A stretch of DNA of 57,282 bases, taken from assembly GCA_947588205.1 (NCBI GenBank), contig CANPYG010000005.1, forward strand, positions 1 to 57,282, in the 5' to 3' direction. Below are positions 1 to 57,282 of the stretch, piece by piece. Source of the stretch: an uncultured Acetatifactor sp. (GTDB lineage: Bacteria > Bacillota > Clostridia > Lachnospirales > Lachnospiraceae). Positions within the stretch are counted from its first letter, which is position 1; each line of letters opens with the position of its first letter. The notes beneath the pieces were generated by a model, which saw only the letters and a program-made list of their open reading frames with translations, was not told where the DNA came from and did not search any database. The position numbers were made by a program, and so were the translations under genes.

Positions 1-902
1 ATTTCAAGCCTGTCATCAAACATATCAACATGCACTTCACTCCCACTGATCAGATAATCCCGATGTATCAGACCATTCACAAGCGCTTCAAAATAAGCTC
101 TTTCTTGATAATCAGGGTAATCCTCCCTGGTATTACTGAGTTTTTTCCACATCACGCGCATATTTCTTCGTATAAACGCAGTCCCTTCATTTAACAAATA
201 AATCAAGCTGCCTTCATATTCTCCGCTGTCCACCGCATCCATTACTCCACCGGATTTTGTCAATCCATCCCACCTGCGGCAAAATACCCGCGAATACCAT
301 ATTGGCGATTCATCCGCAAGCAAAGCCCCGGCATTCGTAAGAATCCCATTTGCATCGGCGATATCAAGAGAGGTGAACATTTTATCATCAAAACTCTTTC
401 CCGTTACCTTTTTATATCTGGCACGGAGTAAAGAAAACGAATAATCCTCCAGTTTATAACCGGAGCTTTGCATATCGTAAGACGTTCCCTTTCCCCTGAG
501 TACAAGTCTCTTATGCTCTGTCGCATCTACCAAGACGCTTTCATTTCCAATTCTTGTATATGCTTCCATAACGCCATCAGCAGCATAATAATACGGTGTT
601 TCTTCTCCCTTATAAATTTCTAAGATAACAAGCTTTCGTTCCTCCTCCCATTCAAAACGAAGTTTAAACTGGGGCAACGGTGTAATCCGGTTCTTGATCG
701 TTTCACTGATTATTTCGGCATCACCTTCTGCATCTTCAAGTCCAATCGTCTCCCCAGCATCCGAAACTCCGAATATCAGAACTCCACCAAAAGAATTAGC
801 AAAGGCACTTACGCTTTTGCACCAGCTTTTAGGTCTCTTTTTTTCAAGCATAAGCTTTTTATCATAATCAGTGGTCTCTCCAATCAACTTTTTAATATCC
901 AT
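1..902 (-). CDS. AlbA_2/Schlafen-type ATP-binding protein, C-terminus cut by window edge
   Basis: Read by eye on the minus strand from an ATG at 902-900, preceded by an AAGGAG site; open to the window edge, so the C-terminus is missing. The N-terminal region (SWCKSVSAFANSFGGVLIFG) is typical of the AlbA_2 (divergent AAA_4) domain found in RecG-like regulators, and the later part (ALVNGLIHRDY) matches the ATP-binding region that follows it. Such proteins are usually transcriptional regulators or defence-associated nucleic-acid binders; the target here is unknown. A related but distinct gene lies at 17648-19027. The 233-bp gap to spmA shows no clear terminator. Confidence 0.8.
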   Translation of the reverse strand, partial: MDIKKLIGETTDYDKKLMLEKKRPKSWCKSVSAFANSFGGVLIFGVSDAGETIGLEDAEGDAEIISETIKNRITPLPQFKLRFEWEEERKLVILEIYKGEETPYYYAADGVMEAYTRIGNESVLVDATEHKRLVLRGKGTSYDMQSSGYKLEDYSFSLLRARYKKVTGKSFDDKMFTSLDIADANGILTNAGALLADESPIWYSRVFCRRWDGLTKSGGVMDAVDSGEYEGSLIYLLNEGTAFIRRNMRVMWKKLSNTREDYPDYQERAYFEALVNGLIHRDYLISGSEVHVDMFDDRLE

Positions 903-1135
903 TACCGCTCCTTTTCGCTAACTACATATTTATCCTGCAAGCAAAAACAATTCATCCTTCTGATTAAAATTGGATACAAAAACAAAAGACATTTTAATCA
1001 AACCCCATAAAAATGCCTAGTCTCTCTCTATTGATTTAAACTGGACTAAATAAAGCCTAAATAGTTGTAAGGTCTTTTTCATAAGTATAAACGAAATAAT
1101 CAAACCTTGTCAATGATTTCAAAAATGTGGATGCC

Positions 1136-1849
1136 TTATCTTCTCTGATTCCTGTCCATCACCTTACAGAACACCACCGCCGCCAGGGTGCTTACCGCAG
1201 TGGCCAGGATGGATGGCATAATGATCCCGGCAGGATTCACGCTGCCGTACTGGGCACGGTATGCAATCATGTTCACCGGGATCAGCTGCAGGGAAGAAAT
1301 ATTCAGGATCAGGAAGGTACACATTTCGTTGCTGGCGATGCGCACAGGGCTCTTAGGCATCCTACCCTTCTCTCTGATTGCCGCCTCTTTCCCTCTGTCT
1401 TTCCTTCCTTCCATCCCCCGGGCGCTTCCCGGGACAAAGCTTTCTGACCCTTCCTGCAGATACCCTTCATTCCCCCTCTCCGCCTCCAGCTTCGCCAGCT
1501 CCTCCATGGCTTTCAGCCCCGCAGGGGTGCAGGCCCACCCCAGGCCCAGCACGTTCGCAATCACATTCGTCGCAATATACCCCCTTGCCGGATGCTCCTT
1601 GGGCAGCCGGGGAAACATAAAATTCAAAAACGGACCGATCCCCTTGGTCATCCGCTCGATCAGTCCTGACTCTCTCCCAATCTCCATCAACCCCATCCAA
1701 AGCGCCATGACCCCCGCCATGGTGATGCACAGAGAAACTGCCTCCCCAGCACTGTTTAAGGCAGCATCGGTCAACGCCCCCACGTTGCCCGTAAACGCCG
1801 CATAAAGCACGCCGATCAGAATCATAAAAGCCCACATATAATTTAACAA
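1136..1849 (-). CDS. spmA: Spore maturation protein A (SpmA), nucleoside-recognition (Gate) domain membrane protein
   Basis: SpmA is a multi-pass membrane protein needed for spore-core dehydration, normally working with SpmB. Residues NVIANVLGLGWACTPAGLKA and FLILNISSLQLIPVN are hallmark SpmA segments. The best start is the TTG at 1849-1847, which gives MLNYMW, the canonical N-terminus, with GGAGG six bases upstream; the ATG at 1876 lacks a site. The protein (about 237 aa) is longer than the usual ~195-200 because of a charged insertion around residues 120-165 (GSESFVPG...RMPKSPVRI) between two membrane segments. spmB, normally the next gene, is absent: downstream lies an unrelated AlbA-type gene. 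Confidence 0.88.
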   Translation of the reverse strand: MLNYMWAFMILIGVLYAAFTGNVGALTDAALNSAGEAVSLCITMAGVMALWMGLMEIGRESGLIERMTKGIGPFLNFMFPRLPKEHPARGYIATNVIANVLGLGWACTPAGLKAMEELAKLEAERGNEGYLQEGSESFVPGSARGMEGRKDRGKEAAIREKGRMPKSPVRIASNEMCTFLILNISSLQLIPVNMIAYRAQYGSVNPAGIIMPSILATAVSTLAAVVFCKVMDRNQRR

Positions 1850-2065
1850 ACGAATCCTCCCCTTTGTTTTTCCCATTTGTTATTTTTATGTGGGCTCCTT
1901 ATGCTATATTCTTTTTCCTTTGAAAAAGAACAAACCAACACAAAAACGAGGACGGGGATAAATCGTTTATGCCGACACGCCTCTTTCTTTTAGTAGTTCC
2001 CCGCCTAGGTGTTCCAGAGTCCACGGTATTTGCCCTGCCCCGCATACTGTTCCTGAAAAAATAAC

Positions 2066-2094
2066 TTAAAAAAGAACCTGACGCATCAGGTTCT
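2066..2094 (-). terminator. Rho-independent terminator after fabF
   Basis: On the minus strand, AGAACCTGA and TCAGGTTCT form a perfect 9-bp stem around a 4-nt loop, followed by a T run (2066-2072). It lies about 75 bp past the fabF stop and closes the fabD-fabF unit. The rest of 1877-2167 has no convincing gene. Confidence 0.85.
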
Positions 2095-2167
2095 CTCAAG
2101 GTGTTGTCCGAAGACGACCACCGCAATTCATAATAATATACCTCGAAAAGGAAATTATTGTTCTATA

Positions 2168-3403
2168 TTATTCCATATATTTCCTGACCAAAATACTGGC
2201 ATTGTGGCCGCCGAAGCCCAAGGAGTTGGACAAGGCATACTGTACATCCATCCGCACAGGCTCTTTGCAATAATCCAGATCCAGCTCCTCGTCCTGAACC
2301 CGGTATCCCGCCGTCTTGTGGATAAACCCCTCCTGCAGCTCCTTGATACAGGTGACAAATTCAATGGCGCCAGCCGCCCCCAGCAGATGTCCCACCATGG
2401 ATTTGGTGGAATTAATTTTCAGCCGGTAGGCCTGCCTGCCGAACAACAGCTTAATCGCCCTCGTTTCAAAAAGATCATTGTAATGGGTACTGGTGCCGTG
2501 GGCATTGATATAAGTAATGTCCTCTTTTGAAATCCCTGCATCCTGAATGGCATACTCCATGGCCTTCGCCACACCGGAGCCGTCCTGGGCAGGGGAAGTG
2601 ATATGATAGGCGTCGCTTGTGCAGCCATAGCCTACGACTTCCCCAAGGATGTGGGTGCCCCTGGCACGGGCGTGTTCCATCTCCTCCAACACTACAACGG
2701 CAGAACCTTCCCCCATGATGAAACCGCTTCTCTCCTTATCAAAGGGAATGGAACATCTTTCCACATCCTCGTTGGTGGAAAGTGCGTTCAATGCGGTGAA
2801 GCCGCCGATGCCGACAGGCGTGATACAGCTCTCCGTGCCGCCCGCCAGCATGACCTCCGCATCCCCATATTGGATGGTGCGGAATGCCTCTCCGATGGAA
2901 TTCGTACCTGTGGCACAGGCAGTCACTACATTTAAGCTTTTTCCTTTTAAGCCGAACTGAATGGATACATTGCCGGCCGCCATATTGGAGATCATCAGGG
3001 GAACCAGCAAGGGAGCAATACGGGAGGGTCCTTTTTCCAACAGCCTCGTATGCTCACGCTCCATCGCCTGCAGGGATCCGATTCCGGAACCGATGGACAC
3101 GCCTACACGGAAGGGATCTTCTTTCTCCATTTCCAACCCTGCATCCGCCATGGCTTCCTTCGCCGCGGCGACGGCGTACTGGCAAAAAGCTTCCATCCGC
3201 CTTGCTGCTTTGGCGTCCATATATTCCTTCGCATCAAAGCCCTTTACCTCCGCAGCGATTTTACATCTGTAATCCGAAGCATCAAACTTCGTGATGGGTG
3301 CAAAGCCTGTCCTTCCCGCCTTCACATTCTCCCAGAAGGCTTCCACGCCGTTGCCAATGGGAGTAATCGCCCCCATGCCTGTCACTACTACCCTTCTGCC
3401 CAT
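2168..3403 (-). CDS. fabF: Beta-ketoacyl-ACP synthase II (FabF)
   Basis: Condensing enzyme of type II fatty-acid synthesis: joins malonyl-ACP to a growing acyl-ACP with loss of CO2, in the cytosol. The thiolase-fold catalytic triad is complete: Cys163 in TACATGTNS, His302 in NAHGTSTHYND and His339 in SMVGHLLGAAG. At 411 aa it has the standard family length. It is transcribed after fabD with a 75-bp gap that contains a weak GC-rich inverted repeat, and ends at a good terminator (2066-2094). fabG, acpP and fabK, often in the same cluster in Firmicutes, are not adjacent, so this is a reduced fab unit. Confidence 0.95.
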   Translation of the reverse strand: MGRRVVVTGMGAITPIGNGVEAFWENVKAGRTGFAPITKFDASDYRCKIAAEVKGFDAKEYMDAKAARRMEAFCQYAVAAAKEAMADAGLEMEKEDPFRVGVSIGSGIGSLQAMEREHTRLLEKGPSRIAPLLVPLMISNMAAGNVSIQFGLKGKSLNVVTACATGTNSIGEAFRTIQYGDAEVMLAGGTESCITPVGIGGFTALNALSTNEDVERCSIPFDKERSGFIMGEGSAVVVLEEMEHARARGTHILGEVVGYGCTSDAYHITSPAQDGSGVAKAMEYAIQDAGISKEDITYINAHGTSTHYNDLFETRAIKLLFGRQAYRLKINSTKSMVGHLLGAAGAIEFVTCIKELQEGFIHKTAGYRVQDEELDLDYCKEPVRMDVQYALSNSLGFGGHNASILVRKYME

Positions 3404-3478
3404 GTCGGTTCAACCTCTTTCTGTTTCATTTATCACAGCCTCCCCGCCGCTTTAAAAACGGGCGGTGCATCTGTTTAA

Positions 3479-4396
3479 TCATGAGATGCCTTCCAATTTT
3501 GCCAAATCCGCTGCCTTTTCGATATTGATCGCTTTGACCTCACGGTTTATTTTCCTGACAAAGCCCGTCAAGGTCCTTCCCGGCCCTATCTCCACAAAGG
3601 TGTCCACGCCATCCGCTATCATACGCTCCACGCTCTGCTGCCATTTGACGCTGGAGGATATCTGCCGCACCAAAAGCCCCTTCACCTGCGCCGTCTCTTT
3701 CACATAATCAGCCGTCACATTGGACAGGTAGGGCACCCTTATTTCCTGAAGCGTTACATCTTCCAACGCAATCCCGAGCCTTCTGCCTGCCTCCGAGAGC
3801 ATGGGGGAATGAAATGGTCCGCTTACCTTTAAGGGAACGCATCTTTTTGCGCCCGCCGCCATAAGCGCTTCCGCAGCCTTTGCCACGGCAGCCGTCTCTC
3901 CGGTGATCACGGTCTGGCCTGGGCAGTTGTAATTCGCAACCGTAACCTCGCCTTCCGTTTCCCCACAAACGCGTTCTATCGTTAAGGCGTCCAACCCCAG
4001 GACAGCGGTCATCGCCCCGCCTGTAGGAGCTGCCTCCTGCATATAAATACCGCGTTTCCTGACCACACGAAAAATATCAGCCGGACCCATGACCCCGCTG
4101 ACCGCCAAAGCGCCGTATTCGCCCAGACTTAAGCCGGCGGTCACGTCTGCGCGGATCCCCGCTTTCTCCATTGCCTTCCAGATAGCCAGTTCAGCGGCCA
4201 TCATGGCAATCTGGGTATACTCCGTGATGTTTATGTCCTCATTTTCCTCGAAGCAAAGCGCCTCCACATCGACGCCGCCCTCCTTACCCGCCAGCTGAAA
4301 CATTTCCCTGCTTTCCGCACAGGTATCATAAAAATCCTTCGCCATCCCAACATACTGGGAACCCTGCCCCGGAAAAATAAATGCTGTTTTGCCCAT
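3479..4396 (-). CDS. fabD: Malonyl-CoA:ACP transacylase (FabD)
   Basis: Moves malonyl from CoA to ACP to supply FabF. Counting from the chosen start (MGKTAFIFPGQGSQ), the nucleophile elbow GLSLGEYG places Ser90 and the catalytic His196 lies in GPFHSPML. The frame is open upstream to 4510, but that extension has no homology and runs through the promoter; the ATG at 4396 has a GAGG site seven bases away and gives the usual ~305-aa protein. First gene of the fabD-fabF unit; possible operators lie just upstream (4474-4496). Confidence 0.94.
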   Translation of the reverse strand: MGKTAFIFPGQGSQYVGMAKDFYDTCAESREMFQLAGKEGGVDVEALCFEENEDINITEYTQIAMMAAELAIWKAMEKAGIRADVTAGLSLGEYGALAVSGVMGPADIFRVVRKRGIYMQEAAPTGGAMTAVLGLDALTIERVCGETEGEVTVANYNCPGQTVITGETAAVAKAAEALMAAGAKRCVPLKVSGPFHSPMLSEAGRRLGIALEDVTLQEIRVPYLSNVTADYVKETAQVKGLLVRQISSSVKWQQSVERMIADGVDTFVEIGPGRTLTGFVRKINREVKAINIEKAADLAKLEGIS

Positions 4397-4473
4397 ATTA
4401 TCCTCACGTTGACTTGATGCCGATTTATCATGCACTTTCTTGCCCTGGCCAATCATCTGGCCCCAGCTATTTG

Positions 4474-4496
4474 ATACTCGAAGTATATTGATATAC
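4474..4496 (-). promoter_or_regulatory. Overlapping inverted repeats upstream of fabD (candidate operator)
   Basis: Two perfect inverted repeats overlap here: ATACT-CGA-AGTAT (4474-4486) and GTATAT-TG-ATATAC (4483-4496). They lie 78-100 bp upstream of the fabD start, a plausible place for a fatty-acid-synthesis repressor. They do not match the FapR consensus I know, and no regulator gene is adjacent, so the binder is unknown. Confidence 0.4.
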
Positions 4497-4572
4497 CTCC
4501 CATTTGTCAATACCTTTCCTTTTTACTAACACACTTCCCCCTCATCATCCTTGGGCGCAGCCCCTCATCTTA

Positions 4573-4601
4573 TTGACATTTAAAGGTAACATTGCTATAA
4601 T
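4573..4601 (+). promoter_or_regulatory. Consensus sigma-A promoter of the broken MBOAT locus
   Basis: TTGACA (4573-4578), 17-bp spacer, TATAAT (4596-4601): a perfect consensus, 41 bp upstream of the MBOAT start. Strong transcription of a disrupted locus is therefore expected. Confidence 0.8.
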
Positions 4602-4642
4602 AACGCATAATATTTTAAATCAATCATAAGGAAGATTTGGCA

Positions 4643-5953
4643 ATGCTTTTTAATTCATATATCTTTCTTTTTTGCTTTTTACCATTATCTCTGGTCGGTT
4701 ATTTTCTCTTAAACCGCTATAAACATTACGAGCTCGCAAAATATTTTCTAACAGGCATGTCCTTATGGTTTTATGCCTATTTTAACACCTCCTACCTTTG
4801 GATCATCCTTACAAGCATTCTGGTGAATTACTGCTGTCACTGTGTAATGCTTTCCTTCTCCCGTTATAAAAAGCTTTCGTTTTTTACAGGGCTTATCTTT
4901 AACCTGGGGCTTTTGTTCTATTTCAAGTATTTTAATTTTTTTATCGAGAACCTGAACCTTCTGTTCCAGAACAATATGACCTTTAAGAAAATACTTCTTC
5001 CTCTGGGCATCAGCTTCTTTACATTTCAGCAGGTCGGGTTTCTGGTCGATACCCGAAAAGGGCTCGTTGAAAAACAGTCTTTTTCCGACTATGCCCTTTT
5101 TGTCACTTTCTTTCCCCAATTAATTGCAGGACCCATTGTAACCCACTGGGAAATGCTCCCGCAATTTAAAGAGGAAGGGCTGAAGCGTCCCTGTGCCCGG
5201 AATATGTATACCGGATTCCGTATCCTTGTATATGGTCTGTTTAAAAAAGTACTTCTGGCGGATACCTTCGGAGGGGCCGTTGAGTGGGGTTATGCCAATT
5301 ATCACCTCCTGTACGGAACAGACGCCGCCCTTTTGGTCTTATTTTATACTCTGCAGCTTTATTTCGACTTCAGCGGATACTGTGATATGGCAAGAGGAAT
5401 TGGCTATTTATTTAATATCCATATTCCGGTTAATTTCACTTCCCCCTACAAGGCAGAAAACATCCCGGATTTCTGGAACAGATGGCATAAAACCCTGACG
5501 CGCTTTTTCACAACATATATCTATATTCCCCTTGGCGGCAACCGCAAGGGAACGGCGCGAACCTACCGGAACATTTTCATCGTCTTCCTTATCAGCGGTA
5601 TCTGGCACGGGGCAGGCTATACCTTTATCCTGTGGGGCATTCTGCACGGCGTTTTGTCCATCCTGACCAGTTTATTCCATCGGTTGAAACAGCATTTTCC
5701 CTTCAAAAAAAGCCACGGTCCGGCCGCTTCTATCCGTAAGGCTTTTGCCGTGATCGTTACCTTTTTCGTCATTAACCTAACTTGGGTTTTTTTCCGGGCC
5801 GATTCCGTACCGCAGGCTTTGACTATATTGCGGCATCTTTGGAATCCCAGTCAACATATCGGCATTGCGGAAATGGCATCCTTTTTCAATCTGCCGGAGA
5901 TCTGGTATGTCCTTAAATTTTCCGATTTCGGTTCCGCAGGATGCCTATCTTGA
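4643..5953 (+). pseudogene. MBOAT-family O-acyltransferase (AlgI/DltB-like), C-terminally disrupted
   Basis: Membrane-bound O-acyltransferase of the kind that moves acyl groups across the membrane onto cell-envelope polymers. The start is the ATG at 4643 (MLFNSYIFLFCFLPL), with AAGGAAG eight bases upstream. Conserved family segments are intact: FFPQLIAGPI, DFSGYCDMARGIG, NIPDFWNRWHKTLTRF and SGIWHGAGYTFILWG with the catalytic His. After PEIWYVLKF the family-like sequence ends abruptly and the frame closes within about 12 unrelated residues (FSDFGSAGCLS). The missing last membrane segments and the out-of-frame partner remnant just after indicate an internal deletion joining two neighbouring genes. 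Residual activity cannot be excluded. Confidence 0.8.
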
Positions 5954-6350
5954 CGCTTCCATCCAGAATATTCGGACCTTTATCCTTCCCCACATTGAAG
6001 AAATGACCGACACTGATTTTATTTTTTTCTTTCCACCCTACAGCATTCTTTACTGGTATGACTGTATGGCGGAGGGAAGCATCGAGGCTTATATGGCCGA
6101 AATAGAGCAGATTACAGCAATGCTGCTGGAATACCCCAACGTAAGGGTATTCTATTTTCAAAATGATTTTAACCGGATTACAAATTATGATAATTATATA
6201 GACTCTACACACTACCTGTTGGAAACAAATAATTTTATGACCCAATGCTTTGCAGACGGGAATTATGAGCTGACCAAAGAAACCTATAAATCCGTACTGG
6301 AAGAAGCCCGCGATTGGTTTCTTTCCTATGATTATCTGAGCTGCTGGTGA
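5907..6350 (+). pseudogene. C-terminal remnant of the SGNH-like MBOAT partner protein
   Basis: In another frame and immediately after the MBOAT break, about 140 codons read as the C-terminal part of the hydrolase-like partner usually encoded next to bacterial MBOAT genes. It has FFFPPYSILYWYD and NYIDSTHY, the latter a DxxH block of the SGNH type. The N-terminal half with the membrane anchor and the GDS serine is absent. The upstream part of this frame is only the shadow of the MBOAT gene. The remnant's last 19 bp overlap the 3' end of the convergent AI-2E family gene. Confidence 0.7.
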
Positions 6351-7399
6351 TCGGGGGAAGCTTCCTGCCGCTTCGTGATACTCAGATAGGTCTGACTGAT
6401 AATGATAAATCCCAGGGGACCTTTTATGATTCCCCATAGCCCGAACAACTGGATTCCCACATATACGCTGATCAGGACTGCAATCGGTGGAACTCCGATC
6501 CTCTTTCCGATCAGCCTTGGCTCCAATAGCTCCCGCAGGAAAGCGCAGGCCGCATACAGCACCAGACAAATGACTGCCTGCATGATTTTCCCGCGGAACA
6601 TCCGGGTGACCGCAATGGGAACCAACACCACGCCTGTACCAATAAATGGGAGGGCGTCCAAAACTCCTGCCAATAATCCCCACAGCGCGCCGTATTCAAT
6701 TCCGGAGAGCGCCAGCACCAGGGCGGAAATAGCGGCGATTGCGCTCATAATAACGAGCTGTGCCTTCACAAAGGTAGCGAGGTACCTTATCACTCCACAA
6801 ATGACCTCCAACACCACATGAAATTCTTCCCGATCCAGCAGATTGTTCATAATACGGTCATAGTCCTTCGCCAACAGCACTACCGCGATAATAAAGGTAA
6901 CCAGAAATCCCCCGAATGCTGCCAGTGCCTTCAGATATCCCAAAGACTGTGCCAGCATCCCCGGCACTGCTTTTTCCTGAAAATAATCAAAGCCCATTTC
7001 CACATACCCCAAGATCGTTTCGCTCAAGTAATTTCCATCAATCCGCAGCGCGTGGCTTGCCAGCTGACAGCCATTGTAGACGAAGACCCGTATCTCCTTC
7101 TCCATCTCCTCCAGCCTGCCCACCCACTTGGGCAGGCTGCCCACAATCCACGAAAACAGGATCCAAACCAGAAAAGAAAGGATCGCGCCGGCCAGCAATA
7201 ACAGAATGACAGCACCGATTTGACGGTGTATATGGAGCCTTTCCTGAATCCTTTTTAAAAAAGGTCCGAATATCGTAACAAAAAGCATGGCGATTAGAAT
7301 AGGAGAAAACAACGGGGATAAAAATTGCAGAAAAAAATACACTACTCCTATTACAGCGAGTAGTGTGATCATCTTCTTTTCCTTTTTCAATATTTCCAT
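6332..7399 (-). CDS. AI-2E family transporter (UPF0118)
   Basis: About 355-aa multi-pass membrane protein. The features are paired N-terminal membrane helices (residues ~9-50), a long amphipathic middle and a C-terminal cluster of helices containing DALPFIGTGVVLVP and the LEPRLIGKRIGVPP segment diagnostic of this family. Members have been linked to autoinducer-2 export, Na+/H+ antiport and other exports, so the substrate is not settled. The start MEILKKEKK at 7399 is preceded by AAGGTGGGAG; the longer frame to 7453 lacks a site. luxS is in this window (20453) but is not linked to this gene. Confidence 0.85.
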   Translation of the reverse strand: MEILKKEKKMITLLAVIGVVYFFLQFLSPLFSPILIAMLFVTIFGPFLKRIQERLHIHRQIGAVILLLLAGAILSFLVWILFSWIVGSLPKWVGRLEEMEKEIRVFVYNGCQLASHALRIDGNYLSETILGYVEMGFDYFQEKAVPGMLAQSLGYLKALAAFGGFLVTFIIAVVLLAKDYDRIMNNLLDREEFHVVLEVICGVIRYLATFVKAQLVIMSAIAAISALVLALSGIEYGALWGLLAGVLDALPFIGTGVVLVPIAVTRMFRGKIMQAVICLVLYAACAFLRELLEPRLIGKRIGVPPIAVLISVYVGIQLFGLWGIIKGPLGFIIISQTYLSITKRQEASPDHQQLR

Positions 7400-7515
7400 C
7401 AGACTCCCACCTTTCCGATCTGCCTGCCAGGATGTTCCATGCCAAAAAAACACCTATCTCCTGAACTTACGAAATTCCAGGCTTCACAAAAATAGTATGG
7501 ACAATCTGAAATGAA

Positions 7516-8280
7516 TTATGCCATCTGTGCGAAGATTTTCCCCTCCGGTGCAATGGTAAATTCCATATTTTCCCCGGTGACAGGATGGGAAAATGTCAGT
7601 CCGTACGCACATAAGGCAACATTCATAACCTCAAGCTCCCTACCCACATCACAGACCCCTGGCCCGGCATATCTGCTGTCCCCAAGAATCGGCAGACCGG
7701 CGTGGGCAAGCTGTGCACGGATCTGATGAAACCTTCCGGTCTCTATATGAATATCCATGAGGGTCAAAGGATAGGGCTCTCTTATTTCCTTCAAGACCTG
7801 ATATCTTAAAACTGCCTTCTTCGGGATCTCCCCCTCAGGCATTTTCCCCTTCGCCGCCTGTTCCGTCACTACCCTGGCGGACTGTGTCTTCGTATCCTTT
7901 ATAAGATAATCCACCAATTCTCCGGATTCCGTCTGCGGGATTCCAAAAACCACAGCATAATAGCGCTTATTCAGGCTTCCCCCGCCTAACTGCGCGGACA
8001 ACCGGGCAGCCGAGGTTTTATCCTTAGCGAAGACCAATAGCCCTTCTACAGGCTGATCCAGACGATGCACCACCCCGATATAAGGGCGCGCATATCGTCT
8101 GTCCAGGACACGACCCCCGCCCCTATTGTCCAAAGCCGCCGGATTCCTGCTGCAATAATTCTGAAGCTCGCTCACCACATCCGGCTGACCCACCCGGGCA
8201 GTCTGGGTCGCCAGCCCGGAAGGTTTGTAAACGACCAGAATATTTTTATCCTCGTAAACAATCTTACTTTTCATATCCAC
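7516..8280 (-). CDS. RluA-family RNA pseudouridine synthase
   Basis: Converts specific uridines to pseudouridine in rRNA or tRNA. The catalytic motif is VHRLDQPVEGLLVFAK, with catalytic Asp75, and the later substrate-binding stretch ETGRFHQIRAQLAHAGLPIL is typical. At 254 aa there is no N-terminal S4 domain, so it is a compact RluA-type enzyme; the exact target cannot be read from sequence. It ends 26 bp downstream of the zinc-ribbon gene and is probably the last gene of the GH27-zinc-ribbon run. Confidence 0.9.
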   Translation of the reverse strand: MDMKSKIVYEDKNILVVYKPSGLATQTARVGQPDVVSELQNYCSRNPAALDNRGGGRVLDRRYARPYIGVVHRLDQPVEGLLVFAKDKTSAARLSAQLGGGSLNKRYYAVVFGIPQTESGELVDYLIKDTKTQSARVVTEQAAKGKMPEGEIPKKAVLRYQVLKEIREPYPLTLMDIHIETGRFHQIRAQLAHAGLPILGDSRYAGPGVCDVGRELEVMNVALCAYGLTFSHPVTGENMEFTIAPEGKIFAQMA

Positions 8281-8306
8281 TCCTGTTTACAAACCTTCCG
8301 GCTTCC

Positions 8307-8498
8307 TCACACAAACAGCGTACATCCCTGCTGTTTAAATTCTTCAATTTTCCTGTCAATGTCCTGTACCGTCACTCCAAGCTTCCGGGCAAGACAATCC
8401 TTGCAGAAAAACTGCGTGCTGCCCCTGTTGATGAATTTTTTATGCGCGCCTATCTCGTTATAGGTCAGCTCCTTCCCACAGCGGATACAGCTACTCAT
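8307..8498 (-). CDS. Small double-CxxC zinc-ribbon-like protein
   Basis: 63 aa. Cys pairs CIRCGKEL near the N-terminus and CKDC at about residues 32-35 look like a four-Cys zinc site, followed by a helical tail (VQDIDRKIEEFKQQG). The start codon overlaps the stop of the alpha-galactosidase gene (TAATG), implying translational coupling. No function can be assigned. Confidence 0.75.
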   Translation of the reverse strand: MSSCIRCGKELTYNEIGAHKKFINRGSTQFFCKDCLARKLGVTVQDIDRKIEEFKQQGCTLFV

Positions 8499-9628
8499 TA
8501 CAGGTCGACCACCTTGGCGCGGAGCACGGCGCAGTCGTAGGGCTGTATATCCTTGATCAGGATCGCGTTCTTAACGGACGAGACCTCGCCTGTCCACAAT
8601 TCATGCAGCTCAAGCGTCTTCCCGGTACTGAATGGAAGGCCCAGCTCGTCCAGATTCAGCCTTGCCTGCACAGGGCCGCCGCCTAAGTTAAACAGACCAA
8701 TGGCGATATCGCCACCGGCCAACAGCTTCGAGTAGAAAAGCAGATCATCCCCACCCCAGACTCCGACATGCTTCATGGGCTGTCTGCAGACAGGATCCTG
8801 ATTTATGCGGATGATCTCCTCGTTGGTGAGGATATCCAGGGTTTCCTTGCTCATATTGCGGATATCGCACCCGATCATAAGGGGAGACCCCATGAACGCC
8901 CACATGGAAAAATGATTCTTATACTGTACATCGCTGCAGCCCTGCAAGCCTACATTTCCCTTGCCATGCATTCCGACCACCAGCATGTCCATGTCATTGA
9001 AGCATCCCACCCCATTAAAAGGAAGAAGCTTCTCCTGCTGCCTCATCAGATCCTTAATAGATTCCCAAGTATCAAAAATATCCCCTGTGGATCTCCACAT
9101 GGAAGCTCCCGTATTCTTGATCCACTCATGCGTCTCATCTACGCCCCAGGAGCAGGCGCTGAACAGGATGTCCCGGCCGCAGTTTTCCAGGGCGATTCCC
9201 ATGCGGCGGTACAGATATTTGCCGGGGATGATAGGGCTGTGATAGCAATAATCGTACTTCAGGAAATCCACGCCCCACTCCGCAAAGGTCTCCGCATCTA
9301 TGAATTCATGCTCAAAGCTCCCCGGATACCCGGCACAGGTAAGGTTCCCGGCACAGGAATACATGCCGAACTTAAGCCCCTTAGAATGCACATAATCCGC
9401 CACTGCCTTCATTCCATGAGGGAATTTCTCAGGGTCGGGTACCAGGCGCTCATTGCTGTCACGCTCTTTAAGCGACCAGCAGTCATCGATCACAAGATAC
9501 TCATATCCTTTCTCAAGCAGGCCCTTCTCCACCATGGCGTCCGCCGTTTCAAAAATAACCTGCTCATTGATGTTCGGTCCAAATGTGTTCCAGGAATTCC
9601 ACCCCATGGGCGGTGTGAGTTTTACCAT
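8498..9628 (-). CDS. GH27 alpha-galactosidase
   Basis: Retaining glycosidase releasing terminal alpha-galactose. The N-terminal TPPMGWNSWNTFG and DDCWSLKERD segments are classic GH27. The nucleophile is Asp126 in LKYDYC and the acid/base is Asp183 in RSTGDI. No signal peptide, so cytoplasmic: it would act on imported oligosaccharides such as melibiose or raffinose. 376 aa, a (beta/alpha)8 barrel plus a short beta domain. AAAGGAGG lies upstream of the ATG. No sugar transporter or regulator is adjacent, so induction is unclear. Confidence 0.94.
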   Translation of the reverse strand: MVKLTPPMGWNSWNTFGPNINEQVIFETADAMVEKGLLEKGYEYLVIDDCWSLKERDSNERLVPDPEKFPHGMKAVADYVHSKGLKFGMYSCAGNLTCAGYPGSFEHEFIDAETFAEWGVDFLKYDYCYHSPIIPGKYLYRRMGIALENCGRDILFSACSWGVDETHEWIKNTGASMWRSTGDIFDTWESIKDLMRQQEKLLPFNGVGCFNDMDMLVVGMHGKGNVGLQGCSDVQYKNHFSMWAFMGSPLMIGCDIRNMSKETLDILTNEEIIRINQDPVCRQPMKHVGVWGGDDLLFYSKLLAGGDIAIGLFNLGGGPVQARLNLDELGLPFSTGKTLELHELWTGEVSSVKNAILIKDIQPYDCAVLRAKVVDL

Positions 9629-9701
9629 TGATTTTGTCCTCCTTTACGTTTTCATCCCGTCAACAAACACCCATTCCTTCTGACAGAATACCATATCAAA
9701 G

Positions 9702-11126
9702 CTATTTACGCAATCCCTTCGGGTAATGATTCTTCATCGTTCCCCCAGCGAGCTTTCCCCATCCTAAGCTGTATCCATCCGTGGTGATCAGACACCATCC
9801 TTTTGTTCCTTCTGCCGGGAAAGTAAGTCCATTCAAATAGTCCTTCACTTCTTTTCCCTTAGGATCCAGGTCGCGGACCTGCTTCACCATATCAGGCGCG
9901 ACCGCCAGCGCCAGCGCATGAGAGGGTTCAAAACGGTTTTTCTTCAGGGTTCCCAGATGAAGTCCCGGACGAAGCACCTTAAGGCCCTTAAGGGAGGGCA
10001 TCCCAGGCGGACAATGATAAAGCTGCTCCCCGAATTTGAGGAAAATCCCCTCTCCGGTCACGCTCTCCAACGGTCTGCAGAAGGTCTCCTTTTCAAAGAG
10101 AAAGAAATCGCCGCAGTCCTTCGTGGAGATTCCCTTCTGGATGCCTCCCTTACTGCAGCCGTACGCGTGCGTATCCCCTTCGGCTCCTTCTCCGCCCGCC
10201 TTTTGCAGCGCCGCCATAAAATGCCCTTCCCCCTTCAGCCTGTGAGGCCATAGGCGGATCGAGGCTTCCACCCCTTCACGGACCGTATCCAAGGGCTTCC
10301 CATCCGCGTCAGCCGCCCATTCCTTTTTCCCTCTTTCCCAAAATGCCGGCACGTCTCCGGGAGCCACGGCCTCAAACTCCGAATGGCGCAGCAAAAATCT
10401 TGCGATACTGCCTTCATTCTCCGCCGGGGAAAAGGTACAGGTAGAATACACCATCCTGCCTCCTTCCCTCAGCATCTTGGCCGCAAAGTCCAGGATTTCA
10501 TCCTGCCTCTTTGCACACATCTGTACATTTTCGGGGCTCCATTCCGCTCTGGCGTCTTCGTTCTTGCGGAACATCCCTTCCCCGGAGCAGGGCGCATCCA
10601 CCAGGATTTTATCAAAGTATGCTGGGAATTCCTCCGCAAGCCTCTCGGGCGTTTCATTTGTTACCAGAGCGTTCCTTACGCCCATCCGTTCTATATTTTC
10701 TGAGAGGATCCTCGCCCTGGCAGAATGAATTTCATTGCAGACCAGTATGCCCTCCCCTCTCATGGCCGCCGCCAGCTGCGTACTCTTTCCGCCCGGCGCG
10801 GCGCACAGGTCCAGCACCCTTTCCCCGGGGCACACGTTCAAGAGCCCCGCCGGAGCCATGGCGCTGGGCTCCTGAATATAATAGCACCCCGCCTCATGGA
10901 AGGGATGCTTTCCAGGCTGATCCTCCTCCTCATAATAGAAGCCGCCTTCCGCCCAGGGCACAGGAGAGAGAGAAAAAGGCGCTTTCCCCAAGAAGTCATC
11001 TATTGTAGTTTTCCCGGGGTTCAGGCGGAGGGCCTGATATGGCTTCTGCCCAAGGCATCTGAAAAAATCCTCCGCTTCCTCTCCCAACATTTCCTTCATT
11101 CTTTCCACGAACTCAACCGGCAGCAT
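9702..11126 (-). CDS. rsmF: 16S rRNA (cytosine-C5) methyltransferase, RsmF/NOL1-NOP2-Sun family
   Basis: SAM-dependent m5C methyltransferase. The SAM-binding loop LDLCAAPGGKSTQLAAAM starts near residue 105. The two cysteines of the mechanism are Cys180 in DAPCSGEGMF and Cys230 in YSTCTFSPAENE. The C-terminal part (residues ~300-474) carries a PUA-like RNA-binding region ending in LGWGKLAGGTMKNHYPKGLR, a typical RsmF-type tail. It stands alone between GH27 and a minisatellite-containing gap. Confidence 0.9.
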   Translation of the reverse strand: MLPVEFVERMKEMLGEEAEDFFRCLGQKPYQALRLNPGKTTIDDFLGKAPFSLSPVPWAEGGFYYEEEDQPGKHPFHEAGCYYIQEPSAMAPAGLLNVCPGERVLDLCAAPGGKSTQLAAAMRGEGILVCNEIHSARARILSENIERMGVRNALVTNETPERLAEEFPAYFDKILVDAPCSGEGMFRKNEDARAEWSPENVQMCAKRQDEILDFAAKMLREGGRMVYSTCTFSPAENEGSIARFLLRHSEFEAVAPGDVPAFWERGKKEWAADADGKPLDTVREGVEASIRLWPHRLKGEGHFMAALQKAGGEGAEGDTHAYGCSKGGIQKGISTKDCGDFFLFEKETFCRPLESVTGEGIFLKFGEQLYHCPPGMPSLKGLKVLRPGLHLGTLKKNRFEPSHALALAVAPDMVKQVRDLDPKGKEVKDYLNGLTFPAEGTKGWCLITTDGYSLGWGKLAGGTMKNHYPKGLRK

Positions 11127-11135
11127 AACATCCTC

Positions 11136-11253
11136 CTACAGACTAGGTTCCGACTACAGACCGCATCCTAACTACAGTCCAGGTCCTGACTACAGACTGC
11201 ATCCTAACTACAGTCCAGGTCCTGACTACAGACTGCATCCCGACTACAGACCC
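11136..11253. repeat. Intergenic minisatellite, 36-bp unit
   Basis: A 36-bp unit (built on GACTACAG and CTACAGTCC submotifs) occurs twice in full, with degraded partial units on both sides. It directly follows the rsmF start on its upstream side. No coding potential. One of several unrelated short tandem repeats in intergenic gaps of this chromosome. Confidence 0.8.
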
Positions 11254-11353
11254 ATACCAACTCACATCTTTCGATCAATGAGCTGGAGATTATATCATTT
11301 TAGTATGTTCCCCATAATAAATCAAGGCTTATGGGAGCAAAATATCCTAACTC

Positions 11354-11382
11354 GTTACAGTTCAGCCAGCCGCCCAAACTGT
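11354..11382. repeat. Solo end of the 163-bp MITE-like element
   Basis: The 21 bp from 11354 match the end of the elements at 20193 and 25575 with one mismatch (GTTACAG for GTAACAG), then jump to AACTGT and a T run. This looks like an internally deleted copy. The ACAGTT/AACTGT arms followed by TTTTTT could also act as a weak terminator. Confidence 0.6.
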
Positions 11383-11408
11383 TTTTTGAAAAAAGTTTTC
11401 AAAATCCC

Positions 11409-11439
11409 TTGACTTTCCACCTGGTGGAAGGAATATACT
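11409..11439 (+). promoter_or_regulatory. MerR-type promoter with 19-bp spacer and dyad operator
   Basis: TTGACT (-35, 11409-11414) and TATACT (-10, 11434-11439) are separated by 19 bp instead of 17. The spacer holds the perfect dyad TTCCACC-T-GGTGGAA. This is the signature of promoters that MerR proteins untwist to activate, so the downstream operon is very probably autoregulated. Confidence 0.88.
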
Positions 11440-11463
11440 TTGAGTAACAAGAGGAGGATATTC

Positions 11464-12114
11464 ATGAAGATCAATGAAGTGGAAGCCCTGGTAGGCGTCA
11501 CCAAAAAGAATATACGCTTCTATGAGGAAAAAGGACTGCTTTCGCCCAGGCGCAATATGGAAAACGGCTATCGGGACTATGGGGAAATGGAAGTGGCTGA
11601 ATTACAACGGATCAAGCTCCTCAGGAAGCTCGGCGTTCCCATCGATGAGATCCGCCGGATGCAGACCGGCTCGCAGACGGTTGGGGATGGTATGCGCAGG
11701 CATCTCATCACCCTGGAACGGGAGCAGCAGAACCTGGAACACTCCATCCGGCTTTGCACCCTTTTAAAGGAACACACGGAACCCCTCTCAGAGCTGGACG
11801 CCGCCGGCATTCTGCAGGAAATGACCCTGTTGGAGCAGTCCGGGGCGACCTTCCAAAATAAGCAGAACCAGGATACCCGTATCCTGTATGTCGCTCCCAT
11901 CGTCATCTCTGTTTTATTTATCCTTCTGATGGGAGGCTTTTTATCCCTGTTTGTCTGGGCGTACCGGATGAATCCCGATGGGGCGCCGCCCCAGACGTTC
12001 CTGCTTCTATTCATGACTCTTCCCGTTATAGCGGCCTGTGGCGTCCTTCTGGCGCTTTATCAACGCATCAAAGAAATTAGGAAAGGAGAGGTGGACGATG
12101 CAAAACAATACTAA
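11464..12114 (+). CDS. MerR-family regulator with C-terminal two-helix membrane module
   Basis: N-terminal winged helix-turn-helix (KINEVEALVGVTKKNIRFYE) with the RRNMENGYRDY wing, then a coiled coil (residues ~75-115) and two membrane helices (~140-165 and 180-205). It ends in a short basic/acidic tail, RIKEIRKGEVDDAKQY. A membrane-tethered MerR suggests sensing of envelope or membrane state. Start at the ATG with GAGGAGG upstream; the earlier TTG at 11440 would overlap the -10 region of its own promoter. First gene of a four-gene operon in which each gene overlaps the next. Confidence 0.88.
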   Translation: MKINEVEALVGVTKKNIRFYEEKGLLSPRRNMENGYRDYGEMEVAELQRIKLLRKLGVPIDEIRRMQTGSQTVGDGMRRHLITLEREQQNLEHSIRLCTLLKEHTEPLSELDAAGILQEMTLLEQSGATFQNKQNQDTRILYVAPIVISVLFILLMGGFLSLFVWAYRMNPDGAPPQTFLLLFMTLPVIAACGVLLALYQRIKEIRKGEVDDAKQY

Positions 12115-12361
12115 TCACCGCAAAAAAATTGCCCCCATCATAATTACCGTACTCGTTGTGCTCTATATGGTCTTTCTGGTGCTTTTTGTGCTGATGGCGG
12201 CGGGCATTCTGACCGTCTTTGGGCAAGCTCCCCTGGCTGTTCCCGTACTTTTGATCTATGCCTTTGTCGGTCTGGCTGTGATCATCGGGATTGTCCTTGC
12301 CCTGCGGCAAAGACTGCATGAAATCGATGGAGGGGAAGAGGATGAAGCGAGCAAATACTGA
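12098..12361 (+). CDS. Small two-helix membrane protein sharing the MerR C-terminal module
   Basis: 87 aa starting MQNNTNHRKKIAP, with AAAGGAGAGG upstream. Two membrane helices (about residues 12-37 and 44-66) followed by the tail RQRLHEIDGGEEDEASKY. The same architecture and tail pattern (R/K-L/I-x-E-I-x-x-G-E-x-D-x-A-x-x-Y) occur at the C-terminus of the upstream MerR protein and in the next gene, so these look like free-standing copies of the MerR membrane module. Overlaps the merR stop by 17 bp. Confidence 0.78.
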   Translation: MQNNTNHRKKIAPIIITVLVVLYMVFLVLFVLMAAGILTVFGQAPLAVPVLLIYAFVGLAVIIGIVLALRQRLHEIDGGEEDEASKY

Positions 12362-12629
12362 TCCCCACAGGGATCCCTTGACCGCCTCCCAGGCTGCACG
12401 CCGCAGGAGCGCGCTTTGGGGCGCCATGTCCGCCACCCTGTTTCGTATCCTGCTTGCGGTTGCCTTGCTATGGCTTCGGTCAGGCATCCGGACAGATACT
12501 TTTTTTTCCAGGCTGTTATTTTTGATTCTTTTGCTGGATCTGGGAACCATCATTCCCATCTGGATATGTTTGAAAAGCAGACTAAATGAAATCAAAGGAG
12601 GAGAAGAAGATGCTGCTGCTCAATATTGA
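12342..12629 (+). CDS. Second small two-helix membrane protein of the MerR operon
   Basis: 95 aa from the ATG at 12342 (MKRANTDPHRDPLT), with GGAGGGGAAGAGG upstream. A basic N-terminus is followed by two membrane helices (about residues 28-50 and 56-75) and the tail SRLNEIKGGEEDAAAQY. It is the third copy of the membrane module in this operon. Its first 20 bp overlap the previous gene and its last 20 bp overlap the next, suggesting fixed stoichiometry. Unknown function; interaction with the MerR membrane domain is inference. Confidence 0.76.
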   Translation: MKRANTDPHRDPLTASQAARRRSALWGAMSATLFRILLAVALLWLRSGIRTDTFFSRLLFLILLLDLGTIIPIWICLKSRLNEIKGGEEDAAAQY

Positions 12630-12921
12630 TCATGTGCCGGGCAGGGAAATAGACGCCCTGGGCCTGGTAAAGGGAACTATTGTACAATCCAAGAATTTCG
12701 GTAAGGACTTCATGGCGGGAATGAAGACCCTGGTAGGCGGCGAAATTAAGGGCTATACCGATATGCTGGTGGAAGCCCGTCAGATCGCCACCAAAAGAAT
12801 GGTGGACGAAGCCGAAGCCATGGGCGCTGACGCCATTGTCAATGTCCGTTTCGGTTCCTCTTCCGTAATGCAGGGAGCCGCAGAGGTGGTGGCTTACGGA
12901 ACCGCGGTAAAATTCCGGTAA
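12610..12921 (+). CDS. YbjQ/UPF0145-family protein
   Basis: 103 aa starting MLLLNIDHVPGREIDALGLV, with AAAGGAGGAG upstream. Matches the YbjQ (UPF0145, putative heavy-metal-binding) family: GLVKGTIVQSKNFGKD, ARQIATKRMVDEAEAMGADAIVNVRF and AEVVAYGTAVKF are typical blocks. The family forms small oligomers and often sits next to membrane genes; its biochemical role is unknown. Last gene of the MerR operon, followed by a terminator at 13062-13097. Confidence 0.88.
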   Translation: MLLLNIDHVPGREIDALGLVKGTIVQSKNFGKDFMAGMKTLVGGEIKGYTDMLVEARQIATKRMVDEAEAMGADAIVNVRFGSSSVMQGAAEVVAYGTAVKFR

Positions 12922-12924
12922 AAA

Positions 12925-12958
12925 GCTCCTGTAAGGCGCTCGCTCCTGTGAGGCGCTC
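12925..12958. repeat. 17-bp tandem duplication
   Basis: Two copies of GCTCCTGT(A/G)AGGCGCTC, one mismatch, directly after the ybjQ stop. The following bases to about 13050 contain looser repeats of an AAAATCCGGTAA-like motif. Confidence 0.75.
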
Positions 12959-13061
12959 GCTTCCGAAAACTGCGATGAATAAAAAGCTCCGATGAACGAA
13001 AACATCCGGTAAGCGAAAAATCCGGCAAATGAAAAATTGCAGTAAACGAAATTGAATGCAC

Positions 13062-13097
13062 AAGGTTCCGGGCAACGTTTCCCTTGCCCGGAACCTT
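13062..13097 (+). terminator. Terminator of the MerR operon
   Basis: Perfect 14-bp stem AAGGTTCCGGGCAA/TTGCCCGGAACCTT with an 8-nt loop, then TCCCTTTCC rather than a clean T run. Strong hairpin; the tract is imperfect. Confidence 0.7.
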
Positions 13098-13106
13098 TCC
13101 CTTTCC

Positions 13107-13288
13107 TAACGCGACTTTCTTAACGCAACTTTCCTATTACAATTTTTCCATCACAACGTACATTCCCGTTGTAATATATCATTCCGTTCAGACTATATCA
13201 TTCCGTTCTGATCATATTATTCCGTTCTGACCATATCATTCCGTTCTGATCATATCTTCCATCCTGGCTATATCATTCCACTCAGACG
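13107..13288. repeat. Intergenic minisatellites (14-bp and ~19-bp units)
   Basis: 13107-13134 holds two 14-bp copies (TAACGC(G/A)ACTTTC). 13175-13288 holds about six copies of a ~19-bp unit based on TATCATTCCGTTCTGA, with small length and base changes. No promoter or gene is visible. The array lies just past the response-regulator stop. Confidence 0.8.
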
Positions 13289-13313
13289 CCGGCAAGGGGT
13301 CTTACCGTCAATA

Positions 13314-14006
13314 TCATACCTTAAAGCGGTATCCCACGCCCCATATCGTCTCAATATACTGGGGCTTCGCGGTATCTGCCTCAATCTTCTCACGAATTTT
13401 CTTGATATGCACCGTCACTGTCGCAATATCGCCGATGGAATCCATATCCCAGATCTCCCGGAACAGCTCTTCCTTCGTAAAGACATGGTTAGGGTTCTCA
13501 GCTAAGAAGGTCAGAAGGTCGAATTCCTTCGTGGTAAAAGTCTTCTCCACCCCATCCACATAAACGCGGCGGGCGGTTTTATCAATGCGGATGCCGCGAA
13601 TCTCCACGATATCGTTCTGGGGCTTCATATTCGTTCCCACAAGCCTCTCATAGCGCGCCATATGCGCCTTTACCCGCGCAACCAGCTCGCTGGGGCTGAA
13701 GGGCTTGGTCATATAGTCGTCGGCTCCCAGGCCAAGACCCCGGATCTTATCAATATCGTCCTTCTTGGCGGAAACCATCAGAATCGGGATATTCTTCTGT
13801 GCCCTGATCCTCTTGCACACTTCAAAGCCGTCCATCCCGGGCAGCATCAGATCCAGAATGATCAGATCGAACTGCTCTTCCAGCGCGACGCGCAGTCCCT
13901 CATCTCCGGAATTACAGATTTCCACCTGAAAATCAGAAAGCTCCAGGTAATCCTTCTCCAGATCCGCAATCGCAACCTCATCCTCAATAATCAATATCCT
14001 GCTCAT
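13314..14006 (-). CDS. OmpR/PhoB-family response regulator
   Basis: Receiver domain (residues 1-120) with acidic pocket EDE at 8-10, phospho-acceptor Asp52 in LIILDLML, Thr/Ser switch in LMVSAKKDD and Lys in MTKPFSP. This is followed by a winged-helix DNA-binding domain (~130-231) ending GVGYRF. The start MSRILIIEDE has GGAGG seven bases upstream; an ATG 12 bases earlier overlaps that ribosome site and is rejected. The partner kinase gene lies upstream in the same direction, an uncommon kinase-first order. Regulated genes are unknown. Confidence 0.93.
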   Translation of the reverse strand: MSRILIIEDEVAIADLEKDYLELSDFQVEICNSGDEGLRVALEEQFDLIILDLMLPGMDGFEVCKRIRAQKNIPILMVSAKKDDIDKIRGLGLGADDYMTKPFSPSELVARVKAHMARYERLVGTNMKPQNDIVEIRGIRIDKTARRVYVDGVEKTFTTKEFDLLTFLAENPNHVFTKEELFREIWDMDSIGDIATVTVHIKKIREKIEADTAKPQYIETIWGVGYRFKV

Positions 14007-14045
14007 ATTATCCTCCATTCTCCCGTCGCCAGACGAAATCTTTTT

Positions 14046-14099
14046 ACTCGCTGTTACCTTATTACACGCTGTTATCTTATTACGCGCTGTTATCTTACC
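14046..14099. repeat. Three 18-bp tandem repeats between kinase and response regulator
   Basis: Three 18-bp units (A-C-T/A/G-CGCTGTTA-C/T-CTTATT type) in the 108-bp spacer between the histidine kinase stop and the response regulator start. Copy-number change here would alter the intercistronic spacing. Confidence 0.8.
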
Positions 14100-14114
14100 T
14101 TCTCCGCAGAACCT

Positions 14115-15593
14115 TTACTCGCGCTTGAGCTCCCTGTACTTGCGCATTACAAAATGCATACAGGTGCCCTCTCCTTCCCTGCTGGTAGCCCAGATATAAC
14201 CGCCATGATCCTCGATGATCTTCCGCACAATGGACAACCCTATCCCGCTTCCGCCCTGGGCGGAGTTGCGCGAAGCGTCCGTGCGGTAAAAACGTTCAAA
14301 AATCTTCGGCAAATCCTTCTGGGCGATTCCCTTTCCATTATCCTCGATCTCCACGCAGATGGAATCCACTTCATCCAGGATCCTGATATCGATCACCCCG
14401 TTGGGCTTATCCATATACTTCACGCTGTTGCTGATAATGTTATTCACGACCTTCTTCATCTGCTCCGGATCCGCGATGACCATAGTATCCGGAGACACCA
14501 TGTTGGAATAATTCAGCTTAATATTTTTATTCTCAAGATCCAGGCCTACTTCTTCCACACAGTCCCCAAAATAGTCCGCCACGTTGATCCGGTGGAAGTT
14601 ATAAGGGATACGGTTATTCTCCACATTGGAATAGATTGTCAGCTCATTGATCAGCTTTTGCATATCATTGGCTTTATTATATATGGTTCTGAGGTACTTG
14701 TCCATCTTTTCCGGAGTATCCGCTACTCCGTCCATGATCCCTTCCACATACCCCTTTACGGCTGTGATCGGCGTCTTCAGGTCATGGGAAATATTGCTGA
14801 TCAGCTCTCTGTTCTGCTGCTCATGACGGTTATCCTCCTCTAAGGATTCCTTGAGCCGCAGCCGCATGTCTTCATAATTACGATACAGATCCCCGATTTC
14901 ACCCTTGGCGTCCGTCTGCAGCATATAATCGTAATTACCTTCTTTAATCTTCTTCATCGCTACATTCAGTTCATCGATGGGATGAAACACCCCTTTATGG
15001 ATCCATTGGGTCAACATAACGCTGGTAAAAATCAGGATAAGCAGGATCGCCACAAACATATCGACCAGCAGCTCCCTGGAAATCAAGGAATTTACCCTGG
15101 TGATGACGAACACACTTCCCTCTGTGCCGTCCGTGAAGGTAAAATCAAGCTGGCGGACAAATTTTCTCATATTGTCGTTGTAATAGCCGAAATCCTCAGA
15201 GAGATCCCCTTCCCCATATTCGGGGAGCTTCTCGAAAATTGCCTTTGCTGCAAGCTCATTGCCGGTATAGTAAATTTCATTTCCCTTCCGCACCAGAATA
15301 TAAGTAGATTTATGGGTTACCTCCCGGCTGACTGTCTCCAGGTAATCAATATCCTCCAATCTGGCCGGATCTTCCCTGGCCTGCTCCGACAGGATTCCAA
15401 AGGTCTCGTCCGTCGTCTCAATAATGGTCTGCATGGACTCTGACATCATGGAATAATCCAGGTCCTGCACGCCAAAACCCGGCTGGGTATTCATCAAGTA
15501 GATACCGATCGCAATAAATGCCATTGCCGTCAGCACCATCGGCAGCAATATGATCGTTGCAAAGGTCACCCGCAGGCGAGTTTTGAATTTCAT
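14115..15593 (-). CDS. Membrane sensor histidine kinase
   Basis: About 492 aa from MKFKTRLRVTF (GGAGG upstream; the ATG at 15620 is not preferred). Two membrane helices (~10-35 and ~178-200) flank an extracellular sensor region of about 140 residues with no recognisable fold. HAMP follows, then HisKA with the phospho-accepting His270 in SNISHDLKTP and the HATPase blocks NNIISNSVKYMDKPNG, DNGKGI and GGSGIGLS. Transcribed before its response regulator. The signal is unknown. Confidence 0.92.
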   Translation of the reverse strand: MKFKTRLRVTFATIILLPMVLTAMAFIAIGIYLMNTQPGFGVQDLDYSMMSESMQTIIETTDETFGILSEQAREDPARLEDIDYLETVSREVTHKSTYILVRKGNEIYYTGNELAAKAIFEKLPEYGEGDLSEDFGYYNDNMRKFVRQLDFTFTDGTEGSVFVITRVNSLISRELLVDMFVAILLILIFTSVMLTQWIHKGVFHPIDELNVAMKKIKEGNYDYMLQTDAKGEIGDLYRNYEDMRLRLKESLEEDNRHEQQNRELISNISHDLKTPITAVKGYVEGIMDGVADTPEKMDKYLRTIYNKANDMQKLINELTIYSNVENNRIPYNFHRINVADYFGDCVEEVGLDLENKNIKLNYSNMVSPDTMVIADPEQMKKVVNNIISNSVKYMDKPNGVIDIRILDEVDSICVEIEDNGKGIAQKDLPKIFERFYRTDASRNSAQGGSGIGLSIVRKIIEDHGGYIWATSREGEGTCMHFVMRKYRELKRE

Positions 15594-15795
15594 GCTAACC
15601 TCCACATGCTTCTTTCGCAAAATGCCCTATGGCATGAGCGGTCAGAAATACTTCTCACACCAACCGCCATATCCATGCGACGTAAGTATATCACATTTTT
15701 ACGGAAAAGAGTGTAAAAACATAAGAACTTTCTCATTAAAAAAAAATAAAGTATAAAAACCAAAGGGAAAAAATTAACAAAATTGAATCCTGCTA

Positions 15796-15823
15796 TTGAC
15801 TTAAGGCTAAAAATCTGTATAAT
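15796..15823 (+). promoter_or_regulatory. perR promoter
   Basis: TTGACT (15796-15801), 16-bp spacer, TATAAT (15818-15823). The A/T-rich bases just after (15822-15840) could hold a PerR/Fur box for autoregulation, but I do not see a clean match to TTATAATNATTATAA. Confidence 0.7.
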
Positions 15824-15964
15824 AAAATAGTAATCATTCCTGTTTTGTTGTTATTATCTGATTGTACCTGTAAATTATAAGGAACTACCTCATTGTGGAG
15901 TTCATCTGCATTATCTGACCCGTGCATGGTGCTCAAACACAAATAACCGAGAAAGGAGATGCAG

Positions 15965-16372
15965 ATGGTGCTCAAATACAGCAAGCAGCGCGAGATGATC
16001 AAGGATTTCCTGATGACAAGGAAGGATCATCCCACCGCTGATATCGTTTACACGAATGTCCGGCAGCAAAACCCGAACATCAGCCTCGGCACTGTATACC
16101 GCAATTTGACGCTTCTTGCCGATATCGGCGAGATCAGCCGTATACGGGTGGGTGACGGCGTGGATCATTTTGATGCCGATACCTCCCCCCATTATCACTT
16201 TGTATGTACCGAATGCGGAAGCGTAATCGACCTGCAGATGAAGAACCTGGATGAGATCGTGACTCTAGCAGGCGCCAATTTTGACGGACAGATTGCAGGA
16301 CATGTGACCTATTTTTACGGGGTCTGCGGTAATTGCAGGAAGCCGGTGGAGACGGCCAAGACCGGAAATTAA
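15965..16372 (+). CDS. perR: Fur-family repressor, PerR-like
   Basis: 135 aa. Winged helix (residues 1-75) with PTADIVYTNVRQQNPNISLGTVYRNLTLLADIG, then a dimerisation domain with DHFDADTSPHYHFVC and two CxxC pairs (CTEC, CGNC) that bind structural zinc. The HxHFVCTECG pattern and the adjacent reverse rubrerythrin favour PerR, a metal-dependent peroxide sensor. The start at 15965 sits six bases after AGGAG; the ATG at 15959 is too close. A second copy of the first four codons lies about 40 bp upstream (15926-15946). Confidence 0.85.
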   Translation: MVLKYSKQREMIKDFLMTRKDHPTADIVYTNVRQQNPNISLGTVYRNLTLLADIGEISRIRVGDGVDHFDADTSPHYHFVCTECGSVIDLQMKNLDEIVTLAGANFDGQIAGHVTYFYGVCGNCRKPVETAKTGN

Positions 16373-16422
16373 TTCGTTTTTTGAAGCATAATGATGCCGC
16401 TGTAACCGTATCAACGATGATT

Positions 16423-16438
16423 TGATTCTGTCGAATCA
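16423..16438 (+). promoter_or_regulatory. Inverted repeat upstream of reverse rubrerythrin
   Basis: TGATTC-TGTC-GAATCA, a perfect 6-bp dyad in the short A/T-rich leader between perR and the rubrerythrin gene, followed by AAAATATATTAAAAT. Candidate regulatory site; it is not a textbook Per box. Confidence 0.35.
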
Positions 16439-16480
16439 TAAAATATATTAAAATCCATCCAGAAAAAGGAGATCAAAACG

Positions 16481-17020
16481 ATGAAATTTGTATGTCAGGT
16501 TTGTGGTTATGTTTACGAAGGAGACGCCGCTCCCGAAGTATGTCCCGTATGTAAGGCTCCCGCTGAGAAGTTCACCGCCCAGGCTGATGAGAAGGTTTGG
16601 GCTGCCGAGCATGTAGTAGGCGTTGCCAAGGGCGTAAGAGAGGATATTCTGGCTGATCTGCGCGCTAATTTCCAGGGCGAGTGTACGGAAGTTGGCATGT
16701 ACCTTGCGATGGCAAGAGTAGCCCACAGGGAAGGCTATCCCGAAATCGGTTTATATTGGGAAAAGGCTGCTTTTGAAGAGGCCGAGCATGCCGCCAAGTT
16801 TGCAGAGCTTCTGGGCGAGGTTGTTACCGATTCCACCAAGAAGAATCTTGAGATGAGAGTAGATGCTGAGAACGGCGCTACTGCCGGCAAGACCGACCTT
16901 GCAAAGAGGGCTAAGGAGCTGGGACTGGATGCCATCCATGACACCGTACATGAAATGGCTAGAGACGAGGCCCGACATGGAAAGGCTTTTGAAGGACTGC
17001 TCAAGAGGTATTTTGCTTAA
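16481..17020 (+). CDS. Reverse rubrerythrin (N-terminal rubredoxin plus diiron domain)
   Basis: Peroxide-reducing enzyme of anaerobes. Unlike classical rubrerythrin, the rubredoxin Fe(Cys)4 site comes first ([10 protein letters not shown] and CPVC, residues 5-25). The four-helix diiron domain follows, with ligands in [18 protein letters not shown] and [14 protein letters not shown]. 179 aa; AAAAAGGAG upstream. It follows perR in the same direction, fitting PerR-controlled peroxide defence. A terminator lies at 17078-17107. Confidence 0.93.
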
Positions 17021-17077
17021 TTAAAAATCCGTAAATCAAGGGCTAATAGTGACAAGTAATTATTTTACCGCAGAGGG

Positions 17078-17107
17078 CGGCGTGACGATGCGTCACGCCG
17101 TCTTTCT
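17078..17107 (+). terminator. Terminator after reverse rubrerythrin
   Basis: CGGCGTGACG/CGTCACGCCG 10-bp stem with an ATG loop, then TCTTTCT. Confidence 0.8.
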
Positions 17108-17640
17108 GCGTCCGCAGGTCTGTTCAAGGGTGACAGACTGCCAGGGAGCGGGAATTTCAACCTTGTCCAGAAAGTTGAAGGAAAACTTTATCTTCTGCCT
17201 GCGCTTGCCCGTCTGGAATCCGCCGCACGGACCGTCTCCGAATTTCAAAATGTCATCGATTGGTGAGACAAACTGGATGCCAACCGGGAACGGAGGAACG
17301 CTACCACGAGGTCAGCCGGAGTGGGAACGATGTGCCGCTGGACCACGGTGCAAAGAAGTACGGCCTGTGTTTTCCTGATACGCTGAACAACGTACGGGAG
17401 AGGCAGAAACCACGTTTTCTTGCGGAAATGAAGGACACCGGCATTGACAGGAATGGCGGCAATTCATATAATGAGTAATAAGCCGGACGGTGGGATCCAG
17501 AAAGCAAAACCTTTGCGGCTGTGTAAGCACTGCACAAATGTTTTCGTGGCAAGCCGCCCCAGCAATCAGTTTTTCAGCCCGGAATGCCAAACAGATACAA
17601 CGTCTACAAGAGCCGGAGTAAAAATGAGGATAAGGACGGT
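17108..17640 (+). pseudogene. Degenerate coding remnants, probably from a mobile element
   Basis: No intact gene. One frame around 17290-17478 ends ...GNDVPLDHGAKKYGLCFPDT and FLAEMKDTGIDRNGG, which reads as the C-terminus of a real protein without a start. A following frame (17460-17610) carries a lone zinc-finger-like CKHCTNVFVASRPSNQF plus SPEC segment of the type found at the ends of plasmid or ICE proteins. Parts are in different frames, so the stretch looks like a collapsed end of a lost accessory element. I cannot name the parent genes. Confidence 0.4.
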
Positions 17641-17647
17641 GAAGAAA

Positions 17648-19027
17648 ATGCCTGAAAATCAAAACATTGAATGGAAAAGCAGATGGAAGGATGAATATTT
17701 GGAATGGATCTGCGGTTACGCCAACGCACAGGGTGGCAAAATCTATATTGGTTGTGATGATGACGGCAGCGTAATCGGACTAACCAACGCCCGCAAGCTC
17801 CTTGAAGATATTCCCAACAAAATCAGGGACACTATGGGCATTATCGCCGGCGTGAATCTCTATGAGGAGAACGGAAAAGAATACATTGAAATTGATGTTC
17901 CTGCCTACCCGATTGGCATTTCCTGTAGGGGGATCTATTATTACCGAAGCGGCAGCACACGACAGATATTGACCGGGCCCGCCTTGGAAGCCTTTTTAAT
18001 GCGTAAGCGTGGCGCTACTTGGGATAATCTCCCGCTCCCTGCGTTTTCACTGGGTGATGTTGATGATTCCATTGTAGAACATTTTAAGCAATGGGCAGCT
18101 AAAAAGGGACGTATTGACAAAACCGTTCTGACCGAACCAAAGGATGCACTTATGGAGAAACTGCATCTGATGAACGGTTCTTATCTCACCAATGCGGCGA
18201 TGCTTCTGTTTTCAAAAGACCCGGAGAAATGGCAACTTGGTGCATACGTTAAAATCGGCTTCTTTGAAACTGACGCTGACTTGTTGTATCAGGATGAGAT
18301 ACACGGCTCTATTTTAGAGCAGATTGATAAAATCGTGGAGCTTGTGTATCTGAAATACATGAAAGCCAAAATCACCTATGAGGGAATGCAGCGCATTGAG
18401 CGATATTTCGTACCGGAAGACGCTTTGCGGGAAGCTCTGTTAAACGCTCTATGCCACAAGCAATATCAGTCCGGCGTACCGATTCAGATCAGTGTCTATG
18501 AGAATAAACTTTATATTGCCAACTGCGGTTGTTTGCCGGAGAACTGGACGTTGGAAAATTTAATGAGCAAACACACTTCCAGTCCTTACAACCCGAACAT
18601 CGCCCATGTATTTTATTTGGCTGGTTTTATTGAAAGCTGGGGACGCGGCATTGAGAAAATCTGCTCCGCCTGCGAGAAAGATGGCGTTCCGCAGCCCATC
18701 TATACGATCAATCCAAGCGATATTATGATTCAATTTACTGCACCAGGGGATAGAGTCATTCATTCTGTCACCCGCAAGGTAACAGATAGGGTGACAGAAA
18801 AAGTAACAGATAATTTGGATGAAAAATCCTTTCAAATCCTTGCGCTTATTTCCGAAGATCCGGGATATACCGGGGCAGCAATTTCGGAAAAACTTTCTCT
18901 CAGCAGGAAAACGGTAGCGCAGAAAATGAAAGCAATGAAAGAAAAAGGTATTATAAAACGCATTGGTTCTGATCGAAAAGGCTATTGGATAATCAACAAT
19001 GATGAAACATTAAAAAGCGGTATGTGA
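17648..19027 (+). CDS. AlbA_2/RecG-like ATP-binding transcriptional regulator
   Basis: About 459 aa from MPENQNIEWKSRWKDEYLEW. The AlbA_2 domain (residues ~5-115: ICGYANAQGGKIYIGCDDDG) is followed by an HATPase_c_4-like region (EALLNALCHKQYQSG, FIESWGRGIEKIC) and a C-terminal winged helix (~395-455: PGYTGAAISEKLSLSRKTVAQKMKAM). Between them is the repeated linker VTRKVTDRVTEKVTD. Such proteins are frequent accessory genes with regulatory or defence roles. The frame is open further upstream to 17444, but that part reads as a remnant. Spacing to a ribosome site is only fair (GGTGAAGAA). Confidence 0.83.
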   Translation: MPENQNIEWKSRWKDEYLEWICGYANAQGGKIYIGCDDDGSVIGLTNARKLLEDIPNKIRDTMGIIAGVNLYEENGKEYIEIDVPAYPIGISCRGIYYYRSGSTRQILTGPALEAFLMRKRGATWDNLPLPAFSLGDVDDSIVEHFKQWAAKKGRIDKTVLTEPKDALMEKLHLMNGSYLTNAAMLLFSKDPEKWQLGAYVKIGFFETDADLLYQDEIHGSILEQIDKIVELVYLKYMKAKITYEGMQRIERYFVPEDALREALLNALCHKQYQSGVPIQISVYENKLYIANCGCLPENWTLENLMSKHTSSPYNPNIAHVFYLAGFIESWGRGIEKICSACEKDGVPQPIYTINPSDIMIQFTAPGDRVIHSVTRKVTDRVTEKVTDNLDEKSFQILALISEDPGYTGAAISEKLSLSRKTVAQKMKAMKEKGIIKRIGSDRKGYWIINNDETLKSGM

Positions 19028-19260
19028 GTTCAAAAGGTGTTGATTGATAGGTGCAACGATAATGCCTGTTATCAGCCATGCAGCCCATAGCTGGGATGAC
19101 GGCAGCCAGACACCCATTGCAGGAACTGGCTGATTTCCAATTCATCTCATTTGGACCATTGATCGCAACTCTCTCCATTATGGAATCAATCTCTATCTCA
19201 GAGGCACATAAATTACCATAATGGATGGCATCATTACAGTTACGGGTATACTCTTCTTAT
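19028..19260. other. Gap with no supported gene
   Basis: Between the AlbA_2 gene and the methyltransferase. A minus-strand frame over 18993-19178 contains CNGCLAAVIPAMGCMADN, which looks protein-like but has no ribosome site and overlaps the AlbA_2 gene; possibly a fragment. No hairpin terminator was recognised. Confidence 0.4.
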
Positions 19261-20013
19261 CTACTTTACTGCCACAGCAGTAAATTCGCCCGGCAGCTTT
19301 TCGTTTTCCCAGGATGGATGCTCGTCAAAGCGTTTTAAGCAAAAGCCATTTTGTATAATTGCATTGATTATCTCACTGATGGTATATTTCCTGTAACTGC
19401 ATTTAGGCATTTGGCTTCGAATTTCTTCATCAAAAAAGCGGGCGTGCGCCATTTCTCCTTCAAAGATCTCTGTTGAAAAATAACTCATCGTGGCTTGCTC
19501 CAATTTCAAAGTGTCCGCTATTTTGGTAAACGGATGAAAATCGCTGCATATCATTTTTCCTCCCACTTTAAGGATCGAATACATGATTCCCATAAATTCA
19601 TTTATGTCATGAAAATAATGAAGAATGCCTCCTTCCATAAACACAACATCGAAATAGCTTCCATATTTCGTCATGTCGATTTCAAGGATATCGCAGACCT
19701 CAAAACCAATTTTGACATGCGCCGCCTCTGCCACTTCTAAAGCATACCTTTTATTCTCCTCGGATATATCAAAAATTGTCACCTCTGCGCCAAGCAGTGC
19801 CAGGGGTATCGCTTTCTTTCCACAAGAGCCACAAATATTGGCAACCTTTATCTGATCATAACTGTCAAAATAATTGGCATAACGCTTCAACATCCCTATC
19901 GGGTTTTCCAAATCCCTTTTTGCGCGGTCTGCCGGTCTTCCCGATGTCTTTGTCCAAAAATCATAAGCGTTATACTCCCATGCTTTTTTGTTCTGCCTGC
20001 TGTAATCTTTCAT
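19261..20013 (-). CDS. Class I SAM-dependent methyltransferase
   Basis: 250 aa. Rossmann-type SAM-binding fold with motif I VANICGSCGKKAIPLALLGA (residues ~57-76), an acidic VTIFDIS strand end for the ribose, CDILEID and VVFMEGGILHYFHD. The substrate cannot be told; the family includes small-molecule and protein methyltransferases. An isolated gene between the accessory remnants and the luxS region, so it may be part of the same accessory patch. Confidence 0.85.
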   Translation of the reverse strand: MKDYSRQNKKAWEYNAYDFWTKTSGRPADRAKRDLENPIGMLKRYANYFDSYDQIKVANICGSCGKKAIPLALLGAEVTIFDISEENKRYALEVAEAAHVKIGFEVCDILEIDMTKYGSYFDVVFMEGGILHYFHDINEFMGIMYSILKVGGKMICSDFHPFTKIADTLKLEQATMSYFSTEIFEGEMAHARFFDEEIRSQMPKCSYRKYTISEIINAIIQNGFCLKRFDEHPSWENEKLPGEFTAVAVK

Positions 20014-20162
20014 CTAAAACGCACCCTCCCGTAAACAACTTATGCCCCAAGCGACAGCCTATATCGCAAAGGCACACCTTTCCATAATTCCTCTAACCTT
20101 TTTCCCGGTAATTCATCAATTGTATTGTACCCGAAAACACAAATAAAAACAAGATGAAACCC

Positions 20163-20191
20163 TTGCCCTTTTCACAGGATATTGATATAAT
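20163..20191 (+). promoter_or_regulatory. luxS promoter, interrupted immediately after the -10 by a MITE
   Basis: TTGCCC (20163-20168), 17-bp spacer, TATAAT (20186-20191). The 163-bp element begins at 20193, so transcription would start inside it. The 8-bp target duplication ATATAATA (20185-20192 and 20356-20363) copies the -10 hexamer to the far side of the element. There is no other good promoter between the element and luxS. Confidence 0.7.
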
Positions 20192-20192
20192 A

Positions 20193-20355
20193 GTAACAGT
20201 TCAGCCGCGCCATTCGCAAAGCCGCGCTTACGCGCTTTTCGTCGCTTCGCGACTCCCTTTGCTCATAAAATGGCGCTCCCTCAGCCGCCAGACATGATGG
20301 AAAATTCGTGCAAGCACGATTTTCCATCAAATCAGGCGGCTGGCTGAACTGTTAC
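20193..20355 (+). mobile_element. 163-bp MITE-like element, copy A
   Basis: Begins GTAACAGTTCAGCC and ends GGCTGAACTGTTAC: perfect 14-bp terminal inverted repeats. It is flanked by the 8-bp direct repeat ATATAATA, a target-site duplication. Interior: GATGGAAAAT...ATTTTCCATC around GTGC/GCAC arms, a GTCGC/GCGAC hairpin and an AAGCGCG-type hairpin, so the RNA would be highly folded. No coding capacity. Copy B at 25575-25737 is the reverse complement with three mismatches. Confidence 0.88.
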
Positions 20356-20452
20356 ATATAATACCACCAGGGTACGCAGCAGGCCCTGCCGGAATCGGCA
20401 ACGGACCAACAGTTTCCCAAAACAAAAGCGGTAAAAAGGAGCAGCACATATT

Positions 20453-20932
20453 ATGGAAAAAATTGCAAGCTTCACCATCGACCATATCCGTCTTAAGCCC
20501 GGTGTCTATGTATCCCGCCGGGATACGGTGGGCAAGGAAGTCATCACCACCTTCGACCTGCGCATGACCAGCCCCAACGAAGAGCCCGTCATGAATACCG
20601 CGGAGGTACACACCATAGAACACCTGGGGGCTACCTTCCTGCGCAACCATCCGGATTATAAGGACAAAACCATCTATTTCGGACCCATGGGCTGCCGCAC
20701 CGGGTTCTATCTGCTGCTGGCGGGAGATTATACTTCTGCGGATATCGTGCCCCTGATGATTGAAATGTACGAATTTATCCGGGATTACCGAGGAGAGGTG
20801 CCGGGCGCTTCCCCCAAGGACTGCGGCAACTACCTGGACATGAACCTGCCCATGGCCAACTGGCTGGCAAAGCGTTATCTGGAACAGGTTCTGTACCATA
20901 TCACGGACGCGCAGCTGAATTACCCGCAATAA
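20453..20932 (+). CDS. luxS: S-ribosylhomocysteine lyase (LuxS)
   Basis: Cleaves S-ribosylhomocysteine to homocysteine and the precursor of autoinducer-2. Metal ligands His53 and His57 in HTIEHL and Cys124 in KDCGNY are present. 159 aa, standard length. AAAAAGGAG upstream. Operon with mtnN, 14 bp downstream, giving two consecutive steps of S-adenosylhomocysteine recycling. The leader contains a structured mobile element (20193-20355), which may alter expression. Confidence 0.96.
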   Translation: MEKIASFTIDHIRLKPGVYVSRRDTVGKEVITTFDLRMTSPNEEPVMNTAEVHTIEHLGATFLRNHPDYKDKTIYFGPMGCRTGFYLLLAGDYTSADIVPLMIEMYEFIRDYRGEVPGASPKDCGNYLDMNLPMANWLAKRYLEQVLYHITDAQLNYPQ

Positions 20933-20946
20933 AAAGGAGAAAACCA

Positions 20947-21645
20947 ATGTATAAAATAGGGATTATTGGAGCAATGGATCTGGAGGTGGATGAGCTCAAA
21001 TCCAAAATGAAGACTTCCCGGATCGTCAAGAAAGCCGGGATGGAATTTCACGAAGGCACCCTGCACGGCGCCGATGTGGTAATTGTGCGCTGCGGCATCG
21101 GGAAGGTGAACGCCGCCCTCTGTACGCAGATCCTTGCAGATGTTTTTGAAGTGACCCATATCATTAATACCGGGGTGGCAGGCTCCCTTAACGCGAAGCT
21201 GGATATCGGAGATATCCTGATCTCCAGGGATGCCATTCATCATGACCTGGATGTGACTATTTTCGGTTATCAGCCCGGCGAAGTGCCCCAGATCGGCTTC
21301 CGGGAATTTAAAGCGGACGAAACCCTTGTTGGGCTTGCCAGACGTTCCTGTGAAAAGGTGAATCCTGATATTCATGTAATGGTCGGCCGCGTGGTCAGCG
21401 GAGACCAGTTTATCTCCGATAAAGCGGTCAAGGAACGCCTGATCAGCCAGTTCCAGGGCGACTGTGCCGAAATGGAGGGAGCTGCCATTGCGCACGGGGC
21501 ATATCTGAACGGCATTCCTTTTGTTATCATCCGGGCCATCTCCGACAAGGCTGACGACACCTCCGAAATGGATTACCCTGTATTCGAACGGGCTGCTGCG
21601 AGACACTCCGCAAGGCTGGTAGAAGATATGGTACAATCCATCTGA
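20947..21645 (+). CDS. mtnN: 5'-methylthioadenosine/S-adenosylhomocysteine nucleosidase
   Basis: Removes adenine from S-adenosylhomocysteine or methylthioadenosine, supplying the LuxS substrate. Purine-nucleoside-phosphorylase fold with IGIIGAMDLEVD, NTGVAGSL, VSGDQFI, the catalytic Glu in CAEMEGAAIAH and Asp in IRAISDKAD. 232 aa, full length. AAAAGGAG upstream. Second gene of the luxS unit, convergent with gtrA. Confidence 0.95.
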   Translation: MYKIGIIGAMDLEVDELKSKMKTSRIVKKAGMEFHEGTLHGADVVIVRCGIGKVNAALCTQILADVFEVTHIINTGVAGSLNAKLDIGDILISRDAIHHDLDVTIFGYQPGEVPQIGFREFKADETLVGLARRSCEKVNPDIHVMVGRVVSGDQFISDKAVKERLISQFQGDCAEMEGAAIAHGAYLNGIPFVIIRAISDKADDTSEMDYPVFERAAARHSARLVEDMVQSI

Positions 21646-21660
21646 AGCCTTTCCTCTATG

Positions 21661-22122
21661 TCATTTCTTTTTATGGAATACAAACAGCTTACTGAACACA
21701 TAATTGGCAATGGTAACCATTACCGCGGATACTAGGGTCTGGGTAATGATATTCGCCCCCAGAGCCTTCAGCACCTGAACGACCACGATGTCCATGATTA
21801 AGGTGGATACCCTGGAAAGAACAAACTTGGGAGCCTCCTGCCTCATGGGCGCATGGCTTTTGAATACAAATCTTCTGTTGGTAAAATAGGCAAAGGTTAC
21901 ACCCGCAACCCAGTTCACCGCGCTCAGGACAAGATTCTGCGCCACCGTCGGATACATGGTATTGCCGAAAAAGAGGAAATTCCAGAGGAACTTCGCCGCC
22001 CATGATACAATGGTTGTAAGCACTCCCACGATCAGGTAGACAATGATTTCCTCATATTTTATCAAAAGCAGCTTTATCTTCTCAATCATCCTTTGTCCGT
22101 TTCTCCATTCTTCATTTCTCAT
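21661..22122 (-). CDS. GtrA-family membrane protein
   Basis: Four membrane helices. The family block YLIVGVLTTIVSWAAKFLWN and the second repeat VNWVAGVTFAYFTNRRFVFKS are characteristic. GtrA-like proteins are thought to flip or transfer lipid-linked sugars in polysaccharide or teichoic-acid decoration; no glycosyltransferase is adjacent. The start at 22122 has AAGG nearby and begins within a few bases of the upstream stop; MIEKIKLLL at 22089 is an alternative that fits homologues better. Confidence 0.85.
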   Translation of the reverse strand: MRNEEWRNGQRMIEKIKLLLIKYEEIIVYLIVGVLTTIVSWAAKFLWNFLFFGNTMYPTVAQNLVLSAVNWVAGVTFAYFTNRRFVFKSHAPMRQEAPKFVLSRVSTLIMDIVVVQVLKALGANIITQTLVSAVMVTIANYVFSKLFVFHKKK

Positions 22123-22128
22123 CCAGCC

Positions 22129-23091
22129 TTACGGGTTCACCACATGCTTCGGCTCTCCGTTCTGAAACGCCTTGATATTTTCATACACGCCCTCCACGCA
22201 GCGCATTCTGGCTTCCACGCTGGCCCAGGCGAGATGGGGGGTAATGATGATTTTTTCAGAGTCCTGAAGCCGGCTTAAGGGATTGGAGGCTGTGATAGGC
22301 TCCTGCTCCAGCACATCCAGACCGGCAGCCATGATCTCACCGTCCACAAGCGCCTGATAGAGATCCCCGTTGTTCACCACAGGACCTCTCGCCACATTGA
22401 TCAGAACCGCCGTTTTTTTCATCTTTTTAAGCGCATCAGCGTCAATAAAATTCCTGGAGAGGTCGCTCAAAGGACAATGCAAGGAAAGGAAATCGCTCTC
22501 CGCAAGCAGGGTATCCTTGTCCACCTGGGGATACGCCGTCACCTTGCTCTTTCCCGTCACGGAATGGAAAATGACCCTGCATCCGAAATCCGCGGCAATC
22601 CTTGCGACCCTGCGTCCGATATTGCCCATTCCCACAATGCCCCAGGTCTTTCCGTCCAGCTCATAGAAGGGTATATCAAAATTAGAGAAACGATCCTGGG
22701 CGGCGTAAGCCCCTGACTTCACATACTGGTCATAGTGGAAAAGCTTCTGGGACAGGGCGAGGGCAAGGGTAAAGGTATGCTGCGCCACCATGGCGGTGCT
22801 GTAATCCACCACGTTGCACACCTTGATCCCCCGGGACTTGCAATACGCCAGATCCACATTATCATAACCGGTGGCAAATTCGCACACCAGCTTCACGTTG
22901 GGCGCATCCTTCAGACTGTCCTCCCTCATGGGGGATTTATTCGCCACTACGATATCCGCATCCTTCACCCTCTCGCGCACTTCTTCCAGGGTGACAGTAT
23001 TGGGATAACAGGTCACCTCACCCAGCTCCTCCAGGCAGGAAACGGATATATCCGGTCCCACACTGTTTCTCTCCAAAACTACTATCTTCAT
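22129..23091 (-). CDS. D-isomer-specific 2-hydroxyacid dehydrogenase
   Basis: NAD-dependent reductase of 2-keto acids (D-lactate, hydroxyglycerate/hydroxypyruvate or similar). NAD-binding GMGNIGRRVARIA (~153-165), catalytic Arg in NVARGPVV, Glu in LEQEPI and His in PHLAW. 320 aa. Exact substrate uncertain; the overall layout resembles glycerate/hydroxypyruvate reductases of Clostridia. Next to pgi and gtrA on the minus strand. Confidence 0.9.
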   Translation of the reverse strand: MKIVVLERNSVGPDISVSCLEELGEVTCYPNTVTLEEVRERVKDADIVVANKSPMREDSLKDAPNVKLVCEFATGYDNVDLAYCKSRGIKVCNVVDYSTAMVAQHTFTLALALSQKLFHYDQYVKSGAYAAQDRFSNFDIPFYELDGKTWGIVGMGNIGRRVARIAADFGCRVIFHSVTGKSKVTAYPQVDKDTLLAESDFLSLHCPLSDLSRNFIDADALKKMKKTAVLINVARGPVVNNGDLYQALVDGEIMAAGLDVLEQEPITASNPLSRLQDSEKIIITPHLAWASVEARMRCVEGVYENIKAFQNGEPKHVVNP

Positions 23092-23152
23092 CTACTACTT
23101 ACTCCTGTTATTTTTCTCTCTGCACCGATCGCCTCTTCCTCCGGCGTCTGCT

Positions 23153-24502
23153 TTACAGCCTCTTCAGCAGTTCTTCCCTCTGCGCCTCATACCCGGGCTT
23201 GCCTAAAAGCGCGAACATATTCTTCTTATAGCTCTCCACGCCGGGCTGGTTAAACGGATTGACGCCCAGCAGATAGCCGCTGACGCCGCAGGCAAACTCA
23301 AAGAAATAGAACAGCTCGCCCAGATAGAATTCGTTCACCTCCGGGATATTGATGACCATATTCGGCACCTGACCGTCGGTATGGGCCAGAATCGTACCGT
23401 TCATGGCGCTCTTATTCACAAAATCAACCGTTTTGCCCGCCAGGTAATTCAGGCCGTCCAGATCTACCGTTTCCTCACCGATCACAATCTCCTCCCTGGA
23501 GGTCTCCACGTTCAGGACCGTCTCAAAAAGCACCCTTGCGCCGTCCTGAATGAACTGTCCCATAGAATGCAGATCCGTGGTCAGGTCAACGCTTGCAGGG
23601 AAAATACCCTTCTGGTCCTTGCCCTCGCTCTCGCCGTAGAGCTGCTTCCACCATTCGGATACATAATGCACGCTGGGCTCATAGTTCGCCAGGATCTCGA
23701 TCTGCTTGCCCTTCCTTAACAGGATGTTCCGAATCGCGGCATACTGCAGGGCGTCGTTTTCCGCAAAATCATTCTCCAACGCGCGTTTCCTTCCGCTGGC
23801 AGCGCCCTCCATCAGCTTGTCGATGTCCGCGCCGCTGACTGCAATGGGAAGCAAACCCACCGCCGTAAGCACGGAGAAACGTCCTCCCACATCGTCGGGA
23901 ACCACAAAGGTCTGGTAGCCCTCCTCGTCCGCTACGTGCTTCAAAGCGCCCTTCGCCTTATCCGTAGTGGCGTAAATTCTCTTCGCCGCCTCTTCCTTGC
24001 CGTATTTTGCTTCCAGCTTCGCCTTAAATACACGGAACGCGATAGCGGGCTCCGTGGTCGTGCCGGACTTTGAGATCATATTGATGGAGAAATCCCGGTC
24101 GCCCACCACATCCATCAGATGCTTCAAATAGGTGGAGCTGATGGAATTACCGCAGAAATAAATCTCCGGCGCCTTGCGCACACTCTTATCCACGATATTG
24201 TAAAAGCTGTGGGAAAGGAACTCGATCGCCGCTCTCGCCCCCAGATAAGAGCCTCCGATACCGATCACAAGAAGCACCTCAGAATCGCTCTGAATCTTCT
24301 TCGCAGCTTCTTTAATTCGGATAAATTCTTCCTTATCATAGTCTACCGGAAGATCAATCCATCCCAGGAAATCATTGCCTGCGCCGCTTCTGGAAACCAG
24401 CGTCTGCTTCGCGTCCAGCGCCAGCCTGCTCATATAGCTTACTTCCTCCGCGGAAATAAAAGAACCTGTCTTCGAATAATCCAACGTTACCTGCTTGCTC
24501 AT
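23153..24502 (-). CDS. pgi: Glucose-6-phosphate isomerase
   Basis: Interconverts glucose-6-P and fructose-6-P. Sugar-phosphate-binding blocks [17 protein letters not shown] and [15 protein letters not shown], catalytic region [15 protein letters not shown] and C-terminal [14 protein letters not shown] with the conserved Lys. 449 aa, the short Firmicute form. Promoter at 24567-24595. Confidence 0.96.
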
Positions 24503-24566
24503 AGTCTTACTCCTTTTCTTCTGAATATTTTATGAAAATAAAAGATGCTGCCTTTTTATTATTCTA

Positions 24567-24595
24567 AGTTTACCAGACTTATATGGTAAAATCAA
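24567..24595 (-). promoter_or_regulatory. pgi promoter
   Basis: Minus strand: TTGATT, 17-bp spacer, TAAACT, 65 bp before the pgi start. Confidence 0.65.
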
Positions 24596-24630
24596 TCAGT
24601 TGCCGCTTTTTTTTCTAATTCTTGTTGAAA

Positions 24631-25431
24631 TCATGATGTCAAAAATTCTGACAGCAGGCTCTCCAGCTCCTTCTCCTGGGCTTCTGTGAACCTTGCCTCC
24701 TGGGCTGCAGCCGCTTCCTGGACCACTCGCTTTCTCTCCGTCTGTGCCTGCGCCATTCTCCCTTCCCGGATCGTCCAGTTTTCTTCCGCGTTTCCGCTGT
24801 CATGCGTCCGGGAAATATCGGCGGCTGTCCCGTTGCCTTCGGGAGTCTTTTCTTTATTGATGGGCATAACCTGAAGCTTTTTGCTCCCGTATAGTTTTTC
24901 TATATCCTTATCGGTAACGTCGATCCGCGCGGACAAATGATTTTCCAGATAATCTACCAGATTGATCTTTAAGATTCTTTTATAACCCCGCACGTCCACC
25001 AGTGTGGTGACGGAAAAGAACAGATACAGCTCCAGCAGGCTCGCCGCATAGAACGGCAGAATCTCCCCCATGAGCCGCCCCGCAAGAATGCTCCGGCATA
25101 CGCCTACCCCGGAACATACAATGGACAATAACATCATCTGTCCTGACAGATGATATATTGTTTCAAAAGACAGCGGGCCTATGGCGAGCCTGCTTAAGAA
25201 CTTGTCCACAAAAATAGAAATATTGGGCATCCCCTTATTCATCTGATAACAATTGGTGAATTTCAGCTTGCATTGCTTCAGCAAATTATTCTCCGTAGTC
25301 GCCATATTATCCGCTTCCCGGATCATATGCCGGTAGAGCATCCCCAGTATCAGCCTGCCCAGAATACTCAGCACAAAAAAAGCCACCATCAATATCGTGA
25401 CCGCCAGCTCCTCCCGAAAAATACCAAACAT
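24631..25431 (-). CDS. Membrane protein of unknown function with coiled-coil tail
   Basis: 266 aa. A membrane helix at ~9-33, two more around 95-150, then a cytoplasmic C-terminal half rich in Glu, Ala and Gln (ERKRVVQEAAAAQEARFTEA) predicted as coiled coil. I recognise no catalytic motif. It stands alone upstream of pgi, with MITE copy B on its upstream side. Conservation in related Clostridia is plausible but cannot be checked here. Confidence 0.7.
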   Translation of the reverse strand: MFGIFREELAVTILMVAFFVLSILGRLILGMLYRHMIREADNMATTENNLLKQCKLKFTNCYQMNKGMPNISIFVDKFLSRLAIGPLSFETIYHLSGQMMLLSIVCSGVGVCRSILAGRLMGEILPFYAASLLELYLFFSVTTLVDVRGYKRILKINLVDYLENHLSARIDVTDKDIEKLYGSKKLQVMPINKEKTPEGNGTAADISRTHDSGNAEENWTIREGRMAQAQTERKRVVQEAAAAQEARFTEAQEKELESLLSEFLTS

Positions 25432-25574
25432 ACGAATACCCCCATTCCTTTCATTTTACTTCTAAAATGATTATAGGCGGAATATACTTTAAATTCAATA
25501 TTTTTTATCGTTAATCCGTCGCACATTTCATGGGCTTTCAACATTTTACTTTATGATCGGACAAAATTTTCAAG

Positions 25575-25737
25575 GTAACAGTTCAGCCAGCCGCCTGATT
25601 TGATGGAAAATCGTGCTTGCACGAATTTTCCATCATGTCTGGCGGCTGAGGGAGCGCCATTTGATGAGCAAAGGTAGTCGCAAAGCGACGAAAAGCGCGT
25701 AAGCGCGGCTTTGCGAATGGCGCGGCTGAACTGTTAC
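25575..25737 (-). mobile_element. 163-bp MITE-like element, copy B (inverted relative to copy A)
   Basis: Same 14-bp terminal inverted repeats and interior as copy A; three mismatches over 163 bp when reverse-complemented. Flanks (TTTTCAAG and TTCCCCCC) show no target duplication, so one flank has eroded or recombined. Lies 27 bp upstream of a promoter (25764-25792). Confidence 0.88.
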
Positions 25738-25763
25738 TTCCCCCCGCCGCACCCATTTATTCA

Positions 25764-25792
25764 TTGACAAAAAAAGGGGATTCATATAAAAT
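25764..25792 (+). promoter_or_regulatory. Promoter of the TSCPD gene
   Basis: TTGACA (25764-25769), 17-bp spacer, TAAAAT (25787-25792). Confidence 0.65.
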
Positions 25793-25896
25793 ATGAGAAG
25801 TACAAGTTACATAGGAAGCTGCTTGGACAAAAGATTTTAATTAGGTATAACAGAGCAAAAAAATAATATAATGAAAAAGAAAGGCGGTTTACACAC

Positions 25897-26133
25897 ATGA
25901 GATACAAAACACAGGGCACCTGTTCCAGTTATATCGATATCGAGCTGAAGGACGGCGTAATCGATTCCGTAAGCTTTACGGGCGGATGCAACGGCAATCT
26001 GAAGGGCATCAGCGCCCTGGTCAAGGGAATGACGCCTGAAGAAGCCATCAGCCGGTTGAAGGGGATTCGCTGCGGTTTCAAGCAGACCTCCTGTCCGGAT
26101 CAGCTGGCCCACGCCCTGGAGAGCATGATCTAA
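25897..26133 (+). CDS. TSCPD domain protein (TIGR03905 type)
   Basis: 78 aa. Contains the family signature TSCPDQLA near the C-terminus together with CSSYIDIELKDG and VSFTGGCNGN. The domain also occurs at the C-terminus of adenosylcobalamin-dependent ribonucleotide reductases, where its cysteines may bind metal. Function of the stand-alone form is unknown. It precedes murG by 90 bp in the same direction. Confidence 0.88.
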   Translation: MRYKTQGTCSSYIDIELKDGVIDSVSFTGGCNGNLKGISALVKGMTPEEAISRLKGIRCGFKQTSCPDQLAHALESMI

Positions 26134-26223
26134 TTTCAACAGAAGGAGCGTCCGCCGACTTCTGGACGAAATGTGCGCATGTGGCACACGAACAGGGTAT
26201 ATGGATTGATCAGAGGCGATATC

Positions 26224-27288
26224 ATGAAAAAAATTGTCTTAACCGGCGGTGGAACGGCAGGTCACGTTACACCGAATATTGCGTTACTTCCCAGTCTGCG
26301 CCGTGAGGGATATGAGATTACCTATATGGGCTCCTATGACGGGATAGAGAAAAAGTTGATCGCGGATTTTGATATCCCTTATTATGGGATCGCTACCGGC
26401 AAGTTCCGGCGCTATCTGGATGTAAAGAATCTGACAGACCCTTTTCGCGTCGTCAAGGGTTATGCCGAAGCCAGGAAATACTTAAAGGAAATCGCGCCTG
26501 ATGTCGTCTTCTCCAAGGGCGGCTTCGTCAGTGTACCCGTCGTTCGGGCCGCGGCTTCCTTAAAGATTCCCTGCATCATCCACGAATCCGATATGACGCC
26601 CGGGCTTGCCAATAAGCTCTGCATTCCGGTTGCGGAAAAGGTATGCTGCAATTTCCCGGAGACGTTAAAGCTCCTTCCCGAACAGAAAGCGGTCCTGACC
26701 GGCACTCCTATCCGTGAGGAGCTGGCGCGGGGCAATAAGCTTGCGGGGCTCGATATGTGCGGTTTTACAGCCAACAAGCCAGTCATCATGGTCATTGGCG
26801 GAAGCCTGGGCGCCGCCAATGTGAATAAGGCCGTCCGCGATGCGCTTCCAAAGCTTCTTGAAGACTTTCAGGTGGTGCATCTGTGCGGAAAAGATAAGCT
26901 GGATAATCTGCTTTTGGAGACTCCCGGCTATAAGCAGTTTGAATATGTCAAGGCCGAGCTAAAAGATCTCTTCGCCATGGCGGACGTTGTCATTTCAAGA
27001 GCCGGCGCGAATGCGATCTGCGAGCTGCTCGCTTTGAAGAAGCCCAATCTCCTGATCCCGCTTCCCTCCTCCAGTAGCCGCGGGGACCAGCTGCTGAACG
27101 CCAGATCCTTTGAAAGCCAGGGATTTTCCATTGTGATCAACGAGGATGACCTGACGACCGAGCTTCTGGTAGATAAGGTGCATGAACTGTATTTTACAAG
27201 ACAATCCTATCATGATGCGATGGGCAGAAGCGGACAGATGGATTCCATCTCAACGATCATGAAGCTGATCAACGACGCCGCCTCATAG
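26224..27288 (+). CDS. murG: MurG, lipid II-forming GlcNAc transferase
   Basis: Adds GlcNAc to undecaprenyl-PP-MurNAc-pentapeptide at the inner membrane face. GT-B fold: N-terminal GGGTAGHVTPNIALL (acceptor loop), FSKGGFVSVPV, HESDMTPGLAN and C-terminal UDP-binding VIGGSLGAANVN and SRAGANAICELLAL. About 354 aa. Start MKKIVLTGGG at 26224; the upstream frame from 26173 lacks homology. Not in the usual mur/fts cluster but a single gene after the TSCPD gene. Confidence 0.95.
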   Translation: MKKIVLTGGGTAGHVTPNIALLPSLRREGYEITYMGSYDGIEKKLIADFDIPYYGIATGKFRRYLDVKNLTDPFRVVKGYAEARKYLKEIAPDVVFSKGGFVSVPVVRAAASLKIPCIIHESDMTPGLANKLCIPVAEKVCCNFPETLKLLPEQKAVLTGTPIREELARGNKLAGLDMCGFTANKPVIMVIGGSLGAANVNKAVRDALPKLLEDFQVVHLCGKDKLDNLLLETPGYKQFEYVKAELKDLFAMADVVISRAGANAICELLALKKPNLLIPLPSSSSRGDQLLNARSFESQGFSIVINEDDLTTELLVDKVHELYFTRQSYHDAMGRSGQMDSISTIMKLINDAAS

Positions 27289-27322
27289 GGCGGACATTGA
27301 TCACAGCGCCCCTCGCGGTTAA

Positions 27323-27350
27323 AGACGCTTCTCTTTTCAGAGAAGCGTCT
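27323..27350. terminator. Hairpin shared by convergent murG and UPF0340 genes
   Basis: Perfect 12-bp stem AGACGCTTCTCT/AGAGAAGCGTCT with a TTTC loop. It overlaps the last codons of the minus-strand gene. No clear T run on either side, so a weak bidirectional terminator. Confidence 0.6.
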
Positions 27351-27897
27351 CGTCATAAATGGCGCGTTGTCCGCCGATGAATTTCGGTCTCGTCCTGGCA
27401 CAAACCACATGTGCCTCCCCTATGGCCTTCACCCCGATCCGCACCGGCACAGCCACCGGACGAAGATGCATTCCGATCAGGGTATCCCCGATATCCATCC
27501 CCGCATGTGCCTGAATGCGTTCCACCGCAGTCGGCTGCTCAAAGGCTTTATATGCCGCTGCCGCAAAGGAACCGCCCGCTTTCGGCTGGGGCACCGCATT
27601 CACCGGCTCATATCCGTATCTCCTGGCAGCCTCCTTTTCCAGGATCAGGGCGCGGTTGAGATGCTCGCAGCATTGGGCAGCCAGATATACCCCGGCTTCC
27701 TCTGTCGCCTGATAAATCCCGCCAAACACTGCTTCCGCCAGCTCCGGGCTGGAAAAGGTTCCTATTTTCTCACCTGCCACCTCGCTGGTAGAGCAGCCCA
27801 CCACAAACAGATCCCCTTCCTCCAGATGCGCCGCCTCCAGAATCTGGCATGCCGCATCATAAGCCGCTTCTCCAATCTTCGTGATTTCCTCCGTCAT
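27337..27897 (-). CDS. UPF0340 (YwlG-like, TIGR01440) protein
   Basis: 186 aa. Typical stretches: VVGCSTSEVAGEKIGT, QCCEHLNRALILE and GMDIGDTLIGMHLRPVAVPVR. A family widespread in Firmicutes with no firm function. Ends against the 3' end of murG and begins 16 bp after the transporter gene, so probably co-transcribed with it. Confidence 0.9.
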   Translation of the reverse strand: MTEEITKIGEAAYDAACQILEAAHLEEGDLFVVGCSTSEVAGEKIGTFSSPELAEAVFGGIYQATEEAGVYLAAQCCEHLNRALILEKEAARRYGYEPVNAVPQPKAGGSFAAAAYKAFEQPTAVERIQAHAGMDIGDTLIGMHLRPVAVPVRIGVKAIGEAHVVCARTRPKFIGGQRAIYDETLL

Positions 27898-27913
27898 ACC
27901 CGTATCTCTCCCT

Positions 27914-29041
27914 TCATAGGACCTCTATTATCAACAGTATTGCCAAAAACACCAGATTCGCTATGGTAAAATATCCCAGATACCTTCCGCGCAGGCTTTT
28001 ATCCTCTTTTGCAATGTATTTAAAAGAAATCAGGCTCGCCATGGAAGCGATCAGAGTTCCCAGGCCGCCCAGATTCGTTCCCACGATCAGGGCCTTAAAA
28101 TGATCGCTGAAGCCGGAAAGCAGCAAAGCCGCAGGCACGTTACTGATCACCTGGCTGGATACTACCGCCGTAATCACTTCATTTCCCCGGATGATCCCTT
28201 CCAGGAAGCGGCGAAATGCCTCCATCCGCCCCATATTCCCGATGAAAATGAAAAATCCCACAAAAGTAAGCAGAAGGGAGTAATCCACCCTGGCAAACAC
28301 CTGCCTGTCCGTCACCACGAGAACCGCAGCCACTATTACGAGCATGACGCCATAGGGCAGGACATGCGCCACCGTAAGAAGACACACGGCAAACAGGATC
28401 AAATATTGTAATATTTTTCCCCGCTGTCCGCTTAAATCGGTGGTCTCCTGAAAGGTAACCGTAAGACCTCCCGTTGTTTTACCGCCCTGACACAGGCACC
28501 ACGCCGCAAGCAGCAAAAAAGATACCGCCGTATAGGGAAGCATCAACATAATAAATTCCCCGGCGCCCAGATTCGCCTTTCCATACAGGTACAGATTCTG
28601 CGGGTTTCCAATGGGCGTCAGCATACTTCCCAAATTGGCCGCTATCGTCTGCATCACCACGACCGGAACCACAAGCCTGTCCGCCTGTTCCTTGTCCAGC
28701 AGCTTCAGCACCGTAAAGGTAAACGGCACAAAAGTGATCAGCGATACATCATTGGTGATGATCATACTGAAAAAGAAACACAAAAGGACAAGGATGAGCA
28801 CAAGCTGGCGTACATCCTTTACCTTTTTCAGCATTCCTTCCGCGATATACCGGAACACCCCTGTCTTCTGAAGTCCTGCCATCACCGACATCAGCCCGAA
28901 CAGGATTGCCAGGGTACGGAAATCAACGTACCCCAAATACTCCTTGTCCGGAAGGACAAGGCAGGAGGACGCCACGGCAAGAAACAGCGCCGCACACAAT
29001 ACCGTTTCTTTTTTGACAAACGCGATCCATTTTTTCATCAT
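27914..29041 (-). CDS. SLC13/ArsB-type (ion transporter superfamily) permease
   Basis: 375 aa with about ten membrane helices. The superfamily patterns are present: ITNDVSLITFVPFT in the first half, NLGSMLTPIGNPQNLYLYG, and NVPAALLLSGF plus GTNLGGLGTLIAS in the second. These NDV / GNPQN / NVPA motifs typify CitM- and ArsB-like carriers for organic acids or oxyanions; the substrate is not determinable. Ends just before the UPF0340 gene. Confidence 0.85.
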   Translation of the reverse strand: MMKKWIAFVKKETVLCAALFLAVASSCLVLPDKEYLGYVDFRTLAILFGLMSVMAGLQKTGVFRYIAEGMLKKVKDVRQLVLILVLLCFFFSMIITNDVSLITFVPFTFTVLKLLDKEQADRLVVPVVVMQTIAANLGSMLTPIGNPQNLYLYGKANLGAGEFIMLMLPYTAVSFLLLAAWCLCQGGKTTGGLTVTFQETTDLSGQRGKILQYLILFAVCLLTVAHVLPYGVMLVIVAAVLVVTDRQVFARVDYSLLLTFVGFFIFIGNMGRMEAFRRFLEGIIRGNEVITAVVSSQVISNVPAALLLSGFSDHFKALIVGTNLGGLGTLIASMASLISFKYIAKEDKSLRGRYLGYFTIANLVFLAILLIIEVL

Positions 29042-29117
29042 TTTCTTTTTTCGTCCTTGCTCTTTTGTATTTTAAAAGAATATTGTAATCAGTAAGGAAA
29101 TCTTTTCAGGGAATACC

Positions 29118-29690
29118 ATGGTCGTTTTCATCTCATCCGCGCTTTTCGCGCTGTCTGCAAGCCTGGATGCGTTTCTGACAGGCGCGGCCTTCGGCCTGCG
29201 CCGGATACGCATCCCCCTGCGGCATAATCTGACCGTCAGTCTGATCACCCTGATCGGCACGGTTCTGTCCATCTGGCTGGGTCAGTTACTGGCTCCCCTG
29301 CTGCCGGGGCAGACCGCTTCCGTGGCGGGCAGCCTGCTCCTGATCCTCATGGGAGCTTATTATCTGATAAAATTTATGTTGCATACGATAAAAAAATACC
29401 ATTTTCATGTGATGGAAGACAAAACTTCCCCGAACGTTCCGGTACAGTCCTCAAGCCTCCGGAGCGTTCTTGCCCTCGGCGCCGCATTATCCCTCAACAA
29501 CATCGGGATCGGGATCACCGCCAGCATCGCAGGCCTGGCTCTTCTTCCCTCCGCCGCCCTGACCCTTCTTTTCTCGGTCCTGCTCCTTGCGCTGGGCAAC
29601 CGATTGGGCCAGGCGAAAATCTTCAGGCACATACAACGTTTTGCAGAACCCATTACAGGGCTCATGCTCATCCTCCTGGGGGTCATCTAA
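29118..29690 (+). CDS. ytaF: YtaF/MntP-like membrane protein
   Basis: 190 aa, six short membrane helices in two repeats. LSASLDAFLTGAAFGLRRI in repeat one and ALSLNNIGIGITASIAG in repeat two show the paired Asp/Asn-containing helices of the MntP (manganese efflux) family. The YtaF branch is linked with sporulation in Bacillus. Transport role is inference. Its stop overlaps the convergent gene at 29687 by 4 bp. Confidence 0.8.
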   Translation: MVVFISSALFALSASLDAFLTGAAFGLRRIRIPLRHNLTVSLITLIGTVLSIWLGQLLAPLLPGQTASVAGSLLLILMGAYYLIKFMLHTIKKYHFHVMEDKTSPNVPVQSSSLRSVLALGAALSLNNIGIGITASIAGLALLPSAALTLLFSVLLLALGNRLGQAKIFRHIQRFAEPITGLMLILLGVI

Positions 29691-30040
29691 CGCTCAAGCT
29701 CCTTCTGCAGCACCATGCTCACCTGGCTGCCCTCCATCTCAATCTGCGCGCTGTCTATCATCATCCCTACCAACAGGATCTGGCTGGAATCGCCCGGATT
29801 ACCCGATCCGGCCAGCTCCCAGTACAGATCCTCCATTCCATGGTTCTTCGACTGATTCAGCAATTCCTCCAGCTTCTCTACTTTGTTCCTATATTCCGGG
29901 TCATAATTCGCCCGAAACCGGATCGTACCTTTTCTTCCCTGTTTATCTATACTGGACTCCACATGGTCAGCCCCAAGCGCCAAAAAATACAAGGTCAGCT
30001 CCTCTACTATTTTTGACGCTTTCCTCATCTCTTGCATCAT
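29687..30040 (-). CDS. Conserved small protein of unknown function
   Basis: 117 aa from MMQEMRKASKIVEELTLYFL, with GGAGAGGAAG upstream; the longer frame to 30109 overlaps the preceding gene. No membrane segment. KIVEELTLYFLALGADHVESS and RFRANYDPEYRNKVEKLEELL look like an alpha/beta fold. It starts 26 bp after the DUF1576 gene and is likely co-transcribed, which suggests a cytosolic partner for that membrane protein. Confidence 0.72.
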   Translation of the reverse strand: MMQEMRKASKIVEELTLYFLALGADHVESSIDKQGRKGTIRFRANYDPEYRNKVEKLEELLNQSKNHGMEDLYWELAGSGNPGDSSQILLVGMMIDSAQIEMEGSQVSMVLQKELER

Positions 30041-30065
30041 ACTTCCTCTCCTTCTGCCGCCGCTA

Positions 30066-31352
30066 TTATTCTTCCTTTTTATTCTTTTTTCTGCGTTTGC
30101 CCATCTCATAGCGTTCTATAAAGCTCTCACACAAAGGCACCATGATAATCGCCACCCATCCCGTGCTGAAGCCATTATTATACAGATTCAGGCCTCCATA
30201 GATCTGGGCTGTACACATCGCCACAGAGGAATGGATCATACCCGCGACGAGTCCGGCGAGCACCCCGAACTGACCCGCTACAGGCGCCAGCCCTACCGCA
30301 AACAGCGCCGCCAGCTGTAATCCGGGCGCGGCAGCGGTATAATCCGTCAATACCGCGGACAGAAAAACGCCGGCCAGCACCGGAAGATAGTTGCGCAAAT
30401 GGGCGCCGAACGCGGCAAATCCAAACGCCGACGCCAAAGCCCCCAAAACCGGCCCTGACAGGTCTCCCCCCGTCAGTAAAATATACACCAGACCGGCAAT
30501 TCCTACAAGCCCCATGTTCATGAAGGTCGCGCCAACGCCGTCCAATATTGTGAAATCCGTGACCGCGCGCCCGGATCGACGTAAAATATCCTTCAAGCCT
30601 CCCAGCTTTCCCTGACAGAGCCACAGACCATACAAAATTGTGAGAATCAGATAAATCAGGACGCCTGTCAGAAGTCCTTTATGTACCCCCTCCGTCCATA
30701 TCATCACCGGATGGCTCTCCACCCCATAAGAACGCATAATGCACATCACAACAAACGCGAGGATGCCCCCGGAAAAACCCACGTTGAACAAGGTATAGCC
30801 CATATGCATGGAAGCGGTGCGCACCGACAGGGGCACCAGCAGATAGCCCATAAACATCCCCATGATGGTTGCCAGGAACAAATCAATTCTGGGGGAAAAT
30901 GGCAGGATATGGACCATCTCCGTCGCAAACGGGGCGAGACAGGTGCCGAACAGGGCAGTATAGATATACCTGTTGAAGGGAACTCGGTGCAGCCAGGCGT
31001 AGGCTAACGTTCCCATTAGGAAAGGCAGCATATTGAGCGGATTTTTCCCCCACAACCCATAGCCCATGTTGATAAACAATGCAGCTATTGTCAACCCGGT
31101 ATAGGGAACCTTCAGGACAGCGAGCAGGGCGAGGCAAACGCTCACCACCAGAAAAGCATTAAAAAACGCCGCGCCATAGCCCGCCAGCTCAAAATAATCT
31201 GTGATCAGGGCATCCCTGGATAAAATAATAACTCTCATTCCCTCCAGGATCTCCCTTGGCGAACCCATCAGAAATGAAGTAACCAGCAGAATACCCGCCG
31301 TAAAAAAACTGAATACCTGAAGTTCCTTTCCTTTTAACCGTTCTCTCCCCAT
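30066..31352 (-). CDS. DUF1576-type polytopic membrane protein
   Basis: About 428 aa, roughly ten membrane helices, ending in a very basic tail (RRKKNKKEE). Conserved-looking blocks include MHMGYTLFNVGFSGGILAF and AQIYGGLNLYNNGFSTGWVA. Matches my recollection of the DUF1576 family; function unknown. The start MGRERLKGKE has GGAGG just upstream; the ATG four codons earlier overlaps this site. Confidence 0.8.
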   Translation of the reverse strand: MGRERLKGKELQVFSFFTAGILLVTSFLMGSPREILEGMRVIILSRDALITDYFELAGYGAAFFNAFLVVSVCLALLAVLKVPYTGLTIAALFINMGYGLWGKNPLNMLPFLMGTLAYAWLHRVPFNRYIYTALFGTCLAPFATEMVHILPFSPRIDLFLATIMGMFMGYLLVPLSVRTASMHMGYTLFNVGFSGGILAFVVMCIMRSYGVESHPVMIWTEGVHKGLLTGVLIYLILTILYGLWLCQGKLGGLKDILRRSGRAVTDFTILDGVGATFMNMGLVGIAGLVYILLTGGDLSGPVLGALASAFGFAAFGAHLRNYLPVLAGVFLSAVLTDYTAAAPGLQLAALFAVGLAPVAGQFGVLAGLVAGMIHSSVAMCTAQIYGGLNLYNNGFSTGWVAIIMVPLCESFIERYEMGKRRKKNKKEE

Positions 31353-31414
31353 AGTTTCCTCCATTCAGGCAGGGCAAATCAGAAAGATACGAACCTTTCT
31401 TCACCTTATTTCCT

Positions 31415-31448
31415 CTTCTGATCATAGTATACTTCTAATCATAGTATA
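31415..31448. repeat. 17-bp tandem duplication
   Basis: CTTCT(G/A)ATCATAGTATA twice in direct tandem, upstream of the DUF1576 gene. The remainder of 31353-31505 shows nothing more. Confidence 0.75.
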
Positions 31449-31505
31449 ACAGCACCTTACGGGATAGTCAAAGCAATGTTTTCTTCCCATTAGAAGACTT
31501 TATCG

Positions 31506-31611
31506 CAACAAAAAATCGGCGGGCCTTTTCTGCGCCGCCCCTGCGTCATACAACTTCCTGTAATCCCGCCGGAACCGCATCTTTTTAAGGCCTGCCGATT
31601 TTATTTTTTTT
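31506..31611 (-). terminator. Long terminator structure after htrA
   Basis: Arms at 31512-31527 and 31587-31602 pair over 16 bp with one mismatch (AAAATCGGCGGGCCTT), enclosing about 59 nt. T runs flank both sides, so it can end transcription of htrA on the minus strand and works in either direction. Confidence 0.65.
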
Positions 31612-31669
31612 ATAAGAAATTTCCCTTTTCGTTTTTTACCAGCTGCATTTCACCCCTGACAATCCCTTA

Positions 31670-33475
31670 TCAAAATCCGAAGAAGTTCCAAGGGAAGGAA
31701 TATCCTCCGTTCGGCTGCTGTTGCTGCTGTTGTTGCTGATTCTGGTTCTGCTCTTCCTCCTCCAATGCGGATTTGCGCGTCTCTTCTACCGTTACGGTAA
31801 TTTCTACCGTCTCTCCCTGGCGGTAAACCTTCAGTACGATCTTGTCTCCTTCAGCGCACTTTCCAACATAATCCACCAGTCCAGAGCTGTCCGCAATCTC
31901 AGTGTCATCAATCTGGGTAATAATATCATTTGCCTGAATGCCGGCCTTATCTGCAGGACCGTCTTCCGTCACTTCCTTGACCATTGCGCCCTGAGGCACG
32001 CCATAAGCCTGCAGATCGCTGCTGACATTAGTGATCGTCACGCCGATATAAGGCTTTGTAATGTAACCCTTCGTAATGATACTTTCAATGATGCTGCGGA
32101 CATGGCTGATAGGGATCGCAAAGCCGATGTTCTCAATAGAAGCCTCGCTGGCATCCCCGTTGTTGGAATACTTGGCGTTGGTGATGCCGATCACTTCACC
32201 GTACATATTGAACAGAGGGCCTCCGGAATTGCCCGCATTAATCGCGCAGCTGACCTGCATCAGATCCATGGTCGCGCCGGAAGAAAAGGTAACGCTGCGA
32301 TCCAACGCGCTGATAAATCCGCCCACCAGGGAGAACGTCAGCTCACCCAGGGGATTACCGATGGCAACTACCTTATCACCTACATTAACAGAATCGGAAT
32401 CGCCCAGGATAACGGGAGTCAGACCCGTGGCGTCTATCTTCAGGACCGCGATATCATTGCTTGTATCATAACCGATCAGCTCCGCGTCATATGCCGTTCC
32501 GTCAAAGGTTGTCACTGTAATGGTATTGGAGCTGTCAATCACATGCTGATTGGTGATGATATAACCATCCTCTGTCAGGATAAAACCGGAACCTGAAGCC
32601 GCCGAGGTGGACTGAATCCCCCAGTAATTCGTGGTAATAGAGGTCGTAATGCCTACCGTGGAATTCACATTCATCGCATAAACCTCTGCTTCCGTCATCT
32701 CCTTGCTGGTGTCAATATTCGCAACACTGATGGGAGAAACGGGTCTCTGTCCCTGCAGGATCACCGTACCGCCATCCGCGCCGTTCCCCGAACCAAGCCC
32801 TAGGTATCTGCCGCCGAACAAAACGCCGCCTGCACCTATCACGCCTCCCAAAAGAGAGCAGCAAAGCGCGATCGCGACTGCCTTGCCTGCGCCGAAACCG
32901 CCGGAGGTCTTTTTCTTCTTCTCCTTACGGGCACGCTTCTTAGCGTTACCCTTATCCTGATACTGGTCAGCGCCCTGCCAGGTATTTGCCTGCCCGGCGT
33001 TCTGCCAGCCGCCCGCCTGCTGTCTTCCATCCTGCCAGGTGCTGCCCTGCTGCGACTGCCGCCTGTCATCCTGCCAGGTGCTGTAATATCCCTGACCTGC
33101 GTTAGTCTGCTGTCCGGCGTTCTGCCAGGCTCCGGTCTGCTGATTCCGGTCAGCACCGCTCTGCCAGCCGCCCGCCTGCTGATTCTGACCGCCCCCGGTC
33201 TGCTGACTCTGCCAGCTGCCTGGCTGCTGCGCTGCTGCGCCTTGTGCAGTGCCAGTCTGCTGCGCTGCCGCGCCGGTCTGCTGCGCCGCTGCGCCCTGTG
33301 CCGCGCCGGTCTGCTGATTGAATGACTGTCCGCCCTGTCCGCCAAACTGCCAGTTAGGTGTATAAGCTGACGCCTGATTGCCCTGAGCATTCTGAATGCC
33401 TTCGCTGTTCATGCTGTTCTGATCGTTCATACCGCTCTGACCATTCTGATAATAATCACGATTTTCTTCGTACAT
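31670..33475 (-). CDS. htrA: HtrA/DegP-like membrane-anchored serine protease
   Basis: Surface quality-control protease. Order: a Gln/Gly/Trp-rich low-complexity cytoplasmic region (1-175) with repeats of AQQTGA and GGWQ type, a basic KKRARKEKKKK stop-transfer, one membrane helix (198-222), the trypsin-like domain with triad His311 (TNQHVI), Asp341 (SNDIAVLK) and Ser417 (GNSGGP), one PDZ domain (~475-565), and a poly-Gln tract before the C-terminal GGYSFPWNFFGF. At 601 aa it is longer than usual because of the N-terminal repeats. Single gene with its own terminator. Confidence 0.95.
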   Translation of the reverse strand: MYEENRDYYQNGQSGMNDQNSMNSEGIQNAQGNQASAYTPNWQFGGQGGQSFNQQTGAAQGAAAQQTGAAAQQTGTAQGAAAQQPGSWQSQQTGGGQNQQAGGWQSGADRNQQTGAWQNAGQQTNAGQGYYSTWQDDRRQSQQGSTWQDGRQQAGGWQNAGQANTWQGADQYQDKGNAKKRARKEKKKKTSGGFGAGKAVAIALCCSLLGGVIGAGGVLFGGRYLGLGSGNGADGGTVILQGQRPVSPISVANIDTSKEMTEAEVYAMNVNSTVGITTSITTNYWGIQSTSAASGSGFILTEDGYIITNQHVIDSSNTITVTTFDGTAYDAELIGYDTSNDIAVLKIDATGLTPVILGDSDSVNVGDKVVAIGNPLGELTFSLVGGFISALDRSVTFSSGATMDLMQVSCAINAGNSGGPLFNMYGEVIGITNAKYSNNGDASEASIENIGFAIPISHVRSIIESIITKGYITKPYIGVTITNVSSDLQAYGVPQGAMVKEVTEDGPADKAGIQANDIITQIDDTEIADSSGLVDYVGKCAEGDKIVLKVYRQGETVEITVTVEETRKSALEEEEQNQNQQQQQQQQPNGGYSFPWNFFGF

Positions 33476-33711
33476 AATAATGCTCCTTCCTTACTCTATG
33501 TCAATGCTCTTATTTTTATTTCCTAGGGCTTGGGATATTCTTTTCCTTTACCCTATGCAAACACTATAAAACAGATTTGTCAACAAAAATTGTTTATTTT
33601 GTGAAGAATATGTGTTTTTCTTATAAATTAATCGTAAAGACACAAATTATATTTTTTTGCAAAAAGTTACTTTATTTTTTGAAAAAATTAAGATATCTTT
33701 TTTCGCAAAAA

Positions 33712-33773
33712 ATTATTGACAAACAATAATTTTCATGCTATTCTCTTTTTGTAAATTATCGAAAAACAATAAT
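33712..33773 (+). promoter_or_regulatory. Promoter with two matched 19-bp operators
   Basis: Operator 1 (33712-33730) is ATTATTG-ACAAA-CAATAAT; operator 2 (33755-33773) is ATTATCG-AAAAA-CAATAAT. Their centres are 43 bp apart, about four helical turns. The -35 TTGACA (33716-33721) lies inside operator 1; the -10 TATTCT (33739-33744) follows a 17-bp spacer. Operator 2 sits over the early transcribed region next to the AAGGAGG site. This suggests cooperative repression, probably by the XRE protein of the same operon. Confidence 0.75.
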
Positions 33774-33788
33774 TTTAAGGAGGATTCC

Positions 33789-34796
33789 ATGTTCCGCAAA
33801 TTATTATATCCACTGCTTGCGGCAGAAGCCGTATTTTGCATCATATTCTGCCTTTGCAATTTTTCATCAGCCGATATCCTGGTCACAGCTTCCTCATTTC
33901 CGTTTGAACAGATCGGCAGTCTCCTGCGCGCCCTGTCCTTGACCGGAGACCCAGGCAGCGGACTCGCGCCGGGCAATGGGCTCGCCCTGGCCATCTATGT
34001 GGGGCTTTGCCTTCTGCCGTCCTTGTTTCTTCTGGATCTTGTGCGCAGATCGGCTTTCAAACCCGAAGACAGCCTTCTGGGACTGCTGTCGCTGATCCTG
34101 TTTCCTGTCCTGTACCTGATGATAAACCCGTCCTCCCTCGAGAAGCTGTTTTCCGCGCAGATGACCGTGGTTCAGGATTCAGAGACTCTTTTTCCCATAT
34201 ATAAAGCTATCTTGGGCGGTACTGTATGGTCCGTGGTGATCGGATACCTTATCCTCCGCACCTTAAGACTTTTTTACCGCAGCGGACAGGCAAAGCTCTG
34301 GGGATACCTGGAAAAGCTCCTCGCCCTTCTGGCAGGCTTATTCGTCCTGGCGGCCTTCGGCTCCTGCTTTGGTGAGCTTCTTTCATCCATTTCCTCCCTC
34401 AGGGCGGGCAATACCGACGGCGGCGGTCTGTCTGCGGACTATATCTTCCTGGTGCTGCGTTTTATCGTCGATGTCCTGCCCTGGCTCGCCAACATCGTTA
34501 CCGTTCATTTTCTTTTTGAACTAATTTCACAGCACAAAAGGGAACCTTATTCAAAGGAGACCGTTCTGGCCGCGGACCGGCTCAGCCGGTTCTGTGTATT
34601 TTCCTTGGCTGCGGTCATCCTCAGCAATTTATCCTATCATCTGCTGCAGCTGCTCTGTGCGCGCATCCTGCGCAATATTTCCGGCACCATAAGCATTCCC
34701 GTCGTCAGCATCTGCTTTGTCCTGGCGGTACTGCTGTTTACAAGACTGTTAGCGGAAAATCATCAGCTTAAAAGCGATAATGAACTGTTCATCTGA
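33789..34796 (+). CDS. DUF2975-like polytopic membrane protein
   Basis: About 335 aa from MFRKLLYPLLAAE, with AAGGAGG upstream. Seven or so membrane helices, no catalytic motif. A membrane protein followed at once by a YozG-like XRE regulator is the usual arrangement of DUF2975 genes, and the C-terminal part (FVLAVLLFTRLLAENHQLKSDNELFI) resembles that family; assignment is moderate. First gene of a three-gene operon. Confidence 0.68.
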   Translation: MFRKLLYPLLAAEAVFCIIFCLCNFSSADILVTASSFPFEQIGSLLRALSLTGDPGSGLAPGNGLALAIYVGLCLLPSLFLLDLVRRSAFKPEDSLLGLLSLILFPVLYLMINPSSLEKLFSAQMTVVQDSETLFPIYKAILGGTVWSVVIGYLILRTLRLFYRSGQAKLWGYLEKLLALLAGLFVLAAFGSCFGELLSSISSLRAGNTDGGGLSADYIFLVLRFIVDVLPWLANIVTVHFLFELISQHKREPYSKETVLAADRLSRFCVFSLAAVILSNLSYHLLQLLCARILRNISGTISIPVVSICFVLAVLLFTRLLAENHQLKSDNELFI

Positions 34797-34804
34797 GGTG
34801 AAAC

Positions 34805-35038
34805 ATGGCGATACGAATTTACCTGGAAGATATTTTGAAAAAAAGAGGAATGACCTCAAAGGAGCTGTGCGCAAAGGTAGGAATTACGGAAGCCAATCTG
34901 TCCATCCTGCGCAGTGGGAAGGCAAAGGGCATCCGTTTCAGCACGGTCAACCGCATCTGTTATTTCCTGAATTGCGACGTGGGGGATATTCTTAAATTTG
35001 ACGGAAATCTTGATGAGGAGGAGAACACACATGACTGA
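34805..35038 (+). CDS. XRE (Cro/C1, YozG-like) transcriptional regulator
   Basis: 77 aa. Helix-turn-helix over residues ~7-60: LEDILKKRGMTSKELCAKVG followed by EANLSILRSGKAKGIRF and the family ending CYFLNCDVGDILKF. No sensor domain, so regulation is probably by level or by contact with the co-encoded membrane protein. Begins 8 bp after the membrane-protein gene and overlaps the next by 8 bp. Candidate operators are at 33712-33773. Confidence 0.9.
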   Translation: MAIRIYLEDILKKRGMTSKELCAKVGITEANLSILRSGKAKGIRFSTVNRICYFLNCDVGDILKFDGNLDEEENTHD

Positions 35039-36050
35039 ACCCGATATGACAAACACAAACATTCAAAAACCCGGCAGGGGACCGCTCTATCTGCTTGCAG
35101 GAACCATCCTGCTTCTTTCCTTCCTGCTGGGAACCACAATCCTGCCGCTTACAGCAAAGGAAGACGCGAATGGGGCGAATCCTTCCGGAGCCGACCGGAT
35201 GATCGGTTTTCTCATCACGACAGAGCATCTGGATTTATTCGATATGGAAGGGTATCTGCAGGACCATCTTTCCGATTTTTCAGGCGGAGGGAATATCACC
35301 CTTACAGAGAAGGATACCTCTGACTACAGCGGACGTCTTTATGCGGCCCTTAAGGAAAACGATCTGACCGACCCTGATACAGGGGAAAAGATCACAAAAC
35401 AGGAATATGTATTTGAGGATGTAGATGGGATTCCGTTCTTTTACTATACCCGGACCTCCCAAGATACTACAACCATCTACAAAACAGGAGATGAAGCGAT
35501 CGTCGGCCAGACGTCCATCTCCTCCACAGCGGAAGGGGAAAACATCGAGCTTACGGGAACCCTTTACATCCCGGCGGGCGGGCAGGCGGAATATTATTTC
35601 AATCCCGTGTTTCAGGCAGCCGACGAAAGCATCTTCGCAACAGGAGGGAACGGTATCTCCTTTGATGCAGACGCAGAAGGCATGGCGGTCTCCCATAAAC
35701 AGGACTGGGAATCCACAGAAACCGCCTCTGACGGATCCGCTAAAATAAACCGCTTCTCCGTCGAAGTCACCGTCTCCGTGATCGACCCGCCGCAGTCCAT
35801 CGCCATTGTACAGATGAACGAGCAAAACGAGGTCGTCTTGCACGAGGAATATGATCCCGATCAGATTCCGGACAGCATAGAGCCGGAAGCAGATACCAGC
35901 TACATTATCGTTGAGACCCACAAGAAAGCTTCCGGGGGCAGCCCCGCCGTCAGCTATACGCTTTTCGGACAAGAGGACGACTATCTGGAATACTTCCTCC
36001 AAAAAGACGACATCTGCATCAGACGCTCCGTGCAGCTTATGTGGAAATGA
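35031..36050 (+). CDS. Membrane-anchored extracellular protein of unknown function
   Basis: 339 aa from MTEPDMTNTNIQKPG (GAGGAGG upstream). One N-terminal membrane helix (~17-38), then a secreted domain of ~300 residues rich in Thr, Asp and Glu with beta-strand character (GTLYIPAGGQAEYYFNPVFQ, SVEVTVSVIDPP). Not recognised. Third gene of the XRE operon, so it likely works with the DUF2975-like membrane protein. A terminator follows at 36111. Confidence 0.75.
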   Translation: MTEPDMTNTNIQKPGRGPLYLLAGTILLLSFLLGTTILPLTAKEDANGANPSGADRMIGFLITTEHLDLFDMEGYLQDHLSDFSGGGNITLTEKDTSDYSGRLYAALKENDLTDPDTGEKITKQEYVFEDVDGIPFFYYTRTSQDTTTIYKTGDEAIVGQTSISSTAEGENIELTGTLYIPAGGQAEYYFNPVFQAADESIFATGGNGISFDADAEGMAVSHKQDWESTETASDGSAKINRFSVEVTVSVIDPPQSIAIVQMNEQNEVVLHEEYDPDQIPDSIEPEADTSYIIVETHKKASGGSPAVSYTLFGQEDDYLEYFLQKDDICIRRSVQLMWK

Positions 36051-36110
36051 ACGGATTTTACCTGGACAAAGGACTGCGGCAGCAATCCATCCATAAGATA
36101 TATTTTAAAA

Positions 36111-36148
36111 AGACAGGCGCCGCCTCCGGGCAGCACGCCTGTCTTTTT
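36111..36148 (+). terminator. Terminator of the XRE operon
   Basis: AGACAGGCG/CGCCTGTCT perfect 9-bp stem, 16-nt loop, then TTTT. Confidence 0.85.
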
Positions 36149-36251
36149 GATACCGCATTCCCTTATGCGGTCTTCCTGTTGCTCATTCCGTCTTTTCTAT
36201 CTTACATTCCGATGGCTTGCATCCTGATGGGAACCTATTTTGTCTTACCTG

Positions 36252-37013
36252 TCAGAACCTCAGCTTCCCTATCGCATCTTCTGCGATAAGGCATTCGCCA
36301 TGTTCACTCAGGTATACCATCTGCTGCCTGTCAGCCGAGAAAATAGAAGCAAACTCCATCGCCTGGATACAGGCCCTGCTATAAACCTCATAGGAAGCAT
36401 TTGCCCTTTCCAGGAATAAATAATATTCTCCATCCAGGCTGTACAGAGAGCTCTCTATGCCTAAACCTTCGGGAAGCGCCCTCGCATACCGGCAGACAGA
36501 CTTGATATCAGGAAAGCAAAACACCGCAAAGGACGGTCTGTTATCTGCTTCTTCCGCAGGATGCCCTTCCCCCGTTGCCTCCTCTGTCTCCTCTGTCTCC
36601 TTTTTCGTCTCGGGCGTTCCGCCCATCCCATTCAGCTTCATCAGGTTACTGATGAGCTCATTCAGCTTGCGTTCACCGCCCAAAAACATCGGCTTTCCCC
36701 CGCTGGCAATGTAATCCTTCATATTCTTCAGGCAATCCGCAAGCTCCTTCTCGGGGCTGTCAGATTCCGGACTTCTGTCCGAAAAAGTCAGGATCATGCC
36801 CTGATCAGGCAGCATCATGATCTGCAGATCAAAGGCAAATCGCGGTGGCTGGTATCCAACCTCCTCTTCAGCATGTTCAATAATATCTTCTACAACCTCT
36901 CTGGCCTTATCGCTCCTGAGCACGAAATCCCTGTAGGAGATATTATACTCCTCAAGCTCTTCATTAGACAAAAAGCACTTGACTGTCCTCTCGTCTATTC
37001 TTTCAATCCTCAT
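36252..37013 (-). CDS. mecA: Adaptor protein MecA
   Basis: Adaptor that brings substrates to the ClpC-ClpP protease. N-terminal substrate domain (MRIERIDERTVKCFLSNEEL) and C-terminal ClpC-binding domain (residues ~160-253: FCFPDIKSVCRYARAL, YYLFLERANASYE, FASIFS). An acidic Glu/Thr-rich linker (~133-158) joins them. 253 aa. Single gene. Confidence 0.92.
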   Translation of the reverse strand: MRIERIDERTVKCFLSNEELEEYNISYRDFVLRSDKAREVVEDIIEHAEEEVGYQPPRFAFDLQIMMLPDQGMILTFSDRSPESDSPEKELADCLKNMKDYIASGGKPMFLGGERKLNELISNLMKLNGMGGTPETKKETEETEEATGEGHPAEEADNRPSFAVFCFPDIKSVCRYARALPEGLGIESSLYSLDGEYYLFLERANASYEVYSRACIQAMEFASIFSADRQQMVYLSEHGECLIAEDAIGKLRF

Positions 37014-37302
37014 GAAACCTCACCCTATTCTTACACCGCCCCTCCCTTATTCAGGCGGTAAAAACAAAAACTAATGTTGCTCTATTATCATAACACACTT
37101 TCCCTTTTATTTCAACTGGTGACGGCTGGATATCCATCGACAGTCCATTTATAGTCCATTATCAATCCATCATCCGTATTACAGTTCACCCGCCCGCCTA
37201 CAGTATCTTAAGCTTTGATTAAGAATTTTCAAAAACATGGATTTTTTGTCTGAATATGATATACTCGTTTAAGATAATCTTTTTTAGCGCCGGGAGTATA
37301 CT
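37014..37302. other. Divergent intergenic region of mecA and the 37303 gene
   Basis: A/T-rich. Contains short repeats of TATAGTCCATTATCAATCCAT type (37130-37170). No confident promoter hexamer pair and no hairpin terminator seen. Confidence 0.4.
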
Positions 37303-37755
37303 ATGAGCAATATTATCGATCTGAAAACTGACAACTCCATATCTCTGATCCATTTTGAGCTGCAGACGCCCTCTGTGAACCTGGGGGAGGATCTGGTTTT
37401 TTCTTTTACCCTGCAGAATACCTCCGATGCCCCGATACGCCTTAACATCCGTTATGAGATTGATTGTCCGGATGGAAAGGGCGGATGGCGCCGCCATTCC
37501 TATAAAATTTCCAACAGGAAATGTCCCGTTGGCTTTCTGCTTTATAACCGGAACCACACGATCTTGGAGGATTCTGTTTCCAAAGCCGCCGCGCTCCCGG
37601 CGCATACTTCCCAGGAAAACGCCCCTACGGACAGCCCTTCCGTTCTCCTTTTTAGCAGGAATTCCGAAACCGATTCTCTCAGGCTGCCCTGCAGGCTGCA
37701 TATCCTGATAAACGGGCGGGTGCTGAGAACGGAGGGCTTTGAACTGTGTTTGTGA
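37303..37755 (+). CDS. Small Ig-like/beta-sandwich protein
   Basis: 150 aa. SVNLGEDLVFSFTLQNTSDA followed by IRLNIRYEIDCPDGKGGWRRHSYKI and a final LHILINGRVLRTEGFELCL strand read as a beta-sandwich. This pattern resembles the C-terminal domain that follows the HEAT repeats in some AlkD-like DNA alkylation repair proteins, here without the enzyme part; that link is inference. GGGAG lies upstream of the ATG. Convergent with the aldo/keto reductase gene, 12 bp apart. Confidence 0.65.
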   Translation: MSNIIDLKTDNSISLIHFELQTPSVNLGEDLVFSFTLQNTSDAPIRLNIRYEIDCPDGKGGWRRHSYKISNRKCPVGFLLYNRNHTILEDSVSKAAALPAHTSQENAPTDSPSVLLFSRNSETDSLRLPCRLHILINGRVLRTEGFELCL

Positions 37756-37767
37756 GGAACACAAGCA

Positions 37768-38901
37768 TCAAAGGACCATTTCCTTCTTATCCAAATCCTC
37801 CTGCGCCTTCACCAGATCCTCCCTGATATTCAGCTTCTGAGGACAGGCCCTCTCGCATTTGCCGCATCTGACGCAGTTTTTCGGCTTGTTCGCTTCGTCC
37901 ATGCCTTCCCAGCCGCGCCTTACCATTTTATAATTCTGATATTTATGATAGGTATTCCACAACCGGAAGGTCTCAGGAATATTCACGCCGAACGGACAGG
38001 GCATACAATACCTGCAGCCGGTGCAGCCATTCTTTACACGGCCGTTCATGATCTGCAGCACCTCATCTATGGTGGCTGCCTCAGCCTCGCTTAACGGTTT
38101 GAAATGACAGAATGTCTTCAGGTTGTCCTCCACCTGTTCCATCGTGCTCATCCCGCTTAAGACCACCTTGACATTGGGAAGACTTCCCACCCAGCGCATT
38201 GCAAAGGAAGCGATGGATGCTTCCGGATCATGGGCATGGAATTTAGCGGCGATCGCATCGTCGAAATTAGCCAGGGTTCCCCCCTTCACAGGCTCCATCA
38301 CAACCAACGGGATCTTTTTTTCTTCGGTCAAATGATATCCCCTGATGCCGGCCTGCGTATGCGCATCCATATAGTTAAACTGAATCTGGCAGAAATCCCA
38401 GTCCCTGTAATTCAGTACTTCTTCAAACACCTCATAGCTGTCATGGAAAGAAAAACCCAGATAACGGATCTTTCCTTCCGCCTTCAGCTCCTCCAGATGC
38501 TTTACGACGCCCAGGGAAAGCATATGATCCCAACGGTCCTTAGAAATGGCGTGCATCAGGTAAAAATCCACGTACTCCACCTGAAGCTTCTTCAGCTGCT
38601 CTTCAAAAATACGATCCACATCCTCCAGGGAATTTACCGCCCAGAGAGGAAGCTTGGTCGCCAGGTAAAAGGAATCCCGGTCATACTTCTTAAGGACCCT
38701 TCCTACGAAGGTCTCGCTCTCCCCTCCATGATAGGGGTAAGCGGTATCTATGTAATTAACACCCGCCGCGATCGCCCGATCCATCATCTGCTCTGCCAGC
38801 TGCTCATCAATCCTGCCCTCCGGTCCTGTTGGGAAACGCATACATCCAAAACCCAGCAGGGAAGTCTCAACTCCAATATTTTCCATTTTCCTTTTTTCCA
38901 T
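37768..38901 (-). CDS. Aldo/keto reductase with C-terminal 4Fe-4S ferredoxin domain
   Basis: 377 aa from MEKRKMENIGVE (AAGGAG upstream; the longer frame overlaps capA). AKR barrel with DTAYPYHGGES (catalytic Tyr), LATKLP (Lys) and LMHAI (His). From about residue 285, CTGCRYCMPCPFGVNIP and CVRCGKCERACPQ supply two cysteine clusters. This fusion is common in anaerobes and implies electron input from ferredoxin or flavodoxin; the substrate is unknown. It follows capA by 100 bp. Confidence 0.92.
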   Translation of the reverse strand: MEKRKMENIGVETSLLGFGCMRFPTGPEGRIDEQLAEQMMDRAIAAGVNYIDTAYPYHGGESETFVGRVLKKYDRDSFYLATKLPLWAVNSLEDVDRIFEEQLKKLQVEYVDFYLMHAISKDRWDHMLSLGVVKHLEELKAEGKIRYLGFSFHDSYEVFEEVLNYRDWDFCQIQFNYMDAHTQAGIRGYHLTEEKKIPLVVMEPVKGGTLANFDDAIAAKFHAHDPEASIASFAMRWVGSLPNVKVVLSGMSTMEQVEDNLKTFCHFKPLSEAEAATIDEVLQIMNGRVKNGCTGCRYCMPCPFGVNIPETFRLWNTYHKYQNYKMVRRGWEGMDEANKPKNCVRCGKCERACPQKLNIREDLVKAQEDLDKKEMVL

Positions 38902-39001
38902 GCTGAAATCTCCTTCTCTTTTTATCTGCTTTTCTGATCTCTCGACTGTTTGCCGAGCCTCTTTTTGCTCCGTCCACAGCCCTCTGGCCCGATTCCTTAC
39001 C

Positions 39002-40342
39002 TCATTCCCCTGTCTGGACCCCGACCTTAAGGATTCCATTTTCATCCGCTTCCACATGATAATCTCTGCTGTATTTATTGATCAGACCTAAAACACGGTC
39101 GTAATCCTCTCCTTCCAGGGGAGTGGGCTGGAAATTATTGCGGCTGCCCACAGAGCTGATGGAACAGGGTATCACCCTGGCATCTCCCGGCTGCGCTTCA
39201 CCTTCCTCTGAAAAGGTAAAAGTCTGCTGAAAGATCATGGTATCCTTATCCTTCGGGTTCCGGTTCCCACCAAAACAGAAATTGCCCAGACTGTAAATAA
39301 TGTATTTGCCCTCGTATTGCTCAATGCCCTGCAGCACATGGGGATGATGCCCGATCACAAGGTCGGCGCCCCAGTCGATACACTTTCTGCCAAGCTCCTT
39401 CTGATAAGCATTGGGATAATGCTCCGTCTCAATGCCCCAGTGACAGCAGGCAAGCACAAGCTCCACGCCGTCTTCCCTGAGCTTTTTAATGCCCTCCTCA
39501 AGGAACTTCTCCACCGCCGTACCGTCATATACCTGGTTCACGGAGACAAACCCGATGCGAATCCCCTTCGTTTCATAAATGCCGATATTATCATCATAGG
39601 CATAGACAATCTCTACATTCTCCAGCGCTTCCACAGTATCCAGGACGCCCTGCTCCTTATAATCCATCCGGTGATTATTTCCCATGCTGACTGCTTCAAC
39701 ATCACCCTTTAAAAGGATTTCCGCATACTCCGGGTCGCCGCGCATATTGAAGGCCTTATCAGGCATGTAATCCTCCGAAAGGGTCAGGGGTCCTTCCAGA
39801 TTCACAATGGTCATATCGTCCGCCTCGAAGATTTCCTTTACATTCTTGAGGAAATACTCATTCGGCTCCTCTGTCGTATCATACATCTCGCGAAAGGTTC
39901 CGCCATATCCCTGATCCTTATGATTACCCAGCGTCACGTCGCCTGCCGCAGAAATGGTAATGCTGATATTCTCATAATCTATCCCTGTTTCCCCGGTTTC
40001 TGCGGTTGCCCCGGTTCCTGCGGTTGCCTCGGTTCCGTCTGCCGCTTCGTTTCCAGCTGCCGCCCCGACTTCTCCAGACGCTGCGGCAGTTCCGGTTTCC
40101 CCTGCGGCATCCCCGTCTTCATCCGGCACGGTTCCCTGCATTCCTGCTTCGTCCATACCGCTTTGGTCGTCCGGCATTCCTTCTGTCTGTTCTCCTTTTT
40201 CCTCTGATTCTCCAGGCGCAAACTCTTCCACCTGAATATGGTCCACTTCGGTCTCAGGCTCCCAATTCCCGCAGCCTGCGGGCAAAAAAATACAGGCCAG
40301 GAAACCAAGGCTTAAGGAAAAGGCTTTTATCCACTGTCTCAT
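39002..40342 (-). CDS. CapA-family lipoprotein (poly-gamma-glutamate/metallophosphatase-like)
   Basis: 446 aa. Lipoprotein signal peptide ending at LPAGC (Cys24). Residues 30-120 are a low-complexity linker rich in Glu, Gly, Ala and Thr. The PGA_cap metallophosphatase-like domain (~125-400) contains ISAAGDVTLG, VNLEGPLT, MGNNHRMDYKEQG, ACCHWGIE, IGHHPHVLQGIE and YSLGNFCFGG. Family members take part in capsule poly-glutamate assembly or act as surface hydrolases; no other cap genes are nearby. Confidence 0.92.
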   Translation of the reverse strand: MRQWIKAFSLSLGFLACIFLPAGCGNWEPETEVDHIQVEEFAPGESEEKGEQTEGMPDDQSGMDEAGMQGTVPDEDGDAAGETGTAAASGEVGAAAGNEAADGTEATAGTGATAETGETGIDYENISITISAAGDVTLGNHKDQGYGGTFREMYDTTEEPNEYFLKNVKEIFEADDMTIVNLEGPLTLSEDYMPDKAFNMRGDPEYAEILLKGDVEAVSMGNNHRMDYKEQGVLDTVEALENVEIVYAYDDNIGIYETKGIRIGFVSVNQVYDGTAVEKFLEEGIKKLREDGVELVLACCHWGIETEHYPNAYQKELGRKCIDWGADLVIGHHPHVLQGIEQYEGKYIIYSLGNFCFGGNRNPKDKDTMIFQQTFTFSEEGEAQPGDARVIPCSISSVGSRNNFQPTPLEGEDYDRVLGLINKYSRDYHVEADENGILKVGVQTGE

Positions 40343-40422
40343 AAAAGATGCCTCTCTTATCCTCTGAAATAGTACTCCTGTCCTATATCATACTCCATTT
40401 TCAGGCATTTGAAAAGATTATT

Positions 40423-40914
40423 TTATGCTCCGATCTGTTTTCCTTCAGAAATGACCGCAACCGCCCCCGGGAGCTCATAGCCCGAATGAACACTCTTTAT
40501 CTCCCAGCTGCTTCCAAGTTCAAGCATACGGCTCACCTGACCGGCCGGATACTCCGCAATCGGCGCTAACAGCACAGCCAGATTTGCCACCATCTGCACG
40601 CTGTTTAAAACGGTGTTCCGGCAAATGCGCCGGTCGTTTTTACCGCTTTCCCAGAGTCTTCCCTGGTCAAAATACTCATTGGCAAACTGCAGATAACCGC
40701 ACAGGAGCCTTGTAAGCTCTTTTTCTCTGCCTTCCCGGAGAAAATCCCCCTCCGTGTCAAAAAGCTCCTTCGTCTTCCAATATAAAGCCTCGTCCAGGCG
40801 TCCGGCCGGAACGATCCCCTCAAAATAATTCTGAATAAAGTAAAACAGCTTATTTACAAGATCGCAGTACCCGTTGATCAGAAATTCTCTTTCGTCGGTC
40901 TCTCTTTTTTTCAT
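40423..40914 (-). CDS. Orphan MetRS-type anticodon-binding-domain protein under T-box control
   Basis: 163 aa from MKKRETDEREF; the ATG at 40929 lies inside the leader terminator. VNKLFYFIQNYFEGIVPAG, LQFANEYFDQGRLWESGKND and VANLAVLLAPIAEYPAGQVSRML align by eye with the helical anticodon-binding domain of methionyl-tRNA synthetase (family pattern N-K-Y-F-D-G-x-x-P; A-N-x-Y-x-D-x-x-x-P-W; L-x-P-x-x-P-x-x-A). The HIGH/KMSKS catalytic part is absent, so it cannot charge tRNA. It is preceded by a T-box leader with a Met specifier. A tRNA-Met-binding or trans-acting role is inference. Confidence 0.75.
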   Translation of the reverse strand: MKKRETDEREFLINGYCDLVNKLFYFIQNYFEGIVPAGRLDEALYWKTKELFDTEGDFLREGREKELTRLLCGYLQFANEYFDQGRLWESGKNDRRICRNTVLNSVQMVANLAVLLAPIAEYPAGQVSRMLELGSSWEIKSVHSGYELPGAVAVISEGKQIGA

Positions 40915-41200
40915 TATAAAAGCTCCCATCCTTAAACGACTTTAAGGACGAGAGCTGACTCAGCTTCGTGATACCACCTTAATTCACCCATACCTCACGG
41001 CATGGGCCTCAGCGACTACGGATTGCTCGATAGTCTGGCACGATAACAGGTGCACCTGTCGCAGCCTGTCCGCAACTATATCTGCGGAGTCGGTGCGAAG
41101 CTCCGAGACCATGTTCAAAGAAGCCTTCCATATCCCTTCCCACCAGCCGGGACTCTCTGCGACGTATCTCTTCTCCTACTCTTCTCTTCACAGCTTTTCA
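40915..41200 (-). promoter_or_regulatory. T-box leader, methionine specifier
   Basis: On the minus strand the conserved T-box AAGGTGGTATCACG (40967-40980) includes TGGT to pair with a tRNA ending ACCA. The terminator arms AGCTC...CCTTAAA (40941-40956) and TTTAAGG...GAGCT (40921-40936) are followed by TTTT. Stem I carries the AGAGAG (GA-rich) motif and a specifier loop GAACATGGTCTCGGAG; the codon ATG (41110-41112) specifies Met. Uncharged tRNA-Met should favour the antiterminator and switch on the downstream gene. Confidence 0.85.
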
Positions 41201-41214
41201 CAAAATCTAAAATT

Positions 41215-41243
41215 AATGTAACCCATTCCTCCGGAAATGTCAA
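41215..41243 (-). promoter_or_regulatory. Promoter of the T-box transcript
   Basis: Minus strand: TTGACA, 17-bp spacer, TACATT, about 30 bp before the start of the leader structure. Confidence 0.65.
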
Positions 41244-41272
41244 TACCTTTTGAGAAGAAATGCAAGCGCAGT

Positions 41273-42541
41273 TCAATAGTTCCTGCTTATAAAATCAATC
41301 TCATCCACTCCCGCGTCGGCGTTGAGCCGCAGGGCAAGATAGAAGAAATACCCAGATAGAAGATTCGCCAGATCCATCAGCCTGGGCTCCACGGAATGTC
41401 CCTGCTGGATATGGCGGTAGAGGAGCCTCACCAGTTCCTTGCCCCGAACCCGCAGGATATGGGCCATGCATCCTGTCTCACATCCTTGGGGAGTCACAAA
41501 ACGGCGGCATCTGTCGCCGCACTGAACACGGAGACGTTCCACAGCGGCAAAAAGGCGGTCCTTTTCTTCCTCCGTCACCTTAAGCTGCGTTCTCAGGGAA
41601 GGATTCATGTGATAGATCAGCTCGCATATCCATAAAAGCTCTTTTTTGAGGCCCTCGTCCGGCACCTTGGCGCGCAACAGCCCTACCTCGCTCGCCATCC
41701 GGTCAGTCATCAGCTCAAAATCGCACCGCAGATCGTCGGATGCGTCGCCCAGAAAGGGATACGCCTCGTACGGACTTTTCCTCAATTTCTCCCATCTGCG
41801 CCGGGAGGCGTTCATATAGCCGGGTACGTCGATCCCGAAGACGCGGCTCAGCATCTCGGGATCCAGGCCGTCGGCGCTCCCCAGATAAACGCTCCTGCCC
41901 CGGTCCATCAAAAGAACAGTATCGGCAAAGGATAACGCCAGGTCGAGGTCATGGAACACACCGATAGCCATCCGCCCCGGCTCACTTGTCCATTTTTTCA
42001 GTTCCTCCACCAGCTCCACCTGATACTTAAGATCCAGGTGGTTGGCAGGCTCATCCAGCAGGATGATCCGCGGCTCCTGGACAAACGTCCTCGCCAGCAA
42101 TACCCGCTGGAGCTGACCTCCGGAAAGCTCCGTAATGCGCTTATCCCGCTCCTGCCACAATCCCAGCCTCTTAAGCTGTTCCTCCGCCATTCGGCGGTCT
42201 TCCGCGCCCGGCGTGGAAAACAATCCCCCTTCCAGATGCGCATACCGCCCTAACAGCACCGTTTCCATCACCGTGTAAGAAAAGGATACGGAATTCATCT
42301 GGGTCAACATCGCCATGGTTCTTCCCTTCTCCCGGACCGTCATGGCCTTCAGGTCGCGCCCGTCGAATTCCATGGTTCCCGTGGACGGCAGAATCCCCAT
42401 AAGCCCCCGCAGGAGCGTCGTTTTACCGCAACCGTTGGAACCAAGGACCACCAGCCTCTGCCCCGGCGACAGGGTAAAGGAAATATCATTCACCACCTGT
42501 TCTCCCCCGTAACCGCAGGAAAGCTTCTTAACCTCAAGCAT
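41273..42541 (-). CDS. btuD: Vitamin B12 ABC transporter ATPase fused to a cobalamin adenosyltransferase-like domain
   Basis: 422 aa from MLEVKKLSCGYGG (GGGGGAG upstream; the larger frame overlaps btuC). ABC ATPase (1-245): Walker A GSNGCGKTT (34-42), signature LSGGQ (139-143), Walker B IILLDEP (159-165), His197. Residues ~255-422 are an all-helical extension: LKVTEEEKDRLFAAVERLRV, FVTPQGCETGCMAHILRVRG and LMDLANLLSGYFFYLALRLN. It resembles PduO/EutT-type adenosyltransferases. With the cobalamin riboswitch upstream, this suggests import coupled to adenosylation. The ATR assignment is by eye. Confidence 0.85.
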   Translation of the reverse strand: MLEVKKLSCGYGGEQVVNDISFTLSPGQRLVVLGSNGCGKTTLLRGLMGILPSTGTMEFDGRDLKAMTVREKGRTMAMLTQMNSVSFSYTVMETVLLGRYAHLEGGLFSTPGAEDRRMAEEQLKRLGLWQERDKRITELSGGQLQRVLLARTFVQEPRIILLDEPANHLDLKYQVELVEELKKWTSEPGRMAIGVFHDLDLALSFADTVLLMDRGRSVYLGSADGLDPEMLSRVFGIDVPGYMNASRRRWEKLRKSPYEAYPFLGDASDDLRCDFELMTDRMASEVGLLRAKVPDEGLKKELLWICELIYHMNPSLRTQLKVTEEEKDRLFAAVERLRVQCGDRCRRFVTPQGCETGCMAHILRVRGKELVRLLYRHIQQGHSVEPRLMDLANLLSGYFFYLALRLNADAGVDEIDFISRNY

Positions 42542-42542
42542 C

Positions 42543-43538
42543 TCATCTCCCCCTTTTCTTGAAGAACACATAAAGGAAAAACGGCGCGCCAAGCAACGCC
42601 GTGACCGCGCCCACGGGTATTTCCCTCGGTGAGGCAAGGGTTCTGGCGGCAAGATCGCACAAAACCATAAAACTGCCGCCCAGCACCATTCCGGCCGGCA
42701 GTATCCGCCTGTGCCCCGCCCCGAAAAGCCGACGTGCGACGTGCGGCGCCACCAAATCCACAAAGCCTATGATCCCCGAGAAAGCCACAGCCGTTCCGGT
42801 CAAGACAGCTACCAACGCAATGACCCTCCGTTTGGAGCGCTGTGGGTCGACCCCCATGCCCTGAGCCTGTTCGTCTCCAAAGGTCATCACATCCAGCATG
42901 GAAGCCCGGCTCATGAACAGGACAAAGCATAAAAGCAGCACAGGCCCCAGTACCGCTACGCCCTGCCAGCCCTTGGCTGCGAAACTTCCCATCTGCCACA
43001 GGCCGATGCGCTGGGCGTATTCGGGGGACATGGCGGCCATCAGGTCCATGACTGCGGAAAAAAAGAGGGATATCACCATTCCTGTCAGCACTACCGTAAC
43101 GCTGGAAAGCCTTGCGTCAAACGCCTTCGCCAGGGCAAGCGCCAATAGCACCGTGCCGAGTCCCCCCGCGAACCCAGCCGCCGGCAGAAGGAACGCGCCC
43201 GCGATTCCGCCGGTGAGCCCTGCCGCCATGACCATCGTGGCCCCCAGCCCCGCTCCTGCGGAAACCCCCAGGCCAAAAGGGGAAGCCAGGGGATTCTCCA
43301 AAGCAGACTGCATCACCGTTCCGCCCACGGATAACGCCGCCCCGGTCAGGAACGCCAGGGCGACCCTTGGAAGCCGCAGGCCCAGGATGAGGGCGCGAAC
43401 GCCCTCATCCCCCTGCCCGGCAAGGGCAATCATGATTTTAACCGGAGATACGGGAACGCTTCCCACGCCGACGCCGAGGAGGATCGATGCGATTGCCAGG
43501 AACGCCAGAAACCCGGCGCCCTTCATGCTCCTATTCAC
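42543..43538 (-). CDS. btuC: Vitamin B12 ABC transporter permease (FecCD family)
   Basis: 331 aa, about ten membrane helices. Family blocks: LRLPRVALAFLTGAALSVGGTVMQSALENPLASPFGLGVSAGAG, the ATPase-contact helix region SKRRVIALVAVLTGTAVAFSGIIGFVDLVAPHVAR and the ending GAPFFLYVFFKKR. The GTG start at 43538 has GGAG seven bases upstream and overlaps btuF by 8 bp; the ATG four codons later is too close to its own site. Stop overlaps the start region of btuD. Confidence 0.92.
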   Translation of the reverse strand: MNRSMKGAGFLAFLAIASILLGVGVGSVPVSPVKIMIALAGQGDEGVRALILGLRLPRVALAFLTGAALSVGGTVMQSALENPLASPFGLGVSAGAGLGATMVMAAGLTGGIAGAFLLPAAGFAGGLGTVLLALALAKAFDARLSSVTVVLTGMVISLFFSAVMDLMAAMSPEYAQRIGLWQMGSFAAKGWQGVAVLGPVLLLCFVLFMSRASMLDVMTFGDEQAQGMGVDPQRSKRRVIALVAVLTGTAVAFSGIIGFVDLVAPHVARRLFGAGHRRILPAGMVLGGSFMVLCDLAARTLASPREIPVGAVTALLGAPFFLYVFFKKRGR

Positions 43539-44505
43539 CGTAATACTCCGGATAGACAGCGGCGGCCATCTCCTTGAGCGCCTTTACCACGTTGTGGTCA
43601 GGCACGGAGGACGCCATATTGTCTATGTAATAGACTTCTCCGTTCTTGACGGCGGCAACCGCCTCCCATCCTGAACGGGATTTGATCTCCCCTATGGGAT
43701 CGTCGATATAATTAACGTTCGTCAGGATGACATCCGGGTCGGCGTTCACCACGACTTCCTCCGTGACTCCCAGCCAGCCGGATTCGGAAGCAAGGATATT
43801 CTCCGCCCCGATGAGCTCCAGCATCTCATTGAGGAAAACGCCGTTTCCAAAGCTGTACATATACGGCGCGGCGGAGATTTCAAAATAGACAGACTTCTTT
43901 TCCGTTATGGTCTTTCCGATGGCAGCGATCTGATCGACCTGCGACTGCATGTCGTCGATGATCTCCTGTCCTTTTTCCTGCGCCCCAAACACCGAAGCAA
44001 CGAAGGCGATGTCGCTCTCGATATCCGCTATGCTGTCGCTGGTCGGCACGCAAGCCACGCAGACGCCCAGGTCGATCAGGGTCTGATACGGGTTTTCCTG
44101 ATCATAGAGGCTCAGGTTTGTCACCAACAGGACATCCGGCCGCAGGTTCACAAGCTGTTCCATATCGGGAGCAGACAAATCCAAAACGACGGCATCCTCC
44201 TTCAGGCCCTCAAGCCCTATGCTGGTGGTGTCATATGCCTCAATTTTGTCCCCAAACCCCAGGGCGACGACCATCTCCGCCAGGGACGGCGCCAGAACTG
44301 CCACGGTGTTGATCTCCTCCGGAACAGTGATCTCGACTCCGCTGGGGTCAGTGAGAGTGCGCGGGGATGAGGGTTCTGACGATCCGGCATCTCCGCAGGC
44401 AGTCATGCCCAAAGCCAGCGTCAGGGCTAAGAGCAGACTCAATGCTTTTACCTTTGCTTTTGTTTTCAGTTTTTCTTTTGTTTTCGGTTTTTCTTTTACC
44501 TTCAT
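43531..44505 (-). CDS. btuF: Vitamin B12 ABC transporter substrate-binding lipoprotein
   Basis: 324 aa. Basic N-terminus (VKEKPKTKEKLKTKAKVK), signal peptide and lipobox LALGMTAC. Two alpha/beta lobes joined by a long helix as in class III binding proteins: EINTVAVLAPSLAEMVVALG, RPDVLLVTNLSLYDQ, AEN ILAS followed by GWLGVTEEVVVNADPDVILTN. Cobalamin as ligand follows from the riboswitch upstream rather than from binding residues. First gene of btuF-btuC-btuD. Confidence 0.9.
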   Translation of the reverse strand: MKVKEKPKTKEKLKTKAKVKALSLLLALTLALGMTACGDAGSSEPSSPRTLTDPSGVEITVPEEINTVAVLAPSLAEMVVALGFGDKIEAYDTTSIGLEGLKEDAVVLDLSAPDMEQLVNLRPDVLLVTNLSLYDQENPYQTLIDLGVCVACVPTSDSIADIESDIAFVASVFGAQEKGQEIIDDMQSQVDQIAAIGKTITEKKSVYFEISAAPYMYSFGNGVFLNEMLELIGAENILASESGWLGVTEEVVVNADPDVILTNVNYIDDPIGEIKSRSGWEAVAAVKNGEVYYIDNMASSVPDHNVVKALKEMAAAVYPEYYGE

Positions 44506-44528
44506 TTTTTATCCACCCTTTCCTCCGG

Positions 44529-44562
44529 CAAAAAAAGAACACCCCTCCACATACGAGGGGTG
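44529..44562 (-). terminator. Riboswitch expression-platform terminator
   Basis: Minus strand: CACCCCTC/GAGGGGTG 8-bp stem with a 7-nt loop, then TTCTTTTTTT, just before btuF. A second hairpin (CTCCGGGAG/CTCCCGGAG) lies between it and the aptamer and could be the competing structure. Confidence 0.85.
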
Positions 44563-44639
44563 CTTTTGCCGTCAGAAACCAGCCTCCGGGAAAATCTCCC
44601 GGAGACGGGCGCAAAAACACGCATAAATCCATTCATCGT

Positions 44640-44790
44640 GAACTTATGCAGGACAGACTCAGCGATCTGGCTGAACGCGCTGGCGCGTATCACAGTGGCG
44701 GGACCGTGCGGGATTCTCACCCGGCTTCTCTGAATAGATGCCTGACCCTTGTATTGGAAAGTATTCAGTTTCCGGAATTATCGTCCCAAA
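44640..44790 (-). promoter_or_regulatory. Cobalamin (B12) riboswitch
   Basis: Minus strand carries the aptamer core GGGTGAGAATCCCGC followed by GGTCCCGCCACTGTGA, which is diagnostic, and further down a B12-box-like GTCTGTCCTGCATAAG. With a promoter upstream and a terminator downstream it should switch off btuF-C-D when adenosylcobalamin is plentiful. Confidence 0.92.
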
Positions 44791-44804
44791 AAGGACGTGA
44801 GCTT

Positions 44805-44833
44805 AGTATATCAGACGCCCTTCGGACTGTCAA
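44805..44833 (-). promoter_or_regulatory. btu operon promoter
   Basis: Minus strand: TTGACA, 17-bp spacer, TATACT, directly before the riboswitch. Confidence 0.8.
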
Positions 44834-44854
44834 GACGGTACGCTGATATTGCTA

Positions 44855-44889
44855 ACCGTTCAGCCTCGCCAGTTCAGCCTCGCCATTCG
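44855..44889. repeat. Fragment of the 163-bp MITE end
   Basis: AGTTCAGCCTCGCCATTCGC (44870-44889) matches the GCGCCATTCGC end of the MITE with one mismatch, and GTTCAGCCTCGCC is also duplicated just before it. Degenerate remnant with no full element. Confidence 0.5.
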
Positions 44890-44991
44890 CTTGCATTTAC
44901 CGACAGGATATGATACAACTGAATTATCAGCCGAATTCATGCATTTCTTCCGCAGAACGGCTGAAAACAAACAGACAGGAGAACCAGCCAG

Positions 44992-46251
44992 ATGAGCCAT
45001 ATACCCACGAAATATAACTTTACCACACTTATCGACCGCACGGGCAAAGACGCCCTTGCAGTAGAAGTCATTCCTTTTGAAGACGCTCAGATTGCAGAGG
45101 GTTTCAGCCGGATTCCCATGTGGGTCGCAGATATGAATTTTGCAACGCTTCCCACCATCCAGGAGCGTATCATAGAGCGCGCAAGCCATCCGGCTTTCGG
45201 ATATTTCACTCCTTCTGAAGAATATTTCCAAAGCATCATACGCTGGCAGAAGGTCCGAAACGGAGTGGAAAATCTCCCCAAGGAAGCCATCGGCTACGAA
45301 AACGGCGTCCTCGGCTGTGTCGCCTCAGCGCTTCAGGCATTCACCTCGCCGGGGGAAGCCGTCCTGCTGCACTCCCCTACCTATATCGGTTTCACGGCTA
45401 CTCTTGAAAATAACGGGCGCAAGATCGTCCTGAGTGACCTCATCCTGGATGAAAATGGAATCTGGAGAATGGATTATGAGGATATGGACCGCAAGATAAA
45501 GGAAAACCATATCCACCTTGCCGTTTTCTGTTCTCCCCACAATCCCACGGGCAGAGTTTGGAGCCGGGAAGAGATTGAAGCAGCCATGGAGGTCTACGCG
45601 CGCAATGACTGCATCGTGATTTCTGATGAAATCTGGTCGGATCTGATCCTGGAGGGCTATCGACATATCCCAACCCAAAGTGTTTCCGAGGACGCCCGCA
45701 GCCGCGCCATCGCCATTTACGCGCCTTCCAAGACCTTCAATCTCGCAGGCTTAGTCGGCTCCTACCATATCATATATAATCCCTATCTGAGGGACCGCGT
45801 GCGCAAACAGTCCTCGCTGAGCCATTACAACAGCATGAACATTCTTTCCATGCACGCCCTGATTGGCGCTTACCAGCCGGAGGGCGAGCAATGGGTGGAC
45901 GATCTCAGACAGGTCCTCACCGGGAACGTGGACTTTGCTTATGAATTTATCCGCGCCCATTTCCCCGGCATCCGGCTCTCCAAGCCCCAGGGCACCTATA
46001 TGCTCTACCTGGACTGTTCGGAATGGTGCCGCACACACAGACGTACCCTGGATGAACTGATCCGAAGGGGCATCCGTGTAGGCGTGATCTGGCAGGACGG
46101 CAGACCTTTTCACAAGCCGGATTCGATCCGCATGAATCTTGCCCTGCCCAGACAGACCGTGGAAGAAGCCTTCCGGCGTCTGGATCAATATGTGTTTCAT
46201 TCCGGGGAGCCCGTCGAGCCATCAGACCCGGCAGAACCCTCTTCTCCGTAA
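44992..46251 (+). CDS. patB: PatB/MalY-type PLP-dependent C-S lyase (cystathionine beta-lyase-like aminotransferase)
   Basis: 419 aa, fold type I. N-terminal MWVADMNFATLPTI, FGYFTPSEEY, the PLP-ring region FCSPHNPTGRVWS, SDEIWSDLIL and the Schiff-base Lys247 in APSKTFNLAGL; C-terminal Arg in SIRMNLALP binds the carboxylate. Likely splits cystathionine or cysteine conjugates to homocysteine or sulfide, pyruvate and ammonia. The last residues form a low-complexity tail GEPVEPSDPAEPSSP that overlaps the convergent LCP gene by 55 bp. Confidence 0.9.
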   Translation: MSHIPTKYNFTTLIDRTGKDALAVEVIPFEDAQIAEGFSRIPMWVADMNFATLPTIQERIIERASHPAFGYFTPSEEYFQSIIRWQKVRNGVENLPKEAIGYENGVLGCVASALQAFTSPGEAVLLHSPTYIGFTATLENNGRKIVLSDLILDENGIWRMDYEDMDRKIKENHIHLAVFCSPHNPTGRVWSREEIEAAMEVYARNDCIVISDEIWSDLILEGYRHIPTQSVSEDARSRAIAIYAPSKTFNLAGLVGSYHIIYNPYLRDRVRKQSSLSHYNSMNILSMHALIGAYQPEGEQWVDDLRQVLTGNVDFAYEFIRAHFPGIRLSKPQGTYMLYLDCSEWCRTHRRTLDELIRRGIRVGVIWQDGRPFHKPDSIRMNLALPRQTVEEAFRRLDQYVFHSGEPVEPSDPAEPSSP

Positions 46252-47261
46252 ATATTTTCACGGATATACTGCTTGTTCTGTTCAAAATCCACCTGCAGCA
46301 CGGCCATCTTATCGATCGTCACGCTTTCATAGCTGCCCGGTATGGGAATACTGCTCTGAATGATATCATATGTGAGGATCTTCACCGCCTCAAGGCTTAG
46401 CTCCTCACATTCCTCCCTGGTCAGATTCGTCGTCAGATTGGGGAGCAATCCGTCCATCAGTTCCTCTGAATTGGTGAGAAGCTTTGCAGGGGCCTGCTTT
46501 ATGATGGCGGACAATACCTTCCGCTGGCGCTCTGTCCTGCCGAAATCGGTGCCGATATATCGGTTCCGGCAATAGGCAAGCGCCTGCGGCCCGTTCAGAT
46601 GGAGCATTCCGCTGAGGCTTTCGTCAAGGTAATCCGTACCCTCCGGCCTATCCTCCAGCATATTGTATTCCACAAGATAGGCGTTGACATACTTAACCTC
46701 TTCATTGGAAAGCTCCAGGTCCACGCCCCCCACTGTATCCACCAGATTCGCAAAAGCCTGGAAATTCACCAGCACATACCTGTTAATGTTGATATCGAAA
46801 TTAAGCTCCAGCGTCTCCAGCAAAAGCTGTGCGCCGCCATAGGAATAAGCCGCATTCAGACGGTTATGCCCATGTCCGGGAATCTCCACATACATATCGC
46901 GGAGAAGGGAAGTCATATGTATCGTCTTCGTCGCGTTGCTCACCGACACCAGAATCATGGCGTCGGAGCGTCCATCTGTTCCCTGCTTCCTGGAATCATT
47001 TCCGATCAGCAGGACATTGATCACGCCTTCCTCCTTCATTGGCTCCGATACCAGGGAATCAATCACCTCATAATGGATCTGGTTGTAAACTTCATTTACC
47101 GTGGATTTCCACCAAAGAATCCCTCCAAGGATGATAATGATCAGAATCCCCAGAAACAAAATCCAAAGATGCCTTTTCTTTCTGTGCTTTTTCTTCTTCT
47201 TTTTGGGCAGCTTGATCTCTTCATACCCGCCCTCTGTTTTCGCTTCATATTTTTTGCTCAT
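46197..47261 (-). CDS. LytR-CpsA-Psr (LCP) family cell-wall glycopolymer ligase
   Basis: About 354 aa from MSKKYEAKTEGG. A very basic cytoplasmic stretch (KKKKKKHRKKRH), one membrane helix (~32-52), then the LCP domain: VLLIGNDSRKQGTDGRSDAMILVSV, MTSLLRDMYVEIPGHGHNRLNAAYSYGG and NRYIGTDFGRTERQRKVL with the conserved Arg/Asp residues. Transfers lipid-linked wall polymers (teichoic-acid-like) to peptidoglycan outside the cell. The C-terminal GEEGSAGSDGSTGSPE tail overlaps patB. The start is uncertain; a GTG at 47306 is an alternative. Confidence 0.9.
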   Translation of the reverse strand: MSKKYEAKTEGGYEEIKLPKKKKKKHRKKRHLWILFLGILIIIILGGILWWKSTVNEVYNQIHYEVIDSLVSEPMKEEGVINVLLIGNDSRKQGTDGRSDAMILVSVSNATKTIHMTSLLRDMYVEIPGHGHNRLNAAYSYGGAQLLLETLELNFDININRYVLVNFQAFANLVDTVGGVDLELSNEEVKYVNAYLVEYNMLEDRPEGTDYLDESLSGMLHLNGPQALAYCRNRYIGTDFGRTERQRKVLSAIIKQAPAKLLTNSEELMDGLLPNLTTNLTREECEELSLEAVKILTYDIIQSSIPIPGSYESVTIDKMAVLQVDFEQNKQYIRENIYGEEGSAGSDGSTGSPE

Positions 47262-47534
47262 AATACCGCTGTTCAGCTTCCTTTCCTTCTCAATCTCAAT
47301 GAACACTCCCGCGCACCTATTTGCGCACCCTGTCCGCCATCCTTATGCCGGTCAGATGCTTTGAACCGTCTTCGGACCGTTTCATTCCTTTCACAGGATG
47401 ATGTCATTATCTCATAAAGGGGCGCTCCGCACAACTTAAGTTTTTTTTAAAAAAAGCATACAATTCTTAAAAACTCATTAAAAATGGAGAAAAAAGAAAA
47501 GCAGAAACCTTTCTTCCAGTCTCTGCTTTCTCAG

Positions 47535-47607
47535 AGCGACAGACGGGACTCGAACCCGCGACCTCCACCTTGGCAAGGTGGCATACCACCAACTGTACTA
47601 CTGTCGC
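47535..47607 (-). tRNA. tRNA-Gly (GCC)
   Basis: Minus strand cloverleaf: acceptor GCGACAG/CTGTCGC, anticodon stem CCACC/GGTGG around TTGCCAA (anticodon GCC), T arm GGGTTCGAACCC. CCA not encoded. The third gene of the tRNA cluster, separated from the other two by the integrated element. Confidence 0.95.
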
Positions 47608-47650
47608 ATATTCTCTTGAAAAGAAATTCACTCTTTCAAAACAGGATGCA

Positions 47651-47676
47651 ATCACCCGCTCTGCAGAGCGGGTGAT
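47651..47676. repeat. 26-bp palindrome overlapping attL
   Basis: ATCACCCGCT-CTGCAG-AGCGGGTGAT, perfectly self-complementary. Half of it is the tRNA-Gly 3' end remnant. In the uninterrupted chromosome the same sequence would follow the tRNA-Gly(TCC) acceptor end. Confidence 0.8.
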
Positions 47677-47686
47677 GGGAATCGAA
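47667..47686. other. attL
   Basis: AGCGGGTGATGGGAATCGAA, identical to the 3' end of tRNA-Gly(TCC) at 56941-56960; the sequences diverge immediately after. Confidence 0.88.
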
Positions 47687-47741
47687 TGTCGCTTCCACAA
47701 ATCCGCCTATTAAAAAGGAGGAAAGCACTTCATCCTCTCTC

Positions 47742-47763
47742 TCGTACCAATTTCGTACCGACT
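47742..47763. repeat. Two CGTACC repeats, 11-bp period, near attL
   Basis: TCGTACCAATT then TCGTACCGACT. A matching pair (GGCGTACCTAC twice) lies at 56855-56876 near attR, also with 11-bp period and same orientation. Candidate recombinase or excisionase arm sites. Confidence 0.6.
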
Positions 47764-47768
47764 TGCTA

Positions 47769-47797
47769 AGTGTAACTCATTATTTTTGAAATGTCAA
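47769..47797 (-). promoter_or_regulatory. Outward promoter at the left end of the element
   Basis: Minus strand: TTGACA, 17-bp spacer, TACACT. Reads out through attL toward tRNA-Gly(GCC), which lost its native upstream promoter when the element inserted. Confidence 0.6.
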
Positions 47798-47879
47798 TAC
47801 TAAATAATAAAAAGTTTTTGCCTTTACACGTCCTTCTTTTATAGTATAGAGAGATTTAAACGCCAAAATAAAAAATGCT

Positions 47880-47920
47880 AAAAGGTTCAGTGCTTAAACA
47901 AGACGAGCGCTGAACCTTTT
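47880..47920. terminator. Terminator after the tiny lipoprotein gene
   Basis: AAAAGGTTCAGTGCT pairs with AGCGCTGAACCTTTT (one G-U type change), with T/A runs on both sides. A second hairpin with the same GGTTCAGC arm sequence lies at 48143-48173. Confidence 0.75.
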
Positions 47921-48007
47921 TTATAAATACAGCCCTGGCGCACAACCAGTAAGCACCGTCGATAAGGAAAGCAAAACTGCAATCACTCTCTTCATCTTCG
48001 ATTTCAT
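47921..48007 (-). CDS. 28-residue lipoprotein (mostly signal peptide)
   Basis: ATG at 48007-48005 with AGGAGG 11 bases upstream. The product has a basic start (MKSKMKR), a hydrophobic core (VIAVLLSLSTV), the lipobox LTGC and only seven residues from the Cys onward (CAPGLYL). It is followed by its own terminator and preceded by an A/T-rich promoter-like stretch (TATGATACAAT). Too short for usual gene finders. It could be a lysis-type or entry-exclusion lipopeptide, or a source of a pheromone-like signal-peptide fragment; all three are inference. Confidence 0.68.
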   Translation of the reverse strand: MKSKMKRVIAVLLSLSTVLTGCAPGLYL

Positions 48008-48067
48008 AGTAAATCATCCTCCTTCTTAAAAATAAAACTATTGTATCATAACGCAAAAAATATATAA

Positions 48068-48229
48068 AGTTTAAAGCCCCACAGTCCGTCTCGCCAATAC
48101 GGACATGGGGCTCAAACAACTAGGAAACTAGCAACCGCAGAAAGGTTCAGCACCTGTTGGAAGTGCTGAACCTATATTCTGGACAAGCATTCAGTTGAAA
48201 GAATGCCCTCTTCTCCAGGAAGAGGGCAT
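48068..48229 (-). other. Cluster of strong hairpins between the two lipoprotein genes
   Basis: Three stems: AGCCCCA/TGGGGCT with inner GTCCGT/ACGGAC (48075-48112), AGGTTCAGCAC/GTGCTGAACCT (48143-48173), ATGCCCTCTTC/GAAGAGGGCAT (48203-48229). The last probably ends the CAP lipoprotein transcript. The others may be a terminator or a small structured RNA. Confidence 0.55.
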
Positions 48230-48237
48230 CAGATATC

Positions 48238-49698
48238 TTACCACTTGAATAATGTTACTGCATAGAACCACCCATCCTTAAAATATACCGCATAGACAGC
48301 CTGAGTAAAACTAGGATTGAACATAGCTTCCCTATGACCCTCCGAATTATACCACTGCGTATAAGTCGAATCCACCGTACCCTGTTGGTTCCTCGTGATA
48401 TTCTCCCCACACTCACTAGGCTCACCATCGTGACTATAATTCGAGGCAATCTCCACAGCTCTTCTCATAGCCACGTCCTCGTAATCACTCATCCACTCAA
48501 GAGGATTCAACCCAGCTGCTACCCTCTGCTCGTTCAGATAGTCTACAAAACTTCTATCAACCTTAGCACAATCCCAATCAGGAGCTGCAAGAGACTCAGC
48601 GACGTCCTTATCACGGACAGTGTAAAGAGCTCCATCCTCCCCAAGCACTGTAGTGTAATCGTCAGCCTGGGCTAACAGCCAGTCCCAAAAGTCCTCTTCA
48701 GAATCGCCACCAGTGTACTCTACCGAACCACCCTGGGAAGATGCATCCTGCTGGGGAGTACCCTGAGCAGGAGCAGTATTGCTGGCTACCTGAGTGACAG
48801 GCTTCTCAGTGCTAAGATAGTTGTTAGACACATACCCCGTTCCGCCTTCGCCATCAGTGATTCTGTACCAGCCAGTCTCATTGCACTTACCAGTTACCGT
48901 TACCGCTTCACCTTTGGAAAGTGATGCAATTTTACTTCCATCCGTTGACGGCATGTCTCTTACATTCACAGAATTGGATGCATAGTACTGGGCGTTGTCG
49001 ATGTCTGCGAAAGAGTAATCCTGCTTCATACCCAGAAGATATACAAGGGAGAACCTTCCCTCTTCATCGTAGTAAGAAGTCACCGCCCCACTGCCTTCAG
49101 ATACGCCCTTACCTTCTGGCTCAATGAGAATGGCATCTTTATTACCGTCAAAGCACCTCTGATAAAGGTTCTCATCAAACTCCGCCGGGGTTCTTGTTTT
49201 TGCCCAGATAGTGATGTAATCACTCTCGGGTTCTACACCGTCTTCCAATAAACCCTTCGCAAACTCCTTAGCCTGCTCCGCCATCTCGTCGCTCCACTCA
49301 AAGGTTCCTAACCCAGCCTCGGATCTCCTTGCGTTGATATAGTCGAAATACCCTTTCTCGTCGTAAGCCCCGACCTTAGCTTCCTCGGTCACCTCTTCGG
49401 TCTCCTCAGTGCCCTCGGCGTCCTCTTCAGGCTCCTCAACGCCCTCAGCGTCATCCGTTACCTCTTCGGTTTCCTCTACCGCCGCTCCGCTTCCGGTGAT
49501 CTCCTCAGTACTTTCTCCGGCATCTTTGCTTTCCTCTGTTTCGATTTCAGAGATATCATTCTCCCCGCTTTCAGAAACCGTTTCATTTTGGGGAATATTG
49601 CCGGGTTCATTGTTTGTGACCTCTGTCTGCCCACATCCTGTTAAGAGCATGGATGCCATTAACAAAGCAATGATTTTTTTCATTCTATTTTTTTTCAT
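48238..49698 (-). CDS. Lipoprotein with CAP-like, SH3b and CAP/SCP domains
   Basis: 486 aa, AAGGAGG upstream. Signal peptide with lipobox LLTGC (Cys22), an acidic Glu/Thr linker (~30-108), a degenerate CAP-like region (~110-230: YFDYINARRSEAGLGTFEW), an SH3b domain (~240-297: NVRDMPSTDGSKIASL, GWYRITDGEGGTGYV) and a CAP domain (~385-486: FVDYLNEQRVAAGLNPLEW, SHDGEPSECGENI, WYNSEGHREAMFNPSFTQAVYAV). Surface protein binding the wall by SH3b. Cargo of the element, at the end opposite the integrase. Confidence 0.85.
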   Translation of the reverse strand: MKKNRMKKIIALLMASMLLTGCGQTEVTNNEPGNIPQNETVSESGENDISEIETEESKDAGESTEEITGSGAAVEETEEVTDDAEGVEEPEEDAEGTEETEEVTEEAKVGAYDEKGYFDYINARRSEAGLGTFEWSDEMAEQAKEFAKGLLEDGVEPESDYITIWAKTRTPAEFDENLYQRCFDGNKDAILIEPEGKGVSEGSGAVTSYYDEEGRFSLVYLLGMKQDYSFADIDNAQYYASNSVNVRDMPSTDGSKIASLSKGEAVTVTGKCNETGWYRITDGEGGTGYVSNNYLSTEKPVTQVASNTAPAQGTPQQDASSQGGSVEYTGGDSEEDFWDWLLAQADDYTTVLGEDGALYTVRDKDVAESLAAPDWDCAKVDRSFVDYLNEQRVAAGLNPLEWMSDYEDVAMRRAVEIASNYSHDGEPSECGENITRNQQGTVDSTYTQWYNSEGHREAMFNPSFTQAVYAVYFKDGWFYAVTLFKW

Positions 49699-49733
49699 TT
49701 GATTACCTCCTTATTATTGCGTGATTTCTTTTT

Positions 49734-49773
49734 GATATCACTTTTAAGATATCTATAAGATATCACTTTGAAG
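49734..49773. promoter_or_regulatory. Repeated operator-like sites between CAP and Arc-like genes
   Basis: GATATCACTTTTAAG (49734-49748) and GATATCACTTTGAAG (49759-49773) are direct repeats 25 bp apart; between them is GATATC-TATAA-GATATC. They lie in the divergent promoter region and are natural targets for the adjacent ribbon-helix-helix protein. Confidence 0.55.
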
Positions 49774-49836
49774 TCAAATTTTCAAGAAAAAGTTATAATA
49801 AAATGACCAGTTTTGTATGGTATGGAGGTATGATGT

Positions 49837-49998
49837 ATGAATCCGAATTTCTCACTAAGAATTGATGATGAACTTTTAAAAAAACTTCGATACATTGCTG
49901 ATTATGATGATAGATCGCTTAATGGAGAAATTCAAAATATTTTAAAGCAATACATTGTAAAATTTGAGAAAGAACATGGGAAAATTAAGCTCGAATAA
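49837..49998 (+). CDS. Arc-like ribbon-helix-helix DNA-binding protein
   Basis: 53 aa, GGAGG nine bases upstream. NFSLRIDDELLKKLRYIADY is the RHH strand and first helix, and DRSLNGEIQNILKQYI the second helix. Such proteins dimerise and bind direct repeats. Divergent from the CAP lipoprotein; likely controls the element's cargo or transfer genes. Confidence 0.85.
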   Translation: MNPNFSLRIDDELLKKLRYIADYDDRSLNGEIQNILKQYIVKFEKEHGKIKLE

Positions 49999-50392
49999 TA
50001 TAAATCAGTAAACTTGCACAGAAAAGTAAATTTATAATTTCAAATTAATTCTTCTAACTTATCTAATAATTACGAAATCTATAAAATACCTTATATAAAA
50101 AGTAGAGATTTACCATTTCAATGCAGTTCTTATAAATTATCTGACATTTCCGAAATATTGTTTCAGGGGATATGCTACTATATCTACAAGTGCATACAAT
50201 TCTAAAACAAGTATATCAAATTTATCCTTCAGCATAAACAAAAGCAAGCTAAGATATAGGTAAAAAAAAATGTGTCGCGACCTGGCATTATTCTAGCAGG
50301 AGTTTTATAATTGATAATAACCGATAGGGTGATGCTTCTGCTAAATAAAAATATTTTATAGCAAAGATAAATTGTGTCTAACAAAAATAATT
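49999..50392. other. A/T-rich gap without a supported gene
   Basis: No open frame with a ribosome site. Contains GTGTCGCGACCTGGC and the tract ATTGATAATAACCGATAG, but no clear stem-loop with a T run. Confidence 0.4.
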
Positions 50393-50511
50393 AAATATCT
50401 AAGACATTACTGATATAGAAGTCCGTTTCTGGGGGGGAGTTCAGGTGAATTTACTGAGGTTCAATTAACAAGTATAATATGCTTACACTAAAAAGAGAAG
50501 AGGTGATACAT
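50393..50511 (+). repeat. Duplicated leader, copy 1
   Basis: Shares most of its ~119 bp with 51543-51661, including the invariant GAAGTCCGTTTCTGGGGG block and a promoter-like TTACTG-16-TATAAT (50451-50478). Each copy is followed by a gene starting M(K/R)(I/V)TG. Confidence 0.75.
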
Positions 50512-50592
50512 ATGAAAATAACAGGTAAAATTTATTTAACAACTAATATTTCAAGCAAGAATAAATTATATGTAACAAAAAAATTATACTAG
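50512..50592 (+). CDS. 26-codon truncated paralogue of the OB-like proteins
   Basis: Starts MKITGKIYLTTNISSKNK and ends KKLY. Aligns with the first ~28 residues of the 83-aa proteins at 51662 and 51983 and is preceded by a copy of their leader. Either a pseudogene or a leader peptide for the next gene. Confidence 0.5.
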   Translation: MKITGKIYLTTNISSKNKLYVTKKLY

Positions 50593-50608
50593 TAGTAGGA
50601 GGAAATTA

Positions 50609-51436
50609 ATGATGAAAGAAATGAATAGCATGCATCCCTCATATACGGATGAAGAAAACAAAATGGTATATGACTATATTGCAGGAGCTTCTGAAAAGGA
50701 ACTAGTGGCGATGGTTAATAAGCTCATAGAATTATATACCGAAGATGTTCCATCTATCAATGAAGTTTTTATGCAGTTCGAAAAAGAGTTGCGAGTGCGA
50801 GACGATTTATTTCAACAGAAAAAAGCTTTAAAAAAATGTATAGATGATTGGAACAAATATTATTCTGCGCTATTTCATAAAAGAAATGCCAACGTGGTTA
50901 GGAAAAAATATTTATACTTTAAAGAGAATGAATACCCAGCCATTAAGCAGAAGGATGATCTTGGTGTTTTTATGTCTTTTATTAGGGAATATGGAAGCAG
51001 TAACAATAAAGGACGAAATGTACCGGAAATGTATTATTGTGACCGTATAATTCGTTTATATATTTTAAATCCAGAAGCTAAAAACGCTTTTAAAGTACCA
51101 TCTAAGCCGAAGGTAATATATCATTCTTTACAGGATGTTCCAAAAAAAACGAAATGCAGAGAGGAGCTCTTTGAAAGTATTGGGAAAACTACTTTACAAT
51201 ATATAGTTACACATATGTTGTATAATCTTGGTTCTCCCGAAGCCCTTAAAATTCCTATAATAATTCGTTTTAAGATAAGAACATATGCTAATCAAAGTAA
51301 AAAAAAGAATGTCTCACCATTTACTACAAATATGCCTAGTATTTTTGAATTAATAGAGGAAAATCAAAAATTGTTTAAAAGAATCTGTGAAAAAGAAAAA
51401 GAATGTAACGAACTACTCTTAGAAATTGCAAGTTAA
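50609..51436 (+). CDS. Unknown protein of the element
   Basis: 275 aa, GGAGG seven bases upstream. Charged, largely helical, with coiled-coil-like ends (FEKELRVRDDLFQQKKALKK; LIEENQKLFKRICEKEKECN). No motif recognised. It lies between the truncated and full OB-like paralogues and has its own terminator (51443-51470). Possibly cargo inserted into the duplicated region. Confidence 0.75.
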   Translation: MMKEMNSMHPSYTDEENKMVYDYIAGASEKELVAMVNKLIELYTEDVPSINEVFMQFEKELRVRDDLFQQKKALKKCIDDWNKYYSALFHKRNANVVRKKYLYFKENEYPAIKQKDDLGVFMSFIREYGSSNNKGRNVPEMYYCDRIIRLYILNPEAKNAFKVPSKPKVIYHSLQDVPKKTKCREELFESIGKTTLQYIVTHMLYNLGSPEALKIPIIIRFKIRTYANQSKKKNVSPFTTNMPSIFELIEENQKLFKRICEKEKECNELLLEIAS

Positions 51437-51442
51437 AAAAAT

Positions 51443-51470
51443 AAAAAGCATCCGATATTGGGTGCTTTTT
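51443..51470 (+). terminator. Terminator
   Basis: AAAAAGCATCC/GGGTGCTTTTT stem with a GATATT loop, then ATTTT. Confidence 0.85.
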
Positions 51471-51542
51471 ATTTTACTTAAAAATTGCGAAAAAAACATG
51501 ACTATCGGAGATATTGCTATTCAAATTAATGCAGAATGTGTT

Positions 51543-51661
51543 AAATATCTTAGACATTACGGATATTGAAGTCCGTTTCTGGGGGAAAATTCAGAGCAAT
51601 TTACGAAAGCTCGATCAATGAGTAAAATAAGCTTACATTAAAAAGAAAGGAGGTGATTTAT
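51543..51661 (+). repeat. Duplicated leader, copy 2
   Basis: Same GAAGTCCGTTTCTGGGGG block as copy 1; promoter-like TTACGA-16-TAAAAT (51601-51628) at the same spacing; ends with AAAGGAGGTGAT. Confidence 0.75.
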
Positions 51662-51913
51662 ATGAGAGTAACAGGAGAAGCAATTTTTATGGCGGTCAGA
51701 AGCGGTACTTCAAAAGCCGGAAAACCGTTTTATACTGCAAAATTCCTCGATAAAGACGCAGATGAATTCTACACAATCTTTATCGATGAAGACATGTTCA
51801 ATGATCTTAAAGAGATGCAGAGGAGTACACCTGTTCTGTTAACCATTGACGAAGTTATTGGCAGTAAATATGTCTCTCTGGTCTCTGTAGAAGCGCTTTC
51901 AGTTGACCTGTAA
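51662..51913 (+). CDS. Small OB-fold/SSB-like (DUF961-like) protein, tandem copy 1
   Basis: 83 aa from MRVTGEAIFMAVRSGTSKAG with GGAGG upstream. The pattern (short strand, GTSKAGKPFYTAKFLD hairpin, FYTIFIDED, then TPVLLTIDEV and YVSLVSVEAL strands) resembles small OB-fold proteins such as the tandem DUF961 proteins of Tn916-type elements; similarity judged by eye. Followed by a hairpin (51932-51954) and copy 2, 321 bp downstream. Confidence 0.75.
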   Translation: MRVTGEAIFMAVRSGTSKAGKPFYTAKFLDKDADEFYTIFIDEDMFNDLKEMQRSTPVLLTIDEVIGSKYVSLVSVEALSVDL

Positions 51914-51931
51914 GAACAGGTCTAAAAAACA

Positions 51932-51954
51932 GGCGGGTAGTAATTCCACCCGCC
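51932..51954 (+). other. Hairpin after OB-like copy 1
   Basis: GGCGGGT/ACCCGCC stem, 9-nt loop. No T run, so attenuator or processing site rather than terminator. Repeated after copy 2. Confidence 0.6.
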
Positions 51955-51982
51955 AAACAAAAAAAGAGAGGAGGTGATTTAT

Positions 51983-52234
51983 ATGAGAGTAAAAGGCGAA
52001 TCAATTTTTATGGCGGTCAGAAGCGGTACTTCAAAAGCCGGAAAACCGTTTTATACTGCAAAATTCCTCGATAAAGACGCAGATGAATTCTACACAATCT
52101 TTATCGATGAAGACATGTATAATGATCTTAAGGAGATGCAGAGGAGTACACCTGTTCTGTTAACCATTGACGAAGTTATTGGCAGTAAATATATCTCATT
52201 GGTATCAGTAGAGGAAATTTCAGTAGATTTGTAA
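51983..52234 (+). CDS. Small OB-fold/SSB-like (DUF961-like) protein, tandem copy 2
   Basis: 83 aa, differing from copy 1 at about six residues. The first ~200 bp are nearly identical, while the last ~40 bp differ at many synonymous positions (SLVSVE coded differently), which suggests recent gene conversion of the 5' part. Same GGAGGTGATTTAT ribosome region. Confidence 0.75.
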   Translation: MRVKGESIFMAVRSGTSKAGKPFYTAKFLDKDADEFYTIFIDEDMYNDLKEMQRSTPVLLTIDEVIGSKYISLVSVEEISVDL

Positions 52235-52251
52235 ATACAAATCTACAATCT

Positions 52252-52274
52252 GGCGGGTGGTAATTCCGCCCGCC
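52252..52274 (+). other. Hairpin after OB-like copy 2
   Basis: GGCGGG/CCCGCC stem, equivalent to 51932-51954. Confidence 0.55.
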
Positions 52275-52309
52275 AAAGAAAATATATAAGGAAGGAGATA
52301 AATTTAATA

Positions 52310-52927
52310 ATGAATAATATTATTATTATTTTAATTTTTACAATCATTTTTTTAATAATTATAGTATTTGCAATAAAAATCATTAAAAATGTTTCCATAC
52401 AGGAAGCATTGAGGATTTTTGTCAAGTTCATGGTAGATGAAGCAAAAGACTTGATGAAAGAAACATCAAATGTGGCTTCTTATCCTGTTTGTATTGGTTG
52501 GGATGGATATCGAATCAATCCACGGATCGTAGAAGATGCCTTTTCAGCAATGATGAAAAATTTTGACGTTTGTTGTTACAGTGGGTCAGGTTACTATGAT
52601 AATGGAAACTTATATTGTTATAAGTTTAAAATCATGTACAAGCCCGAATCGGTCGACATGTCATATTTTGACAAACTGATACAGAAGCAAGCGGAGGAAG
52701 TGCTGGAAAAGTTTCTGCAGCAGCAGATGATCATCCTAAATACCGAAAGCATGACTTTTACAGATATCCGGCAGGATGGTTGGCTTATTGTTTACTATGC
52801 AGTAAACGAAGAAGGCATCAAAAGGCTTGATTCTTACAAACAGCATAAGAGGATGTTTCAAAGGAAAGCAGTTACGACTTCCCACTCTGAAATGAAAGAA
52901 AACTGGGATAAAAGCGACCCTCCCTAA
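52310..52927 (+). CDS. Membrane-anchored protein of the transfer/replication block
   Basis: 205 aa, AAGGAAGGAG upstream. A very hydrophobic Ile-rich N-terminal membrane helix (residues 2-25), then a soluble cytoplasmic domain with YPVCIGWDGYRINPRI and a helical C-terminal half (IQKQAEEVLEKFLQQQ). Not recognised. It precedes the FtsK-like gene by 13 bp, so a membrane docking role for the ATPase is a reasonable inference. Confidence 0.72.
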   Translation: MNNIIIILIFTIIFLIIIVFAIKIIKNVSIQEALRIFVKFMVDEAKDLMKETSNVASYPVCIGWDGYRINPRIVEDAFSAMMKNFDVCCYSGSGYYDNGNLYCYKFKIMYKPESVDMSYFDKLIQKQAEEVLEKFLQQQMIILNTESMTFTDIRQDGWLIVYYAVNEEGIKRLDSYKQHKRMFQRKAVTTSHSEMKENWDKSDPP

Positions 52928-52940
52928 AACCAAGAGGAAA

Positions 52941-53693
52941 ATGGTATTCGGTTATGAAATGGAAAAGTACAGAACCTATGCTGTTAAAGTACCCATACAG
53001 TTAAACTTATCGAGCCATTGCCATATGCTCCTGACTGGAGGGAGCGGTTCTGGAAAAACCATGGCGTTATTATTCCTATTGGGAAATCTGATTCGTGAAT
53101 ACCCTGAGATCGTGATTTATCTTTGTGACTTCAAACGGGGAGAAGAATTCTCTTTCCTCAAAGGTTATAAACATTATTACGGGGGAAACGACTGTTATAA
53201 AGGAATCATGGATTATTATGATCTCTTTTCCTCCATAAGAGAAAATGAGGAAGCATCATGGCAAAAAAAATATCTGCTTATCTGTGATGAATATCCCGCA
53301 CTGGTCAATTATCTGCAAATGAAGGATAAGAACAACAAAACCAAACTTGCTAATGATGTTTTAAATGCTGTTGCCGAAATCCTGATGGCAGGAAGAGGAT
53401 TAGGGGTCTATCTGTGGATTACCACCCAGAGGGCGGACAGCACACTTTTTGCCAATGGAGCCCGGGATAATTTCATGATTATATGTGCTCTGGGCAGATT
53501 GTCCAAGGAGCAAAAAAACATGCTTTTTTCAGGGCAGGATATTCCGGAGGGCGATGCTTATTATCCCGGCGAAGGTTTGTTGCTGGCAGACGGCCAGAAT
53601 GCCGTCTGTGTGAAATATCCTCTCATTGAAAATATGAAGGAGTGGGAAAGCAGGATTCTGGAAGCCTTGTCCAGGGGGCAGGATGCGGACTAG
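52941..53693 (+). CDS. FtsK/TcpA-like DNA-translocating or coupling ATPase
   Basis: 250 aa. Walker A GGSGSGKT (33-40), the FtsK-type IYLCDFKRGEEF following strand, Walker B YLLICDEYPAL (111-121) and WITTQRADSTLF motif near 158. No membrane helices and no gamma domain, so it is a minimal motor. In Tn916-type elements the FtsK-like Orf21 sits just upstream of oriT and the relaxase; the same order is seen here. GAGGAAAATG start region. Confidence 0.88.
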   Translation: MVFGYEMEKYRTYAVKVPIQLNLSSHCHMLLTGGSGSGKTMALLFLLGNLIREYPEIVIYLCDFKRGEEFSFLKGYKHYYGGNDCYKGIMDYYDLFSSIRENEEASWQKKYLLICDEYPALVNYLQMKDKNNKTKLANDVLNAVAEILMAGRGLGVYLWITTQRADSTLFANGARDNFMIICALGRLSKEQKNMLFSGQDIPEGDAYYPGEGLLLADGQNAVCVKYPLIENMKEWESRILEALSRGQDAD

Positions 53694-53919
53694 CTCCCCC
53701 GCCAGCTGCCCCGCTTGTCCGCGAGAGGACGCCGCAGGCGGACGGGAGCGGACAGGGGCAGGCGAGCGGAAGCGGGAGCGGACAAGGGCAGGTTGGCTGC
53801 CAGTGTTACCAGCCAACCTCTGTGACTGTGAAATCAATCCCGCAACCCGTATCTTTACGGCATTTTAATGGTCAAAAATGTCACAAACCAAAGTTTGACA
53901 GGCAAAGGAGGTGTGAAAA
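53694..53919 (+). other. GC-rich repeat and hairpin region: candidate oriT or replication origin
   Basis: Sharply GC-rich inside an A/T-rich element. Direct repeats GGGAGCGGACA(G/A)GGGCAGG occur twice (53740-53800), followed by a perfect 9-bp hairpin GGTTGGCTG/CAGCCAACC around the 10-nt loop CCAGTGTTAC. It lies directly before the HUH Rep gene, the usual place for the nick site of a rolling-circle or mobilization protein. Confidence 0.6.
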
Positions 53920-55038
53920 GTGGGATTTTCCCCTGATACAAAGGGAAGAGCGTTCATAGCAGTAGTTCAGGTTCAAAACATGAAGAAAATGGGTTTATCG
54001 GAAGAACAGTATGAAGACCCCGAATTCCTTGCAAATTATCTCTTGGACTTATGGAGTGGCAGCGGAAAAGACCGCACAGGCGCCGTTGCGGTATGCGAAA
54101 GCCAAGAAGGATTGTATCATGCCCATCTTGCTTTGTATGGAAATTCAACCACTTTAAAATGCGTTGCTGATGTTTTATTCCAAAGCCACGTTGAACCACA
54201 GCTTGGGGGCAAAGCAGCCTTATCGAACTATCTGTTAAAGCAGGGGAAATATGAGGAAAAAGGGGAAAAAGTCCTATATGTAAAAGGCATAGAGAATATA
54301 CAGGATGTCAGGGGGAAAAGAAGCGACATGGAAATCATCGAAGAAGAGTTGCTTCTCGGCAAAACTCCACAGCAGATATTAGATAAAAACTTTTCCTTTT
54401 ACAAGTATGAAAACTTAATAATGCACGCTTATATTGATCAGCGTATCCGTGATGCCCCTACTTTTCGGAAAGTTTATGTGGAAATCCATATCGGTGATAG
54501 CGGAACTGGCAAAACCTATGTTTATAATCAGTTGTGTACGGAATACGGTTCTGAAAACATTTACATATTAACTGACTATGACAACAACGCCAGCGGAGCA
54601 CTTGATTCCTATATGAAGATGGGAGCGCCGCCAATCCTGTTTATGGATGAATTCAGGGGCGTGAATTTCCCCTATTCCAAGTTACTGTCCATGCTCAGCG
54701 GTTATACCAGGATGCAGACCCATAGCAGATATTCCAATACTTACAATCTATGGGAAAAGGTGTACATTACATCTGTCTATCCGCCAGAAGTTTTATATGA
54801 AAACATGGTAAGGGAAGAAAACAGGAAAATAGATTCCATGTACCAAATGATGCGGAGGATTGATAAAATTGTATACCATTACATAAAAGACAAGGATTAC
54901 CGCACCTATACCATGGATGCAAAAGATTATTCAACTTTTGAGGACTTAAGAAATAAAGTCGATATCCTGTGTAAAGCAGAGGATGGATTTGTTGAAGTTA
55001 GCCGTTTTGGACAACAGAAACTTCCATTTGATGATTAA
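53920..55038 (+). CDS. Rep: HUH endonuclease plus superfamily 3 helicase (CRESS-like)
   Basis: 372 aa from a GTG with AAAGGAGG seven bases upstream. N-terminal HUH nuclease: motif I AFIAVVQVQN, motif II YHAHLALYG (His67, His69), motif III NYLLKQGKY (Tyr104, Lys107). C-terminal SF3 helicase: Walker A GDSGTGKT (192-199), Walker B PILFMDEFRG (Asp243-Glu244), motif C YITS (~283). This order is that of CRESS-DNA virus Reps and related bacterial plasmid Reps, unlike the helicase-less MobT relaxases of Tn916. Expected to nick one strand covalently and unwind for rolling-circle replication or transfer. Confidence 0.88.
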   Translation: MGFSPDTKGRAFIAVVQVQNMKKMGLSEEQYEDPEFLANYLLDLWSGSGKDRTGAVAVCESQEGLYHAHLALYGNSTTLKCVADVLFQSHVEPQLGGKAALSNYLLKQGKYEEKGEKVLYVKGIENIQDVRGKRSDMEIIEEELLLGKTPQQILDKNFSFYKYENLIMHAYIDQRIRDAPTFRKVYVEIHIGDSGTGKTYVYNQLCTEYGSENIYILTDYDNNASGALDSYMKMGAPPILFMDEFRGVNFPYSKLLSMLSGYTRMQTHSRYSNTYNLWEKVYITSVYPPEVLYENMVREENRKIDSMYQMMRRIDKIVYHYIKDKDYRTYTMDAKDYSTFEDLRNKVDILCKAEDGFVEVSRFGQQKLPFDD

Positions 55039-55056
55039 ACCTAAGGAGGATTTTTT

Positions 55057-55428
55057 ATGGAAAACAATAACAACGAAGATGATGAAATCACATTGGAAGG
55101 ACCAATAAAGCTTAAAAGGTGTTATGATTATGACAATTACTCTTCCTTCCGCATCAAAGAAATACTGAATGACCATTTCGGAATGCATCTGGAGCGGATA
55201 CGGGCTTACAAGGAAGGCAGATATCCCGGTTATAAGCAAAGGTACAATCTATGCCAAAATATAACCGGAAGAGTAATTCGAGAAAATGTTCACCTGGACG
55301 ATTTCCGCTACCTTTTTGCCAAAATGGAATTTCCATTGAAAGAAGAGAGAAACCTGAAAGCCGCAGAATTTCTTCGGATAGTAAATGAGATCGTGAAGGA
55401 ATACAAAAATACCAAGAAGGAGGAGTAA
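55057..55428 (+). CDS. Small acidic/helical protein downstream of Rep
   Basis: 123 aa, AAGGAGG upstream, 18 bp after rep. N-terminal acidic stretch (ENNNNEDDEITLEG), then basic helical segments (YSSFRIKEILNDHFGMHLER, YKEGRYPGYKQRYNL). Possibly a DNA-binding accessory of Rep or an excisionase-like factor, given its place before the repeats and integrase; not recognised. Confidence 0.7.
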   Translation: MENNNNEDDEITLEGPIKLKRCYDYDNYSSFRIKEILNDHFGMHLERIRAYKEGRYPGYKQRYNLCQNITGRVIRENVHLDDFRYLFAKMEFPLKEERNLKAAEFLRIVNEIVKEYKNTKKEE

Positions 55429-55463
55429 TGCGTCCGGGGTGCTGAAATTTGACCATTCAACTT

Positions 55464-55517
55464 CTAAATCACCTAAACCACCTAAATCACCTAAACCACC
55501 TAAATCACCTAATTCTC
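55464..55517. repeat. 9-bp tandem repeats before the integrase
   Basis: CTAAATCAC and CTAAACCAC alternate over five units, with a sixth degenerate unit (CTAATTCTC). Located about 60 bp before the integrase start. Candidate integrase arm-binding sites or iterons. Confidence 0.75.
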
Positions 55518-55576
55518 TCAGTCAGTTGATTTAACTCTCCATATTTTAGCATCAAAATCCCATGCATTTTAGGTCA

Positions 55577-56845
55577 ATGGAAATAAATGACATAATCTTA
55601 ACTGAATTATTGAAATCAGGTGCAATGGATGATACAATAAACTATGATGAAGTGCTGAGTATGTTAATGAAGAAAAATATTCAGCGTATTAAAAAAATAC
55701 ATCCTTACAAAATCTACCACACAGAAACCAGCGGATGGTTTACCATGGTTAACGATGCTTCGTGTCCTTCTGGTAAAAGGAAAATCCGGCGGTGCAGTGA
55801 AGAAAGACTGTGGGAGGCATTGCAGGAGCATTACAACAAGCACCTTGACAATATCAGGAAAGAAACTCTCAGGGATATTTATCAAAAATGGATTGTTTGG
55901 AAGGAAACGCCCACCAATGGCGACAATATCAAAAGGATACAGGCAGCTTGGAAGGCATACTATTTGAATGAGCCATTGAGCAGGGAATTTCTTGAAACAC
56001 CCTTAGCGAGTGTCACTTCCCTCATGCTGCGTGAATGGGCAGAATCGCTTTTGAAAAAGAATTATCCTGTGGACAAGAAAAAATTTTCCCGGATGTTTTC
56101 AATCGTCAATCAATGTTATGAATACGCTTCTGATGAAGACATTCATATTGTAAAGGAAAACCTCTGGCAAAAGGCACGGAAGAAGATCAATAAAGGCTTG
56201 ATCACGTCCACGCCTTGCCCGGCAGATGAGGAAGAGGTATTCACGGACGAAGAAAGGCGGAAGATAAAAAGCATGGTTCAGGAGGATTTGCTCCGCTACC
56301 GCAAACAGCCCACATGCGCAGGATTGCAGATTCTTTTCCTATTTGAAACCGGGCTGCGCATCGGGGAATGCTGCGGGCTTAAGTTCTCCGACATTCGCAA
56401 CAACCGCATATTTATCCGACGCCAGGCAAACAATGAAGGCGTCCGGGAATGGACAAAATCAACCGCCGGATATCGGGATATTCCCCTGACAGCAGAAGCA
56501 CAGAAGATTTTGGAACAAGTGAAGGAATATAATTCTGATCACGGTTTTACTGCTGAATGGGTGTTTCAAAGCAGCAATCCCAAGTATGATTACAGACTGA
56601 GCTACAATGCGGCTGACAGGAAACTCCGCAAACTATGCAGCAGAATGGATACGGTGAGAAAAAGTCCACACAAGTGCAGAAAGACGTGCATTTCTATATT
56701 GTTGGATTGCCCGGACATTAACAACCGTACTGTCCAGCGGTTTGCAGGGCATCAAGACCTTTCCACCACGTTTGCTTACTATTCCTTTGAGCGCAGAACA
56801 AAGGAGGAACAGGCGCTGGCTATAGGGAAAGCACTGGCTTTGTAG
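55577..56845 (+). CDS. Tyrosine recombinase (integrase)
   Basis: About 422 aa from MEINDIILTELL; an ATG at 55562 is an alternative and neither has a strong site. N-terminal arm/core-binding parts (~1-220), catalytic domain with Arg in FETGLRIGECCGL (266 counted from 55562), Lys near WTKSTAGYRDIP, HKCR (His370, Arg373), FAGHQDLSTT (His397) and nucleophile Tyr406 in TTFAYYSF. It reads toward the tRNA-Gly attR, 96 bp away, typical of tRNA-targeting elements. Confidence 0.93.
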   Translation: MEINDIILTELLKSGAMDDTINYDEVLSMLMKKNIQRIKKIHPYKIYHTETSGWFTMVNDASCPSGKRKIRRCSEERLWEALQEHYNKHLDNIRKETLRDIYQKWIVWKETPTNGDNIKRIQAAWKAYYLNEPLSREFLETPLASVTSLMLREWAESLLKKNYPVDKKKFSRMFSIVNQCYEYASDEDIHIVKENLWQKARKKINKGLITSTPCPADEEEVFTDEERRKIKSMVQEDLLRYRKQPTCAGLQILFLFETGLRIGECCGLKFSDIRNNRIFIRRQANNEGVREWTKSTAGYRDIPLTAEAQKILEQVKEYNSDHGFTAEWVFQSSNPKYDYRLSYNAADRKLRKLCSRMDTVRKSPHKCRKTCISILLDCPDINNRTVQRFAGHQDLSTTFAYYSFERRTKEEQALAIGKALAL

Positions 56846-56854
56846 ATTTAGCAA

Positions 56855-56876
56855 GGCGTACCTACGGCGTACCTAC
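56855..56876. repeat. Two 11-bp GGCGTACCTAC repeats near attR
   Basis: Perfect tandem pair directly after the integrase stop; counterpart of the CGTACC pair at 47742-47763. Confidence 0.7.
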
Positions 56877-56898
56877 GAGATGAGAGTAAAAAAAAATT

Positions 56899-56927
56899 AA
56901 GGAAACCGCTAAAAATGCGGCTTCCTT
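56899..56927 (+). terminator. Integrase terminator
   Basis: AAGGAAACCGC/GCGGCTTCCTT stem (one mismatch pair) with a short A-rich loop. Confidence 0.7.
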
Positions 56928-56940
56928 ATCAAAAATAAAA

Positions 56941-57011
56941 AGCGGGTGATGGGAATCGAACCCACGTGTCCAGCTTGGAAGGCTGGTGTTCTACCATTGA
57001 ACTACACCCGC
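56941..57011 (-). tRNA. tRNA-Gly (TCC), integration target (attR)
   Basis: Minus strand: acceptor GCGGGTG/CACCCGC, anticodon stem CCAGC/GCTGG around CTTCCAA (anticodon TCC), T arm GGGTTCGATTCCC. Its 3' 20 bp are the attachment core, restored by the element so the gene stays intact. Confidence 0.96.
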
Positions 57012-57015
57012 ACAG

Positions 57016-57088
<73 letters not shown>

Positions 57089-57142
57089 CTGTTGTACAAA
57101 TCCTGTCAAAGACTTCAACTCTGCTCTGCTCGCAACAATGGT

Positions 57143-57171
57143 ATATTACACGATACTATCGCAAAAGTCAA
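57143..57171 (-). promoter_or_regulatory. Promoter of the tRNA cluster
   Basis: Minus strand: TTGACT, 17-bp spacer, TAATAT, 55 bp before tRNA-Phe. Confidence 0.75.
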
Positions 57172-57182
57172 TAGCTTTTTTC

Positions 57183-57282
57183 AAAATTTCACTTAAAAAA
57201 TTCATGGGTGAAGTGAAAAGTTTATTTCCACTTTGAAGGGGGTAAAGTGGATTTTACTCTTTCACCCATTTCCACTTCACAA
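57183..57282. repeat. Repeat-rich end of window
   Basis: Contains ATGGGTGAAGTGAAAAGT and its near-inverse ACTCTTTCACCCAT plus repeated ATTTCCACTT blocks. No gene; cut by the window edge. Confidence 0.5.

Follow-up and report, generated by a model that had tools for sequence, protein, structure and literature searches.

We analysed a 57-kb window of DNA from a gut bacterium, and all coordinates given here are positions in that window. A 9.3-kb mobile element occupies positions 47667-56960, at the 3' end of a tRNA-Gly gene, and contains the following features:

47667..47686, left attachment site, a 20-bp perfect direct repeat (AGCGGGTGATGGGAATCGAA)
48238..49698, minus strand, cargo lipoprotein with SH3 and CAP domains (PF00188, 1.5e-17; PF08239, 1.1e-12)
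49837..49998, plus strand, Arc-type ribbon-helix-helix regulator (PF03869, 3.9e-6)
50391..50525, plus strand, degenerate copy (81%) of the OB-gene leader with the first codons of a truncated OB gene (repeat family D3)
50609..51436, plus strand, 275-aa protein of no assigned family, between two leader copies
51653..51913, plus strand, small OB-fold protein 1, ATG likely at 51662
51974..52234, plus strand, small OB-fold protein 2, a tandem duplicate, ATG likely at 51983
52310..52927, plus strand, membrane protein with one N-terminal transmembrane segment (residues 4-22 by hydropathy)
52941..53693, plus strand, FtsK/TcpA-type ATPase without a transmembrane segment (PF01580, 1.5e-6, 28.3 bits against a cut-off of 24)
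53743..53792, no strand assigned, two 20-nt GC-rich direct repeats 5' of the origin hairpin (repeat family D7)
53790..53819, plus strand, putative CRESS/circovirus-type origin stem-loop AGGTTGGCTG[CCAGTGTTAC]CAGCCAACCT, a 10-bp palindromic stem with the loop CCAGTGTTAC
53801..53809, plus strand, nonanucleotide CAGTGTTAC (family consensus TAGTATTAC)
53820..53831, plus strand, iteron-like tandem hexamer CTGTGA-CTGTGA, directly 3' of the stem
53920..55038, plus strand, predicted CRESS-type Rep with HUH endonuclease and SF3 helicase, GTG start
55057..55428, plus strand, 123-aa protein between Rep and integrase, with relatives in loci L051 and L089
55562..56845, plus strand, tyrosine integrase (PF00589, 2.6e-21)
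56941..56960, right attachment site, the second perfect copy of the 20-bp repeat AGCGGGTGATGGGAATCGAA, inside tRNA-Gly(tcc)

The element is inserted site-specifically at tRNA-Gly. The right copy of the repeat forms the 3' end of tRNA-Gly(tcc) (56941-57011), and the empty site is present in another genome of the same genus (G450, locus L082), where a match to 47651-47686 joins a match to 56941-57203 directly and the insert is absent. The latter segment of L082 carries tRNA-Gly(tcc) and tRNA-Phe; the left-flank gene and tRNA-Gly(gcc) also match, farther left, with a short unaligned stretch between tRNA-Gly(gcc) and the repeat. Together with the integrase domain match, the repeats and the empty site bear out the tRNA-Gly-targeting tyrosine integrase proposed in the preliminary description of this locus. 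The order of genes claimed there was likewise recovered at 47667-56960: two OB-fold proteins, the membrane protein, the FtsK-like ATPase, a GC-rich hairpin region, the HUH and SF3 Rep and the integrase.

Secretion genes had been said to be lacking, and a scan of ten ORFs of the element found no secretion or conjugation gene; the same ten ORFs contained no recognizable capsid or coat-like gene (PHROGs, Pfam). For the 275-aa protein the top library matches were weak (Pfam E 0.018, PHROGs 0.068), with none in NCBIfam at 0.001 or PADLOC at 0.1, and the 123-aa protein is possibly an excision factor or a regulator. Searches of the 93%-complete host genome did not find the FA-type conjugation marker TpcC, DUF961 or a PF02534 coupling protein; this genome holds a CD1110-type VirB4 (998 bits), a type that differs from FA. 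Two weak PF12846 matches in the host genome were considered as a helper and rejected, one being a chromosomal FtsK, as read from its ORF (L110), and the other a VirB4 (L111).

The tandem OB genes are 288-nt units that are 92% identical, and their products are 93% identical. An AF2 model of protein 1 (pLDDT 89.3) has the strand order b-b-b-a-b-b, and its top PDB matches are PrgE and SSBs, consistent with the OB half of the earlier OB/DUF961-like assignment. The DUF961 half did not hold, and we rejected this identity: the proteins gave no Pfam match, DUF961 included, and comparison with DUF961 of a Tn916-like element gave an hhalign probability of 0.1. The corresponding small protein of plasmid p4M is weakly DUF961-like (E 0.0036, under the Pfam cut-off; hhalign 21%).

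Sequence comparison shows the ATPase to be a homologue of Tn916 Orf21/TcpA (E 1.5e-17, with 28.7% over 237 aa; 99.7% in the profile comparison), in agreement with its earlier description as the Orf21 counterpart. It appears to be the ATPase half of a TcpA that is split in two, and we propose that the protein encoded at 52310..52927, a slot that is kept in relatives, is the membrane half. In sister elements the membrane protein aligns with the N-terminal half of fused TcpA (97.7%, E 1.4e-12), an alignment to the fused TcpA of L059/L098 that was obtained only for the L050/L052/L090/L092 group; for the membrane protein of the window itself no homology to that N-terminal half could be detected, and an earlier mixed-profile comparison was likewise negative.

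Searches of Pfam, NCBIfam, PHROGs and the PDB (phmmer) gave no HUH family for the Rep, and no HUH or viral-Rep Pfam profile matched it at E <= 1 (PF02407, PF01719 with PF00910, and PF02486 all being absent). Since sequence HMMs did not name the protein, its assignment rests on homologues, motifs and fold. The best plasmid match was RepA of p4M (tblastn 2e-9), and an alignment of 11 sequences showed invariant H67 and H69 in HxH, Y104 and K107 in YxxK, G192, G195, G197 and K198 in Walker A, and D243 and E244 in Walker B. The top structural matches of an AF2 model (pLDDT 84.3, pTM 0.56) in Foldseek were the Reps of a vientovirus (3.2e-10) and porcine circovirus 2 (PCV2; ATPase 4.5e-6, Rep 5.5e-5, endonuclease domain 3.5e-3). 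On this evidence the protein in the relaxase slot is, as previously claimed, a predicted CRESS-type Rep that unites HUH and SF3 domains. Its motif I has Val15 at the position where the CRESS Thr is expected, and Thr is found there in sisters L013 and L044. Motif III, which is YLLK here and YCSK in p4M, lacks the YLxH signature that marks pCRESS4-8 (PMC6668415).

The hairpin lies just upstream of Rep, where related conjugative elements have their DNA-transfer start site, and the region 53680-53935 folds better than 199 of 200 shuffles (z -3.34). The hairpin had been regarded as the counterpart of a Tn916-type oriT; it proved instead to have the features of a CRESS-type replication origin, which strengthens the part of the earlier claim that invoked CRESS-like chemistry. 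We collected 50 Reps, which were reduced to 45 distinct loci (window included) when five duplicates of at least 95% were dropped. The motif NANTRTTAC lies within a stem of at least 7 bp in 32 of the 45 loci, always in Rep sense, against a mean of 0.03 per 45 and a maximum of 1 in 100 shuffled sets. When the exact consensus TAGTATTAC was sought with no selection for stems, it was present on the Rep-sense strand of 27 loci, in stems of at least 7 bp in 27 of 27, and at a single site on the opposite strand, with a stem of 2. The whole 57-kb window contains 14 NANTRTTAC sites, only one of which has a stem longer than 3 bp. The stem sequences differ, with 24 distinct 8-bp stems among 28 hairpins. 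A covariation count used 14 of the 32 hairpins, selected on a 10-nt loop and a perfect stem of 8 bp or more; their 100% pairing thus arises by construction, and the scan for unselected TAGTATTAC is the test free of stem selection. Of the 32 loci, 19 carry tandem 5-7-mers on the 3' side of the stem, no more than 24 nt away (200 shuffle sets gave a mean of 3.04 and a maximum of 10), and four carry them on the 5' side. This test is post hoc, having been devised after the sequences had been seen. A plain count of pentamers in 130 nt gave a weak signal (124 copies where 88 were expected across the 32 loci; window p 0.18).

By the criterion of NANTRTTAC in a stem of at least 7 bp, the motif hairpin is absent from 13 of the 45 loci, among which L054 has one farther away and L105 is cut by a contig end. 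Eight further loci stand outside the 45: six of the 27 places found, which are weak or short and without wide flanks (L033, L035, L036, L037, L041, L043), and two with no counted Rep ORF (L106, and L089, with its Rep split over two frames). Whole-locus scans of these eight detected the hairpin in L033, L035, L037 and L089, and did not find it in L036, L041, L043 and L106. Two plasmids with weakly related Reps, one from S. epidermidis and one from L. plantarum, have no such hairpin, and p4M has a TAGTGTTAC stem-loop before its Rep. Because the window hairpin sits between two co-directional genes, where terminators occur, it could be a mere terminator or an operon RNA element whose TATTAC-like loop arose by chance. 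We give almost no weight to this explanation: the loop is conserved in 27-32 of the 45 loci above stems that differ, far beyond the shuffle null, no T-run follows the hairpin in the window, and the same kind of motif recurs in p4M and in inoviruses.

The window loop CAGTGTTAC fits NANTRTTAC and departs from NANTATTAC at one base and from the family consensus TAGTATTAC at two, one of these being G for A at position 5, which breaks the PCV motif AxTAxTAC. These two departures, the change of Thr to Val in motif I and the truncated OB copy at 50391-50525 would suit a decayed, immobile remnant, an explanation that is compatible with the other readings on descent. We consider it improbable, as the core reading frames are uninterrupted and have good ribosome sites, the attachment repeats are perfect, and G stands at the same loop position in p4M and, according to PMC6723397, in a smacovirus.

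An ATPase of the window type lies within 3 kb of the Rep in 19 of the 45 loci, with an integrase downstream in 16 of these 19; in 19 of the 45, some close to contig ends, neither FtsK nor Zot was recognized nearby. Related Reps with the same origin (TAGTATTAC) adjoin Zot in four inovirus records (L009, L010, L114, L115), and Pfam Zot matches stand beside related Reps in genome loci L015, L017, L046 and L057, the motif hairpin being present in L046 and L057. In the Rep tree (44 of the 45 loci, one short Rep omitted), loci with Zot and loci with FtsK are seen by inspection to be intermingled. It appears that Rep and origin have travelled as one module between filamentous phages and TcpA elements whose gut hosts are related. 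Of two scans of viral contigs, one yielded no relative and the other one partial relative. These contexts would accord with a prophage or satellite of filamentous, inovirus-like phages, in which the ATPase serves virion extrusion. For the window we rejected this reading as very improbable: against TcpA its ATPase scores E 1.5e-17, against Zot no better than 0.10 (blastp), with no Pfam Zot match at E <= 1, and no coat-like gene was recognized in the ten ORFs scanned. Profile comparison does link the split ATPases, taken as a group, weakly to Zot (56%, E 1.1e-4).

Taking these lines of evidence together, the CRESS Rep, Orf21-type ATPase, OB fold and tRNA-Gly integrase of the earlier interpretation are retained, and DUF961 and the Tn916-type oriT are given up. 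We think it probable that the locus is an integrative element of the p4M-like pCRESS/TcpA-IME kind, which integrates, replicates by rolling circle and is mobilized via TcpA from the same origin. The integrase would excise the element from the tRNA-Gly gene as a circle, as the observed attachment sites and the relative's empty site suggest. Rep would then bind the tandem CTGTGA repeats, open the 10-bp palindrome to expose the loop, and nick it through Y104, the predicted position, by analogy with circoviruses, being CAGTGTT/AC within CAGTGTTAC. Unwinding of the circle by the SF3 helicase would drive rolling-circle replication, and replication from this CRESS-type origin is well supported by the Rep fold, the invariant catalytic residues and the origin architecture. 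The single strand, probably coated by the OB proteins, as their fold suggests, could also be passed on in complex with Rep: the FtsK/TcpA ATPase and its membrane partner would take it up and send it into a recipient by way of the mating channel that a co-resident conjugative element provides. We infer conjugative mobilization, with one circovirus-like origin acting as both ori and oriT.

The element might instead be an integrated plasmid that only replicates and integrates, its FtsK-like pair serving partition, dimer resolution or anchoring rather than conjugation. The extrachromosomal p4M, which MOB-suite types as non-mobilizable, shares the order small protein, membrane protein, FtsK, Rep, and the 19 Rep loci with neither FtsK nor Zot indicate that the Rep/origin module may work without an ATPase. 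The hairpin stands in the oriT slot but belongs to Rep, so its position does not decide between this account and mobilization. The p4M FtsK is presumably one of the small-plasmid FtsK proteins counted as TcpA. Given that the window ATPase is homologous to the Tn916-type coupling protein and that FtsK proteins of several small plasmids are counted as TcpA (Coluzzi 2017, PMC5357655), we judge a plasmid without conjugative functions unlikely, though by no means negligible.

CRESS viruses are thought, on Rep evidence, to descend from bacterial plasmids (PMC6668415). We tentatively suggest, at somewhat short of even chances, that a family of gut mobilizable elements uses a circovirus-type origin, with its palindrome, TAGTATTAC loop and 3' hexamers, for both replication and the start of conjugative transfer. 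In that case conjugation would start with the nick chemistry of animal and plant CRESS viruses, and one sequence would join relaxase-type transfer to viral rolling-circle replication. Bacterial elements, filamentous phages and eukaryotic viruses would have in common not only the Rep but the origin too, and an origin shared at the corresponding position would support the link between plasmids and CRESS viruses independently of the Rep evidence. It would also provide a precise candidate nick site for bacterial elements whose transfer mechanism is unstudied. The identity of the hairpin as a circovirus-type origin was not found in print in the literature covered.

Tn916 carries small proteins, a coupling ATPase, a hairpin origin and an HUH initiator in that order (orf23-orf22-orf21-oriT-orf20). 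The window has the same order of parts and a homologous ATPase but differs from the Tn916/ICEBs1 family in having a CRESS Rep in place of the MobT relaxase (no PF02486 match), a CRESS-type origin instead of oriT, no DUF961, and no conjugation genes in the ten scanned ORFs. For ICEBs1 and ICESt3, PMC9371924 gives an oriT with a CT'AA loop nick. The PCV2 origin, as described in PMC2690592, comprises a 10-nt palindrome stem, an AxTAxTAC loop and hexamers downstream of the stem that bind Rep; the window resembles it in stem, 3' hexamers and the placing of rep downstream, and the family consensus TAGTATTAC fits the PCV loop, from which the window loop departs at one base. Unlike PCV2, the window holds a bacterial integrated element. 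It shares a CRESS Rep and a nonanucleotide stem-loop with CRESS-DNA viruses (Cressdnaviricota), whereas the motif-I Thr and, among the ten ORFs scanned, a recognizable capsid gene are absent. The gut inoviruses bajarodino viruses 2, 30, 56 and 74 have a related Rep and a stem-loop origin (TAGTATTAC in theirs), but with phage genes and a Zot morphogenesis ATPase, the Zot/pI type of Inoviridae that the window ATPase does not represent, in place of the TcpA/integrase block.

Mobilizable elements with rolling-circle "relaxases" and TcpA (Coluzzi 2017, PMC5357655) and integrated pCRESS plasmids (Kazlauskas 2019, PMC6668415) have already been described, and the combination of CRESS-type Rep, TcpA and tyrosine integrase is not new. 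Like the window, the streptococcal TcpA IMEs of classes 4 and 7 (PMC5357655) have a tyrosine integrase, site-specific insertion and no secretion genes, with a TcpA/FtsK gene upstream of a Rep-type relaxase; in the window this arrangement is found for the ATPase half, the membrane half being undetectable by sequence. Their relaxases match PF02407 (Viral_Rep) or PF01719 with PF00910, profiles that do not match the window Rep, in which HUH and SF3 are recognized from fold and motifs; the window also differs in its apparently split TcpA, its gut Lachnospiraceae hosts and its identified origin. A further close system is formed by the integrated pCRESS1-3 elements and plasmid p4M of Bifidobacterium pseudocatenulatum (PMC6668415). 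Plasmid p4M is extrachromosomal, with no integrase among its five listed genes and with the weakly DUF961-like small protein noted above. The window resembles it in its homologous Rep, which combines HUH and SF3 and, as in p4M-like pCRESS1-3, has no YLxH in motif III, in the order of small protein, membrane protein, FtsK and Rep, and in the stem-loop before Rep (TAGTGTTAC in p4M) found in this analysis.

The element is a site-specific insertion between two copies of a perfect 20-bp repeat. In a genome of the same genus (G450), the match to window positions 47651-47686 runs directly into the match to 56941-57203, which comprises tRNA-Gly(tcc) and tRNA-Phe, with the left-flank gene, presumably LytR/CpsA/Psr-like, and tRNA-Gly(gcc) on the opposite side of the junction. 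This uninterrupted site, together with the position of the right repeat copy, bears out the tRNA-Gly-targeting integration proposed in the preliminary description.

Features of the element (window positions)
47667-56960: element, with the perfect 20-bp repeat as its ends
47667-47686: left repeat copy, 20 bp, perfect
56941-56960: right repeat copy, 3' end of tRNA-Gly(tcc)
53790-53819: hairpin AGGTTGGCTG[CCAGTGTTAC]CAGCCAACCT (loop in brackets), the most regular part of 53680-53935

Two further features were observed: a cargo lipoprotein on the opposite strand (48238-49698), whose SH3 and CAP domains are accompanied by a long acidic linker, and a tandem 9-bp repeat, CTAAATCAC/CTAAACCAC, between a 123-aa gene and the integrase (55464-55517).

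The Rep protein had been described as a CRESS-type protein with HUH and SF3 domains, and structure prediction agrees. Its AF2 model (pLDDT 84.3, pTM 0.56) matched vientovirus Rep, the Rep ATPase of porcine circovirus 2 (PCV2), PCV2 Rep, AAV Rep68 and the PCV2 endonuclease domain; general AAA+ ATPases ranked below or among these hits. Whole-chain TM-scores were low, so how the domains sit relative to each other cannot be read reliably from the model. While the HMM libraries searched gave the protein no family name, tblastn recovered RepA of the Bifidobacterium pseudocatenulatum plasmid p4M (2e-9) and gut inovirus replication proteins (best 2e-12). The HxH, YxxK, Walker A and Walker B residues were invariant in an alignment of 11 Reps, in which the motif-I Thr is replaced by Val in the window protein. 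When p4M and more distant relatives were added, H67, Y104, K107, the Walker A residues and E244 remained invariant and H69 nearly so.

The intergenic stretch between FtsK and Rep (53680-53935) folded better than 199 of 200 shuffles. Only one of 14 NANTRTTAC sites in the 57-kb window has a stem longer than 3 bp, namely the origin hairpin, and directly 3' of its stem lies a tandem repeat of CTGTGA. The nonanucleotide consensus is NANTATTAC. Upstream of 50 Rep ORFs, drawn from the window plus 49 fetched loci, like hairpins carried the CRESS nonanucleotide TAGTATTAC in the loop. Removal of five near-duplicates left 45 distinct loci. In 32 of these a NANTRTTAC hairpin with 7 bp or more of perfect stem lay between -600 and +120 relative to the Rep start, without exception in the Rep sense; dinucleotide shuffles yielded 0.03 per 45 loci on average and no more than 1 in any of 100 sets. 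With no stem required, exact TAGTATTAC occurred on the Rep-sense strand in 27 of the 45 loci, all in 7-14-bp stems, and on the other strand at one site, in a 2-bp stem. Stem sequences varied (24 distinct among 28) while pairing was kept, with both-side changes in 7 of 8 stem pairs from 14 hairpins that were themselves selected for pairing. A tandem 5-7-mer, differing between elements, directly followed the stem in 19 of the 32 loci (null mean 3.04, maximum 10 in 200 sets) and lay on its 5' side in 4. Similar structures were present in p4M, where an 8-bp stem ahead of the annotated Rep start encloses TAGTGTTAC, and in four inovirus records with TAGTATTAC stem-loops.

The hairpin as defined was not found in 13 of the 45 loci (L014, L015, L048, L016, L017, L054, L056, L060, L061, L088, L090, L092 and L105), among which L105 is cut by a contig end and L054 carries a TTAATATTAC hairpin farther upstream. 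In L054, about 800 nt, seemingly with an extra small-protein gene, separate hairpin and Rep, so that the hairpin stays beside FtsK. In the Zot-bearing loci L015 and L048 (duplicates L095 and L097) the stem preceding Rep has 10 bp and a different loop, TAATGATTCC, which may be an alternative origin motif. Among eight loci outside the 45, the hairpin was present in four (L033, L035, L037 and L089) and not found in four (L036, L041, L043 and L106). In the closely related L089 (1849-2955; 61%), Rep is spread across two reading frames, and a hairpin with loop CCAGTATTAC is kept.

Rep homologues were present in 8 of 61 genomes and in 20 of 392 genomes of the order, two overlapping sets that both include the host. 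An FtsK gene lay within 3 kb in 19 of the 45 distinct Rep loci, 16 of them also with an integrase downstream; 7 loci had a Zot context (four called by Pfam, two by record annotation and L048 by likeness to L015), and in 19 neither was recognized, 6 of these having an integrase. A tRNA gene (Lys, Gly, Ser or Cys) lay within 200 nt of the integrase in 7 of 14 loci scanned. A midpoint-rooted FastTree built from 44 Reps shows, by inspection, loci with FtsK intermingled with loci with Zot, which suggests that the Rep/origin module has passed from one type of element to another. L045 (4755-11635) carries two tandem elements beside a tRNA-Gly, the first arranged FtsK-Rep-Int and the second Rep-Int, and their Reps differ.

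Homology links the window ATPase to the Orf21-type protein encoded by a Tn916-like element of genome G057 (28.7%, E 1.5e-17), whereas no homology to Zot was detected (best match 0.10); the split-ATPase profile scored 99.7% against the Orf21-type protein and 56% against Zot. Hydropathy revealed no transmembrane segment in the window ATPase, which is preceded by a separate membrane protein, the two together comprising 455 aa compared with the 458 aa of Orf21. Among relatives, some ATPases stand alone (236-295 aa as called) and others carry a fused transmembrane domain (411-469 aa; L053, L059, L060 and L098). The membrane proteins of L050, L052, L090 and L092 align with the N-terminal half of the fused L059 and L098 proteins (97.7%, E 1.4e-12 in one-to-one comparison), and these alignments demonstrate a split TcpA in the sister elements. 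For the window element, whose membrane protein has no sequence link to the fused N-terminal half, we infer a split TcpA.

Of the proposed OB/DUF961-like nature of the small proteins, the OB part stands but the DUF961 part does not, Pfam and profile comparison being negative. The AF2 model (b-b-b-a-b-b, pLDDT 89.3) best matched PrgE of plasmid pCF10 and SSB/PriB-type OB folds in the PDB, with a lowest E of 4.5e-3, so that no match reached 1e-3. Similar-sized proteins occupy the same slot in most FtsK loci compared, with no detectable sequence link to the window proteins in the groups compared except for those of L012. The OB-gene leader and first codons are duplicated (81%; 50391-50525 and 51541-51675) on either side of a 275-aa orf (50609-51436), an arrangement suggesting that insertion of this gene between the leader copies left behind a third, truncated OB copy.

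The data establish where the element integrates, which genes it carries, the fold and conserved residues of its Rep, and how the origin is built. In the inferred cycle the element would excise, Rep would nick the loop at CAGTGTT/AC, rolling-circle replication would start from this origin, the same nick might serve transfer, and the OB proteins may take part. A small contig of the host genome (L111, G000:C132) encodes a CD1110-family VirB4, a sign of another conjugative element, while neither the FA-type marker TpcC nor the coupling protein family PF02534 was found in that genome; a helper for transfer is therefore possible.

Integrative mobilizable elements that combine TcpA and a tyrosine integrase with an RCR-type relaxase (PF02407 and PF01719+PF00910 among others) have been described, as have small-plasmid FtsK proteins classed as TcpA (Coluzzi 2017, PMC5357655); such elements have been reviewed (Guedon 2017, PMC5704250), and pCRESS1-9 are mostly site-specifically integrated (Kazlauskas 2019, PMC6668415). 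The terms 'nonanucleotide' and 'stem-loop' are absent from the main text of the last, and no report of nonanucleotide stem-loop origins in bacterial integrative elements appeared among the matches listed in open-licence literature without supplements, a scope that makes this no proof that such origins are unreported. Among viruses, TAGTATTAC is found in a cyclovirus-like genome and TAGTGTTAC in a smacovirus (PMC6723397). The PCV2 origin consists of a 10-nt palindrome with an AxTAxTAC loop, nicked between T and A, and Rep-binding hexamers downstream (PMC2690592). The element family matches this plan, with a palindromic stem, a nonanucleotide loop and repeats 3' of the stem, although the window loop has G in place of A.
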